Positions 1 to 64,000 of a stretch of DNA of 64,000 nt are shown here, in pieces. This DNA comes from Mariniphaga sp. Lineage in GTDB: Bacteria; Bacteroidota; Bacteroidia; Bacteroidales; Prolixibacteraceae. The DNA is taken from contig JAGXGA010000034.1 in NCBI GenBank assembly GCA_024636975.1, forward strand, positions 1-64,000, in the 5' to 3' direction. A program made the translations under genes and the position numbers. The stretch's first letter is position 1; each line of letters starts with the position of its first letter. The notes under the pieces are model-generated. The model was not told the origin of the DNA and did no database searches. It worked only from the letters and a program-made list of their open reading frames with translations.

Positions 1-1039
1 AAAGGAGAATATCAGCAAATTCAATGCTGCCTTATTAGACGAAAATTTAAGAAACAAGGACCTGGAGGTTGAAAGAAACGCATTACAAAGTAGAAGACGT
101 ACCTACGGCCTTATTGCAGCATTGCTGGTATTTTTAATAATCGCCTTTATACTTTATCGTAATAATCGCCAGAAGCAGAAGGCCAATGAATTGTTGCAAA
201 ACCAAAAAGATGAGATTAACATTCAAAAGCACAAGGCTGAAAATGCTTTGGACGAATTAAAATCCACCCAGTCACAACTCATCCAATCCGAAAAAATGGC
301 TTCGCTTGGCGAACTTACCGCCGGTATCGCGCATGAAATACAGAACCCTTTAAACTTTGTGAATAATTTTTCGGAAATCAGCAGTGAGTTAATTGATGAA
401 ATGCATGAGGAACTGGACAATGGCGATATTGAAGAAGCCAAAGCAATTTCAACCGATATCAAACAAAACCTCGAAAAAATAAACCACCACGGCAAACGTG
501 CCGATGCCATTGTAAAAGGCATGCTCCAACATTCGCGAACCAGCAATGGCGTAAAAGAACCAACTGATATTAATGCGCTGGCTGATGAATATTTACGACT
601 GACTTATCACGGTCTAAAGGCAAAAGACAAATCGTTCAATGCCGATTTTAAAACCGAATTTGATGAGTCGCTTCCAAAAATCAATGTCATTCCACAGGAT
701 ATTGGCAGGGTTTTACTGAATTTGATTAATAATGCGTTTTATGCAGTGAATGAACGAAGCAAAAAAGGAGAAGAAAGATATAAACCAATCGTTTCAGTGA
801 GCACCGACCAAGTTGGCGACAAGCTTGAAATAAAAGTAGCAGACAACGGCAATGGCATCCCGGAAAACATAAAAGATAAAATCTTCCAGCCATTCTTCAC
901 AACAAAACCCACCGGTCAGGGAACCGGTTTGGGATTGAGTTTGAGCTATGATATTGTGAAGGCGCATGGCGGAGAGCTAAAGGTGGAATCCGAAAAAGCC
1001 GAAGGTTCAAAATTTATTATTGAATTGCCGATAACATAA
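1..1039 (+). CDS. Sensor histidine kinase, C-terminal part (5' end outside window)
   Basis: The reading frame is open from base 2, so the gene begins before the window; the TTG at 122 is internal, not a start. The visible part has a charged helix, one membrane helix (YGLIAALLVFLIIAFILY), a coiled-coil linker and a full kinase core. The core shows the H-box [11 protein letters not shown] (His codon at 332), the N-box [13 protein letters not shown]1 DNGNGIP, F-box FQPFFTTK and G2 [13 protein letters not shown]. It closely matches the cores of the kinases at 1783 and 11053. By analogy with the 1783 gene the missing N-terminus is probably a secreted TPR sensor region; that is inference. It should autophosphorylate on His at the inner membrane and pass phosphate to a receiver, for which 12455 and 4771 are candidates. 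Confidence 0.92.
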   Translation, partial: KENISKFNAALLDENLRNKDLEVERNALQSRRRTYGLIAALLVFLIIAFILYRNNRQKQKANELLQNQKDEINIQKHKAENALDELKSTQSQLIQSEKMASLGELTAGIAHEIQNPLNFVNNFSEISSELIDEMHEELDNGDIEEAKAISTDIKQNLEKINHHGKRADAIVKGMLQHSRTSNGVKEPTDINALADEYLRLTYHGLKAKDKSFNADFKTEFDESLPKINVIPQDIGRVLLNLINNAFYAVNERSKKGEERYKPIVSVSTDQVGDKLEIKVADNGNGIPENIKDKIFQPFFTTKPTGQGTGLGLSLSYDIVKAHGGELKVESEKAEGSKFIIELPIT

Positions 1040-1433
1040 TCATTTTTGGATCACTGATTTTTACATATCAAAATAACTCCGAATAAAATATTTGTAGATC
1101 TTAAGATAATATCGTAATTTGTTGATAATAAATAGCAAACAAAGATATACAAAGAAATTAAAAAGTCCCGGACATTCAGTTTAAACAGAAATAATTGAAT
1201 ACAACTCAAGTTAAATTAAATCTTACAGTTCGAAAAAAATACTTAAATGCTGTATAAAAAAAACTACAAATTCAGGTAAGATAAAAGTGTGAAAAAACAC
1301 AAGTCTAAAAATCCAGAGCACTTTTATTAAACATGTTGATTGTTTTAGGACTAAAGAATTTTGGAAAACTAAACAATGAAAAGAAGAGAAACAGATATAA
1401 AATAATTTTTCAATACAATTAAATAAAATAAAA
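1040..1433. other. Intergenic stretch, nothing recognised
   Basis: This AT-rich 394-bp gap lies between two genes on the same strand. I see no RNA gene, no convincing terminator hairpin and no open frame with family features. It probably carries the promoter for the small gene that follows, but no TAnnTTTG box stands out. Confidence 0.4.
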
Positions 1434-1760
1434 ATGGCAACAATCACAGTTTCTTACGATGGTGTTGAATTGATACTTTCTGATAAAGGGCATACAAATG
1501 CCAGTCATAGTGAACAAATACACTGGCATCCTGGCGACGGAGTTAAGTCTGTTACAAATGTTTCTGCAAAATCTACTTCTCCCATTTCAACAGAAAAGTT
1601 TTGGTCGATTGCTCCTCATGAAAATGGAGTGAATTTTAAGGGAACGATAAATAGCGACGTTGAAGGTGCCTGGGATTATGATATTAGCTGTAACGTCGGA
1701 ACGATTAATAACCCTGTAATTAAAATAATAGATCCACGAATACAGGTTCTCTCCAGGTAA
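1434..1760 (+). CDS. Small hypothetical protein, probably a beta-sandwich
   Basis: A 108-residue protein that I do not recognise. It starts with MATITVSYDG, has no signal peptide or membrane helix, and is rich in Thr, Ser, Val and Ile in an alternating pattern that suggests beta strands. His and Trp cluster in QIHWHPGDG and FWSIAPHENG. It ends 22 bases before the TPR kinase gene, so the two may be co-transcribed and this could be a small partner of the kinase; that link is inference. Its ATG is the first in frame and the protein looks complete. Confidence 0.6.
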   Translation: MATITVSYDGVELILSDKGHTNASHSEQIHWHPGDGVKSVTNVSAKSTSPISTEKFWSIAPHENGVNFKGTINSDVEGAWDYDISCNVGTINNPVIKIIDPRIQVLSR

Positions 1761-1782
1761 ATTTATTCATAATAATATTTCC

Positions 1783-3798
1783 ATGTTACTTAAACGGAAA
1801 GGCTGTTTTTTACTGATAAGTATTCTGTGTCTTATTTTTCCTGCTGCTTTTAGCCAGGATCAAAAAGTGGCAGACAGTCTGACTATCATTTATAACGAAG
1901 GAATTTTAAGTGATGCTGCCAGGTTAGAATTACTTAGACAATTATCCTTCAATGAGGTAAAAGATCTGAATTTATCTTTAAAATATGCGGAGGAATTAAT
2001 CAACCTGGCCATAAGTACAGGAAATAATAGTTTACTGCATAGCGGTTATTTTCTAAAGGGAAATAAGAAAAGATTATTTGGCGATTTGGAAGAAGCGCTG
2101 GATGCCTACATTAAAAGTGCAGAAACTGCCCGGTTGGAAAAAAATGCGAGGGGCGAAGGAAATGCCTATGGCGCCATTGGCGATATTTACTCTATTTCGA
2201 ATAACCATGCCAATGCAAGACATTACTATAATAAAGCAATAGCAATTTTAAGAGAATCCAATGACTCTGTGGACTTAGCCTCTGCCATTTTAAATGCCGG
2301 AGATGAATTTAGGACGAGTCAAATTTACGATACGGCTTATATGTATTTTGAGGAATCGCGAATTATATTTGAAAAGCTCAATTACATAATCGGGAAGGCA
2401 TATAGTATAGGTAATATCGGAATGGTTTATGCCAAAACAGGAAAAATTAATCTTGCTGAAAAGAATTTAAAAAAGGCCATTGAATTATTGGAAAAGCTGG
2501 AAGACCATTACCCGGTTTGCGTTTATCTTGGATCAATGGCCGACATTTATAATGCAAAAGGAGATGAAGAAGCTGCACTGGACTATGCAATAAAAAGCCT
2601 GACACTTGCCCGGCAACATGGACTAAAAGAACAAATCAGGGATGCCAGTCTGAAACTTTCAGAACTTTATGAACAATATGGAAATCTCGCAGAGTCTTTT
2701 AAATACTACAAAAATTATATCAATTACAGAGACAGCATAAACAACATTAAAACAGTGCAGAGTATGGCTAATCTCCGCACTGATTTCGAGGTTTCTCAAA
2801 AGCAAATAGAAGTGGATCGTCTTAACAGGCAAAAACAGAACCAGCGGTGGTGGTTAATAATAATTGCCACTATTTTGTTTTCAACATGTGTATTATTATT
2901 TATGTTCTACCGAAATAATATAAACAAAAAAAAGGCAAATGTTTTACTTCAGGAACAAAAAGAGAAAGTCGAATCCACACTTACCCATTTGAAATCCACC
3001 CAGGCCCAGCTTATCCAATCCGAAAAAATGGCATCCCTCGGAGAACTCACCGCAGGAATTGCCCACGAAATACAGAACCCACTGAACTTTGTCAACAATT
3101 TTTCTGAATTAAACGCCGAATTGATTGATGAAGCAGGCCAGGAAATTGATGGTGGAAATTATTCGGAAACAAAAACAATTCTGAAGGATATCCGGGAAAA
3201 TGAGGAGAAAATAAAGTTTCACGGAAAAAGGGCTGAATCGATTGTAAAAGGAATGTTATTGCACAGCCGTGGAAACAGCGGCAAAAAAGAACTCACCGAC
3301 ATTAATGCGCTTGCCGATGAATACCTGCGGCTTTCATTTCATGGGTTTCGTGCAAAAGACAAATCATTTAATGCTGATTATGAAACCAACTTTGACCCTA
3401 CCCTACCCAAAATCAGCGTGATTCCACAGGATATCGGACGGGTATTATTAAATTTAATTAACAATGCATTTTATGCTGTGCAGTTAACGACGCAGCATGC
3501 TGCGTCGCTCCAACAAATCCCGCAAAAACAACCTGATTACAAACCCATGGTTGTAGTTTCTACAAAGAATACAGAAACCTATGTTGAAATTCGTGTAAAG
3601 GACAATGGCCCCGGAATCCCAACCGAAATAAAGGACAAAATCTTCCAACCCTTCTTCACCACCAAACCCACCGGGCAGGGAACAGGCCTGGGTTTAAGTC
3701 TGAGCTATGATATTGTAAAAGCGCACGGAGGCGAGTTGAAGGTAGAGACAAAAGATGGTGAGGGAAGTGCGTTTATAATTGAAATTCCGGCAATCTGA
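1783..3798 (+). CDS. TPR-containing sensor histidine kinase
   Basis: A 671-residue membrane sensor kinase. Residues 1-24 are a signal peptide ending near AAFSQ. About residues 60-330 are helical TPR-type repeats (for example [20 protein letters not shown]) expected in the periplasm. A membrane helix lies near 353-373, followed by a coiled coil and the kinase core. His428 sits in IAHEIQNP, then come the N-box [13 protein letters not shown]1 [15 protein letters not shown] and [13 protein letters not shown]. The loop between the N-box and G1 carries an extra stretch (TTQHAASLQ) encoded by a perfect 18-bp palindrome that the two sister kinases lack. The kinase core is nearly the same as in the genes at 1 and 11053, suggesting recent duplication or gene conversion. 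The signal it senses is unknown; no dedicated receiver is adjacent. Confidence 0.95.
3489..3506. repeat. 18-bp perfect palindrome inside a kinase gene
   Basis: GACGCAGCATGCTGCGTC is its own reverse complement. It lies in frame inside the kinase gene, in the variable loop between N-box and G1, exactly where the two sister kinases have unrelated residues. From memory, the same core palindrome is a dispersed repeat in many bacterial genomes, so this looks like an insertion tolerated in a surface loop. Confidence 0.75.
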
Positions 3799-3840
3799 TT
3801 TCTTGTTTTTTATAATAATCTTCAATAAAATTTAGTTATC

Positions 3841-4256
3841 ATGATAAAAACAAATCTTGAAATCGAAACTCGTAAAGGACAACTTAAATAAGTTGCAGAA
3901 ACTTATTTTGAATCGTTGAAAACATATTCTTTCGAAACAATTCCATACAGCGAAGATGTTGTTTTACGGGCGCCAATTGCAACTGGAGGTGTACACAACC
4001 CACTGAAAGGAAAACAGGCAGTTTTTGAACAGTGGTGGCAACCCCTGGAACCTGCCCTTGAAGGATTAAGTGTAAAAATTATTGACCATTATTACAACGA
4101 TTCGCAGACGGGAATTATCACCAAAGCCGATATAACTTTAGCCGGCCCGGGCATTACCAGAGAGTTGCCGACCGCTTGGTTGTAAGTGATGAGGGAATGA
4201 TAGCTGAACAGGAAAATCATTTTGATACCAGCCCCCTGAAAGGCCTGACAAACTAA
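3841..4256 (+). pseudogene. Broken SnoaL/NTF2-like gene (stop plus frameshift)
   Basis: Read from the ATG at 3841, the frame meets a TAA at 3889 after 16 codons and then continues in the same frame (VAETYFESLKTYSFE...) to about 4163. There the sequence shifts to another frame (VADRLVVSDEGMIAEQENHF) that ends with TAA at 4254-4256. The pieces together read as one small SnoaL/NTF2-like protein of about 135 residues: an N-terminal helix, the VHNPLKGKQAVFEQWW region and beta strands. Two separate lesions, one nonsense and one frameshift, point to a decayed gene rather than one sequencing error. The middle part could be started at a TTG at 3916, but the product would lack the last strands. The family fold is my judgement from the pattern. 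Confidence 0.75.
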
Positions 4257-4770
4257 TAAGAACCCTCTTAATACTGAAGATAACCCTATTCCGTTATTCG
4301 GAAAAATATCAGTTCAGCCGGTAGGATCAAACAAAAAGTTTTTCTACAGGCAGATTTTAACATGGTTTTCATTAAACTAACTTTTATTCATTTTCGAGTT
4401 AACTTCGAATCAAATTCGTAGTTAATTCGTAGTTAATTCGTAAAATCGCGAATTTAATGTGAGTTTAATGCGAGATTGATACGAGTTTGATTAGACGCTG
4501 TATAGAAGAATATATACCTGATGAATTTCCTGTGACGGGTTTACGATCAACTGACCCAACTTTGTTTTCCAGATAACGCATATTGCTAAGCTGTATGTGG
4601 ATTTTATGCAAGCAAAACTTTGCCGCCTAATATCAAAGGAAGACTTGAATTGATTTTTCGAATTTCTCAGCTTTGGCAGAGTATAGGTTTTTTAGCTATT
4701 GAAATGAACCAACAGGTAAGTATTTACCAGGGAAATGAATGGGCTAAAAAGAATGGTTCCTGAAAAAAAA
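4257..4770. other. Intergenic stretch with a periodic hairpin array and no supported gene
   Basis: The first part follows the decayed gene. The middle holds an 11-bp periodic array (listed separately). The last part, about 4590-4760, has an open frame of some 60 codons without an ATG that matches no family I know; it may be a remnant. No RNA gene is visible. Confidence 0.5.
4395..4493. repeat. Nine-unit 11-bp periodic array with inverted halves
   Basis: Cut every 11 bases, the sequence gives cgagttaactt, cgaatcaaatt, cgtagttaatt, cgtagttaatt, cgtaaaatcgc, gaatttaatgt, gagtttaatgc, gagattgatac, gagtttgatta. The right half is roughly the reverse complement of the left half, so the array can fold into one long imperfect hairpin about 45 bp per arm. 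A period of 11 is not a multiple of 3, so it is not coding. A second array of the same design is at 32221 and a 10-bp version is at 38289. Confidence 0.8.
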
Positions 4771-5952
4771 TTATTTTCCTTTATAGGAAATGCCCAATAG
4801 GGTAATATCATCCGACTGAGGAGCGTTGCCTACAAAATCATTCACATCGATAAAAGATTTTTTTATCAGGGCTTCAGGAGAGAGTTGTAAGTTTTCTTTC
4901 AGGAAATTTTCAAACCTGTCTTCACTATAGGCAGATTCTTCTGTATTAAAAGCTTCTACTACGCCATCGGTAAAAAGCAGAAGCTTGTCTCCTTTGTTCA
5001 TCTGTAACTTTTTTGACTGGAAGATAAAGTCAACCGATACACCTAATACCAATCCGTTGGTCATTTCAACTTTACTGATTCCTCCTGAAGTAAGTAAATA
5101 GGGAGGATTATGGCCGGCGTTTACATATTCAACTTCGCCGGTTTGCGTATCAAGTATTCCGTAAAAGACTGTTACAAACATTGAGGATACACTTTCCTTG
5201 CAGAGAAGGTTGTTTACATACCGCATGCATTCACTTACCGAATCGCCTTTAAGGCCGGTGGCACGTATGAGTGTGCGGCTGACAGCCATAAAAATAGCTG
5301 CCGAAATCCCCTTGCCTGAAACATCGCCTATTACAAATCCAAGCCGGTGCTTATCGATAAGAAAAAAATCATAGAAATCGCCACCTACTTCATGGGCAGC
5401 AATCATTGAAGCATAAATATCGAAGTTTGGCTCATCGGGAAATGGAGGAAATTCTTTAGGTAGAATGGCCTGCTGTATTTCACGCGAAATATTCAGGTCG
5501 TGCTGTAGAGAAACCAATTGATCGTGCTCGCTCAGCCAATGCCTTATTGATACAATTTCGGCAAGGGTTTTATTTATGGTTACTTCCAGATCCTCAAAAT
5601 TAACAGGTTTGGTAATAAAATCATACGCCCCCCTGTTCATGGCAGTTCGTATATTATCCATATCGCCATAGGCTGATATAATAACCGTTTTTAACCCCGG
5701 CTTATTTAACTCCTTTAACCTGGAAAGCAAGGTTAAACCATCCATTTCAGGCATATTGATATCGGATAGTATAATACCAATTTCAGGAAATTCTACAATC
5801 TTTTCCAGAGCCTCCACCCCGTTAAAGGCGAATTCGAAATCAAAGGTTTTTTCCCTTATGTGACGACGAAATTTCTGCCGGATCATTGGCTCCATATCTG
5901 TTTCATCATCTACAACAAGTATTTTAACAGCAGATTGTAAGGATTGATTCAT
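4771..5952 (-). CDS. Response regulator with SpoIIE/RsbU-type PP2C phosphatase
   Basis: A 393-residue two-part protein. Residues 1-125 are a receiver with acidic DD near 15-16, phosphoacceptor Asp64 (ILSDINMP) and the switch Lys in FITKPVNF. A helical linker leads to a SpoIIE-type phosphatase (about 180-390) with metal-binding motifs EVGGDFYDFF, IGDVSGKGISA, NAGHNPP, LLFTDGVVEA and SDDITLL. Known relatives dephosphorylate a STAS anti-anti-sigma protein when their receiver is phosphorylated, which sets off partner switching. The likely substrate is the STAS protein at 10580, with its RsbW-like kinase at 10159. The gene is divergent from the lipoprotein gene at 6126. Its receiver resembles that of the lone regulator at 12455. 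Confidence 0.93.
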   Translation of the reverse strand: MNQSLQSAVKILVVDDETDMEPMIRQKFRRHIREKTFDFEFAFNGVEALEKIVEFPEIGIILSDINMPEMDGLTLLSRLKELNKPGLKTVIISAYGDMDNIRTAMNRGAYDFITKPVNFEDLEVTINKTLAEIVSIRHWLSEHDQLVSLQHDLNISREIQQAILPKEFPPFPDEPNFDIYASMIAAHEVGGDFYDFFLIDKHRLGFVIGDVSGKGISAAIFMAVSRTLIRATGLKGDSVSECMRYVNNLLCKESVSSMFVTVFYGILDTQTGEVEYVNAGHNPPYLLTSGGISKVEMTNGLVLGVSVDFIFQSKKLQMNKGDKLLLFTDGVVEAFNTEESAYSEDRFENFLKENLQLSPEALIKKSFIDVNDFVGNAPQSDDITLLGISYKGK

Positions 5953-6125
5953 ACAGGCGTTTTTTTTGTAAAATTTTCAGATTTAATAATCCGTAGTCTT
6001 TTTATCCGTATTCTGAAAACAACATTTCTTTCCATTTGTTTATAATCGAACTAAATAATAGGTACTTATTAGAAATATTCATAAATTTACGAAATTCATC
6101 AAGTATTATCAAAAAAACTAAGCAA

Positions 6126-6980
6126 ATGAAAAATCTGTTTTTTAATAATTTACTGCTATTCGGAATAGGATTGATTCTGGTTGCGGGGTGTAATAACCCA
6201 AACAAAACAAGAGAGAACAAAGGAACAACTTCCAGCGGACAAGAAGCATACGTTGAGGTGGAAACATTTGATGCCGTAAAAATTAAGGATCAAATTGTTG
6301 AAACCATCCGAAAAATGCCCAGTGAGAAAGAAATTGCCACATTGCTGAATGATGCTGGAGCTTCTTATATTATTGATCTTACAGTTCCGCCTGAACAGGC
6401 TGAGAAGCTGATGACTGAAGCCGATCAAAGTTTTGGATTAGGGCTGTATTCTTTTGATTTGCTGTATGCCAGCGTTTATAACCGGGGAGATATGGCGGCT
6501 GAAATCAGTGATGTTTCCGAGCAAATAATTGACGATCTCGGACTAAGAGATGAACTTATTTCGTCAAAAGACTACCTGGGAAGAATTAAAGAAAATGCTG
6601 ACAATGTAGATTCTCTTGATTACCTGGTTACACAGGACCTCAACCATTTTCACCAGCAAATGTCAGAAGGCGATCAACCTGATGTATATGCACTATCAGT
6701 TATTGGCTCCAATGTGGAAGGATTATACATTTTAAGCCAAAGTACTCTGCTTGCAAACAACAATTCAAAGATGCTTGCTGTTATGAGCAAACAAACTGAA
6801 AGGGTAAAATTGGTTTTTACGCTGCTTGAATTGATGTCGGGAGATGAGAATATTCAGCCCTACTACGAACAATTTAAGCCTGTTGTAGCCATTTTTGAAG
6901 AGAACCAGGAAATAACAGAAACTGAACTTTCAGAAATTGCCACTTTAATGGAGGCTTTCAGGGAAAATATTTTAAAATAG
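6126..6980 (+). CDS. Hypothetical lipoprotein
   Basis: A 284-residue protein whose function I do not recognise. I place the start at the ATG 6126 rather than at an upstream TTG because MKNLFFNNLLLFGIGLILVAGC is a standard lipoprotein signal with lipobox LVAGC, and the upstream residues are not signal-like. The mature part is mostly alpha-helical, acidic and free of Cys, and contains repeated Glu/Asp-rich helices. It is probably anchored to the inner or outer membrane facing the periplasm. A hairpin just after the stop separates it from the transporter gene downstream. Its place beside the Rsb-like genes suggests a signal-input role, but this is only inference. Confidence 0.8.
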   Translation: MKNLFFNNLLLFGIGLILVAGCNNPNKTRENKGTTSSGQEAYVEVETFDAVKIKDQIVETIRKMPSEKEIATLLNDAGASYIIDLTVPPEQAEKLMTEADQSFGLGLYSFDLLYASVYNRGDMAAEISDVSEQIIDDLGLRDELISSKDYLGRIKENADNVDSLDYLVTQDLNHFHQQMSEGDQPDVYALSVIGSNVEGLYILSQSTLLANNNSKMLAVMSKQTERVKLVFTLLELMSGDENIQPYYEQFKPVVAIFEENQEITETELSEIATLMEAFRENILK

Positions 6981-6986
6981 CTCTTG

Positions 6987-7021
6987 AATTCCGGGAGTCC
7001 ATATTTTAGGATCCCGGAATT
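6987..7021 (+). terminator. Hairpin terminator after the lipoprotein gene
   Basis: A perfect 10-bp stem (AATTCCGGGA / TCCCGGAATT) with a 15-base loop starts six bases after the stop codon and is followed by TTCCATTTCCTTTTT. The T-tract is interrupted, so termination may be partial. Confidence 0.6.
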
Positions 7022-7048
7022 TTCCATTTCCTTTTTAACATGTACTAG

Positions 7049-10000
7049 ATGAACGAGGTTACATTAAATGCCTTAATTAATTTATTCGCATTATTCTCGG
7101 CCATAAGTGAATCAAACAAAGAGGAAGCTGTCCGTAATTTTTCATTATACCTTCACCAACATTTTGGGATTTCTAATGATAAAGATTACCTGAACCTATT
7201 TGAAGAGTTACTTGATTTATATGGAGTTGACGGAGAACCAGCTTTTCCGGTTGACATGGCTCAGCAGGCTTATGATATAAGTACGAATATAAAAAGCAGG
7301 CTCAGGAAAAACGAACAGATAATGGTTTTTCTTAGGTTTCTGGAGCTTGTAAAAAACGGAAACCTTTCAAAGGCAGAGTTACTTTTTGAAACACTGGCAG
7401 AAGTATTTCAAATTAATAAAACTGAGGTCAATAATTTTTTTGCGTTTATCTTTTATCCCTCTACTGATAAAATTAACACCCCCGATTTTCTAATTATTAA
7501 CAATAATGAAAATTTGGGCAGTCACAAGTACAGGCACATTCCGGAAAAGAATCTTGATGGGGAATTGGTTTTTTTACGCAGTTCGTTATTCGGGCACTAT
7601 ATTTTTGTTTTCCATGGCAACGAATACCTTACAATTGAAGGAAATCCAGTAATTCCGGGACGTTTTTTCGCTTTTAAGGAAGGAAGTGTTATACGTGGTC
7701 CGCGTATTTCACCCATTTATTATACCGATGTTGCCTCAGGTTTTGTAGATGAAGCCGTAAAACCTTCATTTATTTTCTCAGGCGAGCAAATTGAGTTTAA
7801 ATTTAAAAACAGTAATAATGGGTTGCACCAATTTTCATTCATTGAAAAATCGGGTCAGTTAATTGCCATAATGGGTGGAAGTGGTGTTGGTAAATCAACC
7901 CTGCTCAACATCCTGAATGGAAATATACCGGTACAACATGGGCAGGTTAAAATTAACCAGATCGATATAAATGAACACAAGAATGAAATAGAAGGATTAA
8001 TCGGGTATGTGCCGCAGGATGACCTGTTATTTGAGGATCTGACAGTCAGGGAGAACCTGTATTTTAATGCATTACTTTGTTTCGACCAGCTTTCAAAACC
8101 TGAAATTGAAGAGAAAGTAGAAAAGGTATTGCACGAACTTGAACTTCATACTTTCAGCGAATTGAAAGTAGGAAGTCCGCTAAAAAAAATCATCAGTGGA
8201 GGTCAGCGTAAAAGGCTGAATGTAGCACTTGAACTGATACGGGAGCCTGCTGTGCTTTTTGTGGATGAACCTACTTCCGGGTTGTCATCAACTGATTCTG
8301 AAAAAGTGATGCTGCTTTTAAAACAACAGGCCCGGAAAGGCAAGTTGATCATTGTTAACATTCATCAACCCTCATCGGCTATTTTCAAATTATTCGATAA
8401 GTTGTGGATACTGGACCTTGGCGGACGCCCAATTTACACAGGCAATCCGCTTGATGCCATAATCTATTTTAAGCGGGAGGTAAATCATGTGAACGCCGAA
8501 ATTGTCGAATGCACGATTTGCGGTAATGTAAACCCCGAGCAGGTACTTGAAATAATAGAAACAAAGAAAATAGATAATTCAGGGAATTTTTTGCCCGAAC
8601 GCCGTTTTGGGCCTGAATACTGGTATACCCGGTATAGAAAAAAAGCAAGGGTAAAGAATGTAATAAGGCTGGCTCATTCACCTGCTTTGCCTGCAAAGAG
8701 TTCAAAAAAACCGGGATTATCAAAACAATTCAGGATATTCTTCGAACGGAACCTGAGGATAAAAATCACTGACCGTCAATACCTGTTTATCAATCTGCTC
8801 GAAGCCCCGTTACTTGCAGTAATTGTTGCCTGGTTCACCCGTTATTCGGAAGGTGATGAGTATATTTTTTTCGAAAATAAAAGTCTCATTTCATACCTCT
8901 TCATGGCCATTGTAGTGGTCCTGTTTATGGGAATGAGCGTTAGCGCCGAGGAAATTATTAAGGACCGAAAAATCTTACAGCGGGAATCGTTCCTCAATCT
9001 GAGCCGGTTCAGTTATTTGAATTCAAAAATTGTGTTCCTTGTAATTCTATCTGCATTTCAAACGTTCAGCTTTGTGCTTATTGGCAATCTTATACTGGGC
9101 ATTCATAATATGACCTTGGCCTACTGGCTGGTACTTTTTTCTTTGGCAATTTTTGCCAACCTGCTGGGATTGAATATTTCCTCGGCATTCGATTCGGTAG
9201 TAGCCATATACATTTTAGTGCCATTGTTACTTATACCTCAAATCCTGCTTAGCGGAGCCATTGTAAAATTCGATGATCTGCAAAATAAAAATGCCCGTGT
9301 AGATTTAGTGCCCCTGACGGGGGAAATAATGGCCTCCCGGTGGGCCTTTGAAGCCCTCGCAGTTAAGCAGTTTCGTGAAAACAGTTATATGTCGCATTTC
9401 TTTGAAACTGAAAAGGAAATGACCCAAACCCGTTTACGCTCCGATATTCTGACAACCGAATTGATTGGACAAATCGACCTTGTTGACGGATGGATCAGAC
9501 TGGAAAAGCCTTTGCATGAAATTTCGCAGAAGCTTAAAATCATAAAAAATGAAATCGAAAAACTTGACGAAGAAACAGCTCATCCTGAATTTCAGTATAC
9601 GGCAAGCCTGGTGCCCGAAAAATTCAATCATGAAATTGCAAAATTGACAATAGCACACCTTACCCAAATTAAAGAATTTTTTGAAAAACGCTATCAGAAT
9701 TTGAAACGGGGCAAAGATCAGTTGATAAACCAGATAGAAAAAAAAGAAGGTGAGCAGTACCTATACAATCAAAAAATGAGACACCACAACAAAGCGCTTG
9801 AAATAATGGCACTTAATTCGGACACTAAAGATTTTTACCGCGAAACACCTTACGGCTATATGCAGAAAGTAGCTCCAATATACAAGGAACCCGATACTAA
9901 TTTCGGAAGGGCACATTTCCTTGCTTCACAAAAAAGTTTATTAGGCTATACAATTGATACCTTTATTTTTAACCTTACAGTGATTTGGTTAATGAGTATA

Positions 10001-10129
10001 TTTTTATATGTTGCCCTGTATTTTGATTGGCTGCGTAAATTACTGCGGATACCTGCTCATTATAAATTCATTAAAAAACAAAAAAAAATAAATGCACCTA
10101 AGAGTGAGGAAAAGGAAATCAAAACTTAA
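7049..10129 (+). CDS. ABCG-type transporter, fused ATPase and permease
   Basis: A 1026-residue half-transporter. Residues 1-130 are a helical domain of unknown role. About 130-250 looks like a beta-rich FHA-like region. The ATPase follows, with Walker A GGSGVGKSTLL near 275, Q-loop YVPQDDLLFEDLT, signature ISGGQRKRLNVALE, Walker B AVLFVDEPTSGLSS and the switch His in NIHQPSS. A CTICGN motif sits near residue 490. The permease has five hydrophobic helices between about 585 and 750, then a long charged, coiled-coil-like insertion of roughly 200 residues, then a last helix near 980. The order ATPase then membrane domain is that of the ABCG/ABC-2 group. The substrate is unknown. The next three genes follow closely on the same strand, so transport may be tied to the Rsb-like signalling module. 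Confidence 0.93.
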   Translation: MNEVTLNALINLFALFSAISESNKEEAVRNFSLYLHQHFGISNDKDYLNLFEELLDLYGVDGEPAFPVDMAQQAYDISTNIKSRLRKNEQIMVFLRFLELVKNGNLSKAELLFETLAEVFQINKTEVNNFFAFIFYPSTDKINTPDFLIINNNENLGSHKYRHIPEKNLDGELVFLRSSLFGHYIFVFHGNEYLTIEGNPVIPGRFFAFKEGSVIRGPRISPIYYTDVASGFVDEAVKPSFIFSGEQIEFKFKNSNNGLHQFSFIEKSGQLIAIMGGSGVGKSTLLNILNGNIPVQHGQVKINQIDINEHKNEIEGLIGYVPQDDLLFEDLTVRENLYFNALLCFDQLSKPEIEEKVEKVLHELELHTFSELKVGSPLKKIISGGQRKRLNVALELIREPAVLFVDEPTSGLSSTDSEKVMLLLKQQARKGKLIIVNIHQPSSAIFKLFDKLWILDLGGRPIYTGNPLDAIIYFKREVNHVNAEIVECTICGNVNPEQVLEIIETKKIDNSGNFLPERRFGPEYWYTRYRKKARVKNVIRLAHSPALPAKSSKKPGLSKQFRIFFERNLRIKITDRQYLFINLLEAPLLAVIVAWFTRYSEGDEYIFFENKSLISYLFMAIVVVLFMGMSVSAEEIIKDRKILQRESFLNLSRFSYLNSKIVFLVILSAFQTFSFVLIGNLILGIHNMTLAYWLVLFSLAIFANLLGLNISSAFDSVVAIYILVPLLLIPQILLSGAIVKFDDLQNKNARVDLVPLTGEIMASRWAFEALAVKQFRENSYMSHFFETEKEMTQTRLRSDILTTELIGQIDLVDGWIRLEKPLHEISQKLKIIKNEIEKLDEETAHPEFQYTASLVPEKFNHEIAKLTIAHLTQIKEFFEKRYQNLKRGKDQLINQIEKKEGEQYLYNQKMRHHNKALEIMALNSDTKDFYRETPYGYMQKVAPIYKEPDTNFGRAHFLASQKSLLGYTIDTFIFNLTVIWLMSIFLYVALYFDWLRKLLRIPAHYKFIKKQKKINAPKSEEKEIKT

Positions 10130-10158
10130 CAGTAACCTAAATATTAGTTTCTTTAATA

Positions 10159-10578
10159 ATGGCAAACAAAAAAGTTAAGCATTACGTCATTAAAAATGAG
10201 ATAAGCGAACTTCCCCAGCTGGCAGAAGAAATTGAAAAGCTGGCTAATAAGTGGGAATTGTCGCAAACACTGGCCATGAATATCAACCTTGTGATTGAAG
10301 AAGCAGTTACCAACATTATTTTTTATGCTTTCACTGATGGAGGAAAACATGAAATCAATATTACCGTATCAGTTAATAACAACAGGCTCACCATCGTATT
10401 TACCGATAACGGAATTCCGTTTGATCCATTGTCACATCAAAAACCCGATATTACTTTACCTGCTGAAGAAAGAACTGTCGGGGGGCTTGGAATCTTTCTG
10501 ATGTCGCAGATTATGGATGAAATGCATTATAACAGAAATAAAAACCAGAATATTTTGACATTAACCAAAAGTATTTAG
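10159..10578 (+). CDS. RsbW-like serine kinase / anti-sigma factor
   Basis: A 139-residue GHKL ATPase of the HATPase_c_2 type. It shows the N-box NLVIEEAVTNIIFYAF, G1 FTDNGIPFDP and G2 VGGLGIFLM and has no His phosphorylation domain, which is the signature of RsbW/SpoIIAB-type kinases. Known members bind a target such as a sigma factor and phosphorylate a STAS antagonist on Ser. One base separates its stop from the STAS gene, a strong sign of co-translation and partnership. No alternative sigma factor is present in the window, so the target may be encoded elsewhere or may be another protein. Confidence 0.92.
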   Translation: MANKKVKHYVIKNEISELPQLAEEIEKLANKWELSQTLAMNINLVIEEAVTNIIFYAFTDGGKHEINITVSVNNNRLTIVFTDNGIPFDPLSHQKPDITLPAEERTVGGLGIFLMSQIMDEMHYNRNKNQNILTLTKSI

Positions 10579-10579
10579 T

Positions 10580-10912
10580 ATGAATATAAAAATAGAGAAA
10601 ATTGAAAGTTTTATCGTTTTAAAGATCAAGGGGCGGATCGATACCATGCACTCAGTTAAACTGGAGGTTGAGGTGGCCCAATTGTTTGAAAGAGGGGAAA
10701 AAAATATCATTTTCAACTGTGGCGAAATGAATTACATAAGCAGCTCAGGGTTAAGAGTATTTCTGGTTGCACAAAAAAAAGCAATTTCAATAAAAGGTAA
10801 ACTTTACCTGTGCAATTTACAACCTGCTATTCAGGAGATTTTTAATATATCAGGATTTTCAAATTTATTCAGAATATACGAAACCCAGGAAGAAATCCTT
10901 ATAAATCAATGA
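10580..10912 (+). CDS. RsbV-like STAS anti-sigma factor antagonist
   Basis: A 110-residue single STAS domain. The phospho-Ser motif is YISSSGLRVFL, with Ser55 as the likely site by comparison with SpoIIAA. Unphosphorylated STAS proteins bind the RsbW-type kinase and free its target; the kinase resets them by phosphorylation and an RsbU-type phosphatase (candidate at 4771) reverses this. It follows the kinase gene by one base. The length is normal for the family and no extra domain is present. Confidence 0.93.
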   Translation: MNIKIEKIESFIVLKIKGRIDTMHSVKLEVEVAQLFERGEKNIIFNCGEMNYISSSGLRVFLVAQKKAISIKGKLYLCNLQPAIQEIFNISGFSNLFRIYETQEEILINQ

Positions 10913-11052
10913 TTTTGGTTAACCCAAAGATATATCGGATTGTAGACTCCATCATGGAGATAAAGCTGTTTCAGGGTAAAATCCGCATCCTGGTCAATGG
11001 TCATGTTCCAGTACTTACAAGTTGATATTTTAACTCTTTAATTTTGAATAAT

Positions 11053-12441
11053 ATGCAACTTTCTCTTGGTCCACTTATATTTACACTGCTGCTTACACAA
11101 CGGCTATTCAGGTTTTCGAAGATAAACAATCATCCGAAGTGGGAACGGTTATTCAGATATGCCCGTTATTTTTCTGTATTCCTGTTTTTTGCAGAAATAT
11201 TTATTGCGGCGTCAGAATTTACCCAATGGATATGGCATATAATACTGATTTCCCTTATCCTTTTTGCCTTTCAGCAAAAGGAAATGCGTTCCCTGCGAAT
11301 GTTTTTAGTTGCATTTATTCCATATGTAATCGTGTCTTTTTTTAGCGACTTAGCCCAGGTAATACTAAACGATTTTTATAACCGGCGGGAAGGATATTTC
11401 GAAACTGCAACAATGCTTTCAATTATATGGCTGGTGGCCATATTGTTCAGTAATTACAGACAAAATAAGGCAGCAGAAAAAGAACGGATAAAAAGACAGC
11501 ATGAAGATGAAATTAACAGGGCAATAGCTATCCGGAAGGTCGAACTGGAAGGATTGGTTGCTGAACGCACCTCTGAGATCACCCGGCAGAAAGAGGAATT
11601 GGAGCAAACACTTCATGAACTGCGTGCTACCCAGGATCAGCTTATCCAGTCTGAAAAAATGGCATCGCTGGGAGAACTTACTGCCGGTATAGCCCACGAA
11701 ATTCAAAACCCGCTGAACTTTGTAAATAACTTTTCTGAAGTAAGCAGTGAACTGCTGGATGAAATGAAAGAAGAACTGGAAAAGAATAATACGGGCGAAG
11801 CATCGGCACTTGCAGATGATATTAAACAAAATCTTGAAAAGATAATACACCACGGCAAGCGGGCCGACAGCATTGTGAAAGGAATGCTTCAACACAGTCG
11901 CAGCAGCAGCGGGATTAAGGAGCCAACCGACATTAATGCCCTGGCTGATGAGTATTTACGATTAGCTTATCATGGGTTACGGGCTAAGGATAAATCGTTC
12001 AACGCAACGCTTGAAACCAATTTCGATGAATCACTTGGATCGATTAACATTGTGCCTCAGGAAATCGGCAGAGTTATCCTGAATTTATTGACAAATGCCT
12101 TTTACTCAGTTACTTTAAAGAAAAAACAATTCGAAAAAGACATCTCCAGGGATAACAAAATATCCGAAACAGAACAATACAAACCTACCGTGTTCATTGG
12201 CACCAGGAAGCTGAAGGGGAAAGTGGAAATAAAAGTCAGCGATAATGGGAATGGCATACCACAGGCAGCAGTCGATAAAATATTTCAGCCCTTTTTCACT
12301 ACAAAACCGAGCGGTAAAGGAACAGGACTGGGTTTGAGCATGAGCTACGAAATAGTAACCAATGCTCATGGTGGGGAGCTGAAAGTGGAAAACAAGGAAG
12401 GTGAAGGTGCAACCTTTACAATTATTTTACCCGTTAAATAA
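11053..12441 (+). CDS. Multi-pass membrane sensor histidine kinase
   Basis: A 462-residue kinase. I start it at ATG 11053 (MQLSLGPLIF) rather than at the TTG nine bases upstream. Five hydrophobic helices fill residues 1-150, followed by a coiled coil (about 155-205) and the kinase core. His215 is in [11 protein letters not shown]; the N-box is ILNLLTNAFYSV, G1 DNGNGIP, then FQPFFTTK and GTGLGLSMSYEIV. The core is almost the same as in the kinases at 1 and 1783, but the sensor part is an integral membrane unit rather than TPR. The lone receiver gene begins 13 bases after its stop, so the pair forms a two-component system that may feed the phosphatase at 4771. Confidence 0.94.
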   Translation: MQLSLGPLIFTLLLTQRLFRFSKINNHPKWERLFRYARYFSVFLFFAEIFIAASEFTQWIWHIILISLILFAFQQKEMRSLRMFLVAFIPYVIVSFFSDLAQVILNDFYNRREGYFETATMLSIIWLVAILFSNYRQNKAAEKERIKRQHEDEINRAIAIRKVELEGLVAERTSEITRQKEELEQTLHELRATQDQLIQSEKMASLGELTAGIAHEIQNPLNFVNNFSEVSSELLDEMKEELEKNNTGEASALADDIKQNLEKIIHHGKRADSIVKGMLQHSRSSSGIKEPTDINALADEYLRLAYHGLRAKDKSFNATLETNFDESLGSINIVPQEIGRVILNLLTNAFYSVTLKKKQFEKDISRDNKISETEQYKPTVFIGTRKLKGKVEIKVSDNGNGIPQAAVDKIFQPFFTTKPSGKGTGLGLSMSYEIVTNAHGGELKVENKEGEGATFTIILPVK

Positions 12442-12454
12442 ATAAATACCCGAT

Positions 12455-12832
12455 ATGAAAATTTTGGTAGTTGACGATGAAAGAGACATTCAACCTTTAT
12501 TTGAGCAAAGATTCAGAAAAGAAATAAGATCAGGCGAAATAAAATTTGTTTTTGCCTACTCCGGCGAAGATGCGTTAAACTGTCTCAAAAATTATTTACA
12601 TGAGGCTGTGCTCATCCTTTCCGATATCAATATGCCAGGAATGAGCGGACTTGAATTACTCGATCAGATTAAAAAGAAAAATCATACACCCCCTCCCGTG
12701 GTAATGATGATAACTGCGTACGGCGATGATGAGAATTACAGGCGGGCAATGGAACTGGGGGCCGACGACTTCCTTACCAAACCTGTGGATTTTTCAACAT
12801 TAAAGGAAAAAATAAGAGCATTAAAAGAATAG
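12455..12832 (+). CDS. Single-domain response regulator
   Basis: A 125-residue receiver with no output domain. It has the acidic pair DD at residues 7-8, phosphoacceptor Asp57 (ILSDINMPGMSG), the Thr of MITAYGDD and the Lys of FLTKPVDF. It follows the kinase gene by 13 bases and is surely its partner. Stand-alone receivers usually act as phosphate carriers or bind a protein. Its receiver resembles that of the RsbU-type protein at 4771, so the two could compete for the same kinase. Confidence 0.93.
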   Translation: MKILVVDDERDIQPLFEQRFRKEIRSGEIKFVFAYSGEDALNCLKNYLHEAVLILSDINMPGMSGLELLDQIKKKNHTPPPVVMMITAYGDDENYRRAMELGADDFLTKPVDFSTLKEKIRALKE

Positions 12833-13141
12833 ATGAATAATAAAAATCGAATGGTTCTACAACTACGTAATTGTTTTATTTTCTCCCCTCACCTCTGGCA
12901 CAGGTAATAATTCCCGTGTTGGAAACGTATTGCTGATTTGTACTGACTTTCCCTGGATAGTATTTATATTATTTACCGGCCAAAAATATCTTTTGGCTGA
13001 ATTTTTTGTTTTTAGCTGTTGGTTTAAAAATTGACTTTATAGCCTGAGTCTGTCAGCTATCGATAAGGATTATAAATTTTACTAAACAGAATCAACTTTG
13101 CAGATGTTAATGAAAACAGAACCTCATAAACACATTGTGCA
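12833..13141. other. Intergenic stretch, nothing recognised
   Basis: About 309 bp between the receiver gene and the CPBP protease gene. It is AT-rich and I see no hairpin with a T-tract, RNA gene or coding frame that I can support. Confidence 0.4.
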
Positions 13142-13888
13142 ATGCGTATGGCTAATAATAAGAACCAATTATATACCACATTAAAAAAGAAGGAAGCAAA
13201 TGCGAATAATTCAAATGACAGTCCGCACTTAAACGGCAATAAAATCAATTTGAGAAAAGTAACCCGTGGGCTTGAATTCACCCTCCTCTTTTTTGGTGTT
13301 CCTTTACTTATTTATTCTGAATCGCTTGTTCAACACTCCAGTCTCGTGCTTTTACCCGTATTGGCCGGGATGATTCTATATTTTATGGTTAAAAAAGATT
13401 TCAACCTTAAATCATTAATCCGGTTAAATGTTCCCCGTTCCATGATATGGAAAAATATTGGTCTTGTGTTTTTATCAGGATTTTTTCTTATAGTATTTGT
13501 TTATTTTTATGAACCAGAGAACCTCTTCAACCTTCCAAAGGAAAATCCAAATATATGGTTGATGCTTATTATTTTCTACCCCTTATTTTCTGCATACAGC
13601 CAGGAAGTGGTTTACCGGACATTCCAGTTCACCCGCTATCGTGATCTCCTTAAAAACAGGAATTTCCTGATAGCTGTAAGCGGCATTACATTCGCCTTTG
13701 CACATATTGTATATTATCATCCGCTTTCGATGCTTCTTACACTTGTTGCAGGAGTGTATCTTGCCTGGGTATACAGGGAAACTAAAAGTGTTCTTTTCAC
13801 AGCAATTCTGCATTCACTGCTCGGAATCCTGGTTTTCACAGTTGGGCTTGGAGAATATTTCTGGCTTAATATGGAAAGACATTTGTGA
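13142..13888 (+). CDS. CPBP family intramembrane protease-like protein
   Basis: A 248-residue membrane protein with about six to eight hydrophobic helices after a polar N-terminal 40 residues. The CPBP (Abi/CAAX) motifs are present: SQEVVYR (Glu155, Arg159) for motif 1, FAFAH (His188) for motif 2 and LHSLLG (His224) for motif 3. Motif 1 has Gln in place of the first Glu of the usual EExxxR. In other families of this group the enzyme cleaves or modifies membrane proteins; the substrate here is unknown. Two in-frame ATGs six bases apart could serve as start; I keep the first. Confidence 0.85.
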   Translation: MRMANNKNQLYTTLKKKEANANNSNDSPHLNGNKINLRKVTRGLEFTLLFFGVPLLIYSESLVQHSSLVLLPVLAGMILYFMVKKDFNLKSLIRLNVPRSMIWKNIGLVFLSGFFLIVFVYFYEPENLFNLPKENPNIWLMLIIFYPLFSAYSQEVVYRTFQFTRYRDLLKNRNFLIAVSGITFAFAHIVYYHPLSMLLTLVAGVYLAWVYRETKSVLFTAILHSLLGILVFTVGLGEYFWLNMERHL

Positions 13889-13941
13889 AAATATTTTCTT
13901 AACTTGGCTCATGCAGAATAAAAATTCAAAATATATATACG

Positions 13942-14760
13942 ATGCAAAGAAACTTATGGATTGCGATCTGTGCTTTAATAATTATAAGCATAAGTACAGG
14001 ATTAACTTACGGCAGGAAAATTAATGACGATAAACAGAACAACCGGCAAGAACCTGTGCAATTATTTAACGGGAAAAACCTCGATGGCTGGTATACCTTT
14101 CTGCAAAACCGTGGCCGGAATAACGACCCCAAAGAAGTGTTTACCGTAAAAGATGGCATGATCAGAATATCAGGTGAAGAATGGGGAAGCCTGACCAGCA
14201 ATGAAGAATTCGAAAATTACAGGTTAGTTACTGAATTTAAATGGGGAGGAAAAACCTATGAACCAAGATTAACCAATGCACGGGATTGTGGTTTGCTTTT
14301 GCACTCACGGGGGGAAGATGGAGGCTCCGGAGGAATCTGGATGCATTCAATCGAATGTCAGATTATTGAAGGGGGCACAGGTGATATAATAGTTGTTGGT
14401 GATGGTACCAAAAACTTCAGTGTAACTTCTGCTGTGGCAACTAAACAACAGGGCAATTCATTTGTCTTTAAACCCAGTGGACATCTTGAGACAATTTATT
14501 CGGGACGCATTAACTGGTTTAATCGTGATCCCGAATGGAAAGATACACTTGGCTTCAGGGGAAGGAATGATGTGGAAAAACCCGTTGGAGAATGGAATAC
14601 ACTGGAATGCCTAGCCGATGGCGATCGTTTAAGCTTTCATTTGAATGGGATACTGGTTAATGAAGCAACAAGAGTACAACCACAAAAAGGCCGCATACAG
14701 ATTCAGTCGGAAGGGGCCGAAATATACATCCGAAAAATTGATTTAATAAGTCTTCCTTAA
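13942..14760 (+). CDS. Secreted DUF1080 (3-keto-disaccharide hydrolase) protein
   Basis: A 272-residue protein with a signal peptide (residues 1-24, ending near LTYG). The rest is a DUF1080 domain of the concanavalin-like fold, opening with LFNGKNLDGWYTF and containing the expected DCGLLLHSRGEDGG and GSLTSNEEF segments. Members cleave 3-keto-glycosides or bind sugars in the periplasm. A second DUF1080 protein is at 20806, and a Gfo/Idh/MocA oxidoreductase at 17254 could make the 3-keto group; they are not in one operon, so a shared pathway is only a suggestion. Confidence 0.9.
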   Translation: MQRNLWIAICALIIISISTGLTYGRKINDDKQNNRQEPVQLFNGKNLDGWYTFLQNRGRNNDPKEVFTVKDGMIRISGEEWGSLTSNEEFENYRLVTEFKWGGKTYEPRLTNARDCGLLLHSRGEDGGSGGIWMHSIECQIIEGGTGDIIVVGDGTKNFSVTSAVATKQQGNSFVFKPSGHLETIYSGRINWFNRDPEWKDTLGFRGRNDVEKPVGEWNTLECLADGDRLSFHLNGILVNEATRVQPQKGRIQIQSEGAEIYIRKIDLISLP

Positions 14761-14863
14761 ACCTTTAGAGCAATATTATTTTTTATCATTAAGTATGGTA
14801 AACCAATCAATATGTCAATAAAATAAAGATATTTGTATCTTTAACCTAGTAATTAGAAATAAA

Positions 14864-16324
14864 TTGAAAATAAAAGATCGGGAGTTAAGCTTTAGGTTAA
14901 TACTGGAAGCCTCACCTGTTGCCTTGATATTAACTAATAATAATGGTAAAATAATTTATCTGAATAATTTTGCCGAAAACATGTTTGGTTACAAGGGAAA
15001 AGAATTGGAAGGCAAGGGAGTAGAAACGCTTCTCCTTGATATGAATACTATTAAACCCCCTGAATTCTGGAAAATTTATTTTTCCCAACCAACATCAATC
15101 AGGCTTGGAGAGGATAATGCATTTTCGGCGGAAATGAAAACCGGGAAAAAGTTTCCTGCAGAAGTTCAGATGAATCCAATCGAAACAGAAGAAAGCATTT
15201 ACGTATTAATAACAATCACAAATGTTTCGGAGCGAATTAAAGCAAATGAGCAGCTGCGAATGGTTGTTGACTCGGCTCCCAATGCAATGATTTTAACCGA
15301 TTCATCAGGGAAAATTTCAATGATAAATAAACAAACAGAAGTGCTTTTCGGATACGAACGTAATGAACTCATTGGGGAGAAAATAGAGATTCTTGTACCC
15401 CGGAGATTGAAGCAGCATCATCCGCACCACCGGCAAAAATTTCATGACCATCCTAAAGCACGTCCTATGGGTGCAGGGCGTGATCTATTTGGGGTAAAAA
15501 AAGACGGCACTGAAATTCCTGTGGAAATTGGACTAAATCCTGTTGAAAAAGATGAAGAAATGCTTGTGTTGGCTTCGGTAATTGACATTACTGAGAGAAA
15601 GAAAAACGAAAAAGCCGTCCGTTTATATGCAAGGCAGATAGAAGAAAAAAATAAAGAGCTTGAGGAATTTACAAATGTTGCATCACATGACCTGCGCGAA
15701 CCATTGAATTCAATAATAGGTTTTACTGAACTCCTGTTGCAAAGAAAAAGTGATCAACTTGATGAGGATGGGATTAAAATGCTTGACTATATTGGCAAGT
15801 CTTCAGCACGAATGTCCGAAATGATCATTGGCCTACTTGACTATGCCCGTCTGGGCAACAGCAAGGAGTTATTTCTGACTGATTTGAATAAACTGTTGTT
15901 GAATGTATTACTTGATCTTGACTCCTCAATTAAAGCTTCACAGGCAGAGGTACAAACGGGTGAAATGCCTGTCCTGAATGTTTATCGAATGGAATTTAGG
16001 TCATTGTTTCAAAATCTTGTCAGCAATGCATTAAAGTACAGAAAGCCTGATGTTGCGCCACAAATTTCCATATCATCTAAGCAGGTTCAATATGGGTGGG
16101 AGTTTACAGTAAGCGATAATGGCATTGGAATTCCTGAAGCTGAAAAAGAAAAAGTGTTTAATTTATTCCACCGTCTTCACAAAAGGAGTGAATTTGAAGG
16201 AACAGGGATAGGATTAGCTCATTGCAGAAAAATAGCAGAACTTCACAGAGGCAGAATTTGGGTAGAATCGGAAGTAGACAGAGGAAGTACTTTTTATTTC
16301 TTCATTCCTTCCGGTTTAATATGA
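14864..16324 (+). CDS. Soluble PAS-PAS histidine kinase
   Basis: A 486-residue cytoplasmic kinase with no membrane helix. Two PAS domains (about 8-125 and 128-250; the second contains HHRQKFHDHPKARPMG and FGVKKDGTEIPVE) lead by a coiled coil to the kinase core. His275 is in VASHDLREPLNSIIGF, followed by the N-box QNLVSNALKY, G1 DNGIGIP, the F-box KVFNLFHRL and G2 GTGIGLAHCRK. The start is TTG: no ATG is in frame between the upstream stop at 14819 and residue 39, and the PAS fold needs the first residues. No receiver gene is adjacent, so it is an orphan. The PAS domains may bind a small ligand or redox cofactor that the sequence does not reveal. Confidence 0.92.
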   Translation: MKIKDRELSFRLILEASPVALILTNNNGKIIYLNNFAENMFGYKGKELEGKGVETLLLDMNTIKPPEFWKIYFSQPTSIRLGEDNAFSAEMKTGKKFPAEVQMNPIETEESIYVLITITNVSERIKANEQLRMVVDSAPNAMILTDSSGKISMINKQTEVLFGYERNELIGEKIEILVPRRLKQHHPHHRQKFHDHPKARPMGAGRDLFGVKKDGTEIPVEIGLNPVEKDEEMLVLASVIDITERKKNEKAVRLYARQIEEKNKELEEFTNVASHDLREPLNSIIGFTELLLQRKSDQLDEDGIKMLDYIGKSSARMSEMIIGLLDYARLGNSKELFLTDLNKLLLNVLLDLDSSIKASQAEVQTGEMPVLNVYRMEFRSLFQNLVSNALKYRKPDVAPQISISSKQVQYGWEFTVSDNGIGIPEAEKEKVFNLFHRLHKRSEFEGTGIGLAHCRKIAELHRGRIWVESEVDRGSTFYFFIPSGLI

Positions 16325-16414
16325 ATACGAGCATCTGATTAAAAAAATAGTGACCTATCTGTTTATTTAAAACAGCCTTCGTATATTTATACACGTACTA
16401 AAAACTTAAGTATA

Positions 16415-17080
16415 ATGGACTCACTTCTAAAAATTGCCTTTAATGAATTAGGTACTGAAGAAATTACAGGAGATCAGCATAATCCTGAGATCCTGAAGTA
16501 TGCGCAAGATACCGGCATTCATGATGTAACAACTGATGAAATTCCCTGGTGCAGTACATTTGTGAACTGGGTTGCCTGGAAATGTGGTTTGCAGCATTCA
16601 GGAAAATCCAACGCCCGTTCCTGGTTAAATGTTGGCCAACGGGTTTCTTCTCCCGAACCCGGTGATGTTGTGGTATTTTGGCGTGAGGACCCGCAATCAT
16701 GGAAAGGGCATGTAGGCTTTTTCATTGGAATTTCACCCGATTTGAGCCGGGTGTACTGCTTGGGTGGTAACCAGGGAAACCGTGTATCGGTTTCAGCCTA
16801 CCGGAAAGAGACTGTTCTTTCGTACCAGCGCCTGGCTCCCTTAGACAGACTTACAGTCCCGGATCCAACATTAGTTAAAGGAAGCAGGGGAATGCAGGTA
16901 GTTGCACTTCAGGATGCACTGAAAATGTTAAGCATTGATGTCGGTACTTCCGACGGTGCTTTTGGTCCCAGGACTGAAACCGGAGTAAAGGAACTTCAGT
17001 CACGCAAACCTTTCCTCCCAATTGATGGCGTATATAATGATGTAACACGTGATTTGCTTGAATCACTTCTTCAGGCTTAA
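16415..17080 (+). CDS. CHAP/NlpC-like amidase with peptidoglycan-binding domain
   Basis: A 221-residue protein. Residues 1-145 are a papain-like cell-wall hydrolase domain of the TIGR02594 type, with catalytic Cys46 (PWCSTFVNW), His99 (GHVGFFIG) and Asn119 (GGNQGN). Residues about 150-220 are a PG_binding_1 domain (VKGSRGMQVVALQDAL, DGAFGPRTE). It should cleave a peptide bond in the peptidoglycan stem. There is no signal peptide, as in phage-type endolysins, so how it reaches the wall is unclear. No phage gene is nearby. Confidence 0.9.
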   Translation: MDSLLKIAFNELGTEEITGDQHNPEILKYAQDTGIHDVTTDEIPWCSTFVNWVAWKCGLQHSGKSNARSWLNVGQRVSSPEPGDVVVFWREDPQSWKGHVGFFIGISPDLSRVYCLGGNQGNRVSVSAYRKETVLSYQRLAPLDRLTVPDPTLVKGSRGMQVVALQDALKMLSIDVGTSDGAFGPRTETGVKELQSRKPFLPIDGVYNDVTRDLLESLLQA

Positions 17081-17253
17081 TCCCAATTTTTAAGCTTCAT
17101 AAATTAATTAAATTGAGCTACTTTTGTATCTGAAGGTAAACAATCTGTCAGGATTAACCATCGGAGTATAAAAGTATTATCTTTATTTACAGTAAAAATT
17201 ATTTCTACAGGAGATTGATGCAATACAGAACAGTAAAAAATATTTATTAACTA

Positions 17254-18384
17254 ATGATTACAAAACCATATAAAATTGCAATACTGGGTTGTGGAAAGGT
17301 AGCTCATCTTCATGCTCAGGCAATCGAAAACCTTTCAAATGCCCAACTTACTGCAGTATGGAGCAGGACCAAAGCTTCGGCAGAAAAGTTTGCTAAACAG
17401 TATAAAGCGAGACCATTCGACAACATCTCAGAAATGATAAAGAATGAGGGAATTGATTTGGTACTTGTATGCACCCCTCACCCTTTTCACCGGGAACCTG
17501 CAGTTGAGGCAGCAAAAGCCGGGGCCCATATTCTTGTTGAGAAGCCATTGGCATCAACGTTGGAAGACTGTGATGCCATAATAAATGCCTGTAACAAGGC
17601 AGGTGTTCATTTGGGCGTTATCAGCCAGCGCCGCTGGTATGCTCCGGTAAAGAGAGTTAAAAATGCCATTGAAGCCGGAAAGATTGGTAAACCGGTATTT
17701 GGTACAATAAATATGTTGGGCTGGCGCGATAAAAAATATTACGATGCAGATGAATGGCGCGGTAACTGGCAGATGGAAGGCGGTGGCGTACTGGTTAATC
17801 AGGCGCCCCATCAGCTCGATATATTGCTTTGGTACATGGGCGAAATTGAAGAAGTATATGGCTTATGGAAAAACCTTAACCACCCATACATCGAAGTGGA
17901 AGATACTGCACTTGCAATTGTGAAATTTAAAAATGGTGCAATTGGTAATATAATTGTCAGTAATTCTCAAAAACCTGGGATTTACGGGAAAGTACAGGTA
18001 CATGGTGAAAACGGTGCTTCAGTAGGTGTTCAGACCGATGGCGGAGCAATGTTCATAGCAGGCTCTTCAAATGTTGCAGAACCCCCGGTAAATGATCTGT
18101 GGACCGTTCCCGGTGAAGAACACAAATTAAAAAAGTGGGTTAAGAACGACACAAAGTTTTTTCATACCATTGATCCTACTATTTTTTACATGGAAAGGCA
18201 AATTGAAGATTTTCTTAATGCACTGGAAACAGGAAGCAAACCTCTTGTTACCGGAGAAGATGGTCGCCGGACAGTAGAACTGTTCACTGCCATTTACCGC
18301 TCCACGCGCGGGAATAAACCGGTTAAATTTCCACTGATGTCTGAAGGAACAGACGATATGGACGGTAGGTTATCCAACCTATAA
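17254..18384 (+). CDS. Gfo/Idh/MocA family oxidoreductase
   Basis: A 376-residue cytoplasmic dehydrogenase. The N-terminal Rossmann fold begins IAILGCGKVAHLHA, and the family motif VEKPLAS and the conserved GGVLVNQAPHQLD helix are present, with the usual beta-sheet C-terminal domain. Members oxidise or reduce a sugar or inositol hydroxyl with NAD(P). No Tat signal is present, unlike many of its relatives in this phylum. The last six bases overlap the 3' end of the convergent folE gene. A TAnnTTTG-like box is at 17119-17126 but I find no TTG at the right distance upstream. Confidence 0.93.
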   Translation: MITKPYKIAILGCGKVAHLHAQAIENLSNAQLTAVWSRTKASAEKFAKQYKARPFDNISEMIKNEGIDLVLVCTPHPFHREPAVEAAKAGAHILVEKPLASTLEDCDAIINACNKAGVHLGVISQRRWYAPVKRVKNAIEAGKIGKPVFGTINMLGWRDKKYYDADEWRGNWQMEGGGVLVNQAPHQLDILLWYMGEIEEVYGLWKNLNHPYIEVEDTALAIVKFKNGAIGNIIVSNSQKPGIYGKVQVHGENGASVGVQTDGGAMFIAGSSNVAEPPVNDLWTVPGEEHKLKKWVKNDTKFFHTIDPTIFYMERQIEDFLNALETGSKPLVTGEDGRRTVELFTAIYRSTRGNKPVKFPLMSEGTDDMDGRLSNL

Positions 18385-19110
18385 TTTTATATATTTCAAA
18401 AATTCCTGCCTTACATGTTGCTCTTTAAACCGTCCACTGAATTCTGTTGTTACCGTGGTACTGTTATCATCATTAATACCACGACATGAAACACACAAAT
18501 GTTTGGCATGAACAAGAACAACCACATCATCTGTTTTCAATGCCTTTTTTAGCTCACCTGCTATTTGGACAGTCATTCTTTCCTGTACCTGCGGACGACG
18601 TGCAAAATAATCCACAATCCTGTTTATTTTACTCAACCCAATTACTTCACCACTAGAGATATATGCCACATGAGCTTTACCCTGAACCGGGAGAAAGTGG
18701 TGTTCGCAAAATGAATTAACGCGAATATCCTTTTCCACCAACATTTCATTGTATTTGAACTTATTTTCAAACAATGAAATATCTGGCTTATTGGCAGGGT
18801 TCAATCCATAAAATATCTCTTTGACAAACATCTTAGCCACTCTGTGAGGAGTTCCACGAAGGCTGTCATCATTTAAATCAAGCCCCATAATTTCCATTAT
18901 ATCACGAAATTTATCTTCAATGACTGCTATCTTTTCCGAATCACTTTTTTCAAAAGCATCTGCACGAAGCGGTGTTTCAATTGAAGTTCCTACATGTTCG
19001 TCCCCTTGAACAATATACCCCTTTATCATTTCCTGTAAATGATCATTTCCATTTTTTAACGGCTTTCCATTTCCATTAATTACCTTAAGTATTTCTTTAT
19101 TACTCATCAT
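18379..19110 (-). CDS. folE: GTP cyclohydrolase I
   Basis: A 243-residue enzyme that turns GTP into 7,8-dihydroneopterin triphosphate, the first step of folate and pterin synthesis. Zinc ligands match the family: Cys135 and His138 in FCEHHFLPVQG and Cys206 in HLCVSCRG, the same 71-residue spacing as in the E. coli enzyme. The core motifs GLSKINRIVDYFARRPQ and STTVTTEFSG are intact. The N-terminal 60 residues are extra and poorly conserved. The start is ATG-ATG, so either may be used. It overlaps by six bases with the convergent oxidoreductase gene. Confidence 0.97.
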   Translation of the reverse strand: MMSNKEILKVINGNGKPLKNGNDHLQEMIKGYIVQGDEHVGTSIETPLRADAFEKSDSEKIAVIEDKFRDIMEIMGLDLNDDSLRGTPHRVAKMFVKEIFYGLNPANKPDISLFENKFKYNEMLVEKDIRVNSFCEHHFLPVQGKAHVAYISSGEVIGLSKINRIVDYFARRPQVQERMTVQIAGELKKALKTDDVVVLVHAKHLCVSCRGINDDNSTTVTTEFSGRFKEQHVRQEFLKYIKL

Positions 19111-19323
19111 CCCACTATTTAATTTTATAATTGAATATACAAACAGGTATGTAATCTTTTTGTTTAATTAACATGAAATATAATTTAAACAAAACAGCAG
19201 CAATCTCCAAATTTTAAACCATAAACCTTGTTATAAATCAATTGACAAATTTCCATATTAACCTTTTATAAAACATAAAAAAATTAATAGAAAAAACTTA
19301 TATTAGATGAAAAAGCAAGGAAA

Positions 19324-20028
19324 ATGAGCAACGCACTTTATGAATATTTAAACAACCGCCTTGGAGAACAAAGAGCAACTATAAACAGAAAAAAAATCCC
19401 CGGGCCAATAATTACAATCTCTCGCGAAGTGGGTTGTAACGGAGTGAAACTGGCAGTAAAACTGGCAGAAAAACTAAATCAGCATAATTTTGATTTCAAA
19501 TGGAAGGTTCTTAGTAAAGAGGTATTTTTCAAAAGTGCAAAAGAACTGAATATGGATCCGGAAGAGGTAAAAAGGGTTTTTAAATTTGACAGCTACACGT
19601 TCAACGATATTTTGAATGCCTTTGGCACTAAAACGTTTAAAAGTGAAAAAAAAGTAATCAAAACAGTAATTGAAGTAATTCATTCTTTTGCGGAGGATGG
19701 ATTTTGCATTATTGTTGGCCGTGCAGCACATATTATAGCTCATGACATTAAGAATTCGCTTCACCTCAGACTGGTAGCTCCCATAGAATACAGGATTAAG
19801 ACTATTATGACCAACAACTATTTAAACAGGGAAGAAGCCATCGAATTCATTCTTAAAGTAGATAAAGAAAGGGCTGCCTTTCGCAAGGCCATCAAAAAAG
19901 AAGCGCTTGAAGCAGATAACTTCGATTTAAGCCTTAACAGGGCTTCTTTTCAGGATAAGGAGGCCATCGAGCTTATAGAGCTGGCTGCAGATAAGAAAAA
20001 CATATTCATAGATTATATTGAATCCTGA
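19324..20028 (+). CDS. Cytidylate kinase-like P-loop protein
   Basis: A 234-residue protein of the Cytidylate_kin2 family. It has a nucleotide-binding loop variant (ISREVGCNGVKLAVKLAEKL), a conserved IIVGRAAHIIA strand-helix and Lys/Arg-rich lid segments (KVDKERAAFRKAIKKEALEA). It is not the essential Cmk, whose loop is GPSGxGKST; the true substrate of this family is not established. It stands alone in its orientation and ends eight bases before the 3' end of the convergent glycosylase gene. Confidence 0.87.
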   Translation: MSNALYEYLNNRLGEQRATINRKKIPGPIITISREVGCNGVKLAVKLAEKLNQHNFDFKWKVLSKEVFFKSAKELNMDPEEVKRVFKFDSYTFNDILNAFGTKTFKSEKKVIKTVIEVIHSFAEDGFCIIVGRAAHIIAHDIKNSLHLRLVAPIEYRIKTIMTNNYLNREEAIEFILKVDKERAAFRKAIKKEALEADNFDLSLNRASFQDKEAIELIELAADKKNIFIDYIES

Positions 20029-20036
20029 AACACGTA

Positions 20037-20801
20037 TTAAAACAGCAGCCCCTGTTGTTTTAATTCATTTTTGAAAGCAAATCCTGTCCAGTCTATTTCA
20101 GGAATAAACACTTTGAAACAATTAGTTTCGCCAAATAAAAAATCATTACTTCTACCGGGCATATTATAGCACATCATTGGGTGCATGGTTGAAATCACCT
20201 TTTGAGGCTGAATGCTTTTGCTTGCTTTGGCAGCATGATTTCCCCAAACAAACCAGGTAATATGCGGGGCATTATCTGAAATATATTGCAAAAGCTGACT
20301 GGTAAATTTCTCCCAGATCTTTTGGTGACTTCCCGGCTTGCCCGGTTCACAGGTAAACGAAGTATTCAGCATTAAAACACCCTGGCTTTCCCAATGCTCA
20401 AAAAGGTGGCCCGGAGAAAGTATTGGGAAATCGGTATAAAATTTTTCCTTTAGCTGATTGTACAGTAGTACTTTCCCGGTGTATGCCTTGTAAACTGCCC
20501 GCAAAATGTTTTTAAGCGAGATGTTCCGGAAAGGTTGACTCCACGACTGCAGTGTCCCCACTTCAAACGCACGGCCAGTAGCATCACCGGCTTGCGGATA
20601 AGGATCCTGACCCAGAATTACAATTTTTCCGCTGGCAATGGGAACCGTTAAAAACCGAAGTACCTTTTCTGCCGAAGGAGTAAAACCGGTTATAACGACT
20701 TCTGCCTCTGCATTGGCAATTAAATCCCTGATTTCTTCAGACAGAAAAGGTGCCCAGTCGGAATGAATTTCAAGCTCTTTTAAAAAAAGGGAGTCGCTCA
20801 T
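20037..20801 (-). CDS. ung: Uracil-DNA glycosylase family protein
   Basis: A 254-residue enzyme that should cut uracil from DNA. The water-activating motif is GQDPYPQAGDATGRAF (Asp66) instead of the usual GQDPYHGPGQ; the uracil-binding strand MLNTSFTCEPGKPGSH and the WGNHA strand are present. The leucine-loop His motif is MHPMM rather than HPSPLS. These changes place it as a divergent branch of family 1 or a close sister family, so the symbol is provisional. It starts four bases after the stop of the DUF1080-PHP gene and is probably translated from the same mRNA as that gene and the MFS transporter, an unusual company for a repair enzyme. Confidence 0.85.
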   Translation of the reverse strand: MSDSLFLKELEIHSDWAPFLSEEIRDLIANAEAEVVITGFTPSAEKVLRFLTVPIASGKIVILGQDPYPQAGDATGRAFEVGTLQSWSQPFRNISLKNILRAVYKAYTGKVLLYNQLKEKFYTDFPILSPGHLFEHWESQGVLMLNTSFTCEPGKPGSHQKIWEKFTSQLLQYISDNAPHITWFVWGNHAAKASKSIQPQKVISTMHPMMCYNMPGRSNDFLFGETNCFKVFIPEIDWTGFAFKNELKQQGLLF

Positions 20802-20805
20802 GCAT

Positions 20806-22275
20806 CTACCCTGTGATTTTTTCAGGTAACCCTTTTACATTGATTGGCTTCAAATGATCGGGTTTAATTTCAAACATGTCATTTGGAGTCAGTTTACATT
20901 CTTCGATCATCTGTATGCAGTATTCCAGTTGCCCCAGATCTCTTCCTGTATTGTTGGTTCCGAATGTAAATTTAAGACCTGCCTCTTTTGCCATTTTAAC
21001 CATTTCTGCCGACGGAAGTTTATACCGAGCATTTATTTCAAGAGCAATATTGTTATCACCCAATACCTTAATTACCCGGCTAATGCGATCTTTTGTCCAT
21101 AGCTCATTATGCTCATCCATTAATTCAGCTGGTAAAACTGTTGGATTCACATATATATCTACAGGTTCCTGTGAAAAGATGGCTTCAATCTTTCCCACCA
21201 TCTGGTCCATGAACTGCTGCTTATCATCAACCCATACTTCTTCAGGGATCCAAATCCGGTTACGGCGGCCTTTAGAATCGGTAAAGGTCATAGCATCAGT
21301 AAACACATAATCGAATTCTGCAATAGCTTCAGGCGAAAAAAGTGTTACCCACTCCCTGCCTTCGGCCTGCATACCTTTAAATGTGGGGCTACCCTTTACG
21401 GAATCAATATATGCATAAAGCGATTCATCGTTGGTAACAGGAAAATGCAATCCACAGTTGGGTGCAACACCGTAATTTATTCCCAGGTGCTGAGAATTTG
21501 CTACTACCTCTTCGATTGTCAGCCCACCTTTCAGGTGCACGTGGTAATCAACAACAGGATATCCTGCCCGCATGAGTTTTGTCACAAGGGTATCCCATTC
21601 TTTGTCAACCGATGAATAATCCGGAGTTCCTTGCGGTAATGCACGGGCACGGATGTTCCTGAACCAAACAGTGCTGCCCGGATCGTGTGCCTGTAAGGCA
21701 AATGTCCCTTCCTCAATACGCATTTCTTCACTTCCCTCAGGCCTCCATGGTTTTTCTGGCTCACGGTATTCATTTACCTTAATATCGTTAACAAAAACTT
21801 CAACCAGATTATCCACAACTTTCACCCGCATTTTAAACCATTCATTGTCGTTAACCAGCGGATAATAAATATTCCTGATGTTATAAATACTGCCTGTTTT
21901 TCGCCTCTCGGGATGGTCACCCGACCCCTGGAATGAATTATTTACCTGTATTTCGTATCCTTTCTGCGGCCAGCCCTCTGATTGGTAGGCAGTGTGAATA
22001 AATATGCCTGAATTGGATTTTTCACTTGTTTTAACTTCAGATTCAAATTCAAAATTCCTGTAGTTTCCATCATAGAAAAGATGGGCACGTTCACCGGCAC
22101 ATTTTATTGATCCGTCTTCTACTGTAATGCTTTCAGGATTCTCAGAAGATACTTTCCAGCCATCCAGCGATTCACCATCAAACAATGAAGTCCACTCTTC
22201 GGAAGGTTCATTTGACTGGCAACCGATCAATGTTATGATTGCCAGCAAAAAAGATAAGAATACAGATGTTTTCAT
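20806..22275 (-). CDS. Lipoprotein fusing DUF1080 and a PHP-like hydrolase domain
   Basis: A 489-residue lipoprotein; I choose the ATG that gives MKTSVFLSFLLAIITLIGC with lipobox LIGC, 51 bases inside a longer open frame. Residues about 28-210 are DUF1080 (SLFDGESLDGWKV, NSGIFIHTAYQ). Residues about 235-480 look like a PHP-type TIM barrel with DYHVHLKGG, EINARY and FTFGTNNTGR in place of the usual metal-binding His/Asp clusters. The combination suggests cell-surface or periplasmic breakdown of a modified sugar or phosphorylated polyol, though the activity is not known. The MFS gene lies upstream by 53 bases and ung downstream by four, forming one likely operon. Confidence 0.85.
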   Translation of the reverse strand: MKTSVFLSFLLAIITLIGCQSNEPSEEWTSLFDGESLDGWKVSSENPESITVEDGSIKCAGERAHLFYDGNYRNFEFESEVKTSEKSNSGIFIHTAYQSEGWPQKGYEIQVNNSFQGSGDHPERRKTGSIYNIRNIYYPLVNDNEWFKMRVKVVDNLVEVFVNDIKVNEYREPEKPWRPEGSEEMRIEEGTFALQAHDPGSTVWFRNIRARALPQGTPDYSSVDKEWDTLVTKLMRAGYPVVDYHVHLKGGLTIEEVVANSQHLGINYGVAPNCGLHFPVTNDESLYAYIDSVKGSPTFKGMQAEGREWVTLFSPEAIAEFDYVFTDAMTFTDSKGRRNRIWIPEEVWVDDKQQFMDQMVGKIEAIFSQEPVDIYVNPTVLPAELMDEHNELWTKDRISRVIKVLGDNNIALEINARYKLPSAEMVKMAKEAGLKFTFGTNNTGRDLGQLEYCIQMIEECKLTPNDMFEIKPDHLKPINVKGLPEKITG

Positions 22276-22328
22276 TTTATTATATTTAGTTATATTATTA
22301 TCATTCAATTGCGGCCAATGCCTCAAAA

Positions 22329-23675
22329 CTAATCATTTGATTCTTCATTATCGAATTTATCCTGAGGATTATTTCCTTTGTAACTAATAACAAGAAGAAA
22401 TAATACGATTGAAGCCAGAACAAAGGAAGCAAAACTGTAACTTCCCAGACGCGTATAGGAAAAGCTGAACAGCAATGGCCCCAATGCACTTGAAAAAACA
22501 GTGATCGCCATTACAAAGCCTGTTATGCTACCCAGGTTTTTTCGCCCATAAAACCTTGGCCATGTAACGCTCATCAGCACATTAAATAAACCATTCACCA
22601 TGCCATGACCCAAAATAAAACCATAATAAAAAATTCCGTCGTTTAAATTGGCAAGCGAAACAAGGGCAATTAATTCGCCGGTGAGAACAAAGTACAACAG
22701 GTACTTCAATTTGATGCGGTCGCTGATCCACCCTCCGACAAAAGAAATTCCCACCGACAAAAAAGAAATAGGAATAAAAACTGCCAGGGCTTTATCACGA
22801 TCCATATCTGCTACTTCAAATATTGAAACCAGATGAAAAGTAAACCCGGTTATATAAAGTGCATACATAGCAAGTGGAATAACATACAGCCAAAACACAA
22901 GCGTACGACGTGCTTCAACTAGAGTAAATTCTTTAAACGGGCTTATAGTAACATGATGCTCGCGGTGACCATGTTTTTTGCCATCGGGAATAAGACCAAC
23001 ATCCTCCGGATTGTCCCTGAATAAAAGGAAGGCAAGCAATGAAAATATAATTCCTATAAAACCGGCCATTATTATCCAGGCATACCTCCAGGATGTCTCC
23101 TGGATCAAACCGTCGAATGTTAGCGGGGCAATAGAAAATCCAACTGCAACAAATACCGACATAATACCATTGGCAAACCCACGTCGGGCAACAAACCATT
23201 TCATAAGCATGTTGCGCGAAACCATGGTTAGAACCCCTTGCCCAGAAAACCGTAAAAGAAAAAAAAGAAATATCAACAGAAGGATAGCAACAGTGTTATA
23301 AGCCGGTGAAGTATAATCTGTCGCAAAAACATTTAATATGCGGTCGGATTGACTCAATAACAACAACACGGTAGCTAACAGAAGAGAGGCGCTTATCGCC
23401 GTCCAGCGGGCACCAAATTTATCGTACTGCCTGCCGGCCCATGTTAAAAGCAATGAGCTGCATATGGTACCAATCATATAGGCAGTGCTAATCTGGTTCC
23501 TGTTAATTTTTATATTCTCAATGAGGTAATCGGTAAAAGTAGAGACCCCCATTGTTTGCCCCGGGGCACTGGCCAACACACCAACAACGGATGCAATTAA
23601 AATAATCCAGCCATAAAAAAACGGAAGTTTTGCCGGATTGAAAGGGATGTTATTCCATCGTAGTTTGAATGCCAT
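22329..23675 (-). CDS. Major facilitator superfamily transporter
   Basis: A 448-residue protein with twelve predicted membrane helices. It opens FYGWIILIASVVGVLASAPGQTMGVSTFTDYLIE, typical of the MFS group that includes oxalate/formate-like antiporters, and has the loop motif WAGRQYDKFGARW between helices 2 and 3. A His-rich cytoplasmic loop (KKHGHREHHVTISP) lies in the middle. The substrate is not evident; its operon partner, the DUF1080-PHP lipoprotein, would fit import of the released sugar or acid. Start chosen as the first ATG before the membrane helices. Confidence 0.92.
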   Translation of the reverse strand: MAFKLRWNNIPFNPAKLPFFYGWIILIASVVGVLASAPGQTMGVSTFTDYLIENIKINRNQISTAYMIGTICSSLLLTWAGRQYDKFGARWTAISASLLLATVLLLLSQSDRILNVFATDYTSPAYNTVAILLLIFLFFLLRFSGQGVLTMVSRNMLMKWFVARRGFANGIMSVFVAVGFSIAPLTFDGLIQETSWRYAWIIMAGFIGIIFSLLAFLLFRDNPEDVGLIPDGKKHGHREHHVTISPFKEFTLVEARRTLVFWLYVIPLAMYALYITGFTFHLVSIFEVADMDRDKALAVFIPISFLSVGISFVGGWISDRIKLKYLLYFVLTGELIALVSLANLNDGIFYYGFILGHGMVNGLFNVLMSVTWPRFYGRKNLGSITGFVMAITVFSSALGPLLFSFSYTRLGSYSFASFVLASIVLFLLVISYKGNNPQDKFDNEESND

Positions 23676-23824
23676 TTCTGATTTTTGAGTAAAAGTACAG
23701 ATTGAACATCGGAATTGTTCAAAGAATTTCTCTGAAAGTTTAATTACAATGTAAGATTAACCTTTAATTTTTTTATTGTATAATTTTCTTATCCTGTAAC
23801 TTGGATATTTTTTGTTTATATAAT

Positions 23825-24148
23825 CTACAATATCACTTCACTTATTTGAATTAAAGCTTTGCTGTTGGTAAACATTGAAACATCAGCCATTATTTCGGCA
23901 GCATTGCTCCCAAAGGAGCTTTCAAAAGCATCTATGCTTTCAAAATATAAGCCTGACACTGCGGCGTATGGAGGAACAGACCCAGGTGCGCCTCCGCTAA
24001 TCCCTCTTTCAACTGAGGATTCTTTTAAGGCATCTCCCAGCAATTCCCTTACCATTACGATGTGATGATTATTGTAATAATCCATGTCAAAATATATATC
24101 TTCGCCACCAGGATAGAATACACTTACCTTAATCGTGCCCTTTTTCAT
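23825..24148 (-). CDS. EthD family protein
   Basis: A 107-residue ferredoxin-like alpha+beta protein of the EthD (dimeric alpha-beta barrel) family. The hallmark is the GGEDIYFDMDYYNNHHI segment with the double His, followed by a helix and GLYFESIDAFESSF. Members are small degradation or quinone-type enzymes whose reaction is usually unassigned. It is encoded alone; 149 bases separate it from the MFS gene, which runs in the same direction downstream. Confidence 0.88.
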   Translation of the reverse strand: MKKGTIKVSVFYPGGEDIYFDMDYYNNHHIVMVRELLGDALKESSVERGISGGAPGSVPPYAAVSGLYFESIDAFESSFGSNAAEIMADVSMFTNSKALIQISEVIL

Positions 24149-24477
24149 TGCAGTTCCCTTTCATAAACAACATTCCATCAATCTTTTTTACCTATATTTC
24201 TTTTAAATGCAATAATTATTTAAACCACCAGGTGCAGTAATAGATTATGAACCTGTATTTAACTGGTATTGTTCAATTAATAACAAAAAGCCATTCCCAA
24301 ATAACTCTGTTATTTGCCTGATATTATCTCCACAATACTGAATAAATTCAGATATTCTGAACAGAGTTTGTATTATTTTTGGCCTTCTAAACTGAAGTGA
24401 TAAAGCTATAAATTACAGTTCATGAAGTTTCAAACAGTTTAGATATAAAGTCCGGTATAATATTAAACCTATCGAAT
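24149..24477. other. Divergent intergenic region with an 8-bp inverted repeat
   Basis: This lies between the EthD gene (minus) and the YitT gene (plus), so it must hold both promoters. A perfect 8-bp stem, CAAATAAC (24298-24305) and GTTATTTG (24309-24316), with a 3-base loop sits in the middle and could be an operator. I see no small gene and no clear TAnnTTTG box. Confidence 0.45.
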
Positions 24478-25404
24478 ATGGCATTCCTGTCGAAACAAAA
24501 AATGTTCAGTACACAGTGGTTTATCGACTATCTGTACATACTGTTAGGATCCTTTATCCTTGCAATTGGCTATGTGTTTTTTGTTACCCCGCATAAAATT
24601 GTACCTGGTGGTGTATACGGCATAGCCATAGTAGTACATTACCTCACGAGGGGAATGTTTGAAATATGGCCCAATGGTTTTCCAATCGGGTTATTCGGAT
24701 TAATACTAAACATTCCGTTGACTTATGCAGGTATAAAAATTCTGGGACCCCGGTTTGGCATAAAAACAGTAGTCGGATTTGTGCTTGCCTCAGTTTTTAT
24801 CGATGGAATAGCCTATCTGCGCCCCGTAGGCGATGCCCCCCTGGTAAATGATGTGCTGTTGTCGAGTGTGTTTGCGGGGGTCTTGATTGGAGTTGGGCTG
24901 GGGCTCATTTTCAAATCAAGAGCCACCTCAGGGGGCTCCGACATCATTGCCATGATTATTGCAAAATACACCCGGCTTCAACTCGGAAAGCTGATGATTT
25001 ATGTTGATTCTGCAATTGTTTTAATAGGACTAGCCGCATTTAAAGATTGGCAGATACCTCTTTATTCTTTAGTTGTAATCTATATTACTGGAAGGGCGAT
25101 CGATATGATTCTGGAGGGGGCAGGTTATAATAAAGCCATGCTCATTATTTCGAAAAAACATCCCGAGATTAAAAACAAAATCATGAAAGATCTGGAACGG
25201 GGAGGCACGTATCTTAAGGGTGAAGGAATGTTTACAGGTGAAGAAAAGCAAATTATTTATACCGTAGTCAGCCGTCGTGAGGTTGCCGTTCTGCAGGAAT
25301 ACATCAACAATATTGACCCTGACGCATTTATAACTGTTATGAACGCCAGCGAAATACTGGGAGAAGGATTCCAGAGTCTTCGCAAAAAAGTAGAAGCAGG
25401 TTAA
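24478..25404 (+). CDS. YitT family membrane protein
   Basis: A 308-residue protein with five or six membrane helices (about residues 15-210), including the family motif VPGGVYGIAIVVHYL and the SGGSDIIAMIIAKYT helix, then a cytoplasmic DUF2179 domain (about 225-300) with GEEKQIIYTVVSRREV and INNIDPDAFITV. It matches the YitT/DUF161 family in length and order. Its transport or regulatory role is not known for any member with certainty. It is a single gene unit. Confidence 0.93.
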   Translation: MAFLSKQKMFSTQWFIDYLYILLGSFILAIGYVFFVTPHKIVPGGVYGIAIVVHYLTRGMFEIWPNGFPIGLFGLILNIPLTYAGIKILGPRFGIKTVVGFVLASVFIDGIAYLRPVGDAPLVNDVLLSSVFAGVLIGVGLGLIFKSRATSGGSDIIAMIIAKYTRLQLGKLMIYVDSAIVLIGLAAFKDWQIPLYSLVVIYITGRAIDMILEGAGYNKAMLIISKKHPEIKNKIMKDLERGGTYLKGEGMFTGEEKQIIYTVVSRREVAVLQEYINNIDPDAFITVMNASEILGEGFQSLRKKVEAG

Positions 25405-25554
25405 ACTACACGGATACTATTCTGCAGGTACTGGTTCGCCATTCGCATCCGGATTCCGGCAGTCTGCCTAAAGAAAATGTTATTTTTTCCTAAATGAAAT
25501 TTAAGAACATTCATTTTTTTTATTTTTGAACTGTTCTGAAAGCAAAAACAAACC

Positions 25555-27849
25555 ATGGGCAGATCTCTCTCTATTTTTTTATTTGTAATCCTGCTTTTTC
25601 ATTTGAACAGCCATAGCCAGTCGGTGGGCCTTGTATTAAGTGGTGGCGGTGCAAAAGGTATTGCACACATTGAAGTAATACGTGCTCTGGAAGAAAACAA
25701 CATTCCTATCGATTACATTGCCGGCACTTCAATAGGTGCCATTGTAGGTGGCTTGTATGCCGCCGGATATTCGCCTGACGAAATGGAGAAACTATTCCGG
25801 TCCGATGATTTCTATTTCTGGTCGACCGGTCGCATTCAAAAGGAGTACCGTTATCATTTCACACGACCTGAAGCCGATCCTGCATGGCTCGAACTAAGGC
25901 TTGCCAAAAGGGACGACCGGCTGACTGTACTTCCTCCAACCAATATAATACCGGAAGTGCAGATGGATTTTGCCTTTATGGAATTGCTTTCCTCAACCAA
26001 TACTGCCTGCAAAAACAGCTTCGACAGCCTGATGGTTCCGTTCTTCTGTGTTGCAACCGATGTACATTCAAATGAGGCTGTTATTCTACGAAAAGGCGAT
26101 CTAAGTGAAGCAATAAGGGCATCAATGACCTTTCCCATTTACTACAAAGCCATTCAGATCGACGGCAAACTGTTGTTCGACGGAGGAATTGTAAATAATT
26201 TTCCCCAGGATGTAATGGAAGAAATTTACAGTCCTGATATCATTATCGGCCATAAGGTAGCCGATGCCACCAGGGAACCGGGAACCGACAACCTGATGGA
26301 ACAGATTACCAACATGGTAATGCGGCCTACCAATTATGAAATACCTCCGGAAAAAGGCATTCTGTTGGAAACAAAATTTAATAACGTTAGCCTGCTTGAC
26401 TTTCAGAAATACGATTTTATTGCCAGGGAAGGGCGCAAAACTGCTGATAGTTTCATCGACAGTATTAAAACGCGAATTACCAGGAGAGTGAATGTGGATA
26501 ACGTAAACAGGAAACGGAAGGCATTCAATGCAAAAAAGCCTGAACTTTATTTTCAGAACATTCAGGTTGAAGGTGTTGAAGACCCTATGCAACGAAGATT
26601 TATTATCCAGTCGATGAAACACAACTACAATATTGTGTCGCTGGAGGAATTGAAAAAAGAATATTTTAAACTCATAGCCAACGAACACCTGAAATCGATC
26701 AGGCCACTGGCATACTACAATCCGGAAACCGGGTTTTACGACCTGCACCTGAAAGTAGAGCCTGAAAAGAACATGCGTATAAATATGGGCGGCAACATTT
26801 CTACAAAACCTATTAACCAGGGATTTGTGAGCTTCGATTACCGCACCTATCAGAAACGGGCCTATACTCTCAGTTCAAATATCTATTTCGGGAGGTTCTA
26901 CAGCTCTTTCAAAGTCGGGGGACGTATCGATTTCCCCACCTCCCTGCCCTTCTATCTGGCCGGATATACAACTCTTAACCGGTGGGATTTCTTTGCCTCC
27001 AGCACCGAGTTATTTTTCGAAGATGTAAGGCCTCCGTATATTATTCAGGGAGAGAATAACCTGCGGCTCGAAGCGGGCATACCCCTTGGACTGCATTCTA
27101 AACTATTTGCAGGAGGAGCATTTTCCAATTCAAACGATGAATATTATCAAACCGACATATTTAAAAAAGAGGATGAACCCGATCAAACCACCTTTAATGC
27201 GTTTGTCGGACAGCTGGGATTTGAACGTAATTCTTTAAATTTTAAACAATATGCAACTGAAGGAGCATACAGTTCAATAACTGCGCAATACGTTGCCGGA
27301 AGGGAATCCAATAAGCCCGGGACCACATCAGCTGCCACAATCCGAACCGCAAGACACCACGGATATTATTTGCTGCAGGCAAAAGTGTTAAGGCATATCA
27401 ATATCGGTAAAAGGTTTACTTTGGGAACCCAACTTGAAGCAGTTTACAGTAGCAAAGCGAATTTTAAAAACTACCGGTCAACAATGCTTACCGCGCCAGG
27501 GTATACCCCTACGCCTCATAGCCGGTCGTTGTTCATCGAAAACTTTCGTTCAAATAATTACCTGGCAGGTGGATTAAAAACTATTTTTCACCTAAAACCG
27601 GCGCTTCACCTTCGGTTGGAAGGTCATGCTTTTTTACCTGTAAAAGAAGAACTTCCTACCCCGGAACTTACTACCTACAGAAGCGAAAAATATTTTTCAA
27701 ATTATTACCTTCAGGGAATGGCATCGCTGGTGTATCATACCGGTGTAGGTCCCGCCAGCATTTCACTCAATTATTACGATAAACCTAATACAAAAGTCTA
27801 CATAACGTTGAATTTTGGCTATATCCTTTTTAATAAAAGAGGATATTAA
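25555..27849 (+). CDS. Patatin-like phospholipase with outer-membrane barrel
   Basis: A 764-residue protein of the PlpD-like class. After a signal peptide (1-22) comes a patatin domain with oxyanion loop SGGGAKGIAH, nucleophile Ser59 (GTSIG) and catalytic Asp near 209 (FDGGIVNN). About residues 330-410 are a POTRA-like linker and the rest is a BamA-type 16-strand beta barrel ending in LNFGYILFNKRGY. It is expected to sit in the outer membrane and act as phospholipase A or lysophospholipase. A TATTTTTG box lies at 25521-25528, 27 bases before the ATG. The gene is convergent with, and eight bases from, the PAS kinase gene. Confidence 0.93.
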   Translation: MGRSLSIFLFVILLFHLNSHSQSVGLVLSGGGAKGIAHIEVIRALEENNIPIDYIAGTSIGAIVGGLYAAGYSPDEMEKLFRSDDFYFWSTGRIQKEYRYHFTRPEADPAWLELRLAKRDDRLTVLPPTNIIPEVQMDFAFMELLSSTNTACKNSFDSLMVPFFCVATDVHSNEAVILRKGDLSEAIRASMTFPIYYKAIQIDGKLLFDGGIVNNFPQDVMEEIYSPDIIIGHKVADATREPGTDNLMEQITNMVMRPTNYEIPPEKGILLETKFNNVSLLDFQKYDFIAREGRKTADSFIDSIKTRITRRVNVDNVNRKRKAFNAKKPELYFQNIQVEGVEDPMQRRFIIQSMKHNYNIVSLEELKKEYFKLIANEHLKSIRPLAYYNPETGFYDLHLKVEPEKNMRINMGGNISTKPINQGFVSFDYRTYQKRAYTLSSNIYFGRFYSSFKVGGRIDFPTSLPFYLAGYTTLNRWDFFASSTELFFEDVRPPYIIQGENNLRLEAGIPLGLHSKLFAGGAFSNSNDEYYQTDIFKKEDEPDQTTFNAFVGQLGFERNSLNFKQYATEGAYSSITAQYVAGRESNKPGTTSAATIRTARHHGYYLLQAKVLRHINIGKRFTLGTQLEAVYSSKANFKNYRSTMLTAPGYTPTPHSRSLFIENFRSNNYLAGGLKTIFHLKPALHLRLEGHAFLPVKEELPTPELTTYRSEKYFSNYYLQGMASLVYHTGVGPASISLNYYDKPNTKVYITLNFGYILFNKRGY

Positions 27850-27857
27850 AAACTACT

Positions 27858-29477
27858 TTATTGATCCAGTTTTTCTTCTGCTAACGGAACAGTAAATAAA
27901 AACCTGCTTCCTTCTCCCGGCATACTTTCTACCCGAATTTCCCCGCCATGTTTTTCCACAAATTCCTTACATAAAATCAACCCCAGCCCTGATCCCTTTT
28001 CTCCTGAAGTACCCTTAGTGCTTTCATGTCTATCTTCGTTTAAAATTGCACCCAATTTTTGTTCATCAATGCCTACTCCCTCATCGGCAACTTCAAGTTC
28101 AATGAAATTATTTACCTGTCGGGCATTAATTTCCACCTTACCACCAGCATAAGAAAATTTAATGGCGTTTGCAATCAGGTTTTGCAGTACCGATTTCACC
28201 ATGTTGACATCAGCAAGTACAAAATAGTCGTGGTCTAAGCAATTATTTAGTGTTATATTCTTGATTTTTGCTGTTAAGTTCATCATTTCAAGTACTTCCT
28301 TTACAACTTTATCAAGGTGGAAAGCTTCAGGATGAAAATCCATCTGTCCGGTCTGTGTAGTTACCCATTGCAACAGGTTGGTCAGCACATCGAGCATTGG
28401 CCTTGCCGATAAATTTATGTATTGCAGAATACTTCGGACTTTTTCGTCCTGATACTTTTCAAAATTATTAAGAAGCAGGTCAGTAAATCCAATAATGCTG
28501 TTAAAAGGAGTACGTAAATCATGAGCAATTACAGAATAAATCTTATCCCTTGTTTCATTTAATTCCATTAACTGAGTTTCTGCTATTTTGAGTTCTGTTG
28601 CATCACGGATAACTGATCCAAACAACTGATTTTCAAAATCAAGATCAATATGAAATACAATCTCCTGAACCGTTTTTATTTCATTATTACCTACAGAAAT
28701 ATCATTTTCTGCAAGTTTATCAAAAACTTCAGGTCTTGTCATATTCACTATTTCATCAAACCGTTCTTTTATTAATCTTTTATTTTTTAATTTCCCAGTA
28801 AGAAGTTCATATTGAAGTTCATATATTATTCTGCCTGTTGCATCTTCTTTTTTTATACCTGTTATTTTTTCAGCTCCCCGGTTCCAGATTATTATCTTTC
28901 CATTCTTCTCATAAATGATTATTCCGTCGCTTATCTGATTAATAATTTTTTTTAGTTTGGCTTCGCTTTCATTTAATGCTTTCTGCAACTGTTTTTGTTT
29001 GGTAATATCCCTGCACGCAAAAATAAACGCCTCTTCATTTTTCCAGAAAATTCTCTGGGCAATTACATCTACATTAAATGTTTCTCCAACCCTGCTCTTA
29101 TGAACCGCTTCAAACCGTGTATTGCCTGTAAGAATAAGCTCCCCCACATTTTGCATAATTTCCCCGGCATTATTTGAAGTATCTATTTTTAATACCGATG
29201 ACCCAACAAATTCATCAATTGGTATTTTGTATTTTTTACATGCAGCTGCATTAGCCGAAAGAATAGTCCCTTCCCCGGAAGTGATAAACATATAATCTTC
29301 TGCATTTTCAACAAGTTTCTTGTAATCCGTTGTCTCAAGATCAATAGCTCTTATTTTATCCTTAAGCAACTTTTCAAATTGATCAAGGTCTTCTATAAAT
29401 TTTTTATCGGGAGAATGGTTTTGAAACGATGATTCAAAATGGTGTTTGATTTCCTGGAATTTCTCTAAAATATCCAT
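27858..29477 (-). CDS. PAS-PAS histidine kinase
   Basis: A 539-residue soluble kinase. The N-terminal helix (1-50) leads to PAS 1 (about 55-160) and PAS 2 (about 175-300). His319 is in VIAHDLRTPFNSIIGF, followed by the N-box VLQNLIANAIKF, G1 DEGVGI, and G2 GSGLGLILCKEFV. No transmembrane helix is present, so it senses something inside the cell. It has no receiver beside it. The DsrE gene lies 69 bases upstream on the same strand and could share its transcript. Confidence 0.93.
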   Translation of the reverse strand: MDILEKFQEIKHHFESSFQNHSPDKKFIEDLDQFEKLLKDKIRAIDLETTDYKKLVENAEDYMFITSGEGTILSANAAACKKYKIPIDEFVGSSVLKIDTSNNAGEIMQNVGELILTGNTRFEAVHKSRVGETFNVDVIAQRIFWKNEEAFIFACRDITKQKQLQKALNESEAKLKKIINQISDGIIIYEKNGKIIIWNRGAEKITGIKKEDATGRIIYELQYELLTGKLKNKRLIKERFDEIVNMTRPEVFDKLAENDISVGNNEIKTVQEIVFHIDLDFENQLFGSVIRDATELKIAETQLMELNETRDKIYSVIAHDLRTPFNSIIGFTDLLLNNFEKYQDEKVRSILQYINLSARPMLDVLTNLLQWVTTQTGQMDFHPEAFHLDKVVKEVLEMMNLTAKIKNITLNNCLDHDYFVLADVNMVKSVLQNLIANAIKFSYAGGKVEINARQVNNFIELEVADEGVGIDEQKLGAILNEDRHESTKGTSGEKGSGLGLILCKEFVEKHGGEIRVESMPGEGSRFLFTVPLAEEKLDQ

Positions 29478-29546
29478 AACTCATCTGGTCGGTTTATGTT
29501 GTTAGTTTTATTGAAAATGCAGCAAGGATTTGCATCCTGCTGTACA

Positions 29547-29912
29547 TTAAAAAGTCAAAATTTTGGCATTGTTTTTTAAATATCCGGTTAATATTTTCCC
29601 CATAGCCTTCACTTCAAAACCCAAGTCTTTAAGTTCCTTTTCCACACCATACTCTTTGGCACATGTAATACACGCTTTAACAAGTAACCCATCATTTTGC
29701 ATGGTTGCAAGTTGTTGCTGAAGTTTCAGATTTTCGGCAGCCAGTTTTGCAGACGGGCCCCATATTATTAATACAATTTGCTTAAAGAAACCTTTGGTAA
29801 CCGCAGCATTGGCATACATAAACACCATTCTTTCAGCTACAAAAACATCTCCGCTGGTCCATACAATAACAAGCTGATCTGAGGTATTATCAGTTTCATC
29901 TAAGTGCTTCAT
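29547..29912 (-). CDS. DsrE family sulfur-relay-like protein
   Basis: A 121-residue DsrE/DsrF-like protein with the typical opening LVIVWTSGDVFVAERMVFMYA and the Cys pair in KACITCAKEYG, where known relatives carry a persulfide. Members are small hexameric sulfur carriers, but many DsrE homologues have other roles. The CxxC is compatible with a sulfur-carrier role, which would fit the sulfur genes at 33-41 kb; distance makes that speculative. It shares orientation with the PAS kinase downstream. Confidence 0.85.
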   Translation of the reverse strand: MKHLDETDNTSDQLVIVWTSGDVFVAERMVFMYANAAVTKGFFKQIVLIIWGPSAKLAAENLKLQQQLATMQNDGLLVKACITCAKEYGVEKELKDLGFEVKAMGKILTGYLKNNAKILTF

Positions 29913-30054
29913 ATACTACAGGAATAATTAAATTCAAGTTACGAAATAAATTTGACTATTTTTTATATTTAACAACATGAAAATTTATTTTATGTGTCAA
30001 ATAATCAAGGAAACTAAGAAAAGCATAAAGCATCAATTATCAGTCACAAAATAA

Positions 30055-30085
30055 TTGACCAATTGTTGTAAGGTTTGTATCTTTG
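30055..30085 (+). promoter_or_regulatory. Bacteroidota-type promoter of the macro-domain gene
   Basis: TTG at 30055-30057 is followed after exactly 20 bases by TATCTTTG (30078-30085), matching the known phylum consensus TTG-N17-23-TAnnTTTG. It sets transcription starting near 30092 and rules out the TTG at 30083 as a start codon, because it lies inside the promoter box. Confidence 0.65.
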
Positions 30086-30115
30086 AACTCACAACAACAA
30101 ATAATTGAAAAGGAA

Positions 30116-30649
30116 ATGAAGAAGCAGGCAGGAGAAGTTCAATTGGAAGCGGTTCAGGGCGATATTACTAAACAACCGGATGTTACGGCTGTAGTAAATG
30201 CTGCAAATGCACAATTAATGTCAGGAGGTGGTGTTGCAGGTGCAATTCACAGGGCTGCCGGACCGGCTCTTGCCGAAGATTGCCGGCGGCTGGCACCTAT
30301 CCGGCCGGGAGAAGCAGTATTGACAGAAGCATTTGATCTTCCAAACAAATACGTCATTCATGCCCTTGGGCCGGTTTACGGAATGGACAAACCGGAAAAT
30401 GTATTGCTTGCCGATTGTTACCGCAATACACTCATTCTTGCGGAAGAACAGAAAATTGATTCCATAGCTTTCCCAGCCATATCCACAGGCGCTTTTGGCT
30501 ACCCGTTTGAAGCTGCAACCGACATTGCCCTTCAAACCGTTATTGAAATGGCGCCTGATCTCAAATATGTAAGACATATTCGTTTTGTCCTTTATGGCGA
30601 CATCGATTTCGACGTGTATGTTGAAAGACTGAGGATGTTAAAAGACTAA
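30116..30649 (+). CDS. Macro domain ADP-ribose-binding protein
   Basis: A 177-residue macro domain protein. I start it at ATG 30116 because an upstream TTG falls in the predicted promoter. The fold is clear: VVNAANAQLMSGGGVAGAIHRAAG binds ADP-ribose, and the GPVYGMDK loop and the ISTGAFGYPFEAA segment complete the pocket. Members remove ADP-ribose or O-acetyl-ADP-ribose from proteins, DNA or RNA. It is convergent with the DoxX gene and stands alone. Confidence 0.93.
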   Translation: MKKQAGEVQLEAVQGDITKQPDVTAVVNAANAQLMSGGGVAGAIHRAAGPALAEDCRRLAPIRPGEAVLTEAFDLPNKYVIHALGPVYGMDKPENVLLADCYRNTLILAEEQKIDSIAFPAISTGAFGYPFEAATDIALQTVIEMAPDLKYVRHIRFVLYGDIDFDVYVERLRMLKD

Positions 30650-30666
30650 ATTTTAACGAATTTGTT

Positions 30667-31104
30667 TTATACTTTTTCCCGGTAAAATAAACTATCTACC
30701 GAATTTCTGCCCGGGCCGTTTATTAGCAGAAACACCAACAATAAGGTCATGGCGAAATCGGTTCGTGCAGCATGTGCCATAAACCAAAAGCCTTCATCAG
30801 CTATTATGGGAATCTTTGTGGTTATTATGGCTGTGAGCATTATAATAAGCAATGGCACAGCAGCAAGACGGGTTAATACGCCAAAAAGTATAAGTATCCC
30901 GCAAACCACTTCAAAAACGGCCACAAAGTAAGCAAAGAAGGTTGCATAATTGAAGCCTATCATTTCAAATCTGCCAACACCTGTAATTTCAGGATAGAGA
31001 AATTTTTGAACCCCCTCAGAAAAAAAAACCAGACCAACAATCAGCCGTATGAGAATAAATGAACGGGTTTTTCGTGAACGGAAAATTCTTCTTATTGCAA
31101 TCAT
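30667..31104 (-). CDS. DoxX family membrane protein
   Basis: A 145-residue protein with four membrane helices and the DoxX/TQO-small-subunit-like pattern: a first helix LIVGLVFFSEGVQKFLYP with the family Phe/Gly residues, then a helix containing AVFEVVCGILILFGVLTR. Some relatives are thiosulfate:quinone oxidoreductase subunits, but most DoxX proteins have no known reaction. It lies 17 bases from the convergent macro-domain gene. Confidence 0.88.
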   Translation of the reverse strand: MIAIRRIFRSRKTRSFILIRLIVGLVFFSEGVQKFLYPEITGVGRFEMIGFNYATFFAYFVAVFEVVCGILILFGVLTRLAAVPLLIIMLTAIITTKIPIIADEGFWFMAHAARTDFAMTLLLVFLLINGPGRNSVDSLFYREKV

Positions 31105-31229
31105 CTGGTATAAAATTTCACGATTTTATATATATTTTAAACTATATTACCTTTAACCTGCTGGTACTGAAACAACAACAAATCATCGCACATGTTCATA
31201 TCAAATGTCCATTACAGCCTTTGAACGTT

Positions 31230-32006
31230 TTAAATTAATCCCATCCCCAGGGCCAGAGAAATCAGCACCAACATTATCGCCACCATTACCTGGATGAAAT
31301 GCAAGGTTATTTTATGCAAGAGCAGCCTTCCAATTACAGCGCCTGCAATGGCTGCCAGTGTAGCTGAAACAAGCAGCAATATATTCTCCGACAAGCCTGA
31401 AGCAGCAAAACGCGAAGCATAAACCGATAACCTGGTAATATCGACCAGGGAAGCAATTATTACACCGGTTGCAATATATGCTTCTTTCGACAAACCGCTT
31501 TTTATAAGAAATGCACTTCGCAATGCCCCCTGAATTCCTGCCAGCCCTCCAAAAAACCCGCTGAGGGCGCCACCCAGCATCAATTTACTTTTCCCAAACC
31601 GGATGCGCTGAGCTTGAGGCAACACCTCAAACAGTGAAAAAAACAACAGCAACAGCGCTATTATGAGTTTCACAGGGGTAATTTCAAATTCCCTTCCCCA
31701 TATTTCATAGTTGTAAAGAGGTTGCAGATCCGACAATCTAAGCAGTAGCCAGGCTCCGGCGAAGGAAGCCAGTATTGCAGGGATGCCGAACCGGAGAAGA
31801 ACGGATTTATCGGCTTTGCTGCCTACCAGTGCCATCTTAAACAAATTATTTGTAAAATGAACCACCCCGGTAAGAGCAATGGCTATATCAACCGGAAAAA
31901 ACAATGCAAACACAGGCATCAAAATGGTACCCAAACCAAAGCCCGAAAAGAATGTTAGAATAGCTGTTAAAAAAGCAGCCAGGCTAATTACTATAATTTC
32001 AATCAT
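31230..32006 (-). CDS. TauE/SafE (TSUP) family permease
   Basis: A 258-residue protein with about eight membrane helices in two repeats, the second starting at FGKSKLMLGGALSGFFGGLAGIQGALRS, which contains the family signature GGLAGIQG; the first repeat has TFFSGFGLGTILMP. Characterised members export sulfite, sulfoacetate or related anions. A sulfur role would fit the neighbouring ergothioneine and transsulfuration genes, but the orientation and 1.4-kb repeat-filled gap argue against co-transcription. Confidence 0.88.
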   Translation of the reverse strand: MIEIIVISLAAFLTAILTFFSGFGLGTILMPVFALFFPVDIAIALTGVVHFTNNLFKMALVGSKADKSVLLRFGIPAILASFAGAWLLLRLSDLQPLYNYEIWGREFEITPVKLIIALLLLFFSLFEVLPQAQRIRFGKSKLMLGGALSGFFGGLAGIQGALRSAFLIKSGLSKEAYIATGVIIASLVDITRLSVYASRFAASGLSENILLLVSATLAAIAGAVIGRLLLHKITLHFIQVMVAIMLVLISLALGMGLI

Positions 32007-32220
32007 CTCCGACTTTTTCTGTCAATCTAAAAATTATTTTCTTTCAGCTAACTAATAATGTTTTATGCTAATATACAAATCACCTCCGGCTGATGATAAA
32101 AAAGGCACACAAATTTTACCTGACTATTGCCTGTTTCTTAATTATTCACATTCTGAACGCACACTTTAAAAAGTGTTCGTAAGGATATCCCGGGACACAA
32201 CACATACCTTCGCCTGACTA

Positions 32221-32330
32221 AACTCAATGTAAACTCAATATTAATTCAGTATTAACTCAATATAAATTCAATTATAATTGAATTTATATTGAGTTATAAT
32301 TGAGTTAGGGGTGAGTTAATACTGAGTTTG
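32221..32330. repeat. Ten-unit 11-bp periodic array with a perfect 42-bp palindrome
   Basis: Units of 11: aactcaatgta, aactcaatatt, aattcagtatt, aactcaatata, aattcaattat, aattgaattta, tattgagttat, aattgagttag, gggtgagttaa, tactgagtttg. The strand flips in the middle, and 32254-32295 is its own reverse complement over 42 bases (centre between 32274 and 32275). The design matches the array at 4395 although the sequences differ. Confidence 0.85.
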
Positions 32331-32416
32331 GTTAGGAGAATAACAGGGGAAAGCAGCAGTGGAAGCGGTAGCGGTAGAAGGTGGGTGCCGGCAAACCTAA
32401 TTTCTGCCAATCGGGA

Positions 32417-32525
32417 CAGATTGCTTCGCCCCGCCCTATTAAAGGTGCTGTTACATTTCAAATGAAGGCAGCGCAGGTTTCAACTTTTAATCTTTTTTGA
32501 AGGGAGGCGGAACTCGCAATGACGG
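32417..32525 (+). repeat. Palindromic element, copy 1 (forward)
   Basis: Begins CAGATTGCTTCGCCCCGCC and ends GGAGGCGGAACTCGCAATGACGG; the ends are imperfect inverted repeats (ATTGC...CGCC against GGCGG...GCAAT). The inner part matches the copy at 33136 along its length, and both continue downstream with a similar GAGGGT-T-GGGGGGA stretch. Short, non-coding and dispersed, as in MITE-like or REP-like elements. Confidence 0.8.
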
Positions 32526-32548
32526 CAATGTTGAGGGTTTGGGGGGAA

Positions 32549-32585
32549 GAATGAAGGGCATGCGCTGCGCGCATGCCCTTCATTC
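32549..32585. repeat. Perfect 17-bp-stem hairpin between two element copies
   Basis: Arm 32549-32565 (gaatgaagggcatgcgc) and arm 32569-32585 are exact reverse complements with a 3-base loop TGC. It lies between two head-to-head element copies and extends their inverted symmetry. There is no T-tract, so it is not a classical terminator. Confidence 0.8.
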
Positions 32586-32615
32586 CCCTACTACTGAACC
32601 TGCCTGCCCACAGAA

Positions 32616-32720
32616 CCGTCATTGCGAGCCCGCCTACTTTATAAGTGATATACAGTAAGATAATTACAATGCCTTTATCAGCACACCGGCGTTTGCATTC
32701 TGGCGGGCGCGGCAATCTGT
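32616..32720 (-). repeat. Palindromic element, copy 2 (reverse)
   Basis: Starts CCGTCATTGCGAGCCCGCC and ends GGCGGGCGCGGCAATCTGT, the reverse of copy 1. Its interior is most like the copy at 38157 (shared GAATGCAAACGCCGGTG type stretch), so the family has at least two interior types. Confidence 0.78.
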
Positions 32721-32751
32721 ACATATAGGCAGTAATTTTCTTCAGAAAAAG

Positions 32752-33051
32752 CTACAAATGCCCCACCGATCCATATAGATCCTGCCATTCAGGATTCAAA
32801 CTGTTAATTAAGTCAACTTTCTTTTTTCGTGAGCCTCCTTTCAATTGTTTTTCCCGGGCAATGGCCTCCTCAATAGATAAAAACTCTTCATAATACACCA
32901 GCTTTGTAACATTGTACCTGCTGGTGAATGAATTGTTATACTGACCGGTACGATGCTGCCAGATGCGTTATGCCAAATTACTGGTTACGCCTGTGTAAAC
33001 TACTGTATTGTTATTGTTCGTGAGAATGTATATATAACCACCCCTTTCCAT
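32752..33051 (-). pseudogene. GIY-YIG nuclease gene broken by one stop codon
   Basis: Reading from ATG (33051) gives a 99-codon GIY-YIG domain: MERGGYIYILTNNNNTVVYTG then VTSNL, then a TAA at 32970-32968, then RIWQHRTGQYNNSF and on to EEFLSIEEAIAREKQLKGG, SLNPEW and a final TAG. The family has the GIY (here GGYIYIL) and YTG motifs, the Arg of RIWQH, the Glu of IAREKQLKGG and the NPEW end. The TAA replaces a residue just before the conserved Arg, probably Lys. Small single-domain GIY-YIG proteins of this type are common in this phylum; function is unproven. It lies between two copies of the palindromic element. Confidence 0.85.
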
Positions 33052-33135
33052 TTGATTTTTAGTTTTGTCAGCTTTTTCATTCATTACGGCAAATGGAATA
33101 AGAAGTTTCATCTGGAAGTCTCTGCGACCTTTATG

Positions 33136-33245
33136 AGATTGCTTCGCCCCGCACTATTAGAGGTGATGTTGTACATTTACCAAAAGGCCGTGCATGTGCC
33201 GACTTTTAACCTCTTTTCCAGGGAGGCGGGACTCGCGATGACGGT
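33136..33245 (+). repeat. Palindromic element, copy 3 (forward)
   Basis: Starts AGATTGCTTCGCCCCGC and ends GGCGGGACTCGCGATGACGG. It aligns with copy 1 through its whole length and beyond its end (GATGAGGGTCTGGGGGGGA, then TTTAGGGCAT against GAAGGGCAT), so copies 1 and 3 are close relatives. Confidence 0.8.
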
Positions 33246-33383
33246 CACGATGAGGGTCTGGGGGGGAGACTTTAGGGCATAAATTTTTTTACGGATTGCA
33301 TCCCTGCTTTTCAATTCAAGGTTAGTATAGGCAACAACAAGTGATGCCATCCATCGCAGCAATTGCGAACTGCCGTCACCTAC

Positions 33384-33418
33384 TGTTCACTTTTCACTGT
33401 TCACTTTTTACTCTTCAC
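33384..33418. repeat. Heptamer tandem array next to a gene's 3' end
   Basis: Five 7-base units in a row: TGTTCAC, TTTTCAC, TGTTCAC, TTTTTAC, TCTTCAC, then a partial TGTTATT. The last unit runs into the stop codon of the minus-strand gene at 33421. On the other strand the unit is GTGAACA, the same word as in the arrays at 40648 and 40884. Confidence 0.75.
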
Positions 33419-33420
33419 TG

Positions 33421-34281
33421 TTATTGCGAAATCTTATAATGGTCGGCAATTCTTTGGGCAGCCGAATTGAAAAATAATTTCACCATAGCAAACTGGCTTT
33501 CAGCGCTTTTTTCTTTTATGATTTCCGAAAGCGTTAAAACGGCACCATTTAATTTGGACATCATCCATTTGCCTGCAGCCAGTTCACCGGGTTTTGTATT
33601 TTCATCGACGGGTTCATCTGACTTGACATTCACGTAATAATAGGGTTCATCAACAATATGATCGGGAATGGCCCATCCCATAGCAATTGTTTTGGTTTCC
33701 TTGCCTTCCCTGTTGTGCTCTACGGGAAATGAGAAACCTGAATCGAAGTGGTTGGGCCAGATGTAAACGGGGCATGCACCGGAGAAACCTGCACGTACCT
33801 CATTCAATACAACACTGGCATTGTGCCGGTATCTTATATTTTCCTGCACAGCCTCTTTTGGTCCGGCAGTAAAAAACATTCCTTCTTCGAGCGAATCCAC
33901 AGGCAACTCATAAGGTTGATCAGTTTTTAACTGAGATACATCAGCTCCGGCTTTTTGCAATTTTTTTTTGAATTCTATAAAAGCCTCAGGGAAAGTTTTC
34001 TCTTCGAGTTGAATTTCATGTACAACAGTCATATTCTTATCTCTTATTTGCAATACAAGGCTATTTAACAGCAATCCAACAAGCCAGCCATCGGGGTGTT
34101 GCAGCCCAAGCAGTACTTCCTGATCGGGAATAAACTGCATAGTAATATTACTCTTGTCTTCCTTTTCGGGAATTAAATACCGTCCACTGAGGGCAATAAA
34201 TTGTACAGCGAGATGCTGAATTTGTAACACCCTTTTTATTTCGTTGCTATATCCGAGTGTTAATTGCTTCCAGATTTGCAT
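33421..34281 (-). CDS. DUF5996-like hypothetical protein
   Basis: A 286-residue soluble protein without a signal or membrane helix. It carries an IWPNHFDSGFSFP segment that is typical of DUF5996 and little else I can assign. It is the last of four closely spaced minus-strand genes, 10 bases after the DUF427 gene, behind egtD and the sulfurtransferase. Its position in that run suggests a role linked to ergothioneine or a thiol, but the sequence alone shows none. Confidence 0.72.
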   Translation of the reverse strand: MQIWKQLTLGYSNEIKRVLQIQHLAVQFIALSGRYLIPEKEDKSNITMQFIPDQEVLLGLQHPDGWLVGLLLNSLVLQIRDKNMTVVHEIQLEEKTFPEAFIEFKKKLQKAGADVSQLKTDQPYELPVDSLEEGMFFTAGPKEAVQENIRYRHNASVVLNEVRAGFSGACPVYIWPNHFDSGFSFPVEHNREGKETKTIAMGWAIPDHIVDEPYYYVNVKSDEPVDENTKPGELAAGKWMMSKLNGAVLTLSEIIKEKSAESQFAMVKLFFNSAAQRIADHYKISQ

Positions 34282-34291
34282 TGTTTTACTA

Positions 34292-34576
34292 TTAATCGGT
34301 TTTTACTTCAACACCTTTCCAAAAGGCTATACGGTTTTTTATTTCAGCGGCAGCCTTCGATGGTTCCGGATAATACCATGCGGCATCTTTATTCAACTTC
34401 CCATCCACTTCCAGGTGATAATAGGAAGCTGTTCCTTTCCAGGCACAATTGGTATGTGTTGAGCTCTCTTTCAGGTAATCCCGGTTTACTGATTCGGCCG
34501 GGAAATATTCATTTCCTTCCACCTGCCTGGTTTCATTGCTTTCAGCTATTATTTGTCCGTTCCAGATTGCTTTCAT
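34292..34576 (-). CDS. DUF427 domain protein
   Basis: A 94-residue protein of the DUF427 family, with the compact beta-rich core MKAIWNGQIIAES, YFPAESVNRDYL, CAWKGTASYYHLEVDG and AAWYYPEPS. The family is widespread in bacteria and eukaryotes and has no proven reaction. It sits 34 bases downstream of egtD in the same orientation and 10 bases upstream of the DUF5996-like gene, so it is very likely in the same transcript. Confidence 0.92.
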   Translation of the reverse strand: MKAIWNGQIIAESNETRQVEGNEYFPAESVNRDYLKESSTHTNCAWKGTASYYHLEVDGKLNKDAAWYYPEPSKAAAEIKNRIAFWKGVEVKTD

Positions 34577-34610
34577 AATTTCCTTATTGTTGCTTTATTA
34601 AATGGTTATT

Positions 34611-35573
34611 TCACATTTTTTCCCAGAGTGAATCAACAAAATAGTTGCGGCTGTCGGTAAAATTATATACCACCCGGAAACCATTGTGGCTTGCCAGGTT
34701 ATTGATGGTTTTATAATCATACTTTCGTGAACGTTCCATAAAAACCGGTTCCCATTTTTCAAATTGCCATGTTTGATTTAATGCACCTGCATACACACTT
34801 TGACTGGTTTTCGAAATTAAGAAGCTTTTAACTTCTCCTGTTTCGGGATTGTATTCAGTATACTGATCGAATTGTTCTGTATCGAAATCAGCATCAAGTT
34901 CACGGTTAAGACGAACCAACAGGTTAAGGTTAAACCTGCGGGTATGTCCGTGGGGATCATTGTATGCATCCATAATTACCTTAGGAGATTTTTTGAGATC
35001 GAATCCAATAAGTAATTTGTCACCCGGGCGTGTAAATCCGGCAAGCTGGGTCAGAAAACGATTGGTTTCCTCCTCTGAAAAATTCCCGATGTTTGATCCA
35101 AGGAAAAGAATGATTTTTCGATTTGATGCAAATCCATTCAGTTCCTTTAATTGTTTAAAATAGTCACCTGTCCGCGGGTGTATTTCAATCCCGGGGATTT
35201 CCCTGTTTATGGTTGCCTGCAGATCGTCGTTGGCTTTCTGGCTAATATCGAGCGGAATGTATTGAAACCGGATGTCGAGACCTGCAAGATGATGGAGCAG
35301 TATTTTTGTTTTTTGACCGTCACCCGATCCCAGTTCTACCAGGCTGAATGAATCATCGTCCCCAAAAAATTTCCGGGCTATCAATTCTTTTTGTTGTGTA
35401 AAAATTTCCTCCTCACAATCAGTAAGATAATATTCAGGCATCTTCATTATATCCTGAAAGATGGCACTGCCGGCATCGTCATAAAAGTATCTCGACAACA
35501 GGAATTTCGGTGTTGACGACAAACCTTTTATAGTGTCGGTCGCGAGTGCAGATGTAATTATTTGTTGTTCCAT
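34611..35573 (-). CDS. egtD: L-histidine N-alpha-methyltransferase (EgtD/EanA type)
   Basis: A 320-residue SAM-dependent enzyme that trimethylates histidine to hercynine. The family pattern is complete: YFYDDAGSAIFQDI and MPEYYLTDCEEEIF at the N-terminus, SAM loop VELGSGDGQKT, FLGSNIGNFS, YNDPHGHTRRFNLNLL, and the histidine-binding MERSRKY with Glu280 and Ser282, matching in position the Glu282/Ser284 known from the mycobacterial enzyme. No EgtB-type oxygenase gene is nearby. Instead the gene directly upstream (37-base gap) encodes a rhodanese protein with EanB features. I therefore read it as the EanA partner of an oxygen-independent ergothioneine pathway. Confidence 0.93.
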   Translation of the reverse strand: MEQQIITSALATDTIKGLSSTPKFLLSRYFYDDAGSAIFQDIMKMPEYYLTDCEEEIFTQQKELIARKFFGDDDSFSLVELGSGDGQKTKILLHHLAGLDIRFQYIPLDISQKANDDLQATINREIPGIEIHPRTGDYFKQLKELNGFASNRKIILFLGSNIGNFSEEETNRFLTQLAGFTRPGDKLLIGFDLKKSPKVIMDAYNDPHGHTRRFNLNLLVRLNRELDADFDTEQFDQYTEYNPETGEVKSFLISKTSQSVYAGALNQTWQFEKWEPVFMERSRKYDYKTINNLASHNGFRVVYNFTDSRNYFVDSLWEKM

Positions 35574-35610
35574 ATCGGCTGTTGAAAAGTGTGATTATGC
35601 TTTGAAAAAA

Positions 35611-36912
35611 TTAACGGTTTAAAATTGTTTTTTCTTCGGGCACACCTGTTTCATAAGGATTTTCAGGGTCATTGCTCCACTCGAACCATCCGCCATCATA
35701 TACCGATACACGGGGCCACCCCATAAGCCATGCATTGAACCAGGCTTCGCTGCCCCGCCAGCCGGTACCGCAATAAAATGCAAGATGTTTGTCGGATGTT
35801 ATTCCGTTGCTTTCCCATATTTCGGCAGTTTCATGGTATTCTCGGGTAGTGTGGTCAACGTTCCGGTAATTCTCCATGTGGTAGGCATCGCTGCCGCAGT
35901 CGGCAAATACAGCGCCGGGAATTCGGCCCTTCGCTTCAATGTAATTATACCCGCTTACCTCACCAATGTACTCGGGCCAGCTTCTTACACAAACCAGCTC
36001 ACGATCGTCGGCAAGCAGCATTTCCTTTGCCTCAGGCGTATCTACAGCAAGCTGGGGATTAGCCGGAACCTGAACACCAAAATTTTTTACAGGTATTTTA
36101 GGCACATCCTCTTTTGAAACTTCAAAGCCTCCATCGGTCCACGACTGAAATCCACCGTTCAGGATCCGCACATCCTTTACCCCGGCATACATCATTATAA
36201 ATGCGTTTCGGATAGCTCCAATATCTCCGGCAGCACTGCCTGGAAAGGGATCGTTGTTGTTGGGAAACATGTGCTTCCCATACAATACAACTGTAGTATC
36301 AGCAGTTATTCCATGTGCTTCCAGTGCCTGTTTAATTTCTTCAGGTGAACGTCGGTTCCAGGTTTCGGGAGCTTCAAGAGCCAGTGTATCCATATCGATG
36401 GCCCCCGGTATGTGGCCGCTTAAATACGCATCGCGGTTACGGTAATGGGCATGCACAACTTTAAACCGGTCGTTATCGAAAAGGGGTGGCTTCTCCCCTG
36501 CTATCAGACTATAAACCCAACCAGCCGAAACAAGCTGACTGAACCGTGTAAGTTTTTGCACTGGCAATTCGGGGCTTGCCGCCCACTCATCCACGAAATG
36601 ATTGTAAACATATACCTTATCGTATCCCGATTGCTCAAAACGTTCGGCAGCTGCAGCTGATTCTTCCGGTGCATAGCCATAGACTATAATGTTATCATTG
36701 GGATGAATATCCTTACGTCGCACAATTTCTATCCAGTCGATGTAATTCAGCCATTTTGCCGGAAGGCTCCTGGCTCCCTTAATATGTCCTCCGCGTAATT
36801 CTCCACGCAGTTGCCATCCATTATAAGTATCTGTCGGCCGAACATCAATAATTTTGCAATCGCCATTAGAGATAAGCTCCTGAAGCTCATCAGTACCTAT
36901 TTTCTTAATCAT
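35611..36912 (-). CDS. eanB: Triple-rhodanese sulfurtransferase, EanB-like (ergothioneine synthase)
   Basis: A 433-residue protein with three rhodanese domains: about 5-115, 125-265 and 285-425. Only the third has a catalytic loop with Cys: FYCGTGWRGSE, Cys381. In domain 1 the loop is YGYAPEES and in domain 2 YGKHMFPN, both without Cys, so they are structural. As I recall it, the anaerobic ergothioneine enzyme EanB of Chlorobium limicola uses Cys412 in a CGTGWR loop and Tyr353; here Tyr322 is also exactly 59 residues before the Cys. EanB moves sulfane sulfur onto C2 of the hercynine imidazole. The hercynine-making methyltransferase is the next gene. An ordinary thiosulfate sulfurtransferase is the alternative, but it would normally have two domains. 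Confidence 0.82.
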   Translation of the reverse strand: MIKKIGTDELQELISNGDCKIIDVRPTDTYNGWQLRGELRGGHIKGARSLPAKWLNYIDWIEIVRRKDIHPNDNIIVYGYAPEESAAAAERFEQSGYDKVYVYNHFVDEWAASPELPVQKLTRFSQLVSAGWVYSLIAGEKPPLFDNDRFKVVHAHYRNRDAYLSGHIPGAIDMDTLALEAPETWNRRSPEEIKQALEAHGITADTTVVLYGKHMFPNNNDPFPGSAAGDIGAIRNAFIMMYAGVKDVRILNGGFQSWTDGGFEVSKEDVPKIPVKNFGVQVPANPQLAVDTPEAKEMLLADDRELVCVRSWPEYIGEVSGYNYIEAKGRIPGAVFADCGSDAYHMENYRNVDHTTREYHETAEIWESNGITSDKHLAFYCGTGWRGSEAWFNAWLMGWPRVSVYDGGWFEWSNDPENPYETGVPEEKTILNR

Positions 36913-37130
36913 TACTTTCTGTTATGTAAATTATTTAATTAAATTTCATGTGCAGGTTCTTGTGTTTAAAAGGAAACAATTTTATTGCAACAAAGTTTGT
37001 ATACCACCCGATGGCCATTTATTAAAGGTCATTATCAACTTATTAAACCAATTATCCTTGTTAAAGTTTATGCTCAGGTTTACTGCATTGTTTGTATTTT
37101 AACTGCGAGGGATTATATTTACTGTTACAT

Positions 37131-37790
37131 ATGAATCAAAAGCATAAGCAAATATTCGTGTTTGGCACCAGTTTTCTGGTTGCTGAGGGATTAAGATCAG
37201 TGCTCGGAAAGACAGGCCGGTTTTTGGTTAGCGACCTTGATGGATCTTTGGATCAACTAACTGAAACGGCCGGAAACGGCAAACCTGATGTATTGATTGT
37301 TGATGCTGCTGCCCTTGAATGCGAGTTATTTGATTTCGAAAAATTGAAAAACGTTTCGAATTCTCCTGTCGTCCTGTTGTTACTCGATACCATTACCCGC
37401 AGTGAATTTCAAAAATATTCGGAAGCAGGCATTGAAAACATCTTATTAAAAAATGCCTCCGCTCAGGAAATTTTAAATGCAGCAGAATCAGCAGTAAGCA
37501 GAAGAAAATACTACAGCAGCGAAATTTTGGATATGATCCTGGAATCGATTGAAGCAAAGCAGCCGGTAAAATCAGAAATTAAACTTACCTATTCAGAAAA
37601 GGAAATCGTAAGGCTAATTGCCGGCGGTTTAACCACCAAAGAAATTGCCACCCGCCGCAACATTAGCTTTCATACGGTAAACACCCACCGGAAGAACATC
37701 TTCCGCAAACTGAAGGTCAACAGTGCATCGGAATTGATTATGAAGGCTATTAAAGCGGGATGGATAGATAATATTGAGTATTATATATAA
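37131..37790 (+). CDS. LuxR/NarL-type response regulator
   Basis: A 219-residue regulator; I choose ATG 37131 rather than an upstream alternative because the receiver starts IFVFGTSFLVAEG. The receiver (1-120) keeps the phosphoacceptor-like Asp in LIVDAAALE and the Lys in LLKNAS, but the acidic pair near the N-terminus is absent, so it may not be phosphorylated. The C-terminal HTH is of the NarL type: LTYSEKEIVRLIAGGLTTKEIA and SFHTVNTHRKNIFRKLKV. It is divergent from eanB with about 218 bp between the start codons, which makes it a candidate regulator of that operon. Confidence 0.9.
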   Translation: MNQKHKQIFVFGTSFLVAEGLRSVLGKTGRFLVSDLDGSLDQLTETAGNGKPDVLIVDAAALECELFDFEKLKNVSNSPVVLLLLDTITRSEFQKYSEAGIENILLKNASAQEILNAAESAVSRRKYYSSEILDMILESIEAKQPVKSEIKLTYSEKEIVRLIAGGLTTKEIATRRNISFHTVNTHRKNIFRKLKVNSASELIMKAIKAGWIDNIEYYI

Positions 37791-37917
37791 AAATTGGAAC
37801 ATTCCTGCCAATTGCTAATGCCTGCCAATTGCGATTCTATTGGTACAATAGAAAGGTGAAAGAAAGGAATTAGGCAGAGTTTATCAACCATACCTTTTAC
37901 TGTCGCCTCATCTGAGT

Positions 37918-38025
37918 CGTCATTGCGAGCCCCGCCTCCCTTTAAAAAAGAAAAAAGCAGATATCAGCAATATCCTTCATTATAGAAAAGAAATTCGCAT
38001 TCGGCAGACGGGGCGCGGCAATCTG
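37918..38025 (-). repeat. Palindromic element, copy 4 (reverse)
   Basis: Starts CGTCATTGCGAGCCCCGCC and ends GGGGCGCGGCAATCTG. The reverse complement lines up with copy 1, including the TCTTTTTTAAAGGGAGGCGG-type stretch near the right end. Confidence 0.78.
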
Positions 38026-38156
38026 TATCGGTTGGCAGAGAACTCCAAAATAATTAGTATGGTATTAATTAAATAACTATGGTGTAACTTATCATTAGTA
38101 GGTTGAGCAAGTAATATAACAGGCACTAGTTCAAGATTATGGCCGCTGCCATTAAC

Positions 38157-38262
38157 CAGAGATTGCTTCGCCCGCCGGAGTGCAAATGCCGGTGCCCTGA
38201 TAATTGTAATAGGGATTATCATCGCTTACCATTTTTGAAGGTCGGCGGACTACCAATGACAG
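38157..38262 (+). repeat. Palindromic element, copy 5 (forward, decayed right end)
   Basis: Starts CAGAGATTGCTTCGCCCGCC and ends GGCGGACTACCAATGACAG, where the usual CTCGCAATGACGG has drifted. Its interior matches the reverse of copy 2 (GAGTGCAAATGCCGGTG). Confidence 0.75.
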
Positions 38263-38288
38263 TAAGTACTTACGGTAACGGATCTTAT

Positions 38289-38338
38289 TCAAACACCATC
38301 AAACGACTTAAACCATTTTCAACCCATATCAAACCACC
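38289..38338. repeat. Five-unit 10-bp periodic array
   Basis: Units of exactly 10: TCAAACACCA, TCAAACGACT, TAAACCATTT, TCAACCCATA, TCAAACCACC. The word T(C/A)AA(A/C)C recurs each turn. It resembles one arm of the arrays at 4395 and 32221 with the spacer shortened by one base. Confidence 0.7.
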
Positions 38339-38385
38339 TCCTTCCTACCACAAAACAGGTATATAAAAATCCATTATATATGGGA

Positions 38386-38416
38386 TTGACTGCCTGTATG
38401 GTTTGAGCTAATTTTG
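38386..38416 (+). promoter_or_regulatory. Bacteroidota-type promoter of the cystathionine synthase operon
   Basis: TTG at 38386-38388, 20 bases, then TAATTTTG (38409-38416), a full match to TTG-N20-TAnnTTTG. Transcription would start near 38423, giving a leader of about 68 bases before the ATG at 38491. Confidence 0.65.
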
Positions 38417-38490
38417 CTGCCGCAGTATAAAGAAGGAACCAAAATGAAATTAAATGCACCGTATCAACCGGTTCAAAAAACATAAAAATA

Positions 38491-39483
38491 ATGATATACA
38501 ACAACGTACTGGAGCTGATAGGCAATACCCCTATAGTTGAAGTAAAGCGGTTGGAAACCGGTAATTCAAGATTATTTATAAAACTGGAATACCAGAACCC
38601 CGGGGGATCCATCAAGGACCGGATAGGGTTGTCGATGATTGAAGCCGCAGAAAAGAGCGGTAAGATTAAACCGGGCGATACACTGATTGAAGCCACTGCC
38701 GGCAATACAGGTTTAGGCCTGGCACTGGTAGCCGCACAAAAAGGGTATCGGCTAATTCTGGTCATTCCCGATAAGATGAGCCATGAAAAGGTGATGCATC
38801 TGGCGGCAATGGGTGTAGATATCCGGATGACCCGGTCAAATGTGGAAAAAGGCCATCCGGAATACTACCAGGATTATGCCGAACGGCTCGCTAAAAAAAT
38901 TCCCGATTCACATTACATTAACCAGTTTAACAATCAGGCCAACCCGCTGGCACATGAGCTGACCACTGCTCCTGAAATTTGGGAACAGATGGAGCATGAT
39001 GTGGATGCCATTGTAGTGGGTGTGGGTTCAGCCGGAACAATTGGCGGGCTTACCCGTTTCTTTAAAAAGATGGCTAAACAGCCCGATATTGTACTTGCTG
39101 ATCCACAGGGATCAATACTTAAGAATTATATCGAAACAGGACAGACAGGTAAGGCCGGCAGCTGGCTGGTAGAAGGCATTGGCGAAGATTTTGTACCTGA
39201 ACAATGCGACTTCTCACTTGTAAAAAAGGCATATACAGTTACCGATAAGGAGGCATTTTTAGTTGCGCGTGAACTGCTGCTGAAAGAAGGAATCTTTGCA
39301 GGTTCTTCAACCGGCGTGCTGGTGGGTGCAGCCTTAAAATATGCAGCAGAACAGAAGAATCCAAAAAAAATTGTAACTTTTGCCTGCGACACCGGAAACA
39401 AGTACCTGTCGAAGATGTACAGCAACGAATGGATGTCGGAAAACGGATTTATGAACGAACAAAAAGAGCATCACTATTTATGA
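38491..39483 (+). CDS. Cystathionine beta-synthase / cysteine synthase family enzyme
   Basis: A 330-residue PLP enzyme of fold type II. PLP Lys42 sits in NPGGSIKDRIG; the phosphate-binding and substrate loops are EATAGNTGLGLALVA and GVGSAGTIGGLT, and the C-terminal motifs VEGIGEDFVP and ACDTGNKYLSKMY are those of cystathionine beta-synthase-like proteins rather than CysK. There is no CBS regulatory domain pair. It would join homocysteine to serine (or O-acetylserine). Its stop overlaps the start of the gamma-lyase gene by ATGA, so the two are co-translated and form a reverse transsulfuration pair. Both can also make hydrogen sulfide or persulfide, a possible sulfur source for EanB. Confidence 0.88.
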   Translation: MIYNNVLELIGNTPIVEVKRLETGNSRLFIKLEYQNPGGSIKDRIGLSMIEAAEKSGKIKPGDTLIEATAGNTGLGLALVAAQKGYRLILVIPDKMSHEKVMHLAAMGVDIRMTRSNVEKGHPEYYQDYAERLAKKIPDSHYINQFNNQANPLAHELTTAPEIWEQMEHDVDAIVVGVGSAGTIGGLTRFFKKMAKQPDIVLADPQGSILKNYIETGQTGKAGSWLVEGIGEDFVPEQCDFSLVKKAYTVTDKEAFLVARELLLKEGIFAGSSTGVLVGAALKYAAEQKNPKKIVTFACDTGNKYLSKMYSNEWMSENGFMNEQKEHHYL

Positions 39484-40637
39484 AGAAATACAAACTGTCA
39501 ACACGGGCCATCCACGCTGGCCAGGAACCGGATGAAGCCACAGGAGCCATTATGACGCCCATTTATGCATCATCAACCTTTGTACAGCAAAGTCCGGGTG
39601 TACATAAAGGATATGACTACTCACGTAGTGGCAATCCCACACGAACCGCACTTGAAAATTGCATGGCTTCGCTCGAGGACGGGCAATGGGGATTTGCATT
39701 TGCCTCTGGACTGGCTGCTGAGAATGCCGTGCTCGATACTCTGGAAGCCGGTTCGCACATTATTGCAATGGAAGATATGTACGGCGGTACCTTCAGGCTT
39801 TTCGACAAGGTAAAGAAAATCTCTGCCGCTTTAGAAGTGACTTATCTCGATTTAAACAATGAGCAGGAACTTGAAAATTCGATAAAGGGGAACACCCGGC
39901 TCATTTGGGTGGAGACACCTACCAATCCGATGCTTACCATTGTCGACTTGCAAAAAGTGGCAGCCCTTGCAAAAAAACACGGCATCCTTACCGTTTGCGA
40001 TAACACCTTTGCCTCGCCTGTCCTGCAGAAACCCTTTGATTTTGGCATCGATGTGGTAGTACATTCGGCCACCAAATACCTGAACGGCCATTCCGATGTG
40101 ATTGCGGGGATTGTTGTGGTGAAGGACGACCGCGAGTTGGCCGAAAAGATAAAGTTCATTCAAAAAGCCACCGGCGGAATCCTTTCTCCGTTCGATTCAT
40201 TTTTGGTATTGCGGGGGCTGAAAACACTTCCCCTCCGAATGAAAGCGCATTGCTCCAATGCAAAAAAAATTGCTGCTTTCCTTGAGAATCATCCTAAGGT
40301 AGAAAAAGTGATTTATCCCGGTCTGGAATCTTTTCCGCAGCATGAACTGGCAAAAAAACAAATGAAGGACTTTGGCGGCATGATTACCTTTTTGCTCAAG
40401 GGCGGTATCGAGGAATCGCGGCGATTTCTGGAAAAGACCAAGTTGTTTGCCCTGGCCGAAAGCCTGGGCGGTATCGAAAGTCTGATTGAGCATCCGGCCA
40501 TCATGACCCATGCTTCCATTCCAAAGGAGATGAGGGAAAAGCTTGGCGTTGCCGATAACCTGGTGCGGGTATCGGTGGGACTGGAGGATATTGAGGACTT
40601 GCTTGAAGAGTTGGAGGAAGCGCTTAGGGTAGTTTAG
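39480..40637 (+). CDS. Cystathionine gamma-lyase / gamma-synthase family enzyme
   Basis: A 385-residue fold-type I PLP enzyme of the Cys/Met metabolism family. I set the start at 39480, in the ATGA overlap with the previous stop, because the protein then begins with the conserved STRAIHAGQEPDEATGA; a longer open frame upstream has unrelated residues. PLP Lys199 is in VHSATKYLNGHSD; the YDYSRSGNPTR, ASGLAAENAVLDTL and ESLGGIESLIEHPA motifs are complete. With the beta-synthase before it, gamma-lyase is the more likely activity, giving cysteine, ammonia and 2-oxobutyrate; gamma-synthase is the alternative. Confidence 0.92.
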   Translation: MKKYKLSTRAIHAGQEPDEATGAIMTPIYASSTFVQQSPGVHKGYDYSRSGNPTRTALENCMASLEDGQWGFAFASGLAAENAVLDTLEAGSHIIAMEDMYGGTFRLFDKVKKISAALEVTYLDLNNEQELENSIKGNTRLIWVETPTNPMLTIVDLQKVAALAKKHGILTVCDNTFASPVLQKPFDFGIDVVVHSATKYLNGHSDVIAGIVVVKDDRELAEKIKFIQKATGGILSPFDSFLVLRGLKTLPLRMKAHCSNAKKIAAFLENHPKVEKVIYPGLESFPQHELAKKQMKDFGGMITFLLKGGIEESRRFLEKTKLFALAESLGGIESLIEHPAIMTHASIPKEMREKLGVADNLVRVSVGLEDIEDLLEELEEALRVV

Positions 40638-40759
40638 GTAGTGGAGAAGTAAACAGTGAACAGTGAACAGTCCGTTAAATGGCTTCAGCTGTAATATATA
40701 AAAAATAACTTACTTAAGTTAGCAGACCTCTTACGGGCTGAAGGCCCAACTTAATTCAG

Positions 40760-40778
40760 CCCGGAGCATCGCTCCGGG
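40760..40778. repeat. REP-like hairpin (CCCGGAGC stem)
   Basis: Stem CCCGGAGC / GCTCCGGG with loop ATC, within a longer context starting GGGCTGAAGGCCCAACTTAA just upstream. From memory, this context with a varying stem is a common dispersed repeat in Bacteroidota intergenic DNA. Confidence 0.6.
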
Positions 40779-40883
40779 TAAGTATGCCAGCCCTTTCCCT
40801 GCGGCGCAACTAGCCGGCCTGGATTTAACACATCCTTTCCCTGCGCCGCTATTCTCTGTCCCGATTAAATGTAGTTATATGAT

Positions 40884-40967
40884 AGTAAACAATGAACTGA
40901 CTAGTAAGCAGTAACTATGACTGGCAACTAGTGACTAAAGACTAATGCCCAATGACCTATGACCAGT
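40884..40967. repeat. Twelve-unit degenerate heptamer array
   Basis: Cut every seven bases: AGTAAAC, AATGAAC, TGACTAG, TAAGCAG, TAACTAT, GACTGGC, AACTAGT, GACTAAA, GACTAAT, GCCCAAT, GACCTAT, GACCAGT. The phase holds for the whole stretch although units differ. It ends seven bases before the 3' end of the minus-strand gene at 40975, like the array at 33384. Confidence 0.6.
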
Positions 40968-40974
40968 AATCCTT

Positions 40975-42804
40975 TTAGTTCTTCTTTTTATAACACCTCA
41001 CCCACTCAGTTTGAAACTCTACCGGCAGTTTTGATCCTGAGATCTGTTCCAGCACCAGGGTCATCAGATCCATGTGCAATGGGAAGTTTATGCTGTTCTG
41101 TTCCATTTTATGCACTTCTGTATCGTTTATCTTCCAGGTAAAGCTTCCGTTTGCCTTTTCAAGAGTAAAAATGTACCATTTGTTTTTATTCAGATTTGAA
41201 ATGTCGAGGCCTTCCAGATCCTGCTTACCGTCATTGCCTGTGCGGGCTACACCCAGCCTGTTTTTGGCTCCCATTTCAAGAAGATATACCCGTTCGGAAT
41301 TGTTCTCCCCCTGAAGTACACAACTGCTCACCACTTCATTGACCGGGTTGAACTTCATTTTGGCTTCATATATTCCGTCGTTCTGGCTGAACGATTTAGC
41401 CGAGGAAACCAGACCGGAAGTATATTCAAATTCCTGTGGCACGAATCCGGCAGGCATTTTCCATACAAGGCTTTCGGCTTTCTCCTTTCGGGTTTCAATG
41501 ATAAGCTTTCCCCCTGTTCTGACATTCTTCCCCTGTGTAAATACATGAATATCGCCCGGCAATGCGTAATTCTTTCCCAGCAGCTTATCAGTCCATAGTG
41601 GCATTACCGACCACTTTTCAGTATCGAGTTTTGAGGATGCGAAATCCTCATTGAAGGTAACCTCCCATTCATTAAAGAATGCAAACGCATTGCTTCCTTT
41701 ATACCTGAAATATTTTGTCAGGTGTGGCTTATTCTTAAGCTCCAGGTATTCCTTTTCACTGGCGTAATCATCTGTTTTCTCCCACTTGTTTTTGTCTTCC
41801 AGGTAAGCTTTTCGTTCCTTAAATTCTTTCGACGAAATGATTTCTTCCAGTTCGCGGTAACGTTTTAAATCGAACGAATCCTTAACATCGAGGTAGTTCT
41901 TATGAATTGCCGATTTTTCATATTTCAGGAAAAATTTAATGTCGGAATCGTTGTTGAACTCCTTATAACGGCGCCACTTTTTATGGGCTTCCGATTTTTC
42001 AAACTTCTTCTTATCCTTCAGGTACTCTACCTTTTTTTTGAACTCAGCATCACTGACATATAACTTCAATTCTTCATACTTTTTCAGGTCGTGGCTATCC
42101 GCCGTTTCACGATAAAGTTTCAACTCCTTTGAATGTTCAAATTTGAAGTAATTCTTTATTTCAGGTTCTTTAGTAAATGATTCAAACTCTTTTTGCTGTT
42201 GCTTGTCTTTGGAAGGGATATTTTTTAGATCCAGGTACTTTTTTATTTTATCTGAGCGACCAGCCTTTTCATGGCGTTCAACCTGCTGCAAATTTTTAAG
42301 TTTAAAATAAGTCTTTATACCCGGTGATTTTTCCAGCCTTTGCAGTTCGGTTAAATGTTGTTCCTCAACTGAGCCTTTGTATTTTTGATTTTCAATGTCT
42401 TTTTTTTGTTTGTGGAATTCTCCTTCCTTAACATATTCCGAAAGAACTTCATATTCATTTAATTTTTCAGATTTCCTGATTGTTTCAAAGCGTTTCAGTT
42501 CACTTGAATTTGCAGCATCAAAGTACTTCTTTATGCTTTTCTTTTTCTTCAGTGCATTATACTCCTGCAGCAAATTGAATTCTTTGCTGTTTTTAAACTG
42601 CTTCGATTGAATTTCTGCCTTTCGCTTCCTGAAATCTTCTGAATTCACCAGCTTTTCCAAATCGATAAAATGTTTTAACTCTTCTGAATTTTCAACATGC
42701 AAAAACTCATTATAATCATCCAATAAGGCTTTCCGTTCCGATTCAATTTTCTCTACAGGTTTTATTTTCCCCAATAGCTGAAGGGTGAATATTTTAAAAG
42801 ACAT
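40975..42804 (-). CDS. Charged helical-repeat protein with a lectin/GH16-like tail
   Basis: A 609-residue protein with no signal peptide. Residues about 15-360 are Lys/Glu-rich helices in at least four degenerate repeats of 60-75 residues. Each has the scheme S-x-(E/D)-L-K-(R/H/K)-(Y/F)-x-x-L-E, then S-x-E-F-x-x-(R/K)-K, then Y-x-x-L-K, and ends with I-K-x-Y-F; see ELKRFETIRKSEKL, DLKKYEELKLYVSDAEFKKK and DLKRYRELEEIISSKEFKER. Residues about 370-609 form a concanavalin-like domain (VTFNEDFASSKLDTEKW, WKINDTEVHKME) related to GH16/LamG; I see no clear ExDxxE catalytic motif, so it may only bind sugar. A TATTTTTG box on the minus strand (42837-42830) precedes the ATG. Function unknown. Confidence 0.75.
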   Translation of the reverse strand: MSFKIFTLQLLGKIKPVEKIESERKALLDDYNEFLHVENSEELKHFIDLEKLVNSEDFRKRKAEIQSKQFKNSKEFNLLQEYNALKKKKSIKKYFDAANSSELKRFETIRKSEKLNEYEVLSEYVKEGEFHKQKKDIENQKYKGSVEEQHLTELQRLEKSPGIKTYFKLKNLQQVERHEKAGRSDKIKKYLDLKNIPSKDKQQQKEFESFTKEPEIKNYFKFEHSKELKLYRETADSHDLKKYEELKLYVSDAEFKKKVEYLKDKKKFEKSEAHKKWRRYKEFNNDSDIKFFLKYEKSAIHKNYLDVKDSFDLKRYRELEEIISSKEFKERKAYLEDKNKWEKTDDYASEKEYLELKNKPHLTKYFRYKGSNAFAFFNEWEVTFNEDFASSKLDTEKWSVMPLWTDKLLGKNYALPGDIHVFTQGKNVRTGGKLIIETRKEKAESLVWKMPAGFVPQEFEYTSGLVSSAKSFSQNDGIYEAKMKFNPVNEVVSSCVLQGENNSERVYLLEMGAKNRLGVARTGNDGKQDLEGLDISNLNKNKWYIFTLEKANGSFTWKINDTEVHKMEQNSINFPLHMDLMTLVLEQISGSKLPVEFQTEWVRCYKKKN

Positions 42805-42966
42805 TGTTCGTAATTTTGGTTTGCTGAATCAAAAATATAAATTTAAGTGTTTCAAATCTACTAATTTTGAAGTATATATTCATCGTGTAGTAATGAAGTT
42901 GTTAACATATCCTAATCTAAAAGAAGATAATTAACTCAGGTTGTTTATATCTTTCCGGCTGAATTA

Positions 42967-42997
42967 TTGGCAGTTAGCTTCAATTTAAATAGTTTTA
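42967..42997 (+). promoter_or_regulatory. Probable promoter of the nucleoside phosphorylase gene
   Basis: TTG at 42967-42969, 20 bases, then TAGTTTTA (42990-42997), one base off TAnnTTTG. Transcription would start near 43004, only about 12 bases before the ATG. Confidence 0.4.
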
Positions 42998-43015
42998 GCT
43001 TCAGAAAACAAACAG

Positions 43016-43885
43016 ATGATACAAAAATCGGAATTGATACTTAATGGTGACGGCACCATCTTTCACCTGCATCTTAAACCGGAAAACCTGGCCGACAACA
43101 TAATACTGGTGGGCGACCAGGCGCGGGTTGATGCTGTGGCTCTATTATTTGACAGTATAGAATTTTCAACACAAAACAGGGAATTCAGAACCGTTACCGG
43201 TATTTATAGAGGAACACGCTTTACAGTTTTATCAACAGGAATTGGCACCGACAACATTGATATTGTACTGAATGAGCTGGATGCCCTTGTTAATATCGAT
43301 CTTGAAAAGCGGGAAATTAAAAAAGAAAAGAAGTCGCTTAAAATTGTTCGCATTGGCACCTCGGGCGGTTTACAAAGCGATCTGCAGGTAAATTCATTTG
43401 TGGTTTCCCAGAAATCCATCGGGTTCGATGGTATGCTGAATTTCTATGCCAACCGTGAGCAGGTTTGTGACCTGCCGTTTGAAAAAGCTTTTAAACAGTA
43501 TACAGGCTGGGATGAATCACTTCCTACCCCCTATGTTGTTGATGCATCCAATAAGCTGGTTTCAAAATTTACAGGGACTGAATTTATAAAAGGAGTAACC
43601 ATATCGGCACCCGGATTTTACGGTCCACAGGGACGGGTACTCCGGCTGCCGCTTGCCATGCCGCAACTGAACCGGCTAATTGAACAGTTCCGGTTCAATG
43701 ATTTGAAAATTACCAACTTTGAAATGGAAAGTTCGGCAATTTACGGACTTTCGAAAATGCTTGGCCACCAGGCACTTGCCGTGTGCCTGATCATTTCAAA
43801 CAGGGTGGCAGGACAAGCCAATGAAAACTATCATCCTGAGATGAAATTGCTGATTGAAAATGTATTAAATGCATTAATAAAATAA
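43016..43885 (+). CDS. Nucleoside phosphorylase (uridine phosphorylase-like)
   Basis: A 289-residue enzyme of the PNP/UDP family. Visible motifs are GDQARVDAVA at the phosphate site, STGIGTDNIDIVLNEL, RIGTSGGLQ and the ribose-binding FEMESSAIYGL; the last contains the Glu-Met-Glu that holds the sugar. It phosphorolyses nucleosides to base and ribose-1-phosphate; uridine or a related pyrimidine nucleoside is the likely substrate but the exact base is not settled by sequence. The next gene starts six bases after its stop, so the two form an operon. Confidence 0.9.
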   Translation: MIQKSELILNGDGTIFHLHLKPENLADNIILVGDQARVDAVALLFDSIEFSTQNREFRTVTGIYRGTRFTVLSTGIGTDNIDIVLNELDALVNIDLEKREIKKEKKSLKIVRIGTSGGLQSDLQVNSFVVSQKSIGFDGMLNFYANREQVCDLPFEKAFKQYTGWDESLPTPYVVDASNKLVSKFTGTEFIKGVTISAPGFYGPQGRVLRLPLAMPQLNRLIEQFRFNDLKITNFEMESSAIYGLSKMLGHQALAVCLIISNRVAGQANENYHPEMKLLIENVLNALIK

Positions 43886-43891
43886 ACCGGC

Positions 43892-44758
43892 ATGAACAAA
43901 AACAGGCTAAAGGCTTTAATAAATTTACTGGATGATCCTGACGACCTTGTTTTTGAAATGGTTGAGCAGGAATTGCTTAAAGAGAGTCACAGCATTATTC
44001 CCGTTCTGGAGGAAAAATGGGAAAGCAGTTTTGATGAAACCAGCCAGGAACGGATAGAGAACCTTATCCAGGATCTGCAGTTTAAGAAAACCAGGATGTT
44101 GCTGAAGGGTTGGATTGCTTCCCCGGAGCCCGACCTGCTTGATGGATTCTTTGTTGTTGACCGATTTCAATATCCTGATGTGAATGCCGAAGGGGTGCGC
44201 ATGAAAATAGATAAAATCAAAAATGACGTATGGCTTGAACTGAACGATTCCCTCACGTTACTGGAGAAGGTGACGGTACTGAACCATTTTCTTTTTAACG
44301 TTCACGGCTTCACAGTTAATCATAACAACATACAATCGCCCCAGAACTGTTACCTCAACCAGATGCTCGACACAAAGAAAGGCAATCCGGTTTCGCTTAG
44401 CCTGTTTTATGCAATGCTTGCCCGTCAGCTGGGATTGCCTGCACGGTTTATCGACTTTCCTAAAAACCCACTGGTAGCAATTGTCGACAGGGAACTGGCC
44501 ATGAAGGTACATGGCAAAAAATCCCAATCCGAAGTGTTGTTTTACATCAATCCATCGAACAAAGGATCCATTGCCAGCCGCAAGGAGGTGAAGTACCACC
44601 TTAAGAAGAATAATTATTTTCCTGAAGAAAAATACTCCGAGCCCCGTCCCGACCAGTTATTCATCCGCCGATTATTGGAATCACTGCACGAGGCATTTCA
44701 TTCGGTGGGGTTTACAGAAAAGGAAGATAGGGTGGCAGAGTTGCTGCAGTTGTTTTAG
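43892..44758 (+). CDS. SirB1/transglutaminase-like protein
   Basis: A 288-residue protein of the SirB1 (DUF1347-type transglutaminase-like) family. A helical N-terminus leads to the conserved core with NCYLNQMLDTKKGNPVSLSL and the helix YAMLARQLGLPARFIDFP, the equivalent of the transglutaminase Cys/His region; the Cys of NCYLN may not be the catalytic residue. It has no signal peptide. Members have no firm activity and often lie beside unrelated housekeeping genes. It follows the phosphorylase gene by six bases. Confidence 0.87.
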   Translation: MNKNRLKALINLLDDPDDLVFEMVEQELLKESHSIIPVLEEKWESSFDETSQERIENLIQDLQFKKTRMLLKGWIASPEPDLLDGFFVVDRFQYPDVNAEGVRMKIDKIKNDVWLELNDSLTLLEKVTVLNHFLFNVHGFTVNHNNIQSPQNCYLNQMLDTKKGNPVSLSLFYAMLARQLGLPARFIDFPKNPLVAIVDRELAMKVHGKKSQSEVLFYINPSNKGSIASRKEVKYHLKKNNYFPEEKYSEPRPDQLFIRRLLESLHEAFHSVGFTEKEDRVAELLQLF

Positions 44759-44764
44759 GATATT

Positions 44765-44806
44765 GGATTCCATCTTTATATGTTGCTGCTAAAGCAGATG
44801 GAATCC
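44765..44806 (+). terminator. Possible terminator after the SirB1 gene
   Basis: GGATTCCATC (44765-44774) and GATGGAATCC (44797-44806) form a perfect 10-bp stem with a 22-base loop, six bases after the stop codon. The following TTCACATATTATTC is only weakly T-rich. Confidence 0.45.
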
Positions 44807-45029
44807 TTCACATATTATTCAACCCCATGAGCCGTATTTACTAAACATTTGGCTCAAATATCAAATAAAATATGAGCCGAATGTATCATTTAATTGGTTC
44901 ATTTTAATAATACCAAATCTTACATGCCGAAACATATGTTTTATAACACCATTTCTCATCTTAACTACAAATCATTAAAATTCAATTTATTACTGAAAAA
45001 AAATAATAAAAAAAACGCCTATCTTAAGT

Positions 45030-45060
45030 TTGTTTTATAAATTGATGTTCCCTATATTTA
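45030..45060 (+). promoter_or_regulatory. Candidate promoter of the T9SS cargo gene
   Basis: TTG at 45030-45032, 20 bases, then TATATTTA (45053-45060), one base off the TAnnTTTG consensus. Transcription would begin near 45067, giving a 54-base leader. Confidence 0.4.
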
Positions 45061-45120
45061 TTATCAAAAACCACTCCTTCCAATCTGATTGGACTGAAGG
45101 TCACCTAAAATTAACTTGAT

Positions 45121-47346
45121 ATGAAAACCGGGTACGTTATAAAAATTCAGTCCTTGTTGATTGTTCTTCTGATTGCTGCCTGTCAATTAAGTACAGCACA
45201 GGAAAAATTACTTACAGAAAGCAAGCTGGTTGAACCGGGAAAACAGTGGGTGTTTCAAATTGCTTCCGGTGAACCGCCATGGGAAGTAACACATGATATG
45301 TGCTATGAAATCGAAAACGATACAATAATTGCGAATGAAAATTATAAAAAGCTTCTGTTGACACAGAATTGCACACAGACCCAGGAAATCAGAGGATTTA
45401 TACGGGAAACTGATAACGGTAAAGTTTTTTTTCTTAGCAATGATATTCATCCTGAGAAAGAATACCTGTTGTACGATTTTGGAATGCAGGTGGGTGATAC
45501 CACATTTTATGAATACGAACAGACTACTTATTATTATGCGCTGGATTCTACAGGAACAAATGAAGACGACCGCAAATTATTTTACATTTCCGAATCAACT
45601 GGCCGAAGGGAAATCTGGATAGAAGGTGTCGGCGCAACAATAGGACTGCTGAATGAAACAATGACCGGGGGCTCCCAAACATTTACCTGTTGCATTTTGA
45701 ATAATGAACTGCTGTATCAGAATGGTTATGGGAGTTGCTTTTTTGAGGAAAATGATAGTTTAACTGTATTTTCTCAACCTTTCTGGAGCATTGCAGAAGA
45801 TGATACTTCCTACAACAAATCACATGTAACCGATATAGCATTGTTCCAGGACTCCATAATTCTGGTCGGAGGTATAGTGAACGATGCTTCATGCTCCTAT
45901 CATAATCTGTTTGCTTATAATTTTAAGGGACAAAAGCTTTGGAATATTCAGCGTGCCTGTGATGTCATTGCTACGGATACAAATTATATCTACACTGCAG
46001 GATATGATATAGGTGCCGATGATGCAATAGGAGATGAACACCTCATTTTATCAAAATACGATAAGAAAGGAAATGAAATATTCAGTATTGGATATCCGGA
46101 GGTTCCCCATAATTATTTTGAATTTAAACCTCAGAATATGGATGTTGCAGGTGACGGTACTGTTTTAATAAGCTTCGGCAAATTGGTATTTAAATCCGAT
46201 ATTAACGGTACAAAAATCCAGGAATATCAATTAACTGCCCTAGCAGATGTCAAAGGAATTTTTTCACTGGATCGGTTAACTTATTTGATTTACTCTCAAA
46301 ATCAAATTTATAAATCAGATAGTTCATTTGTTCTGACTGATTCCATTTCATTTTCCGGCAGCATAAATAAAGTGCTTTTAGAAAATGATACTGTTTATGC
46401 TTTATTGGATAATAACCTGGTAAGGCTTGATGCCAGCCTCAATACTATCGACACACTTATGCACTTTTCTGCTGAGGCAAGTGATATGGAATTTTACGAT
46501 GATAACCTGTGGGTGCAAATTAATGAACCCGACAGTATAAAACTGCTTCATGTAAAATCCAGTAATATTGCCGAAACGTTCTCCTTTGAAAAGCTATCCG
46601 AGGTCAAAGGATTTATTGCTACAAAAAACAGATTTACGTTTATCGGAAATTCATTTACAGATCAAATCGGCCTGTATAATTATAAGGCAAGCGATTTAAC
46701 CGGTACAGCATTGCATTTACCGGATATTGAATTGGTTGATTTTAATATTGATAGCATTTCTCTTGTATATACTGCTGTTTTAGATGAAGAATTAGTTTTG
46801 ACCGGATTTCGTTTTAATACGGAACTGACGGTAAAAAACAACGGGCAGGACACCATTCATAGTTTTTCTGTTTTTTCTTATTTAAAGGGAAATGACAATT
46901 GTGCCCAAAATTATTTATACCAGAAATTTACAGGTCTTGAAATACTGCCAGACCAAACGCAAACAGTTAAATTAAAACGTGCATACCAGGAAGGAGTTAA
47001 CAACAATCAGTTGTGCTTTGAATGCCTGGCTCCAAATTCAAAACTGGAAAAACAAACCGCTAACAATTCCCTATGTAAAACATTTACGATTACCGGAATT
47101 GAAAACAGGGTTCAATCTGCAGTAAAGGTATTTCCAAATCCATTTGCTGATTATTTGACAATTGAGGATGCTTCTTTGAAAATTACATATATTCAGATTA
47201 TGGATATGAATGGTAAGATTTTACTAAATAAGGCACCAACAGGCCAAAGGACAACAATTGAGACGAGTAACCTGCACCCAGGCCCCTACATTTTAAAAAT
47301 TTATTCAACAGGAAAAGGTGACGCCCAACTGATAATAAAAAAATGA
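45121..47346 (+). CDS. Secreted protein with type IX secretion sorting domain
   Basis: A 741-residue protein. Residues 1-26 are a signal peptide (LLIVLLIAACQLSTAQ). The middle (about 30-650) is Asp/Ser/Thr-rich beta structure without a family I recognise; parts resemble a beta-propeller (DNNLVRLDASLNTIDTLMHF). The last 80 residues are a clear T9SS sorting domain, starting VFPNPFADYLTIED and ending YILKIYSTGKGDAQLIIKK. The protein should cross the outer membrane by the Por system and be attached to the surface or released. A Cys pair near residues 190 (TCCIL) may form a disulfide. It stands alone with its own promoter candidate. Confidence 0.9.
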   Translation: MKTGYVIKIQSLLIVLLIAACQLSTAQEKLLTESKLVEPGKQWVFQIASGEPPWEVTHDMCYEIENDTIIANENYKKLLLTQNCTQTQEIRGFIRETDNGKVFFLSNDIHPEKEYLLYDFGMQVGDTTFYEYEQTTYYYALDSTGTNEDDRKLFYISESTGRREIWIEGVGATIGLLNETMTGGSQTFTCCILNNELLYQNGYGSCFFEENDSLTVFSQPFWSIAEDDTSYNKSHVTDIALFQDSIILVGGIVNDASCSYHNLFAYNFKGQKLWNIQRACDVIATDTNYIYTAGYDIGADDAIGDEHLILSKYDKKGNEIFSIGYPEVPHNYFEFKPQNMDVAGDGTVLISFGKLVFKSDINGTKIQEYQLTALADVKGIFSLDRLTYLIYSQNQIYKSDSSFVLTDSISFSGSINKVLLENDTVYALLDNNLVRLDASLNTIDTLMHFSAEASDMEFYDDNLWVQINEPDSIKLLHVKSSNIAETFSFEKLSEVKGFIATKNRFTFIGNSFTDQIGLYNYKASDLTGTALHLPDIELVDFNIDSISLVYTAVLDEELVLTGFRFNTELTVKNNGQDTIHSFSVFSYLKGNDNCAQNYLYQKFTGLEILPDQTQTVKLKRAYQEGVNNNQLCFECLAPNSKLEKQTANNSLCKTFTITGIENRVQSAVKVFPNPFADYLTIEDASLKITYIQIMDMNGKILLNKAPTGQRTTIETSNLHPGPYILKIYSTGKGDAQLIIKK

Positions 47347-47389
47347 AGATGCTCACTTATGTTACAGCTTTAAAATTCATTAATAAGAA

Positions 47390-47485
47390 ATGAAATTAAT
47401 AAACGATTCAAACAATAAACTAAACGCATTTGGATTATTTCTTGTTCTCATGATATTACTAATCATAAGAATGCTATGGGGTTAA
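47390..47485 (+). CDS. Possible 31-residue single-helix membrane peptide
   Basis: A short ATG frame encoding a polar head (MKLINDSNNKLNAFG) and a hydrophobic helix (LFLVLMILLIIRMLWG) ending in a stop. It lies 43 bases after the T9SS gene in the same direction, with an A-rich sequence (TAATAAGAA) before the ATG. It is too short to prove; the helix pattern is the only support. Confidence 0.35.
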   Translation: MKLINDSNNKLNAFGLFLVLMILLIIRMLWG

Positions 47486-47603
47486 AAGTACATTGAGCAA
47501 AGAATGATTAAGTACATGTTCTATCTAAAACAAGTTCCTAGGGAACCTAGGTTTGGGCAGGTATGGATTCCACAGCAAAAAAGATGGATTCCCTGTTCAT
47601 GCC

Positions 47604-48608
47604 TTACATCAAAATATCTTTGCAATACTCCACACATTTAATAATTTCCTTCTGCGCATTTGAACCTTCAGGAACCGGATATTCCAGTTCAATGTCACAA
47701 TAGATGGGCCATTTGTTCTTCCTGATTAAGTTCAGGATATCAGCAATGGGCGTATCGCCTTCTCCCCAGGGCATATTGGTATTGGCCGGGGTGGCATTCT
47801 TGCCGGTCTTGTCCTTTAAATGGATGCTGTAAATGCGGTTGTGCAGTCGTTCCAGCACTTCATTGGGGTGATTGCCCGTAGCACCAAAATAATGGCCCAC
47901 ATCGAAGTTCAGCATGTTATGGGATGAGTACGAAAGAAATTCATCAAATGAAAAGCCGGGCTCACCGGGCTGTGCATGATTGTGGTATATTGCATACATA
48001 TTGTGCCTTTCAGCAAACTTTCCTAATCGTGCACACGCTTCATGACCTATCTCATTTGTAATTCCGTCGGCTCCCAGAATTTTGGCTGCAGTAAAGGCAT
48101 AATTGATTTCTTCTTCGCTCCAGCTGGCAGGGGCAAATTTCACGATGTGCAGGTTAACACCCGCCTTGTTAAACATCCTTCGCAGATCACGGTACTTATT
48201 CAAAGGGGCAGAAAGTCTCCATTTACGCTGCCGTTCGGCAATAATATCCGCCTCGCGTTGATAAGCTGTCAGCTCTGCCTCAGTGGCATCACGTGAGGGC
48301 CTCGGAGCTGATGGAGGTATTCCGGCATATTCTTCTGCCACATTTCCCATAAGTTCAATGGAGCTTATGCCAGCTTCAACACAATAATTTAGGATATCCT
48401 TGGCCGTTGAAGGCATGCTGCGCCAGCTATAAGTTATAGCTCCTATCTGAACTCCTTTGAACCGGGAGTCTGGTTTCTGAATGCTTCCCAATGATCCTGC
48501 AAATACCGACGGAGACAATGAAAGGACGGTGGCAACAGTTGCGGCTGAGCCTATAAACCTTCGGCGGGTTACCCCTCTCCCACTGCCTAAATTGATAATG
48601 TTATCCAT
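47604..48608 (-). CDS. Tat-exported sugar phosphate isomerase/epimerase-like protein
   Basis: A 334-residue AP_endonuc_2 (xylose isomerase-like TIM barrel) protein. Its N-terminus is a twin-arginine signal (VTRRRFIGSAATVATVLSL), so it should be folded with its metal before export. The barrel shows the metal-site segments SSIELMGNVAEEY, ITNEIGHEA, IYHNHAQPGE, NFDVGHY, IHLKDK and DIELEYP. Known relatives isomerise or epimerise sugars, or act on 3-keto-glucose or inosose. It is a single gene. A functional link with the Gfo/Idh/MocA and DUF1080 genes far upstream is only suggested by family habits. Confidence 0.9.
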   Translation of the reverse strand: MDNIINLGSGRGVTRRRFIGSAATVATVLSLSPSVFAGSLGSIQKPDSRFKGVQIGAITYSWRSMPSTAKDILNYCVEAGISSIELMGNVAEEYAGIPPSAPRPSRDATEAELTAYQREADIIAERQRKWRLSAPLNKYRDLRRMFNKAGVNLHIVKFAPASWSEEEINYAFTAAKILGADGITNEIGHEACARLGKFAERHNMYAIYHNHAQPGEPGFSFDEFLSYSSHNMLNFDVGHYFGATGNHPNEVLERLHNRIYSIHLKDKTGKNATPANTNMPWGEGDTPIADILNLIRKNKWPIYCDIELEYPVPEGSNAQKEIIKCVEYCKDILM

Positions 48609-48805
48609 GAAAGTAGCTATTGGTTAATCAGGTTAAAAATAAGGGTTTTTAATTTATAAATTAAAGCATCTTTAGATTAAACAACTAAATGTTTAAAATT
48701 AAAGTGCGAAGGTTCTAGGCTAAGCCTTCGCGCAGGATTATAATTCAGTAAATTTCATTCAGCAGATGAACTGAAAGTCACCAGATGAATGAGGTTACCC
48801 CAAAA

Positions 48806-48836
48806 TAAAAACGGCCTGAAATCAGGCCGTTTTTAT
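48806..48836 (-). terminator. Terminator of the ribosomal cluster
   Basis: A strong stem ACGGCCTG / CAGGCCGT with loop AAAT, flanked by A-tract and T-tract on both sides so it can end transcripts from either direction. It begins 18 bases after the rplQ stop. Confidence 0.9.
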
Positions 48837-48853
48837 AATATCTTGAATAATAA

Positions 48854-49444
48854 CTATTCTTCTTTCTTGTCGCCTTCAGGCTCGGCTGCAGGTTCATCTT
48901 TAGCTACCTGTTTAGGAGCTTCAGCCTTAGGTTGTTCCTTTGGCTGTTCTTTTGCAGGAGCTTCAGCTTTTGGTTTTTCCTTTTTGCCGGTTTCAGCAGC
49001 AGGAGTTTCTGTTTTTGCACTCCCACCACGACGTGAACGACGACGTTTTGGTTTTGCAGCTTCTTCACCTGTTTTCAGCATGGCTTCATTGTAATCCACC
49101 AATTCGATGATGCACATTTCAGCATTATCTCCCAAACGATTACCGGTGCGAAGGATGCGTGTGTACCCACCCGGACGGTCGGCTACTTTTACAGCCACAT
49201 CGCGGAACAGTTCCGAAACGGCTTCCTTGTTCTGCAGATGGCTGAACACTATCCTGCGTGAATGTGTAGTATCGTCTTTTGCCTTTGTAATGAGCGGTTC
49301 AACATACGTACGCAACGCTTTTGCCTTGGCCAGTGTTGTTGAAATGCGTTTGCTTTCAATAAGCGAGCTGGCCATGTTCGACAGCAATGCCTTACGGTGT
49401 GAACTGGTACGGCCTAAATGATTTATTTTCTTATTATGTCTCAT
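48854..49444 (-). CDS. rplQ: 50S ribosomal protein L17 with acidic/Ala-Lys tail
   Basis: L17 of the large subunit (binds 23S rRNA near the exit tunnel). Residues 1-125 are normal ([18 protein letters not shown]). Residues about 130-196 are an extra Pro/Ala/Lys/Glu tail with an Arg-rich patch ([14 protein letters not shown]) and repeats of the type [13 protein letters not shown], where most L17 proteins stop. It is the last gene of the cluster. Confidence 0.97.
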
Positions 49445-49450
49445 TGCCTG

Positions 49451-50443
49451 TTATTCCTTGTCAAGTTTATACTTACTTATATCCATTCCAAAACTTAACC
49501 CCATATTATCGAGCAGGTCATCGAGTTCGGTAAGCGATTTTTTACCAAAATTCCTGAATTTAAGTAAGTCGTTCCGGTTGTAGGTAACCAGGTCACCCAA
49601 AGTATCAACGTCGGCTGCTTTAAGGCAGTTCAGCGCCCTCACTGAAAGATCGAGATCTACCAGTTTGGTTTTAAGCAGCTGACGCATGTGCAGAACTTCT
49701 TCATCAAATTCTTCATTTGCAAATTTTTCATCCGAATCGAGTGTAATCTTTTCATCGGAGAACAACATGAAATGATAGATAAGGATTTTAGCAGCTTCTT
49801 TCAGTGCGTCCTTTGGAAGGATGGAACCATCGGTTGCGATTTCGAGAATCAGCTTTTCGTAGTCGGTTTTCTGTTCAACCCTGAAGTTTTCAACAGAATA
49901 CTTCACTTTTTTAATGGGCGTGTAAATAGAATCGATGGCGATTACACCGAATTCTGCTTCTTCCTGTTTGTTTTCCATAGCAGGAATGTATCCACGTCCT
50001 TTGCTGATGGTAATTTCCATCTGAAGTTTTACATCAGGCTCCATACGGCATATAACCATGTCGGGGTTAAGTACCCTGAATCCGGTCATAAATTTATTTA
50101 TTTCGCCAGCAGTAAATTCTTCCTGTCCGGAAATGGTAACCGTCACCTTTTCAGTGTCGAAATCTTCCACTTCATTTTTAAACCGAACCTGCTTCAGATT
50201 AAGGATTATATCTGTAACATCTTCAATAACTCCCTTAATCGTAGAAAATTCATGGTCTACCCCTTCAATTTTCACAGTAGTGATTGCATACCCCTCAAGC
50301 GATGACAGCAGAATCCGGCGCAGAGCATTGCCAATGGTAATGCCATATCCTGGCTCCAACGGACGGAATTCAAATTTCCCGACCTTATTGTCGGACTCTA
50401 TCATTATCACCTTATCGGGTTTTTGGAATGCTAATATTGCCAT
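49451..50443 (-). CDS. rpoA: RNA polymerase alpha subunit
   Basis: A 330-residue subunit. The N-terminal dimerisation domain ([21 protein letters not shown]) and the C-terminal helix-hairpin-helix domain ([32 protein letters not shown]) are both complete; the C-terminal domain binds regulators and UP elements. It lies between rpsD and rplQ, the usual alpha operon order. Confidence 0.98.
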
Positions 50444-50461
50444 AATAACCTAAGTAAATTT

Positions 50462-51070
50462 TTATTTTGAATACAACTCTACGATAAGTTGTTCTTTAAT
50501 GTTTTCAGGTATTTCTTCACGTTCAGGAACGTTGAGGAATTTCCCTGCCATCTGGGTATTATCCCATTCCAGCCATTCGTAGCGGGTGCTCCGGCGTGAG
50601 TGCAATGAGTCAGTAATTTCTTCCATCGCTTTCGACCGTTCCCTGACACCAACGAGGTCTCCCGATTTCACCTGGTAAGATGGAATGTTCACTACCTTTC
50701 CGTTAACTACAATATGTTTGTGCGTTACAAACTGACGGGCAGCGTCCCGTGTTTTGGCAATTCCCAGCCGGAAAACTACGTTGTCGAGCCTCGACTCGAG
50801 CATCTGCAGCAATACCTCACCGGTAATCCCCTTAGATGAAGAAGCCTTTTCAAACAGGTTTCGGAACTGACGTTCCAACACACCGTATGTGTATTTCGCT
50901 TTTTGCTTTTCTTTTAACTGAAGTCCGTATTCCGACACTTTCCTCCTGCGGGCTGACATGCCATGCATTCCAGGAGGATAATTTTTATGTTCAAATACTT
51001 TATCGGGTCCGAAAATTGGTTCACCAAATTTACGGGCAATTTTAGACTTTGGTCCTCTATATCTAGCCAT
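50462..51070 (-). CDS. rpsD: 30S ribosomal protein S4
   Basis: A 202-residue S4, which binds 16S rRNA early in assembly; in other bacteria it represses the alpha operon. The N-terminus ([21 protein letters not shown]) has no Cys cluster, so it is the zinc-free form. The S4 RNA-binding motif is [20 protein letters not shown]. Confidence 0.98.
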
Positions 51071-51088
51071 TACCTTTTCGATTTAAAA

Positions 51089-51478
51089 TTAAACACGTCT
51101 TCTTTTAGGAGGCCTGCAACCATTGTGTGGCAACGGCGTTACATCAACGATCTCTGTTACCTGGATACCTACTGTCGCAAGTGCCCTGATAGCAGATTCC
51201 CGGCCGTTCCCCGGGCCTTTCACAAACACCTTAACTTTACGCAAACCTAGGTCGTAGGCGGTTTTGGAACATTCTTCCGATGCAACCTGTGCAGCATACG
51301 GAGTATTCTTTTTTGAACCGCGAAAGCCTTTTTTACCAGCTGATGACCAGGAGATAACTTCTCCGTTCATATTAGTCAGCGTAACAATGATGTTATTAAA
51401 AGAAGAATGAACGTGGGCCATTCCATTGGCTTCCACAACAACCACTCTTTTTTTACTTGTTCCTGTTTTTTTTGCCAT
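51089..51478 (-). CDS. rpsK: 30S ribosomal protein S11
   Basis: A 129-residue S11, platform protein of the small subunit near the E site. The motif [16 protein letters not shown] and the end [13 protein letters not shown] are typical. It lies 12 bases downstream of rpsM. Confidence 0.98.
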
Positions 51479-51490
51479 AATTCAAATACC

Positions 51491-51868
51491 TTATTTAGTG
51501 GCCATTTTTTTGTTCGCAACCGTTTTACGTTTTCCTTTACGGGTACGGGCATTGTTTTTGGTACTCTGACCTCTTACAGGCAACCCGATACGGTGACGAA
51601 TGCCACGGTAACATCCAATATCCATTAACCGTTTAATATTCATCTGAACCTCAGAACGAAGTTCACCTTCCACTTTAAACTGGCTGTTAATCACTTCACG
51701 GATAGCTCCAAACTGATCGTCATCCCAGTCCTGAACTTTCATATCAGGGTCAACGCCGGCCTCTTTCAGAACTTTATTTGCCCTGCTCCGGCCAATGCCA
51801 TAAATATAGGTGAGGGCAATCTCACCTCTTTTATTATTTGGTATATCAACACCAACAATTCGTGCCAT
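51491..51868 (-). CDS. rpsM: 30S ribosomal protein S13
   Basis: A 125-residue S13, which contacts tRNA and the subunit bridge in the 30S head. It begins [20 protein letters not shown] and contains [17 protein letters not shown]; the basic tail [11 protein letters not shown] is normal. Confidence 0.98.
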
Positions 51869-51895
51869 ACAAATTCTTTTTATTCAGATTAATGA

Positions 51896-52012
51896 TTATC
51901 CCTGACGTTGTTTAAACTTAGGATTCTTTTTATTAATCACATACAAGCGCCCTTTCCTGCGAACAATTTTGCAGTCAGCGCTGCGCTTTTTAACTGAAGT
52001 ACGCGTTTTCAT
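51896..52012 (-). CDS. rpmJ: 50S ribosomal protein L36, zinc-free form
   Basis: A 38-residue protein: [19 protein letters not shown] then [19 protein letters not shown]. Of the usual CxxC...C...H zinc ligands only one Cys remains, so it is the C-minus type. It is too short for standard gene finders and lies between infA and rpsM, its standard place. Confidence 0.95.
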
Positions 52013-52024
52013 TCTATATATCAA

Positions 52025-52246
52025 TTAATTTTTATACCTAAACGTTATCCTGCCTTTTGTTAAATCATAAGGAGACATTTCAACTTTTACCTTATCACCA
52101 GGTAAAATTTTTATGTAATGCATCCGCATTTTTCCTGAAATATGAGCAGTAATAACATGCCCGTTTTCAAGTTCCACACGAAACATTGCATTCGACAATG
52201 CTTCTATAATTGTACCGTCTTGTTCAATCGAAGACTGCTTCGCCAT
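52025..52246 (-). CDS. infA: Translation initiation factor IF-1
   Basis: A 73-residue S1-fold protein ([39 protein letters not shown]) that binds the ribosomal A site at initiation. It opens the second half of the cluster after a 142-base gap in which a TATCTTTG box is present, and it is followed by rpmJ. Confidence 0.97.
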
Positions 52247-52314
52247 AAAAAAATAACCTTTCTAGTTTTTGTCAGATGTTGTTCAACAATCAGTTGCTTT
52301 GTTTAAATTTTTTG

Positions 52315-52322
52315 CAAAGATA
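52315..52322 (-). promoter_or_regulatory. Candidate -7 box upstream of infA
   Basis: On the minus strand the box reads TATCTTTG, a full match to TAnnTTTG, about 69 bases before the infA ATG. I find no TTG at the ideal spacing upstream, so it is a half-promoter only. It would let infA to rplQ be transcribed apart from the secY part. Confidence 0.45.
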
Positions 52323-52388
52323 TAACAAGCAATTCATATTGCATAACATCTATCTCCTTAATAATGATTTAATAGACTTTCATTCACA

Positions 52389-53723
52389 TTAAATTCCACC
52401 TCCGGCACGTCCTTTTATCCTGCCCGACTTAGTCAGACCATCATAATGACGCATCAAAAGGTGACTTTCTATTTGCTGTAATGTATCAAGCACTACACCT
52501 ACAAGGATCAGCAACGAGGTTCCGCCAAAAAAGTAGGCGAACGACTGGTTGATACCCATAAGCATGGCAAAGGCAGGAAGTATGGTAATAATACCCAGAA
52601 ATATAGAGCCGGGTAAGGTAATCCTCGACATCACTGTATCAAGGAATTCGACGGTTCTTTTACCTGGTTTAACTCCGGGTATAAAACCACCGTTCTTTTT
52701 CATATCTTCAGCCATCTGAGTTGGATTGATGGTGATTGCTGTATAAAAATACGTAAAAGCAACTACCAGCAAAAACAATGTAAGATTATACCAAAACCCG
52801 GTGATGTTAGATAAAGCAGCCGCAACGCCACTCAGGTTTTCGGAATTTGCCACGCCTACAAGAGTAAGTGGTACCATCATGATTGCCTGGGCAAAAATGA
52901 TGGGCATTACACCTGCAGCATTTACTTTTAGAGGGATGTACTGACGTACACCACCATACTGTTTGTTACCTACAATCCGTTTGGCATACTGCACCGGAAT
53001 CCTGCGGGTTCCCTGAACCAGCAGGATAGATGCCATGAAAACAAGAAAAAGAATAACAAACTCAACGAGAAACATTACCAATCCACCCCCCTGCTGATTA
53101 ATTCGGGAAGCGAATTCCTGGACTACCGATTGAGGCAACTGTGCAATGATGCCAATCATAATGATTAAGGAAATACCGTTACCGATACCTTTATCGGTAA
53201 TGCGTTCACCTAACCACATAACAAACATCGAGCCCGCTGTCAGTATTATGACAGACGAGACTGTGAACAGCGCGCCACTTAAGGCAAAAGCCGATTCAGG
53301 TAATTGATAGTGCAGGTTAGTCAAATATGCCGGTGCCTGGAAAATAAGAATTACAACAGTCAAGTAACGTGTAATCTGGTTTATTTTCCTTCTTCCCGAC
53401 TCCCCCTCTTTCTGCAACCTCTGGAAATAGGGCACTGCAATTCCCAATAACTGAATTACAATGGAAGCCGAGATGTACGGCATAATTCCTAAAGCAAAGA
53501 TGGAAGCCTGTGAGAAGGCACCTCCGGAAAACATATTAATCAGGCCAAGCAAACCATCAGAAGTTTGATCCTTCAGGTTTTGCAATTGTGCCGGATCAAC
53601 ACCCGGAAGAGAGACAAACGACCCCAACCTGTAAATTAAAATAAAAAACAAGGTGGTTCCGATTCGAATTCTCAAATCTTCAATCTTGTAAATATTCTTT
53701 AGGGTTTCTATAAAACGTTTCAT
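52389..53723 (-). CDS. secY: Protein translocase subunit SecY
   Basis: A 444-residue, ten-helix channel of the Sec translocon in the inner membrane. It has the plug and pore helix LGIMPYISASIVIQLL and the cytoplasmic loops GKRTVEFLDTVMSRITL and AKRIVGNKQYGG needed for SecA and ribosome binding. It directly follows rplO (6 bases). No map or adk gene follows, unlike many clusters. Confidence 0.98.
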   Translation of the reverse strand: MKRFIETLKNIYKIEDLRIRIGTTLFFILIYRLGSFVSLPGVDPAQLQNLKDQTSDGLLGLINMFSGGAFSQASIFALGIMPYISASIVIQLLGIAVPYFQRLQKEGESGRRKINQITRYLTVVILIFQAPAYLTNLHYQLPESAFALSGALFTVSSVIILTAGSMFVMWLGERITDKGIGNGISLIIMIGIIAQLPQSVVQEFASRINQQGGGLVMFLVEFVILFLVFMASILLVQGTRRIPVQYAKRIVGNKQYGGVRQYIPLKVNAAGVMPIIFAQAIMMVPLTLVGVANSENLSGVAAALSNITGFWYNLTLFLLVVAFTYFYTAITINPTQMAEDMKKNGGFIPGVKPGKRTVEFLDTVMSRITLPGSIFLGIITILPAFAMLMGINQSFAYFFGGTSLLILVGVVLDTLQQIESHLLMRHYDGLTKSGRIKGRAGGGI

Positions 53724-53729
53724 TATAGT

Positions 53730-54176
53730 TTAAAGTATTTCGGTTGTTCCTTCCAGTTTTTCAATCGCTTCTTTGGCACTTTTTGAAAATGCATGGGCTT
53801 TTACATCCAATTTTTTATCGATGGATCCTCCGCCCAGAATTTTTATTTTGTCGTTTTTAGAAGCAATCCCGGCGTTAATAAGGGCAGTTAAATCGATTAC
53901 TGTAATATCCATTTTAGAAGCAACATGCTGCAGGACATCAAGATTTATTGCCTTGTATTCGACGCGGTTGAAATTCTTAAAACCCGATTTGGGAACAACC
54001 CTTTGAAGGGGCATCTGACCACCTTCGAAACCAATCTTTTTAGAGTACCCCGACCTGGATTTCTGGCCTTTATGACCACGTGTTGATGTACCTCCATGGC
54101 CTGAGCCCTGTCCACGACCAATGCGTTTCTCCTTTTTAGTGGAACCTGTGGCAGGCTTTAATGTACTTAAATCCAT
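53730..54176 (-). CDS. rplO: 50S ribosomal protein L15
   Basis: A 148-residue L15. I start at MDLSTLKPATGSTKKEKRIG; a longer open frame would overlap rpmD. The Gly-rich RGQGSGHGGTSTRGHKGQKS segment is the rRNA-binding arm. Confidence 0.97.
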   Translation of the reverse strand: MDLSTLKPATGSTKKEKRIGRGQGSGHGGTSTRGHKGQKSRSGYSKKIGFEGGQMPLQRVVPKSGFKNFNRVEYKAINLDVLQHVASKMDITVIDLTALINAGIASKNDKIKILGGGSIDKKLDVKAHAFSKSAKEAIEKLEGTTEIL

Positions 54177-54195
54177 AATATTTTTCTGAATAGTT

Positions 54196-54375
54196 TTATA
54201 CTTCTTCAATTCTCACTAAATGACTCACCTTACCGGCCATACCGGTAATTTGACCTGTAGCTTCATGTTCAACTGTCTGATTAAGTTTCTTCAGACCAAG
54301 TGCTTCAAGCGTAGCTTTTTGTCTTTTGGTTGAACCGATGCTGCTTTTTACCTGTGTAATTTTTATTTTAGCCAT
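54196..54375 (-). CDS. rpmD: 50S ribosomal protein L30
   Basis: A 59-residue L30 that is easily missed: MAKIKITQVKSSIGSTKRQK, then LEALGLKKLNQTVEHE and a VSHLVRIEEV end. It fills the gap between rpsE and rplO in the usual order. Confidence 0.96.
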   Translation of the reverse strand: MAKIKITQVKSSIGSTKRQKATLEALGLKKLNQTVEHEATGQITGMAGKVSHLVRIEEV

Positions 54376-54381
54376 AATGAG

Positions 54382-54897
54382 TTATCCTTTAAAAACTTTT
54401 TCCAATGATATACCCCTGTGCTGGGCTACAGCATGTGCATCCCTCAATTCGAGCAGTGCTTCCATAGTTGCTTTAACCAGGTTGTGCGGGTTAGAAGAAC
54501 CTTTGGATTTTGCCAGAATATCATGAATTCCAACGCTTTCGAGAACAGCACGCATAGCACCCCCTGCTTTAACACCTGTTCCTGAAGAAGCAGGTTTAAG
54601 CAAAACATGAGCACCTCCAAAACGAGCAGATTGCTCGTGAGGAATGGTACCATGAAGTACGGGTATTTTCACAAGATTCTTTTTAGCTGCCTCAACTCCT
54701 TTAGCAATTGCAGTAGTTACTTCGCTTGCTTTACCCAAGCCCCAACCAACGATGCCATCTTCATTACCAACAATCACAATTGCTGAGAAACTGAAGGTCC
54801 GACCACCTTTGGTAACTTTGGTTACACGGTTAATGGCTACCAACCTGTCCTTCAGATCGAGGTCGCTTGTTTTAACTTTTTTACTTAATGTTGCCAT
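54382..54897 (-). CDS. rpsE: 30S ribosomal protein S5
   Basis: A 171-residue S5, important for decoding fidelity. I choose the ATG that gives [20 protein letters not shown]. The double-stranded RNA-binding region [20 protein letters not shown] and the loop of [13 protein letters not shown] are normal. Confidence 0.97.
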
Positions 54898-54904
54898 AAT
54901 TATT

Positions 54905-55261
54905 TCAGAATTTAAGGCCACCCTCGCGGGCCGCGTCTGCTAATTGTTTAACTCTCCCGTGGTACAAATAACCATTTCTGTCGAATACAACATTTTCAAC
55001 TCCTGCGGCCTGAGCTTTTTTCGCCAGCAGTTTACCAACCAATGCTGCCCTTTCTGTTTTATTACCTTTGTGTGAGGCAACATCTTTTTCGGTTGAAGAA
55101 GCAGCCACCAATGTGGTTGCATTGTTATCGTCGATTAACTGAGCGTATATTTCCTTATTGCTTCTGAAAACACTCAGACGCGGACGTTCGGCTGAGCCTG
55201 TAACAATTTTTCGTACACGGCTTCTTATTCTGATTCGCCTTTCTGTTTTTGTTAATCCCAT
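54905..55261 (-). CDS. rplR: 50S ribosomal protein L18
   Basis: A 118-residue L18, which binds 5S rRNA. It has [20 protein letters not shown] and the end [20 protein letters not shown]. It lies seven bases before rpsE. Confidence 0.97.
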
Positions 55262-55282
55262 AATACCTGATTTTTCAAAAAA

Positions 55283-55840
55283 TTATTTAGCAGCGGCCTT
55301 ACCTGCCTTACGCCTCAATACTTCGCCCACAAATTTAATCCCTTTACCTTTGTAAGGTTCCGGTTTCCGGAATGATCTGATTTTTGCAGCAACATGTCCA
55401 AGCAGTTGCTTATCGATACACTGAAGGGTAACAGTAGGATTGCTACGTTTATCAGACTTAGCTTCCACTTTTACTTCCGGAGGAAGTTGCAGGTATGTAT
55501 GATGCGAATATCCCAAGACAAGGTCAAGGACATTATTTGGCAACAATTCAGCCCGGTAACCTACTCCAACCAGTTCGAGCTTTTTTTCAAAGCCTTTAGA
55601 CACGCCTATGACCATATTGTTTACCAATGAACGGTAAAGACCATGCAATGCCTTATGATTTTTTGTTTCGCCCAAACGGTTAAATGTAACCTGGTTGTCA
55701 TTAACCTCAACTTCGATTTCAGGTGCAATTTTTTGCTGCAACTCACCAAGAGGTCCTTTAACACTGACCACTCGATCATCGTTAAATTTTACTACTACTC
55801 CTGATGGTATTTCAATGGGTAATTTACCTATTCTTGACAT
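55283..55840 (-). CDS. rplF: 50S ribosomal protein L6
   Basis: A 185-residue L6 near the sarcin-ricin loop. I start it at MSRIGKLPIEIPSGV, 30 bases inside the longest open frame. The KPEPYKGKGIKFVGEVLRRK end is the family signature. Confidence 0.97.
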   Translation of the reverse strand: MSRIGKLPIEIPSGVVVKFNDDRVVSVKGPLGELQQKIAPEIEVEVNDNQVTFNRLGETKNHKALHGLYRSLVNNMVIGVSKGFEKKLELVGVGYRAELLPNNVLDLVLGYSHHTYLQLPPEVKVEAKSDKRSNPTVTLQCIDKQLLGHVAAKIRSFRKPEPYKGKGIKFVGEVLRRKAGKAAAK

Positions 55841-55854
55841 GACCTGTTCATTTT

Positions 55855-56262
55855 TTAATACACATAACACAAAATTTCACCGCCAATTTTCTGATCTCTT
55901 GCTTCCTTGTCGGTTATTACTCCTTGGGAAGTGGAGATGATGGCTATTCCCAGGCCATTTAATACGCGTGGGATGTCTTCATGTGTGCAATACTGGCGCA
56001 AACCAGGTTTGCTGATTCTTTTTATACCTTTTATTGCAGACACTTTTGATTCGGGATGGTACTTCAGTGCAATTTTAATACTACCCTGATAATCCTTCTC
56101 GTCCTCGAACTTATAATTTAGAATGTAACCTTTTTCCTTCAGGATCTTGGTTATTTCACGTTTAATATTCGAAGCCGGAACATCAACCACCCTATGGTTG
56201 GCAAGGATCGCGTTACGCACCCTTGTCAGATAATCTGCTATTGGATCTGATATTTTACTCAT
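55855..56262 (-). CDS. rpsH: 30S ribosomal protein S8
   Basis: A 135-residue S8, a central-domain rRNA binder that in other bacteria represses the spc operon. The start MSKISDPIADYLTRVRNA is the conserved one; a longer upstream frame is not used. The C-terminal STSQGVITDKEARDQKIGGE motif is complete. Confidence 0.97.
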   Translation of the reverse strand: MSKISDPIADYLTRVRNAILANHRVVDVPASNIKREITKILKEKGYILNYKFEDEKDYQGSIKIALKYHPESKVSAIKGIKRISKPGLRQYCTHEDIPRVLNGLGIAIISTSQGVITDKEARDQKIGGEILCYVY

Positions 56263-56279
56263 TATTAAGTCTTTAACAA

Positions 56280-56549
56280 TTACCAACTAGCTTTTTTAAC
56301 TCCCGGGATCAAACCATAAGAAGCCATTTCTCTGAAATTTATCCTGCTGATACCAAACTGGCGCATATAGCCTTTTGGTCTTCCGGTTAGTTTACAACGA
56401 TTATGCAACCGTACCTTGGAAGAGTTTTTAGGCAGTTTCTGCAGGCCTTCCCAATCTCCTTCGGCTTTCAGCCTGGCTCTTTTCTCGGCGTATTTATCAA
56501 CCAGCTTTGCCCTTTTCACTTCGCGGGCTTTCATTGATTCTTTTGCCAT
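56280..56549 (-). CDS. rpsN: 30S ribosomal protein S14, zinc-free form
   Basis: An 89-residue S14 with only one Cys ([15 protein letters not shown]), so it is the long, zinc-independent kind rather than the short CxxC kind. It sits between rplE and rpsH as expected. Confidence 0.97.
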
Positions 56550-56552
56550 TGA

Positions 56553-57110
56553 TCAGTTCTTTTTTACATTTTTAAATGGTAAACCCAGTTCTTTCAGCAA
56601 AGCAAATCCTTCTTCATCAGTTTTTGCTGTAGTAACGAAGGTTATATTCATCCCGTTAATTTTATTTACCTTATCCAGTACAATTTCCGGGAATACGATT
56701 TGCTCAGGCACACCAAGCGTATAATTTCCACTCCCGTCCATTTTGCTTTCGATACCACGGAAATCGCGGATACGTGGCAATGCTGCCGAAATCAGGCGAT
56801 CGAGAAATTCATACATGCGATCACGGCGCAGGGTTACCCTAACACCGATAGGCATTTTCCTTCTGAGCTTGAAATTGGAAATATCCTTTTTCGACAGAGT
56901 CTGAACTGCTTTTTGGCCGGAAATCAGTGTCATTTCAGTTGTAGCAACATCAATGATTTTTTTATCGGCAATAGCAGCTCCCACCCCTTGATTAAGAACA
57001 ATTTTTTCCAGTCTCGGAACCTGCATCACTGAAGAATAATTAAACTTCTCTTTCAAAGAAGGAATTACTTCTTCCTGATATTTTGTTTTTAGAGTTGGTA
57101 CGTATGCCAT
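56553..57110 (-). CDS. rplE: 50S ribosomal protein L5
   Basis: A 185-residue L5, which binds 5S rRNA and tRNA in the P site. It has [34 protein letters not shown] and [16 protein letters not shown]. Its start overlaps the rplX stop by one base. Confidence 0.97.
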
Positions 57111-57442
57111 TATTTAATCTCCTCCCCTGATTTTTTGGAATAACGAACTAATTTTCCTGTAGTTTCATCAGTGCGACGGCCAATACGGGTACGCTCGCCT
57201 GTTTTCGGATCCACCAGCATAAGGTTGGAAATATGAATAGACGCTTCCTGTTCAACGATACCACCCTGCGGATTTTTCGCATTGGGTTTGGTATGTTTCT
57301 TAATCAGGTTCACACCTTCCACAATAGCCCTGTTGGTTTTCCGGATCACTTCAAGCACTCTGCCTTTCTGGCCTCTGTAGTTTCCGGTAATTACTGTAAC
57401 AGTATCACCTTTTTTTATGTGTAACTTTTTCTGCATTTTCAA
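57110..57442 (-). CDS. rplX: 50S ribosomal protein L24
   Basis: A 110-residue KOW-domain L24 ([20 protein letters not shown]), an early assembly protein. Met1 and Met3 are both possible starts; the protein is otherwise normal ([21 protein letters not shown]). Confidence 0.96.
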
Positions 57443-57454
57443 GCATTTTTCAAT

Positions 57455-57820
57455 TTACAGTACTTCTGGAGCGAGGGAGATAATTTTCATGTTTTTATCC
57501 CTCAATTCACGAGCTACAGGACCGAAAATACGTGTACCACGCATTTCGCCGGTATTATTAAGCAACACTACGGCATTGTCGTCAAAACGGATATAAGAAC
57601 CATCCACACGACGAACTTCTTTACGAGTCCGGACAACAATTGCTTTTGAAACGATTCCTTTTTTAACATCACTGCCAGGAATGGCGCTTTTAACCGATAC
57701 CACAATAGTATCACCTAAGGAAGCGTAACGTTTACGTGTGCCACCAAGTACGCGAATACAAAGTACTTCTTTTGCACCGCTGTTATCGGCAACCGAACAT
57801 CTTGTTTCTTGCTGTATCAT
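57455..57820 (-). CDS. rplN: 50S ribosomal protein L14
   Basis: A 121-residue L14, full-length and highly conserved: [19 protein letters not shown], then [12 protein letters not shown] and REKDN-like end [18 protein letters not shown]. It bridges the two subunits. Confidence 0.97.
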
Positions 57821-57822
57821 GA

Positions 57823-58089
57823 TTACTTCGCTCTTTCGGTTATTTCAATTAATCTCCAACATTTTGTTTTGCTCAGCGGCCTTGTCTCCATGATCCGCAC
57901 CAAATCGCCAATGTTGCATTCATTATTTTCGTCCTGGGCATATAGCTTGGTCGTTTTATTAACGAACTTTCCATATATCGGGTGTTTTACTTTACGTTTC
58001 ACCGCTACAACTATGGTTTTGTCCATTTTATTACTAACGACAACTCCAACACGCTCTTTTCTGAGATTTCTAACTTTATTCTCTTCCAT
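57823..58089 (-). CDS. rpsQ: 30S ribosomal protein S17
   Basis: An 88-residue S17; I start at [15 protein letters not shown] because the eight upstream residues in the longer frame overlap rpmC. The [18 protein letters not shown] motif binds 16S rRNA. Confidence 0.97.
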
Positions 58090-58096
58090 CGCTGAA

Positions 58097-58300
58097 TTAC
58101 TTCTGATTTTCACTTAATTCCCGTTGACGAAGAACAGTTTTCAGCCTTGCAACATTTTTTCTTGCTTCCTTTATTTTTAAAGGATTATCAAGTGGCGATA
58201 CTGCATGGTTCAAACGTAGGCGAACTAAATTTTCTTTTTCCACCTGTATTTTCTCGACGATTTCTTTAGTCGTCAATTCTTTTATTTCAGACGTTTTCAT
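58097..58300 (-). CDS. rpmC: 50S ribosomal protein L29
   Basis: A 67-residue L29 at the tunnel exit, with the helix [20 protein letters not shown] and the [20 protein letters not shown] end. It forms the binding site for SRP and trigger factor with L23. Confidence 0.96.
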
Positions 58301-58315
58301 ATTTATTCACCTTTT

Positions 58316-58738
58316 TTATTCTTCAACAAAATCACGCCTTACCACAAACTTTGTTGTAACCGGCAACTTTTGGGCTGCAAGGCGCAATGCCTCTTTAGCC
58401 AGACTAAAAGGAACGCCATCGGCTTCGATTATTATCCTGCCTGGCGAAACCGGAGCAACAAATGCTTCAGGAGCACCTTTACCTTTACCCATACGAACTT
58501 CGGCGGGTTTTTTGGTAATGGGTTTATCGGGGAAAATCCGTATCCAGATTTGTCCCTGACGTTGCATATGACGTGTAACCGCAACCCTGGCTGCCTCAAT
58601 CTGGCGCCCGGTGATCCACGCTTCTTCCAACACTTTTATTCCAAATGAACCGAAAGCCAACTGATTCCCACGTTGGGCGTTGCCTTTCATCCGGCCCTTT
58701 TGTACTCTTCTGAATTTTACCTTTTTCGGCTGTAACAT
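58316..58738 (-). CDS. rplP: 50S ribosomal protein L16
   Basis: A 140-residue L16 near the A site. It opens [19 protein letters not shown] and contains [20 protein letters not shown] and [15 protein letters not shown]. Length and motifs are standard. Confidence 0.97.
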
Positions 58739-58766
58739 CCTATATTAAATTCAAAGTGTTATACTA

Positions 58767-59483
58767 TTATTTTCTTCTTCTTCCACGGCCACGATCACCG
58801 GCACCTTTTCCACCCGGACGAGCTTGTTTTTGCCCGACGTTAGGAGAAAGGTCGCGATTTCCATAAACCATTCCTTTGCATATCCAGACTTTAACTCCGA
58901 TAAGTCCGGTTTTCGTAAGCGCTTCGGCTAAGGCATAATCAATATCTGCCCTCAGGGTATGCAACGGCGTACGGCCGTCTTTATACATTTCCGAACGTGC
59001 CATTTCAGCACCATTCAGCCTTCCTGATACCAACACCTTAATGCCTTCTGCTCCCATTCTCATGGTTGATGCAATGGCCATTTTCACTGCCCTGCGGTAA
59101 GCAACCTTACCCTCGATTTGCCTTGCAATGTTAATTGCAACAATTTTGGCATCGAGTTCCGGGCGTTTGATCTCAAAAATGTTGATCTGAACCTCTTTGC
59201 TGGTGATCTTCTTCAGCTCTTCTTTCAGCTTGTCAACTTCCTGACCCCCTTTACCAATAATAATTCCCGGGCGTGAAGTATGCACTGTAATGGTGATAAG
59301 CTTCAATGTACGCTCAATTATAATTTTTGAGATACTGGCTTTGGCCAAACGGGCATTTAAATACTCCCGTATCTGGTGGTCTTCAACCAGCTTGTCGCCA
59401 TATTCATCACCACCGAACCAATTTGAGTCCCATCCTTTGATGAAGCCCAAACGATTTGAAATTGGATTTACTTTTTGTCCCAT
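58767..59483 (-). CDS. rpsC: 30S ribosomal protein S3
   Basis: A 238-residue S3 at the mRNA entry. It starts [18 protein letters not shown], has the KH motif [16 protein letters not shown] and a C-terminal Gly/Arg tail ([17 protein letters not shown]). It is four bases after rplV. Confidence 0.97.
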
Positions 59484-59486
59484 CTA

Positions 59487-59909
59487 CTACTGATTAAGAG
59501 TTTCTTCAACAACATTTTCTTTCCGGTCGACGTAAATTGTAACATGGTTCGAACGTTTCCTGATACGGTGAGCACGACCCTGGGGAGCCGGACGTAGCCT
59601 TTTCAGAATGCGACCCGAATCAACCATGATTTTCTTTACGAACAAATCACTTTCCTCTAAACGAGCTCCTTCATTTTTTGCCTGCCAGTTGGCAATGGCA
59701 GATAGAAGGAGCTTTTCAACCCCGCGCGATGCTTCTTTTGAGGAAAATTTAAGAACATCCAACGCTTTATTCACCTCCATGCCGCGGATTGAATCGGCAA
59801 CAAGCCTCATCTTTCTAGGTGAAGTGGGGCAATTTCTTAAGACAGCAAAATATTGTTGCTTTTTATCTTCTTTTCTTTTGTCTGCTGCTATTTTTTTTCT
59901 GGCACCCAT
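59487..59909 (-). CDS. rplV: 50S ribosomal protein L22
   Basis: A 140-residue L22 with its beta-hairpin ([20 protein letters not shown]) lining the exit tunnel. The N-terminus has a basic extra stretch ([18 protein letters not shown]) before the usual [17 protein letters not shown]. Confidence 0.97.
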
Positions 59910-59943
59910 TCTTTTCTCTTTTTAAATTTTAATGACATTTGCC

Positions 59944-60210
59944 TTATCTTTTATTGCCAGCATGCCCCCTGTAAGTACGTGTAGGTGCAAATTCTCCAAG
60001 CTTATGTCCTACCATGTTTTCGGTAACATACACCGGGATAAATTTATTCCCGTTATGAACGGCAATAGTATGGCCTACAAAGTCAGGAGAAATTACTGAA
60101 GCTCTGGCCCATGTTTTAACTACCGATTTTTTTCCGCCATCATTCATGGACAGAATTCTCCTTTCAAGCTTAAAATCGATAAAAGGCCCTTTTTTTAACG
60201 AACGACTCAT
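59944..60210 (-). CDS. rpsS: 30S ribosomal protein S19
   Basis: An 88-residue S19 in the 30S head, starting [20 protein letters not shown] and containing the [22 protein letters not shown] stretch. It follows rplB by 15 bases. Confidence 0.97.
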
Positions 60211-60225
60211 AATTCTTTCCTTTAA

Positions 60226-61050
60226 CTATTTTTTCCTACGTTCAATAATGTATTTGCTGGAAGCTTTCTTTTTGGAACGGGTTTTAAACCCTTTGGCAAG
60301 CAAGCCCTTGCGTGAACGAGGATGTCCACCTGAAGCTCTTCCTTCGCCACCACCCATCGGGTGATCAACAGGATTCATAACCACACCACGTACCCGTGGT
60401 CTTCTTCCCAACCACCTCGACCGGCCGGCTTTTCCCGAACGTTCAAGGTTATGTTCTGTGTTTCCAACTGTTCCAACAGTAGCTCTGCAGGAGGTAAGAA
60501 CCATACGAGATTCGCCAGAAGGCAATTTTAAAATTGCATATTTGCCTTCACGAGAGGTCAATTGTGCATAAGTGCCTGCACTACGTGCCATCATTCCGCC
60601 CTGTCCAGGACGGAGCTCAATGTTGTGAATAAGTGTTCCAAGAGGAATATCGGATAATGGGAGTGTATTTCCAATTTCAGGCTCAACGCCCGGTCCGCTC
60701 TTCACTGTTTGTCCAACGTGCAACCCGTTGGGAGAAACAATGTACCTTTTTTCGCCATCTTCATATTTCAGAAGGGCGATACGGGCCGAACGGTTCGGAT
60801 CGTACTGAATGGAATCGACAACAGCAGCAACACCATCTTTATCGCGTTTAAAATCGATTATACGGTATTTGCGTTTGTGTCCCCCACCTCTATACCTCAT
60901 TGTCATGCGGCCCTGGTTATTCCTTCCGCCAGTTTTCCGCAGGGGTTCCAACAATGATTTTTCAGGTGTAGATGCAGTAATGGTATCAAAGGCACCAATA
61001 ATCTTATGCCTCTGACCCGGAGTTACTGGTTTTAATTTTCTTACTGCCAT
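60226..61050 (-). CDS. rplB: 50S ribosomal protein L2
   Basis: A 274-residue L2 next to the peptidyl transferase centre. The signature [20 protein letters not shown] near the C-terminus holds the conserved His. The [18 protein letters not shown] start and the [17 protein letters not shown] end are normal. Confidence 0.98.
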
Positions 61051-61058
61051 TTTTATAA

Positions 61059-61349
61059 TTAAATATTACTGTAAAAATCTATACTATCTCCTTCGGCCAA
61101 TGTTACTAAGGCTTTTTTATAAGCAGCCGTTTTTCCGGTAATAACTCCGGATTTGGTATATCTCGATTTTACTTTTCCTCCATATACCAAGGTATTGACT
61201 GAACTCACCGAAACGTTGTACAGGCTTTCAACTGCTTTTTTTATTTGAGGCTTTGTAGCCGTTTTAGCAACAACAAACCCGTAACGGTTATACCGTTCGG
61301 CCTGGTCATTCATTTTTTCGGTTACCAATGGTTTTATTAAAATATCCAT
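61059..61349 (-). CDS. rplW: 50S ribosomal protein L23
   Basis: A 96-residue L23, docking site for chaperones at the tunnel exit. It shows [20 protein letters not shown] and [20 protein letters not shown]. It is nine bases before rplB. Confidence 0.96.
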
Positions 61350-61361
61350 GTTCTATTCGCC

Positions 61362-61991
61362 TTAAAGTTTAAATGCTTCTTCTATTTTCTTCACCGATCC
61401 TTCGAGAAGAATAATTGATTTTGCATTAAGAATTTGATATGTATTTAATTCTGAAGCAATTATAACCGAAACATCCTGTAAATTTCTGGACGACAAATAT
61501 ATGTTATTATTTTCGGCTGGTAAAACGAAAAGTGACTTTTTATCAGCAATTTGAAGATTGTTTCTAATATTCCTTATTTCTTTTGTCTTCGGAGCTTCCA
61601 AATTAAAATCTTCCATTATCAGGATTTCGTTCTCCCGTGCTTTATAAGTCAATGCTGATTTGCGTGCCAGCTGTTTCACTTTTTTGTTCAGTTTAAAGTC
61701 GTAACTTCTGGGTCGCGGGCCAAATACTGTACCCCCACCTCTAAAAACAGGCGATTTGATGCTACCTGCTCTTGCAGTACCGGTTCCTTTTTGTTTTTTA
61801 ATCTTCCGGGTACTTCCTGCAATCTCTGCGCGTTCCTTTGACTTGTGAGTTCCCTGCCGCTTATTAGCCAAATATTGTTTAACATCAAGATAGATGGCAT
61901 GATCGTTGGGCTCAACACCGAAAATCAATTCACTTAGAGTGATTTTTCTTCCGGTTTCTTTTCCTTCTCTATTCAGTACACTTAGTTCCAT
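61362..61991 (-). CDS. rplD: 50S ribosomal protein L4
   Basis: A 209-residue L4 with the tunnel-wall loop [18 protein letters not shown]. Other bacteria use L4 to repress the S10 operon. Its start overlaps the rplC stop by ten bases, which implies coupled translation. Confidence 0.97.
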
Positions 61992-62611
61992 TGTTTCCTA
62001 ATAATTAAATATGAACCTTTGGCTCCAGGTACTGAACCTTTCACCACTATCAAATTTTTCTCAGGAATAACTTTTATGACCATCAGGTTTTCAATAGTCA
62101 CAGTATCATTTCCTGTTCTTCCTGCCATACGCATTCCTTTGAATACACGGCTGGGCCATGAAGATGCACCAACAGAACCCGGTGCTCTAAGCCTGTTGTG
62201 CTGACCATGGGTCTGATCTCCTACCCCACGAAAGTTGTGACGTTTAACAACCCCCTGAAAGCCTTTTCCCTTTGATACACCAACCACATCCACATAATCA
62301 AGTTCGTGGAAAATATCGGCGGTTACAGAATCACCCAGCTTGTAAGCTTCCTGGTAAGTGTTCTTGAACTCAACTACTTCACGTTTAGGTGTAACTCCGG
62401 CTTTCTTAAAATGCCCGAATTCCGCTTTGGTAGATCTTTTTTCTTTTTTATCACCGTAAGCAAGCTGTAACGCATCGTAGCCTTCTTTTGCCTGGGTCTT
62501 AACCTGTGTAACTACACAGGGCCCGGCTTCAATCACAGTGCATGGGATGTTTTTCCCCTCAACACTGAATACGGATGTCATTCCGATTTTTCTTCCAATA
62601 ATACCAGCCAT
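61982..62611 (-). CDS. rplC: 50S ribosomal protein L3
   Basis: A 209-residue L3 that begins [20 protein letters not shown] and has the conserved loop [20 protein letters not shown] near the peptidyl transferase centre. The Gln of THGQHN is a known methylation site in E. coli. Confidence 0.97.
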
Positions 62612-62630
62612 TTCGACTAATTTTTAATTA

Positions 62631-62936
62631 TCAAACTTTAATTTCTACTTCAACGCCACTGGGTAATTCCAGTTTCATTAAGGCGTCGATTGTTTTTGCC
62701 GTTGAGCTGTAAATGTCGATCAAACGTTTGTATGATGACAACTCGAACTGTTCCCTTGACTTTTTATTTACAAAGGTTGAACGTAAAACGGTAAAAATCC
62801 TCTTGTGTGTAGGCAGCGGAATTGGACCACTTACTACAGCTCCTGTACTTTTTACTGTTTTAACGATCTTCTCAGCCGATTTGTCAACCAAATTGTGATC
62901 GTACGATTTCAGCTTAATTCTGATCTTTTGGCTCAT
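62631..62936 (-). CDS. rpsJ: 30S ribosomal protein S10
   Basis: A 101-residue S10, also known as NusE for its role in antitermination. It contains [18 protein letters not shown] and [20 protein letters not shown]. It follows fusA by 23 bases, joining the str and S10 clusters. Confidence 0.97.
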
Positions 62937-62959
62937 GATGAGAACTCTGTTAAAAATAT

Positions 62960-64000
62960 TTATAATAAATCAACTTTTCCCTGTACATTCTCCAGCACTT
63001 TAATAGCAAGTGATTTTGGCACTTCCTGGTAATGGCTGAATTCCATTGATGAAGTAGCTCTTCCTGATGATAACGTACGCAAAACGGTAACGTAACCAAA
63101 CTGTTCGGAAAGAGGTACTTTGGCATGGATAACCCTTGCATTGCCTTTGGTCATCATACCGGTAACATCACCCCTGCGGCGATTAAGGTCTCCAATTATT
63201 TCACCCATGTATTCGTCCGGAGTTACTATCTCCAGTTTCATAATTGGCTCTAAAAGCTGGGGAGCTGCTTTTGATGCTGCATGGCGGAATGCCTGGCGGG
63301 CACATATTTCAAATGATAACTGATCGGAGTCCACTGCATGGAATGAACCATCAAGCAGGGTTACCTTCAGGCTGTCAACCGGGAAACCGGCTAAAGGACC
63401 ATTGGTCATAGCATTCTCAAAGCCTTTCTGTACCGATGGTATATATTCGCGTGGAATATTACCGCCTTTAACCTGATCTACGAATTCGAGGCCCTGTTTA
63501 CCATCTTCTGAAGGCTCTATCCGAACCGAGATATCAGCAAATTTACCACGGCCACCGGTTTGCTTCTTGAATACTTCCCTAAGTTCAACCGATTTGCCAA
63601 TTGCTTCTTTATATGCTACCTGGGGTGCCCCCTGGTTGCATTCTACTTTAAACTCTCTTCTTAACCGGTCAACAATAATCTCGAGGTGTAACTCACCCAT
63701 TCCGCGGATTACAGTCTGTCCTGAATCAGGATCCGTATTAACCTGGAAGGTTGGATCTTCTTCAGCCAGCTTTGAAAGACCGGTTGACAATTTGTCGAGG
63801 TCATTTTGAGATTTGGGTTCTACAGCAATTCCAATTACTGGTTCCGGAAAGTCCATACTTTCCAGTACAATTGGATGTTTTGCATCACAAAGCGTATCAC
63901 CGGTGCGGATGTCTTTAAAACCCACAGCAGCACAAATATCCCCTGCTTCAATTACATCTTTCGGATTCTGCTTATTTGAATGCATCTGATATAAACGGGA
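62960..64000 (-). CDS. fusA: Elongation factor G, C-terminal part (5' end outside window)
   Basis: The frame is open through the right edge ([11 protein letters not shown]...), so the start and the GTPase domain are beyond the window. The visible 346 residues cover domains II (end) to [71 protein letters not shown] and [22 protein letters not shown] drives translocation on the ribosome. It precedes rpsJ in transcription order, as in the str operon. Confidence 0.97.

Follow-up and report, generated by a model that had tools for sequence, protein, structure and literature searches.

A Mariniphaga gene run resembling EanB-type ergothioneine operons includes a DUF427 gene whose family tracks the histidine methyltransferase EgtD

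Inspection of a 64,000-nucleotide stretch of Mariniphaga sp. DNA (the window) revealed a run of four tightly packed genes on the minus strand (33421-36912) that we read as a compact EanB-type ergothioneine operon, with the EanB/EgtD part of this reading very probably correct. As a core, the eanB-egtD pair is an unremarkable example of a familiar type; the new part is a DUF427 gene whose family is probably tied to the ergothioneine pathway. All four open reading frames of the original prediction were recovered on the minus strand: eanB (35611..36912, 433 residues), egtD (eanA; 34611..35573, 320 residues), the DUF427 gene (34292..34576, 94 residues) and a weakly DUF5996-like gene (33421..34281, 286 residues), separated by 37, 34 and 10 bases, respectively.

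The 433-residue protein contains three Rhodanese stretches by Pfam, and its best PDB matches are solved EanB chains with 701 bits (6ktv, E 5e-210, residues 4-426), compared with 298 bits for YnjE and at most 86 bits for the other rhodaneses listed. The EanB entries (6ktv, 6kw0 and others) are labelled only 'Sulfurtransferase', and we take them to be EanB of Chlorobium limicola and its mutants. The alignment to solved EanB extends over 423 residues without a gap and places Tyr322, Cys381 and Arg386 in the columns of EanB Tyr353, Cys412 and Arg417, the Tyr322 column being occupied by Phe in chain 6kw0. All three residues are kept in each of the 107 rows of an alignment of EanB-like proteins. The original prediction had described a triple rhodanese with Cys381 in a CGTGWR loop and Tyr322 59 residues before it; indeed, Cys381 lies inside CGTGWRG at this distance from Tyr322, both residues coincide with the EanB pair, and the best matches are EanB rather than ordinary sulfurtransferases. 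The roles of the EanB Tyr, Cys and Arg are described in a review (PMC10903977).

The 59-residue spacing, on which the original prediction chiefly relied, does not mark EanB, since these Tyr, Cys and Arg residues recur at the same spacing in E. coli YnjE, likewise a triple rhodanese with a CGTGWR loop. The Tyr/Cys pair alone is thus an unsafe basis for annotating EanB, and the case is instead carried by similarity along the whole protein, by further conserved positions and by the egtD gene next to it. The shared active site, together with 39% identity over 406 aligned positions, could be taken to mean that the protein is a YnjE-like sulfurtransferase for molybdopterin or another sulfur carrier that lies beside egtD by chance, a reading that we regard as highly improbable. 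Its EanB score is more than double its YnjE score, and His156, Arg187, Tyr344, Asn348 and Arg350, which are invariant in the 107 rows and in solved EanB, are all present here, whereas they differ in YnjE. Moreover, egtD follows eanB on the same strand within 1.5 kb in 52 of 80 eanB loci, and a strong EgtD match accompanies eanB in 24 of 25 eanB genomes in a sample of the order and in 18 of 18 in a sample of the phylum. The 80 loci are the best of 560 relatives, which tilts the neighbourhood counts towards close kin; some loci share an assembly, and many contigs are short. YnjE itself is annotated as a molybdopterin synthase sulfurtransferase, and the region fetched around it has 14 annotated features, none of them egtD.

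The second protein is matched over its whole length by Pfam PF10017 (Methyltransf_33; 320.6 bits, cut-off 23). As it falls below the cut-off of the NCBI equivalog TIGR03438 (281 versus 290.9 bits), we assigned this SAM-dependent histidine N-alpha-methyltransferase by its Pfam family, conserved residues and neighbour. It matches PDB entries 7scf (E 3e-52) and 4uy6 (E 3e-49), the latter a solved EgtD, presumably from M. smegmatis, and its Glu280 and Ser282 align with the E-x-S of 4uy6, in keeping with the Glu/Ser pair and the position directly after eanB that had been pointed out before. EanB plus EgtD is supported as by far the best reading of the gene pair, and the original operon reading gains support from the EanB score and the adjacent EgtD. 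Compared with EanA/EanB of C. limicola (Clim_1148/Clim_1149), both enzymes, the catalytic residues and the ungapped EanB alignment are alike; by contrast, DUF427 and DUF5996-like genes follow here, and a second eanB-egtD pair, accompanied by an importer, occurs in the same assembly.

Judging from homology, catalytic residues, operon layout and co-occurrence, EgtD (EanA) would use SAM to methylate histidine three times, forming hercynine. EanB would then take up sulfane sulfur from polysulfide, carry it as a Cys381 persulfide and deliver it to C2 of the imidazole ring of hercynine, yielding ergothioneine in one step without O2, with Tyr322 as the likely acid/base and Arg386 assisting. The EgtD step is common to the aerobic EgtB/EgtD pathway, whereas no EgtB over the cut-off was found in the organism's own genome (11 partial matches, the best with 69.9 bits against a cut-off of 360). 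The genome does encode COX1-type oxidases, which means that the pathway need not owe its presence to oxygen independence; the term 'oxygen-independent' from the original prediction is apt for the enzyme, but not as a description of lifestyle. With eanB in 25 of 198 sampled genomes of the order (own genome included), the oxygen-independent route appears to be spread among Bacteroidota, beyond the green sulfur bacteria.

Could the pathway end in a related product? EgtD and EanB might be real but yield, for example, only hercynine, selenoneine or a thiolated analogue, with DUF427 and DUF5996 as tailoring enzymes. Consistent with this are the two extra genes of unassigned function 34 and 10 bases downstream in the run after egtD, the invariant Cys44 and many invariant aromatics of DUF427, and the redox genes (Rieske-linked, AhpC-like, disulfide oxidoreductase) that recur near eanB. 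We nevertheless consider a related product very improbable. DUF427 is absent within 6.5 kb of eanB in 49 of 82 neighbourhoods and is therefore not needed for the core reaction. A homologous pair, in which EanA came from Bacteroidales and the EanB-like protein had 38% 'homology' to EanB, gave ergothioneine in vivo in B. licheniformis (PMC11767532).

Ergothioneine itself as the compound handled is also suggested by an EgtU-like importer in the same assembly, which accompanies the second eanB-egtD pair together with DUF427 and a DUF5996-like gene. The importer, encoded after this pair, is an OpuAC/permease fusion whose best PDB match is 8dp6/8dp7 (296 bits to 8dp6), which we take to be EgtU of H. 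pylori, and it also matches EgtUC chains with 160-170 bits. In the known EgtU ABC importer system (PDB 7txk, 8dp6), SpEgtU homologues are nearly exclusively found in Firmicutes according to PMC9732360, whereas here the importer gene sits beside biosynthesis genes. Contamination was considered for contig C28 (9.5 kb): its composition is compatible with the same genome (GC 0.408 versus 0.400, tetranucleotide correlation 0.956), though locus L032 of another organism reached a correlation of 0.964, so that C28 may be misbinned. A recent tandem duplication as the origin of the two eanB copies is not supported, as they sit apart on an EanB tree built by a quick method with weak deep support.

The 94-residue product of the third gene belongs to DUF427 (PF04248; 111 bits, cut-off 22.1). 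It matches 3djm by sequence (E 4e-6), and its AlphaFold model (pLDDT 97) matches the same structure with a TM score of 0.79-0.83, predicting a beta-tent fold, whose relatives include CULT, MsrB and yippee proteins (PMC4287342). Here, DUF427 is tied to ergothioneine genes; a search of the open-access literature found no report linking the two. Our alignment revealed an invariant Cys44 and invariant aromatics at W5, W46, W67, W86, Y24, F25, Y52 and Y69.

We probed for this tie by phylogenetic profile and gene order. EgtD accompanied every intact DUF427 of the order sample (12 of 12 genomes) and was present in 81 of the 83 DUF427 genomes of the phylum sample (395 genomes; 46 of 46 when counted by genus), the two without a matching EgtD being G061 and G159. 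Within the phylum sample, DUF427 thereby gains a near-exclusive partner in EgtD. An EanB-specific partner is not what these data describe, since eanB occurs in just 10 of the same 83 genomes. Around eanB, 31 of 32 DUF427 copies lie within 4 kb in the 80 loci (31 in 526 kb of near flank versus 1 in 518 kb of far flank). On the same strand and within 4 kb, DUF427 occurs in 29 of the 80 loci: upstream in 12, between eanB and egtD in 7 and downstream in 10. Among the 41 loci with complete flanks (4 kb on both sides), 17 have it within 4 kb. Thermophagus xiamenensis (L038), a cultured relative, is among the carriers of DUF427. On the EanB tree, DUF427 changed state at least 15 times when loci cut by contig ends were left out, and 21 times when these were counted as lacking it.

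These patterns have to be weighed against the possibility that DUF427 is an independent small domain co-occurring with EgtD through shared Bacteroidota lineages or lifestyles. Just 19 of 111 DUF427 copies in the phylum sample lie within 7 kb of egtD, most being away from it, and 47 of the 128 EgtD genomes lack DUF427. In the order sample it is missing from 13 of 25 eanB genomes, including G567 of the same family. The link is weaker outside the phylum: the control genome of Deinobacterium chartae has DUF427 and no EgtD match, and a strong EgtD was found in 2 of 3 DUF427 genomes of a second phylum. Two control genomes, those of E. coli and Methanosarcina acetivorans, were positive in the PF10017 search and negative for DUF427. 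The co-occurrence counts also take no account of ancestry, as the Fisher tests treat genomes as independent. Against an independent domain stand the near-complete one-way dependence on EgtD and the clustering with eanB and egtD in several arrangements, with the repeated state changes on the EanB tree, and we regard it as rather unlikely. Gene order and phylogenetic profile lend strong support to the suggestion in the original prediction that DUF427 may be an accessory part.

As a pathway accessory, DUF427 would most likely bind, protect or recycle hercynine or ergothioneine rather than take part in sulfur transfer, since it tracks EgtD with or without EanB. That it handles either compound is a tentative proposal. 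Equally tentatively, DUF427 might be a general ergothioneine-pathway protein, in EanB-type and other EgtD-containing bacteria, whose aromatics bind hercynine or ergothioneine by its trimethylammonium group, while Cys44 acts on the thione or on oxidised species, for instance by reducing ergothioneine disulfide or sulfenate, or by protecting ergothioneine. DUF427, EgtU and the redox genes around eanB make a short, testable list for ergothioneine use and the recycling of oxidised forms.

The intergenic region upstream of eanB (36913..37127), presumed to hold the operon promoter, is shared with a divergent LuxR-type gene (37128-37790). No motif was established in it: a Bacteroidetes-type promoter pattern was unmatched there, promoter-like matches were no commoner than in shuffled sequence, and terminators likewise gave no signal beyond that of shuffled sequence. 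The LuxR-type gene was discarded as a conserved regulator, being present in just 1 of the 80 loci. The neighbouring cystathionine synthase/lyase pair (38491-40637) was likewise dismissed as a sulfur supplier kept with the operon (phmmer, 0 of 80 loci with flanks of up to 10 kb).

The fourth gene matches DUF5996 (PF19459) with 20 bits, under the Pfam cut-off of 25, and a relative from locus L034 had no Pfam match at E 0.001. Its product has a good predicted structure (pLDDT 90); a functional assignment by structure failed, with no PDB fold match at E 0.001 or better and no match among viral models. Nothing in the data supports the accessory role once suggested for this gene beyond that of an occasional, optional operon partner, which follows eanB in the same orientation in 14 of the 80 loci. 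In a separate observation on gene order, the DUF427 copy at locus L104 lies between eanB and egtD.

The operon is a run of four minus-strand genes separated, in order, by 37, 34 and 10 bases: eanB (35611-36912, 433 aa, with the three Rhodanese stretches by Pfam expected of the predicted triple rhodanese), egtD (34611-35573, 320 aa, Methyltransf_33, 320.6 bits), a DUF427 gene (34292-34576, 94 aa, DUF427, 111 bits) and a DUF5996-like gene (33421-34281, 286 aa), whose DUF5996 match of 20 bits lies under the Pfam cut-off of 25. When EanB was compared with all PDB sequences, the best matches were eight distinct sequences titled 'Sulfurtransferase' (6ktv, 6h98 and others; 692-701 bits), to which residues 4-426 align gap-free, followed by YnjE at 298 bits and the remaining rhodaneses at 86 bits or less. 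We take the top group to be Chlorobium limicola EanB and its mutants. A review (PMC10903977) assigns EanB Tyr353 an acid/base role, Cys412 that of persulfide carrier and Arg417 stabilisation of the intermediate. A 31-residue offset places these residues on Tyr322, Cys381 (within a CGTGWRG loop) and Arg386, all conserved in 107/107 EanB-like rows (redundant row L026 excluded); the Tyr322 column is Phe in 6kw0. The claimed line-up of Tyr322 and Cys381 with EanB thus holds, given the identity that we assume for the PDB group.

The original prediction had leaned on a Tyr lying 59 residues ahead of the Cys. This spacing is present in the window protein but fails as a marker of EanB: E. coli K-12 YnjE (L129 5468-6775), our yardstick, has Tyr, Cys and Arg in identical columns and the entire CGTGWR loop, so the spacing cannot separate the two proteins. 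YnjE differs from EanB at the columns of His156, Arg187, Tyr344, Asn348 and Arg350 (window numbering), which are identical in the 107 EanB-like rows and solved EanB. EanB is told from YnjE by its full-length score, these five residues and the adjoining egtD. Whether YnjE acts on hercynine is worth asking, as it has the Tyr, Cys and Arg held catalytic in EanB.

The gene after eanB was indeed found to encode a histidine methyltransferase with the Glu/Ser pair, Glu280 and Ser282 occupying the E-x-S motif columns of solved EgtD. It matches solved EgtDs 7scf (E 3e-52) and 4uy6 (E 3e-49) and scores 10 bits under the NCBI equivalog cut-off. With strong EgtD defined as at least 200 bits in the order sample (198 genomes) and at least 150 bits in the phylum sample (395 genomes), it accompanies eanB in 24/25 and 18/18 eanB genomes, respectively; in the lone exception, G426, eanB is truncated by a contig end. 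We are confident that the eanB-egtD core is of the EanA/EanB kind already known. According to PMC11767532, ergothioneine was made in Bacillus licheniformis by a Bacteroidales EanA (49% 'homology' to that of C. limicola) paired with an Anaerobacillus EanB-like protein of only 38% 'homology', and the window pair is therefore likely functional.

The 64-kb window opens contig C55 of a 5.76-Mb genome (67 contigs, 95% complete), in which no EgtB scored above cut-off (best 69.9 bits versus 360). Because this genome encodes COX1-type oxidases (492.7 and 203.8 bits), the Mariniphaga host is not obviously a strict anaerobe.

What makes the operon interesting is the probable functional link between DUF427 and the ergothioneine pathway. 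On the suggested check of co-occurrence with eanB across genomes, DUF427 tracks EgtD more closely than eanB. In the order sample, PF04248 was found in 15 genomes, with an intact copy in 12, and strong EgtD in 32; genomes with intact DUF427 hold EgtD in 12/12 cases and eanB in 11/12, the one without eanB (G575) having egtD as pieces at contig ends. Three further genomes have fragmentary DUF427, among them G509, which has eanB, and DUF427 is absent from 13/25 eanB genomes. Across the phylum sample, DUF427 occurs in 83 genomes, strong EgtD in 128 and both in 81 (Fisher p 1e-47, genomes treated without regard to ancestry); by genus, 46/46 DUF427 genera hold EgtD, against 68/171 genera overall, and eanB is present in only 10/83 DUF427 genomes. 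The link is weaker beyond the phylum: among 103 genomes of Myxococcota (the phylum of locus L080, by its label), strong EgtD occurs in 2/3 with DUF427 versus 6/100 others (Fisher p 0.015), and among 14 control genomes the DUF427 profile matches Deinobacterium chartae only and PF10017 only E. coli and Methanosarcina acetivorans. We consider a functional tie of DUF427 to the pathway quite likely. Since it tracks EgtD more than EanB, DUF427 probably acts on hercynine or ergothioneine, whichever enzyme inserts sulfur. A search of an open-access library found no paper on DUF427 and ergothioneine together, and none among the matches listed on DUF427 and EgtD.

Around eanB, we surveyed 80 named loci (the best 80 of 560 relatives). 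In 52/80, egtD follows eanB on the same strand at a distance of no more than 1.5 kb. DUF427 is found at 32/80, within 4 kb of eanB at 31 and beyond at one, in near and far flanks of equal extent (526 versus 518 kb), and 29 of the 31 near copies share the eanB strand: 12 upstream of eanB, seven between eanB and egtD, nine after egtD and one downstream of eanB where egtD was not found. These shifts in position, with at least 15 state changes over 57 rows of the EanB tree, truncated loci excluded (21 when such loci are scored as lacking DUF427), argue for a DUF427-eanB association that arose repeatedly. The DUF5996-like gene is present at 14/80 loci only, every time downstream of eanB on the same strand, so that the suggestion that both small genes are accessory parts fares better for DUF427.

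Ergothioneine is made mainly by bacteria and fungi. DUF427 likewise occurs chiefly in bacteria and fungi, and its fold, which lacks a zinc site, has been classed with the beta-tent folds of MsrB and the cereblon ligand-binding domain (PMC4287342). The structure model (pLDDT 97) matches 3djm, a DUF427 protein without assigned function, and W5, Y24, F25, C44, W46, Y52, W67, Y69, F85 and W86 are invariant in 25 aligned operon proteins. EgtU grips the betaine group through aromatic residues (PMC9732360). As a tentative guess, a putative DUF427 site might hold the trimethylammonium group while Cys44 would handle the thione. Two findings call for caution: no binding of choline, carnitine or betaine was observed for the cereblon-type domain (PMC4287342), and 3djm, unlike the operon proteins, has Leu at the Trp46 position.

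The same genome holds a second eanB-egtD pair on the 9.5-kb contig C28, the EanB copies being 76% identical; the nearest named relatives of both are from Prolixibacteraceae, Lentimicrobiaceae, Dysgonomonadaceae and unclassified Bacteroidales, which points to a Bacteroidota host, probably within the Bacteroidales/Marinilabiliales group. This single-strand operon (L111, 481-9043) reads, with names assigned by similarity to recurrent neighbour families, LysE-type exporter, DUF427, eanB, egtD, OpuAC/permease fusion, ABC ATPase, NAD-binding/NmrA-like, DUF5996-like, Rieske and AhpC/TSA. The fusion has 8dp6 as top PDB match (296 bits) and also matches chains titled 'Ergothioneine transporter EgtUC'; 8dp6 and 8dp7, titled merely 'Osmoprotection protein', are presumably Helicobacter pylori EgtU. 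C28, a short contig, may be misbinned; two eanB copies also occur in assemblies WOYV01 (L031/L036) and JAHYJP01 (L091/L110).

In 82 eanB neighbourhoods (the 80 named loci and two of this genome), recurrent families are Rieske/glutamate-synthase-like (14), AhpC/TSA (12), LysE (8), DoxX (8, also 8/80 named loci), NDH2-like (7), EgtU-like (7, with an ATPase in 6), Rieske/TPP enzyme (7) and pyridine-nucleotide disulfide oxidoreductase (6, between eanB and egtD in four). The Rieske fusions are exemplified by L078 6153-7760 and L075 13442-15388. The oxidoreductase, immediately 3' of eanB in L033, L036, L076 and L086 (before egtD) and in L023, is a candidate enzyme for supplying persulfide or for reducing oxidised ergothioneine. 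Near the window operon lie cystathionine beta-synthase-like and cystathionine gamma-synthase/lyase-like genes (38491-40637), a possible persulfide source with no counterpart near eanB among the 80 named loci; a 609-aa minus-strand ORF (40975-42804) without Pfam match at E 0.001; and, downstream on the same strand, DoxX-type and TauE/SafE-type genes (30667-32006). In Salinimicrobium (L040, L041, L044, L048-L051), egtD was not detected within the flanks examined, and a conserved 139-aa protein without Pfam match is encoded immediately upstream of eanB. Contigs binned as Patescibacteria (L035) and Deltaproteobacteria/Myxococcota (L080) carry Bacteroidota-like EanB, reflecting either misbinning or transfer.
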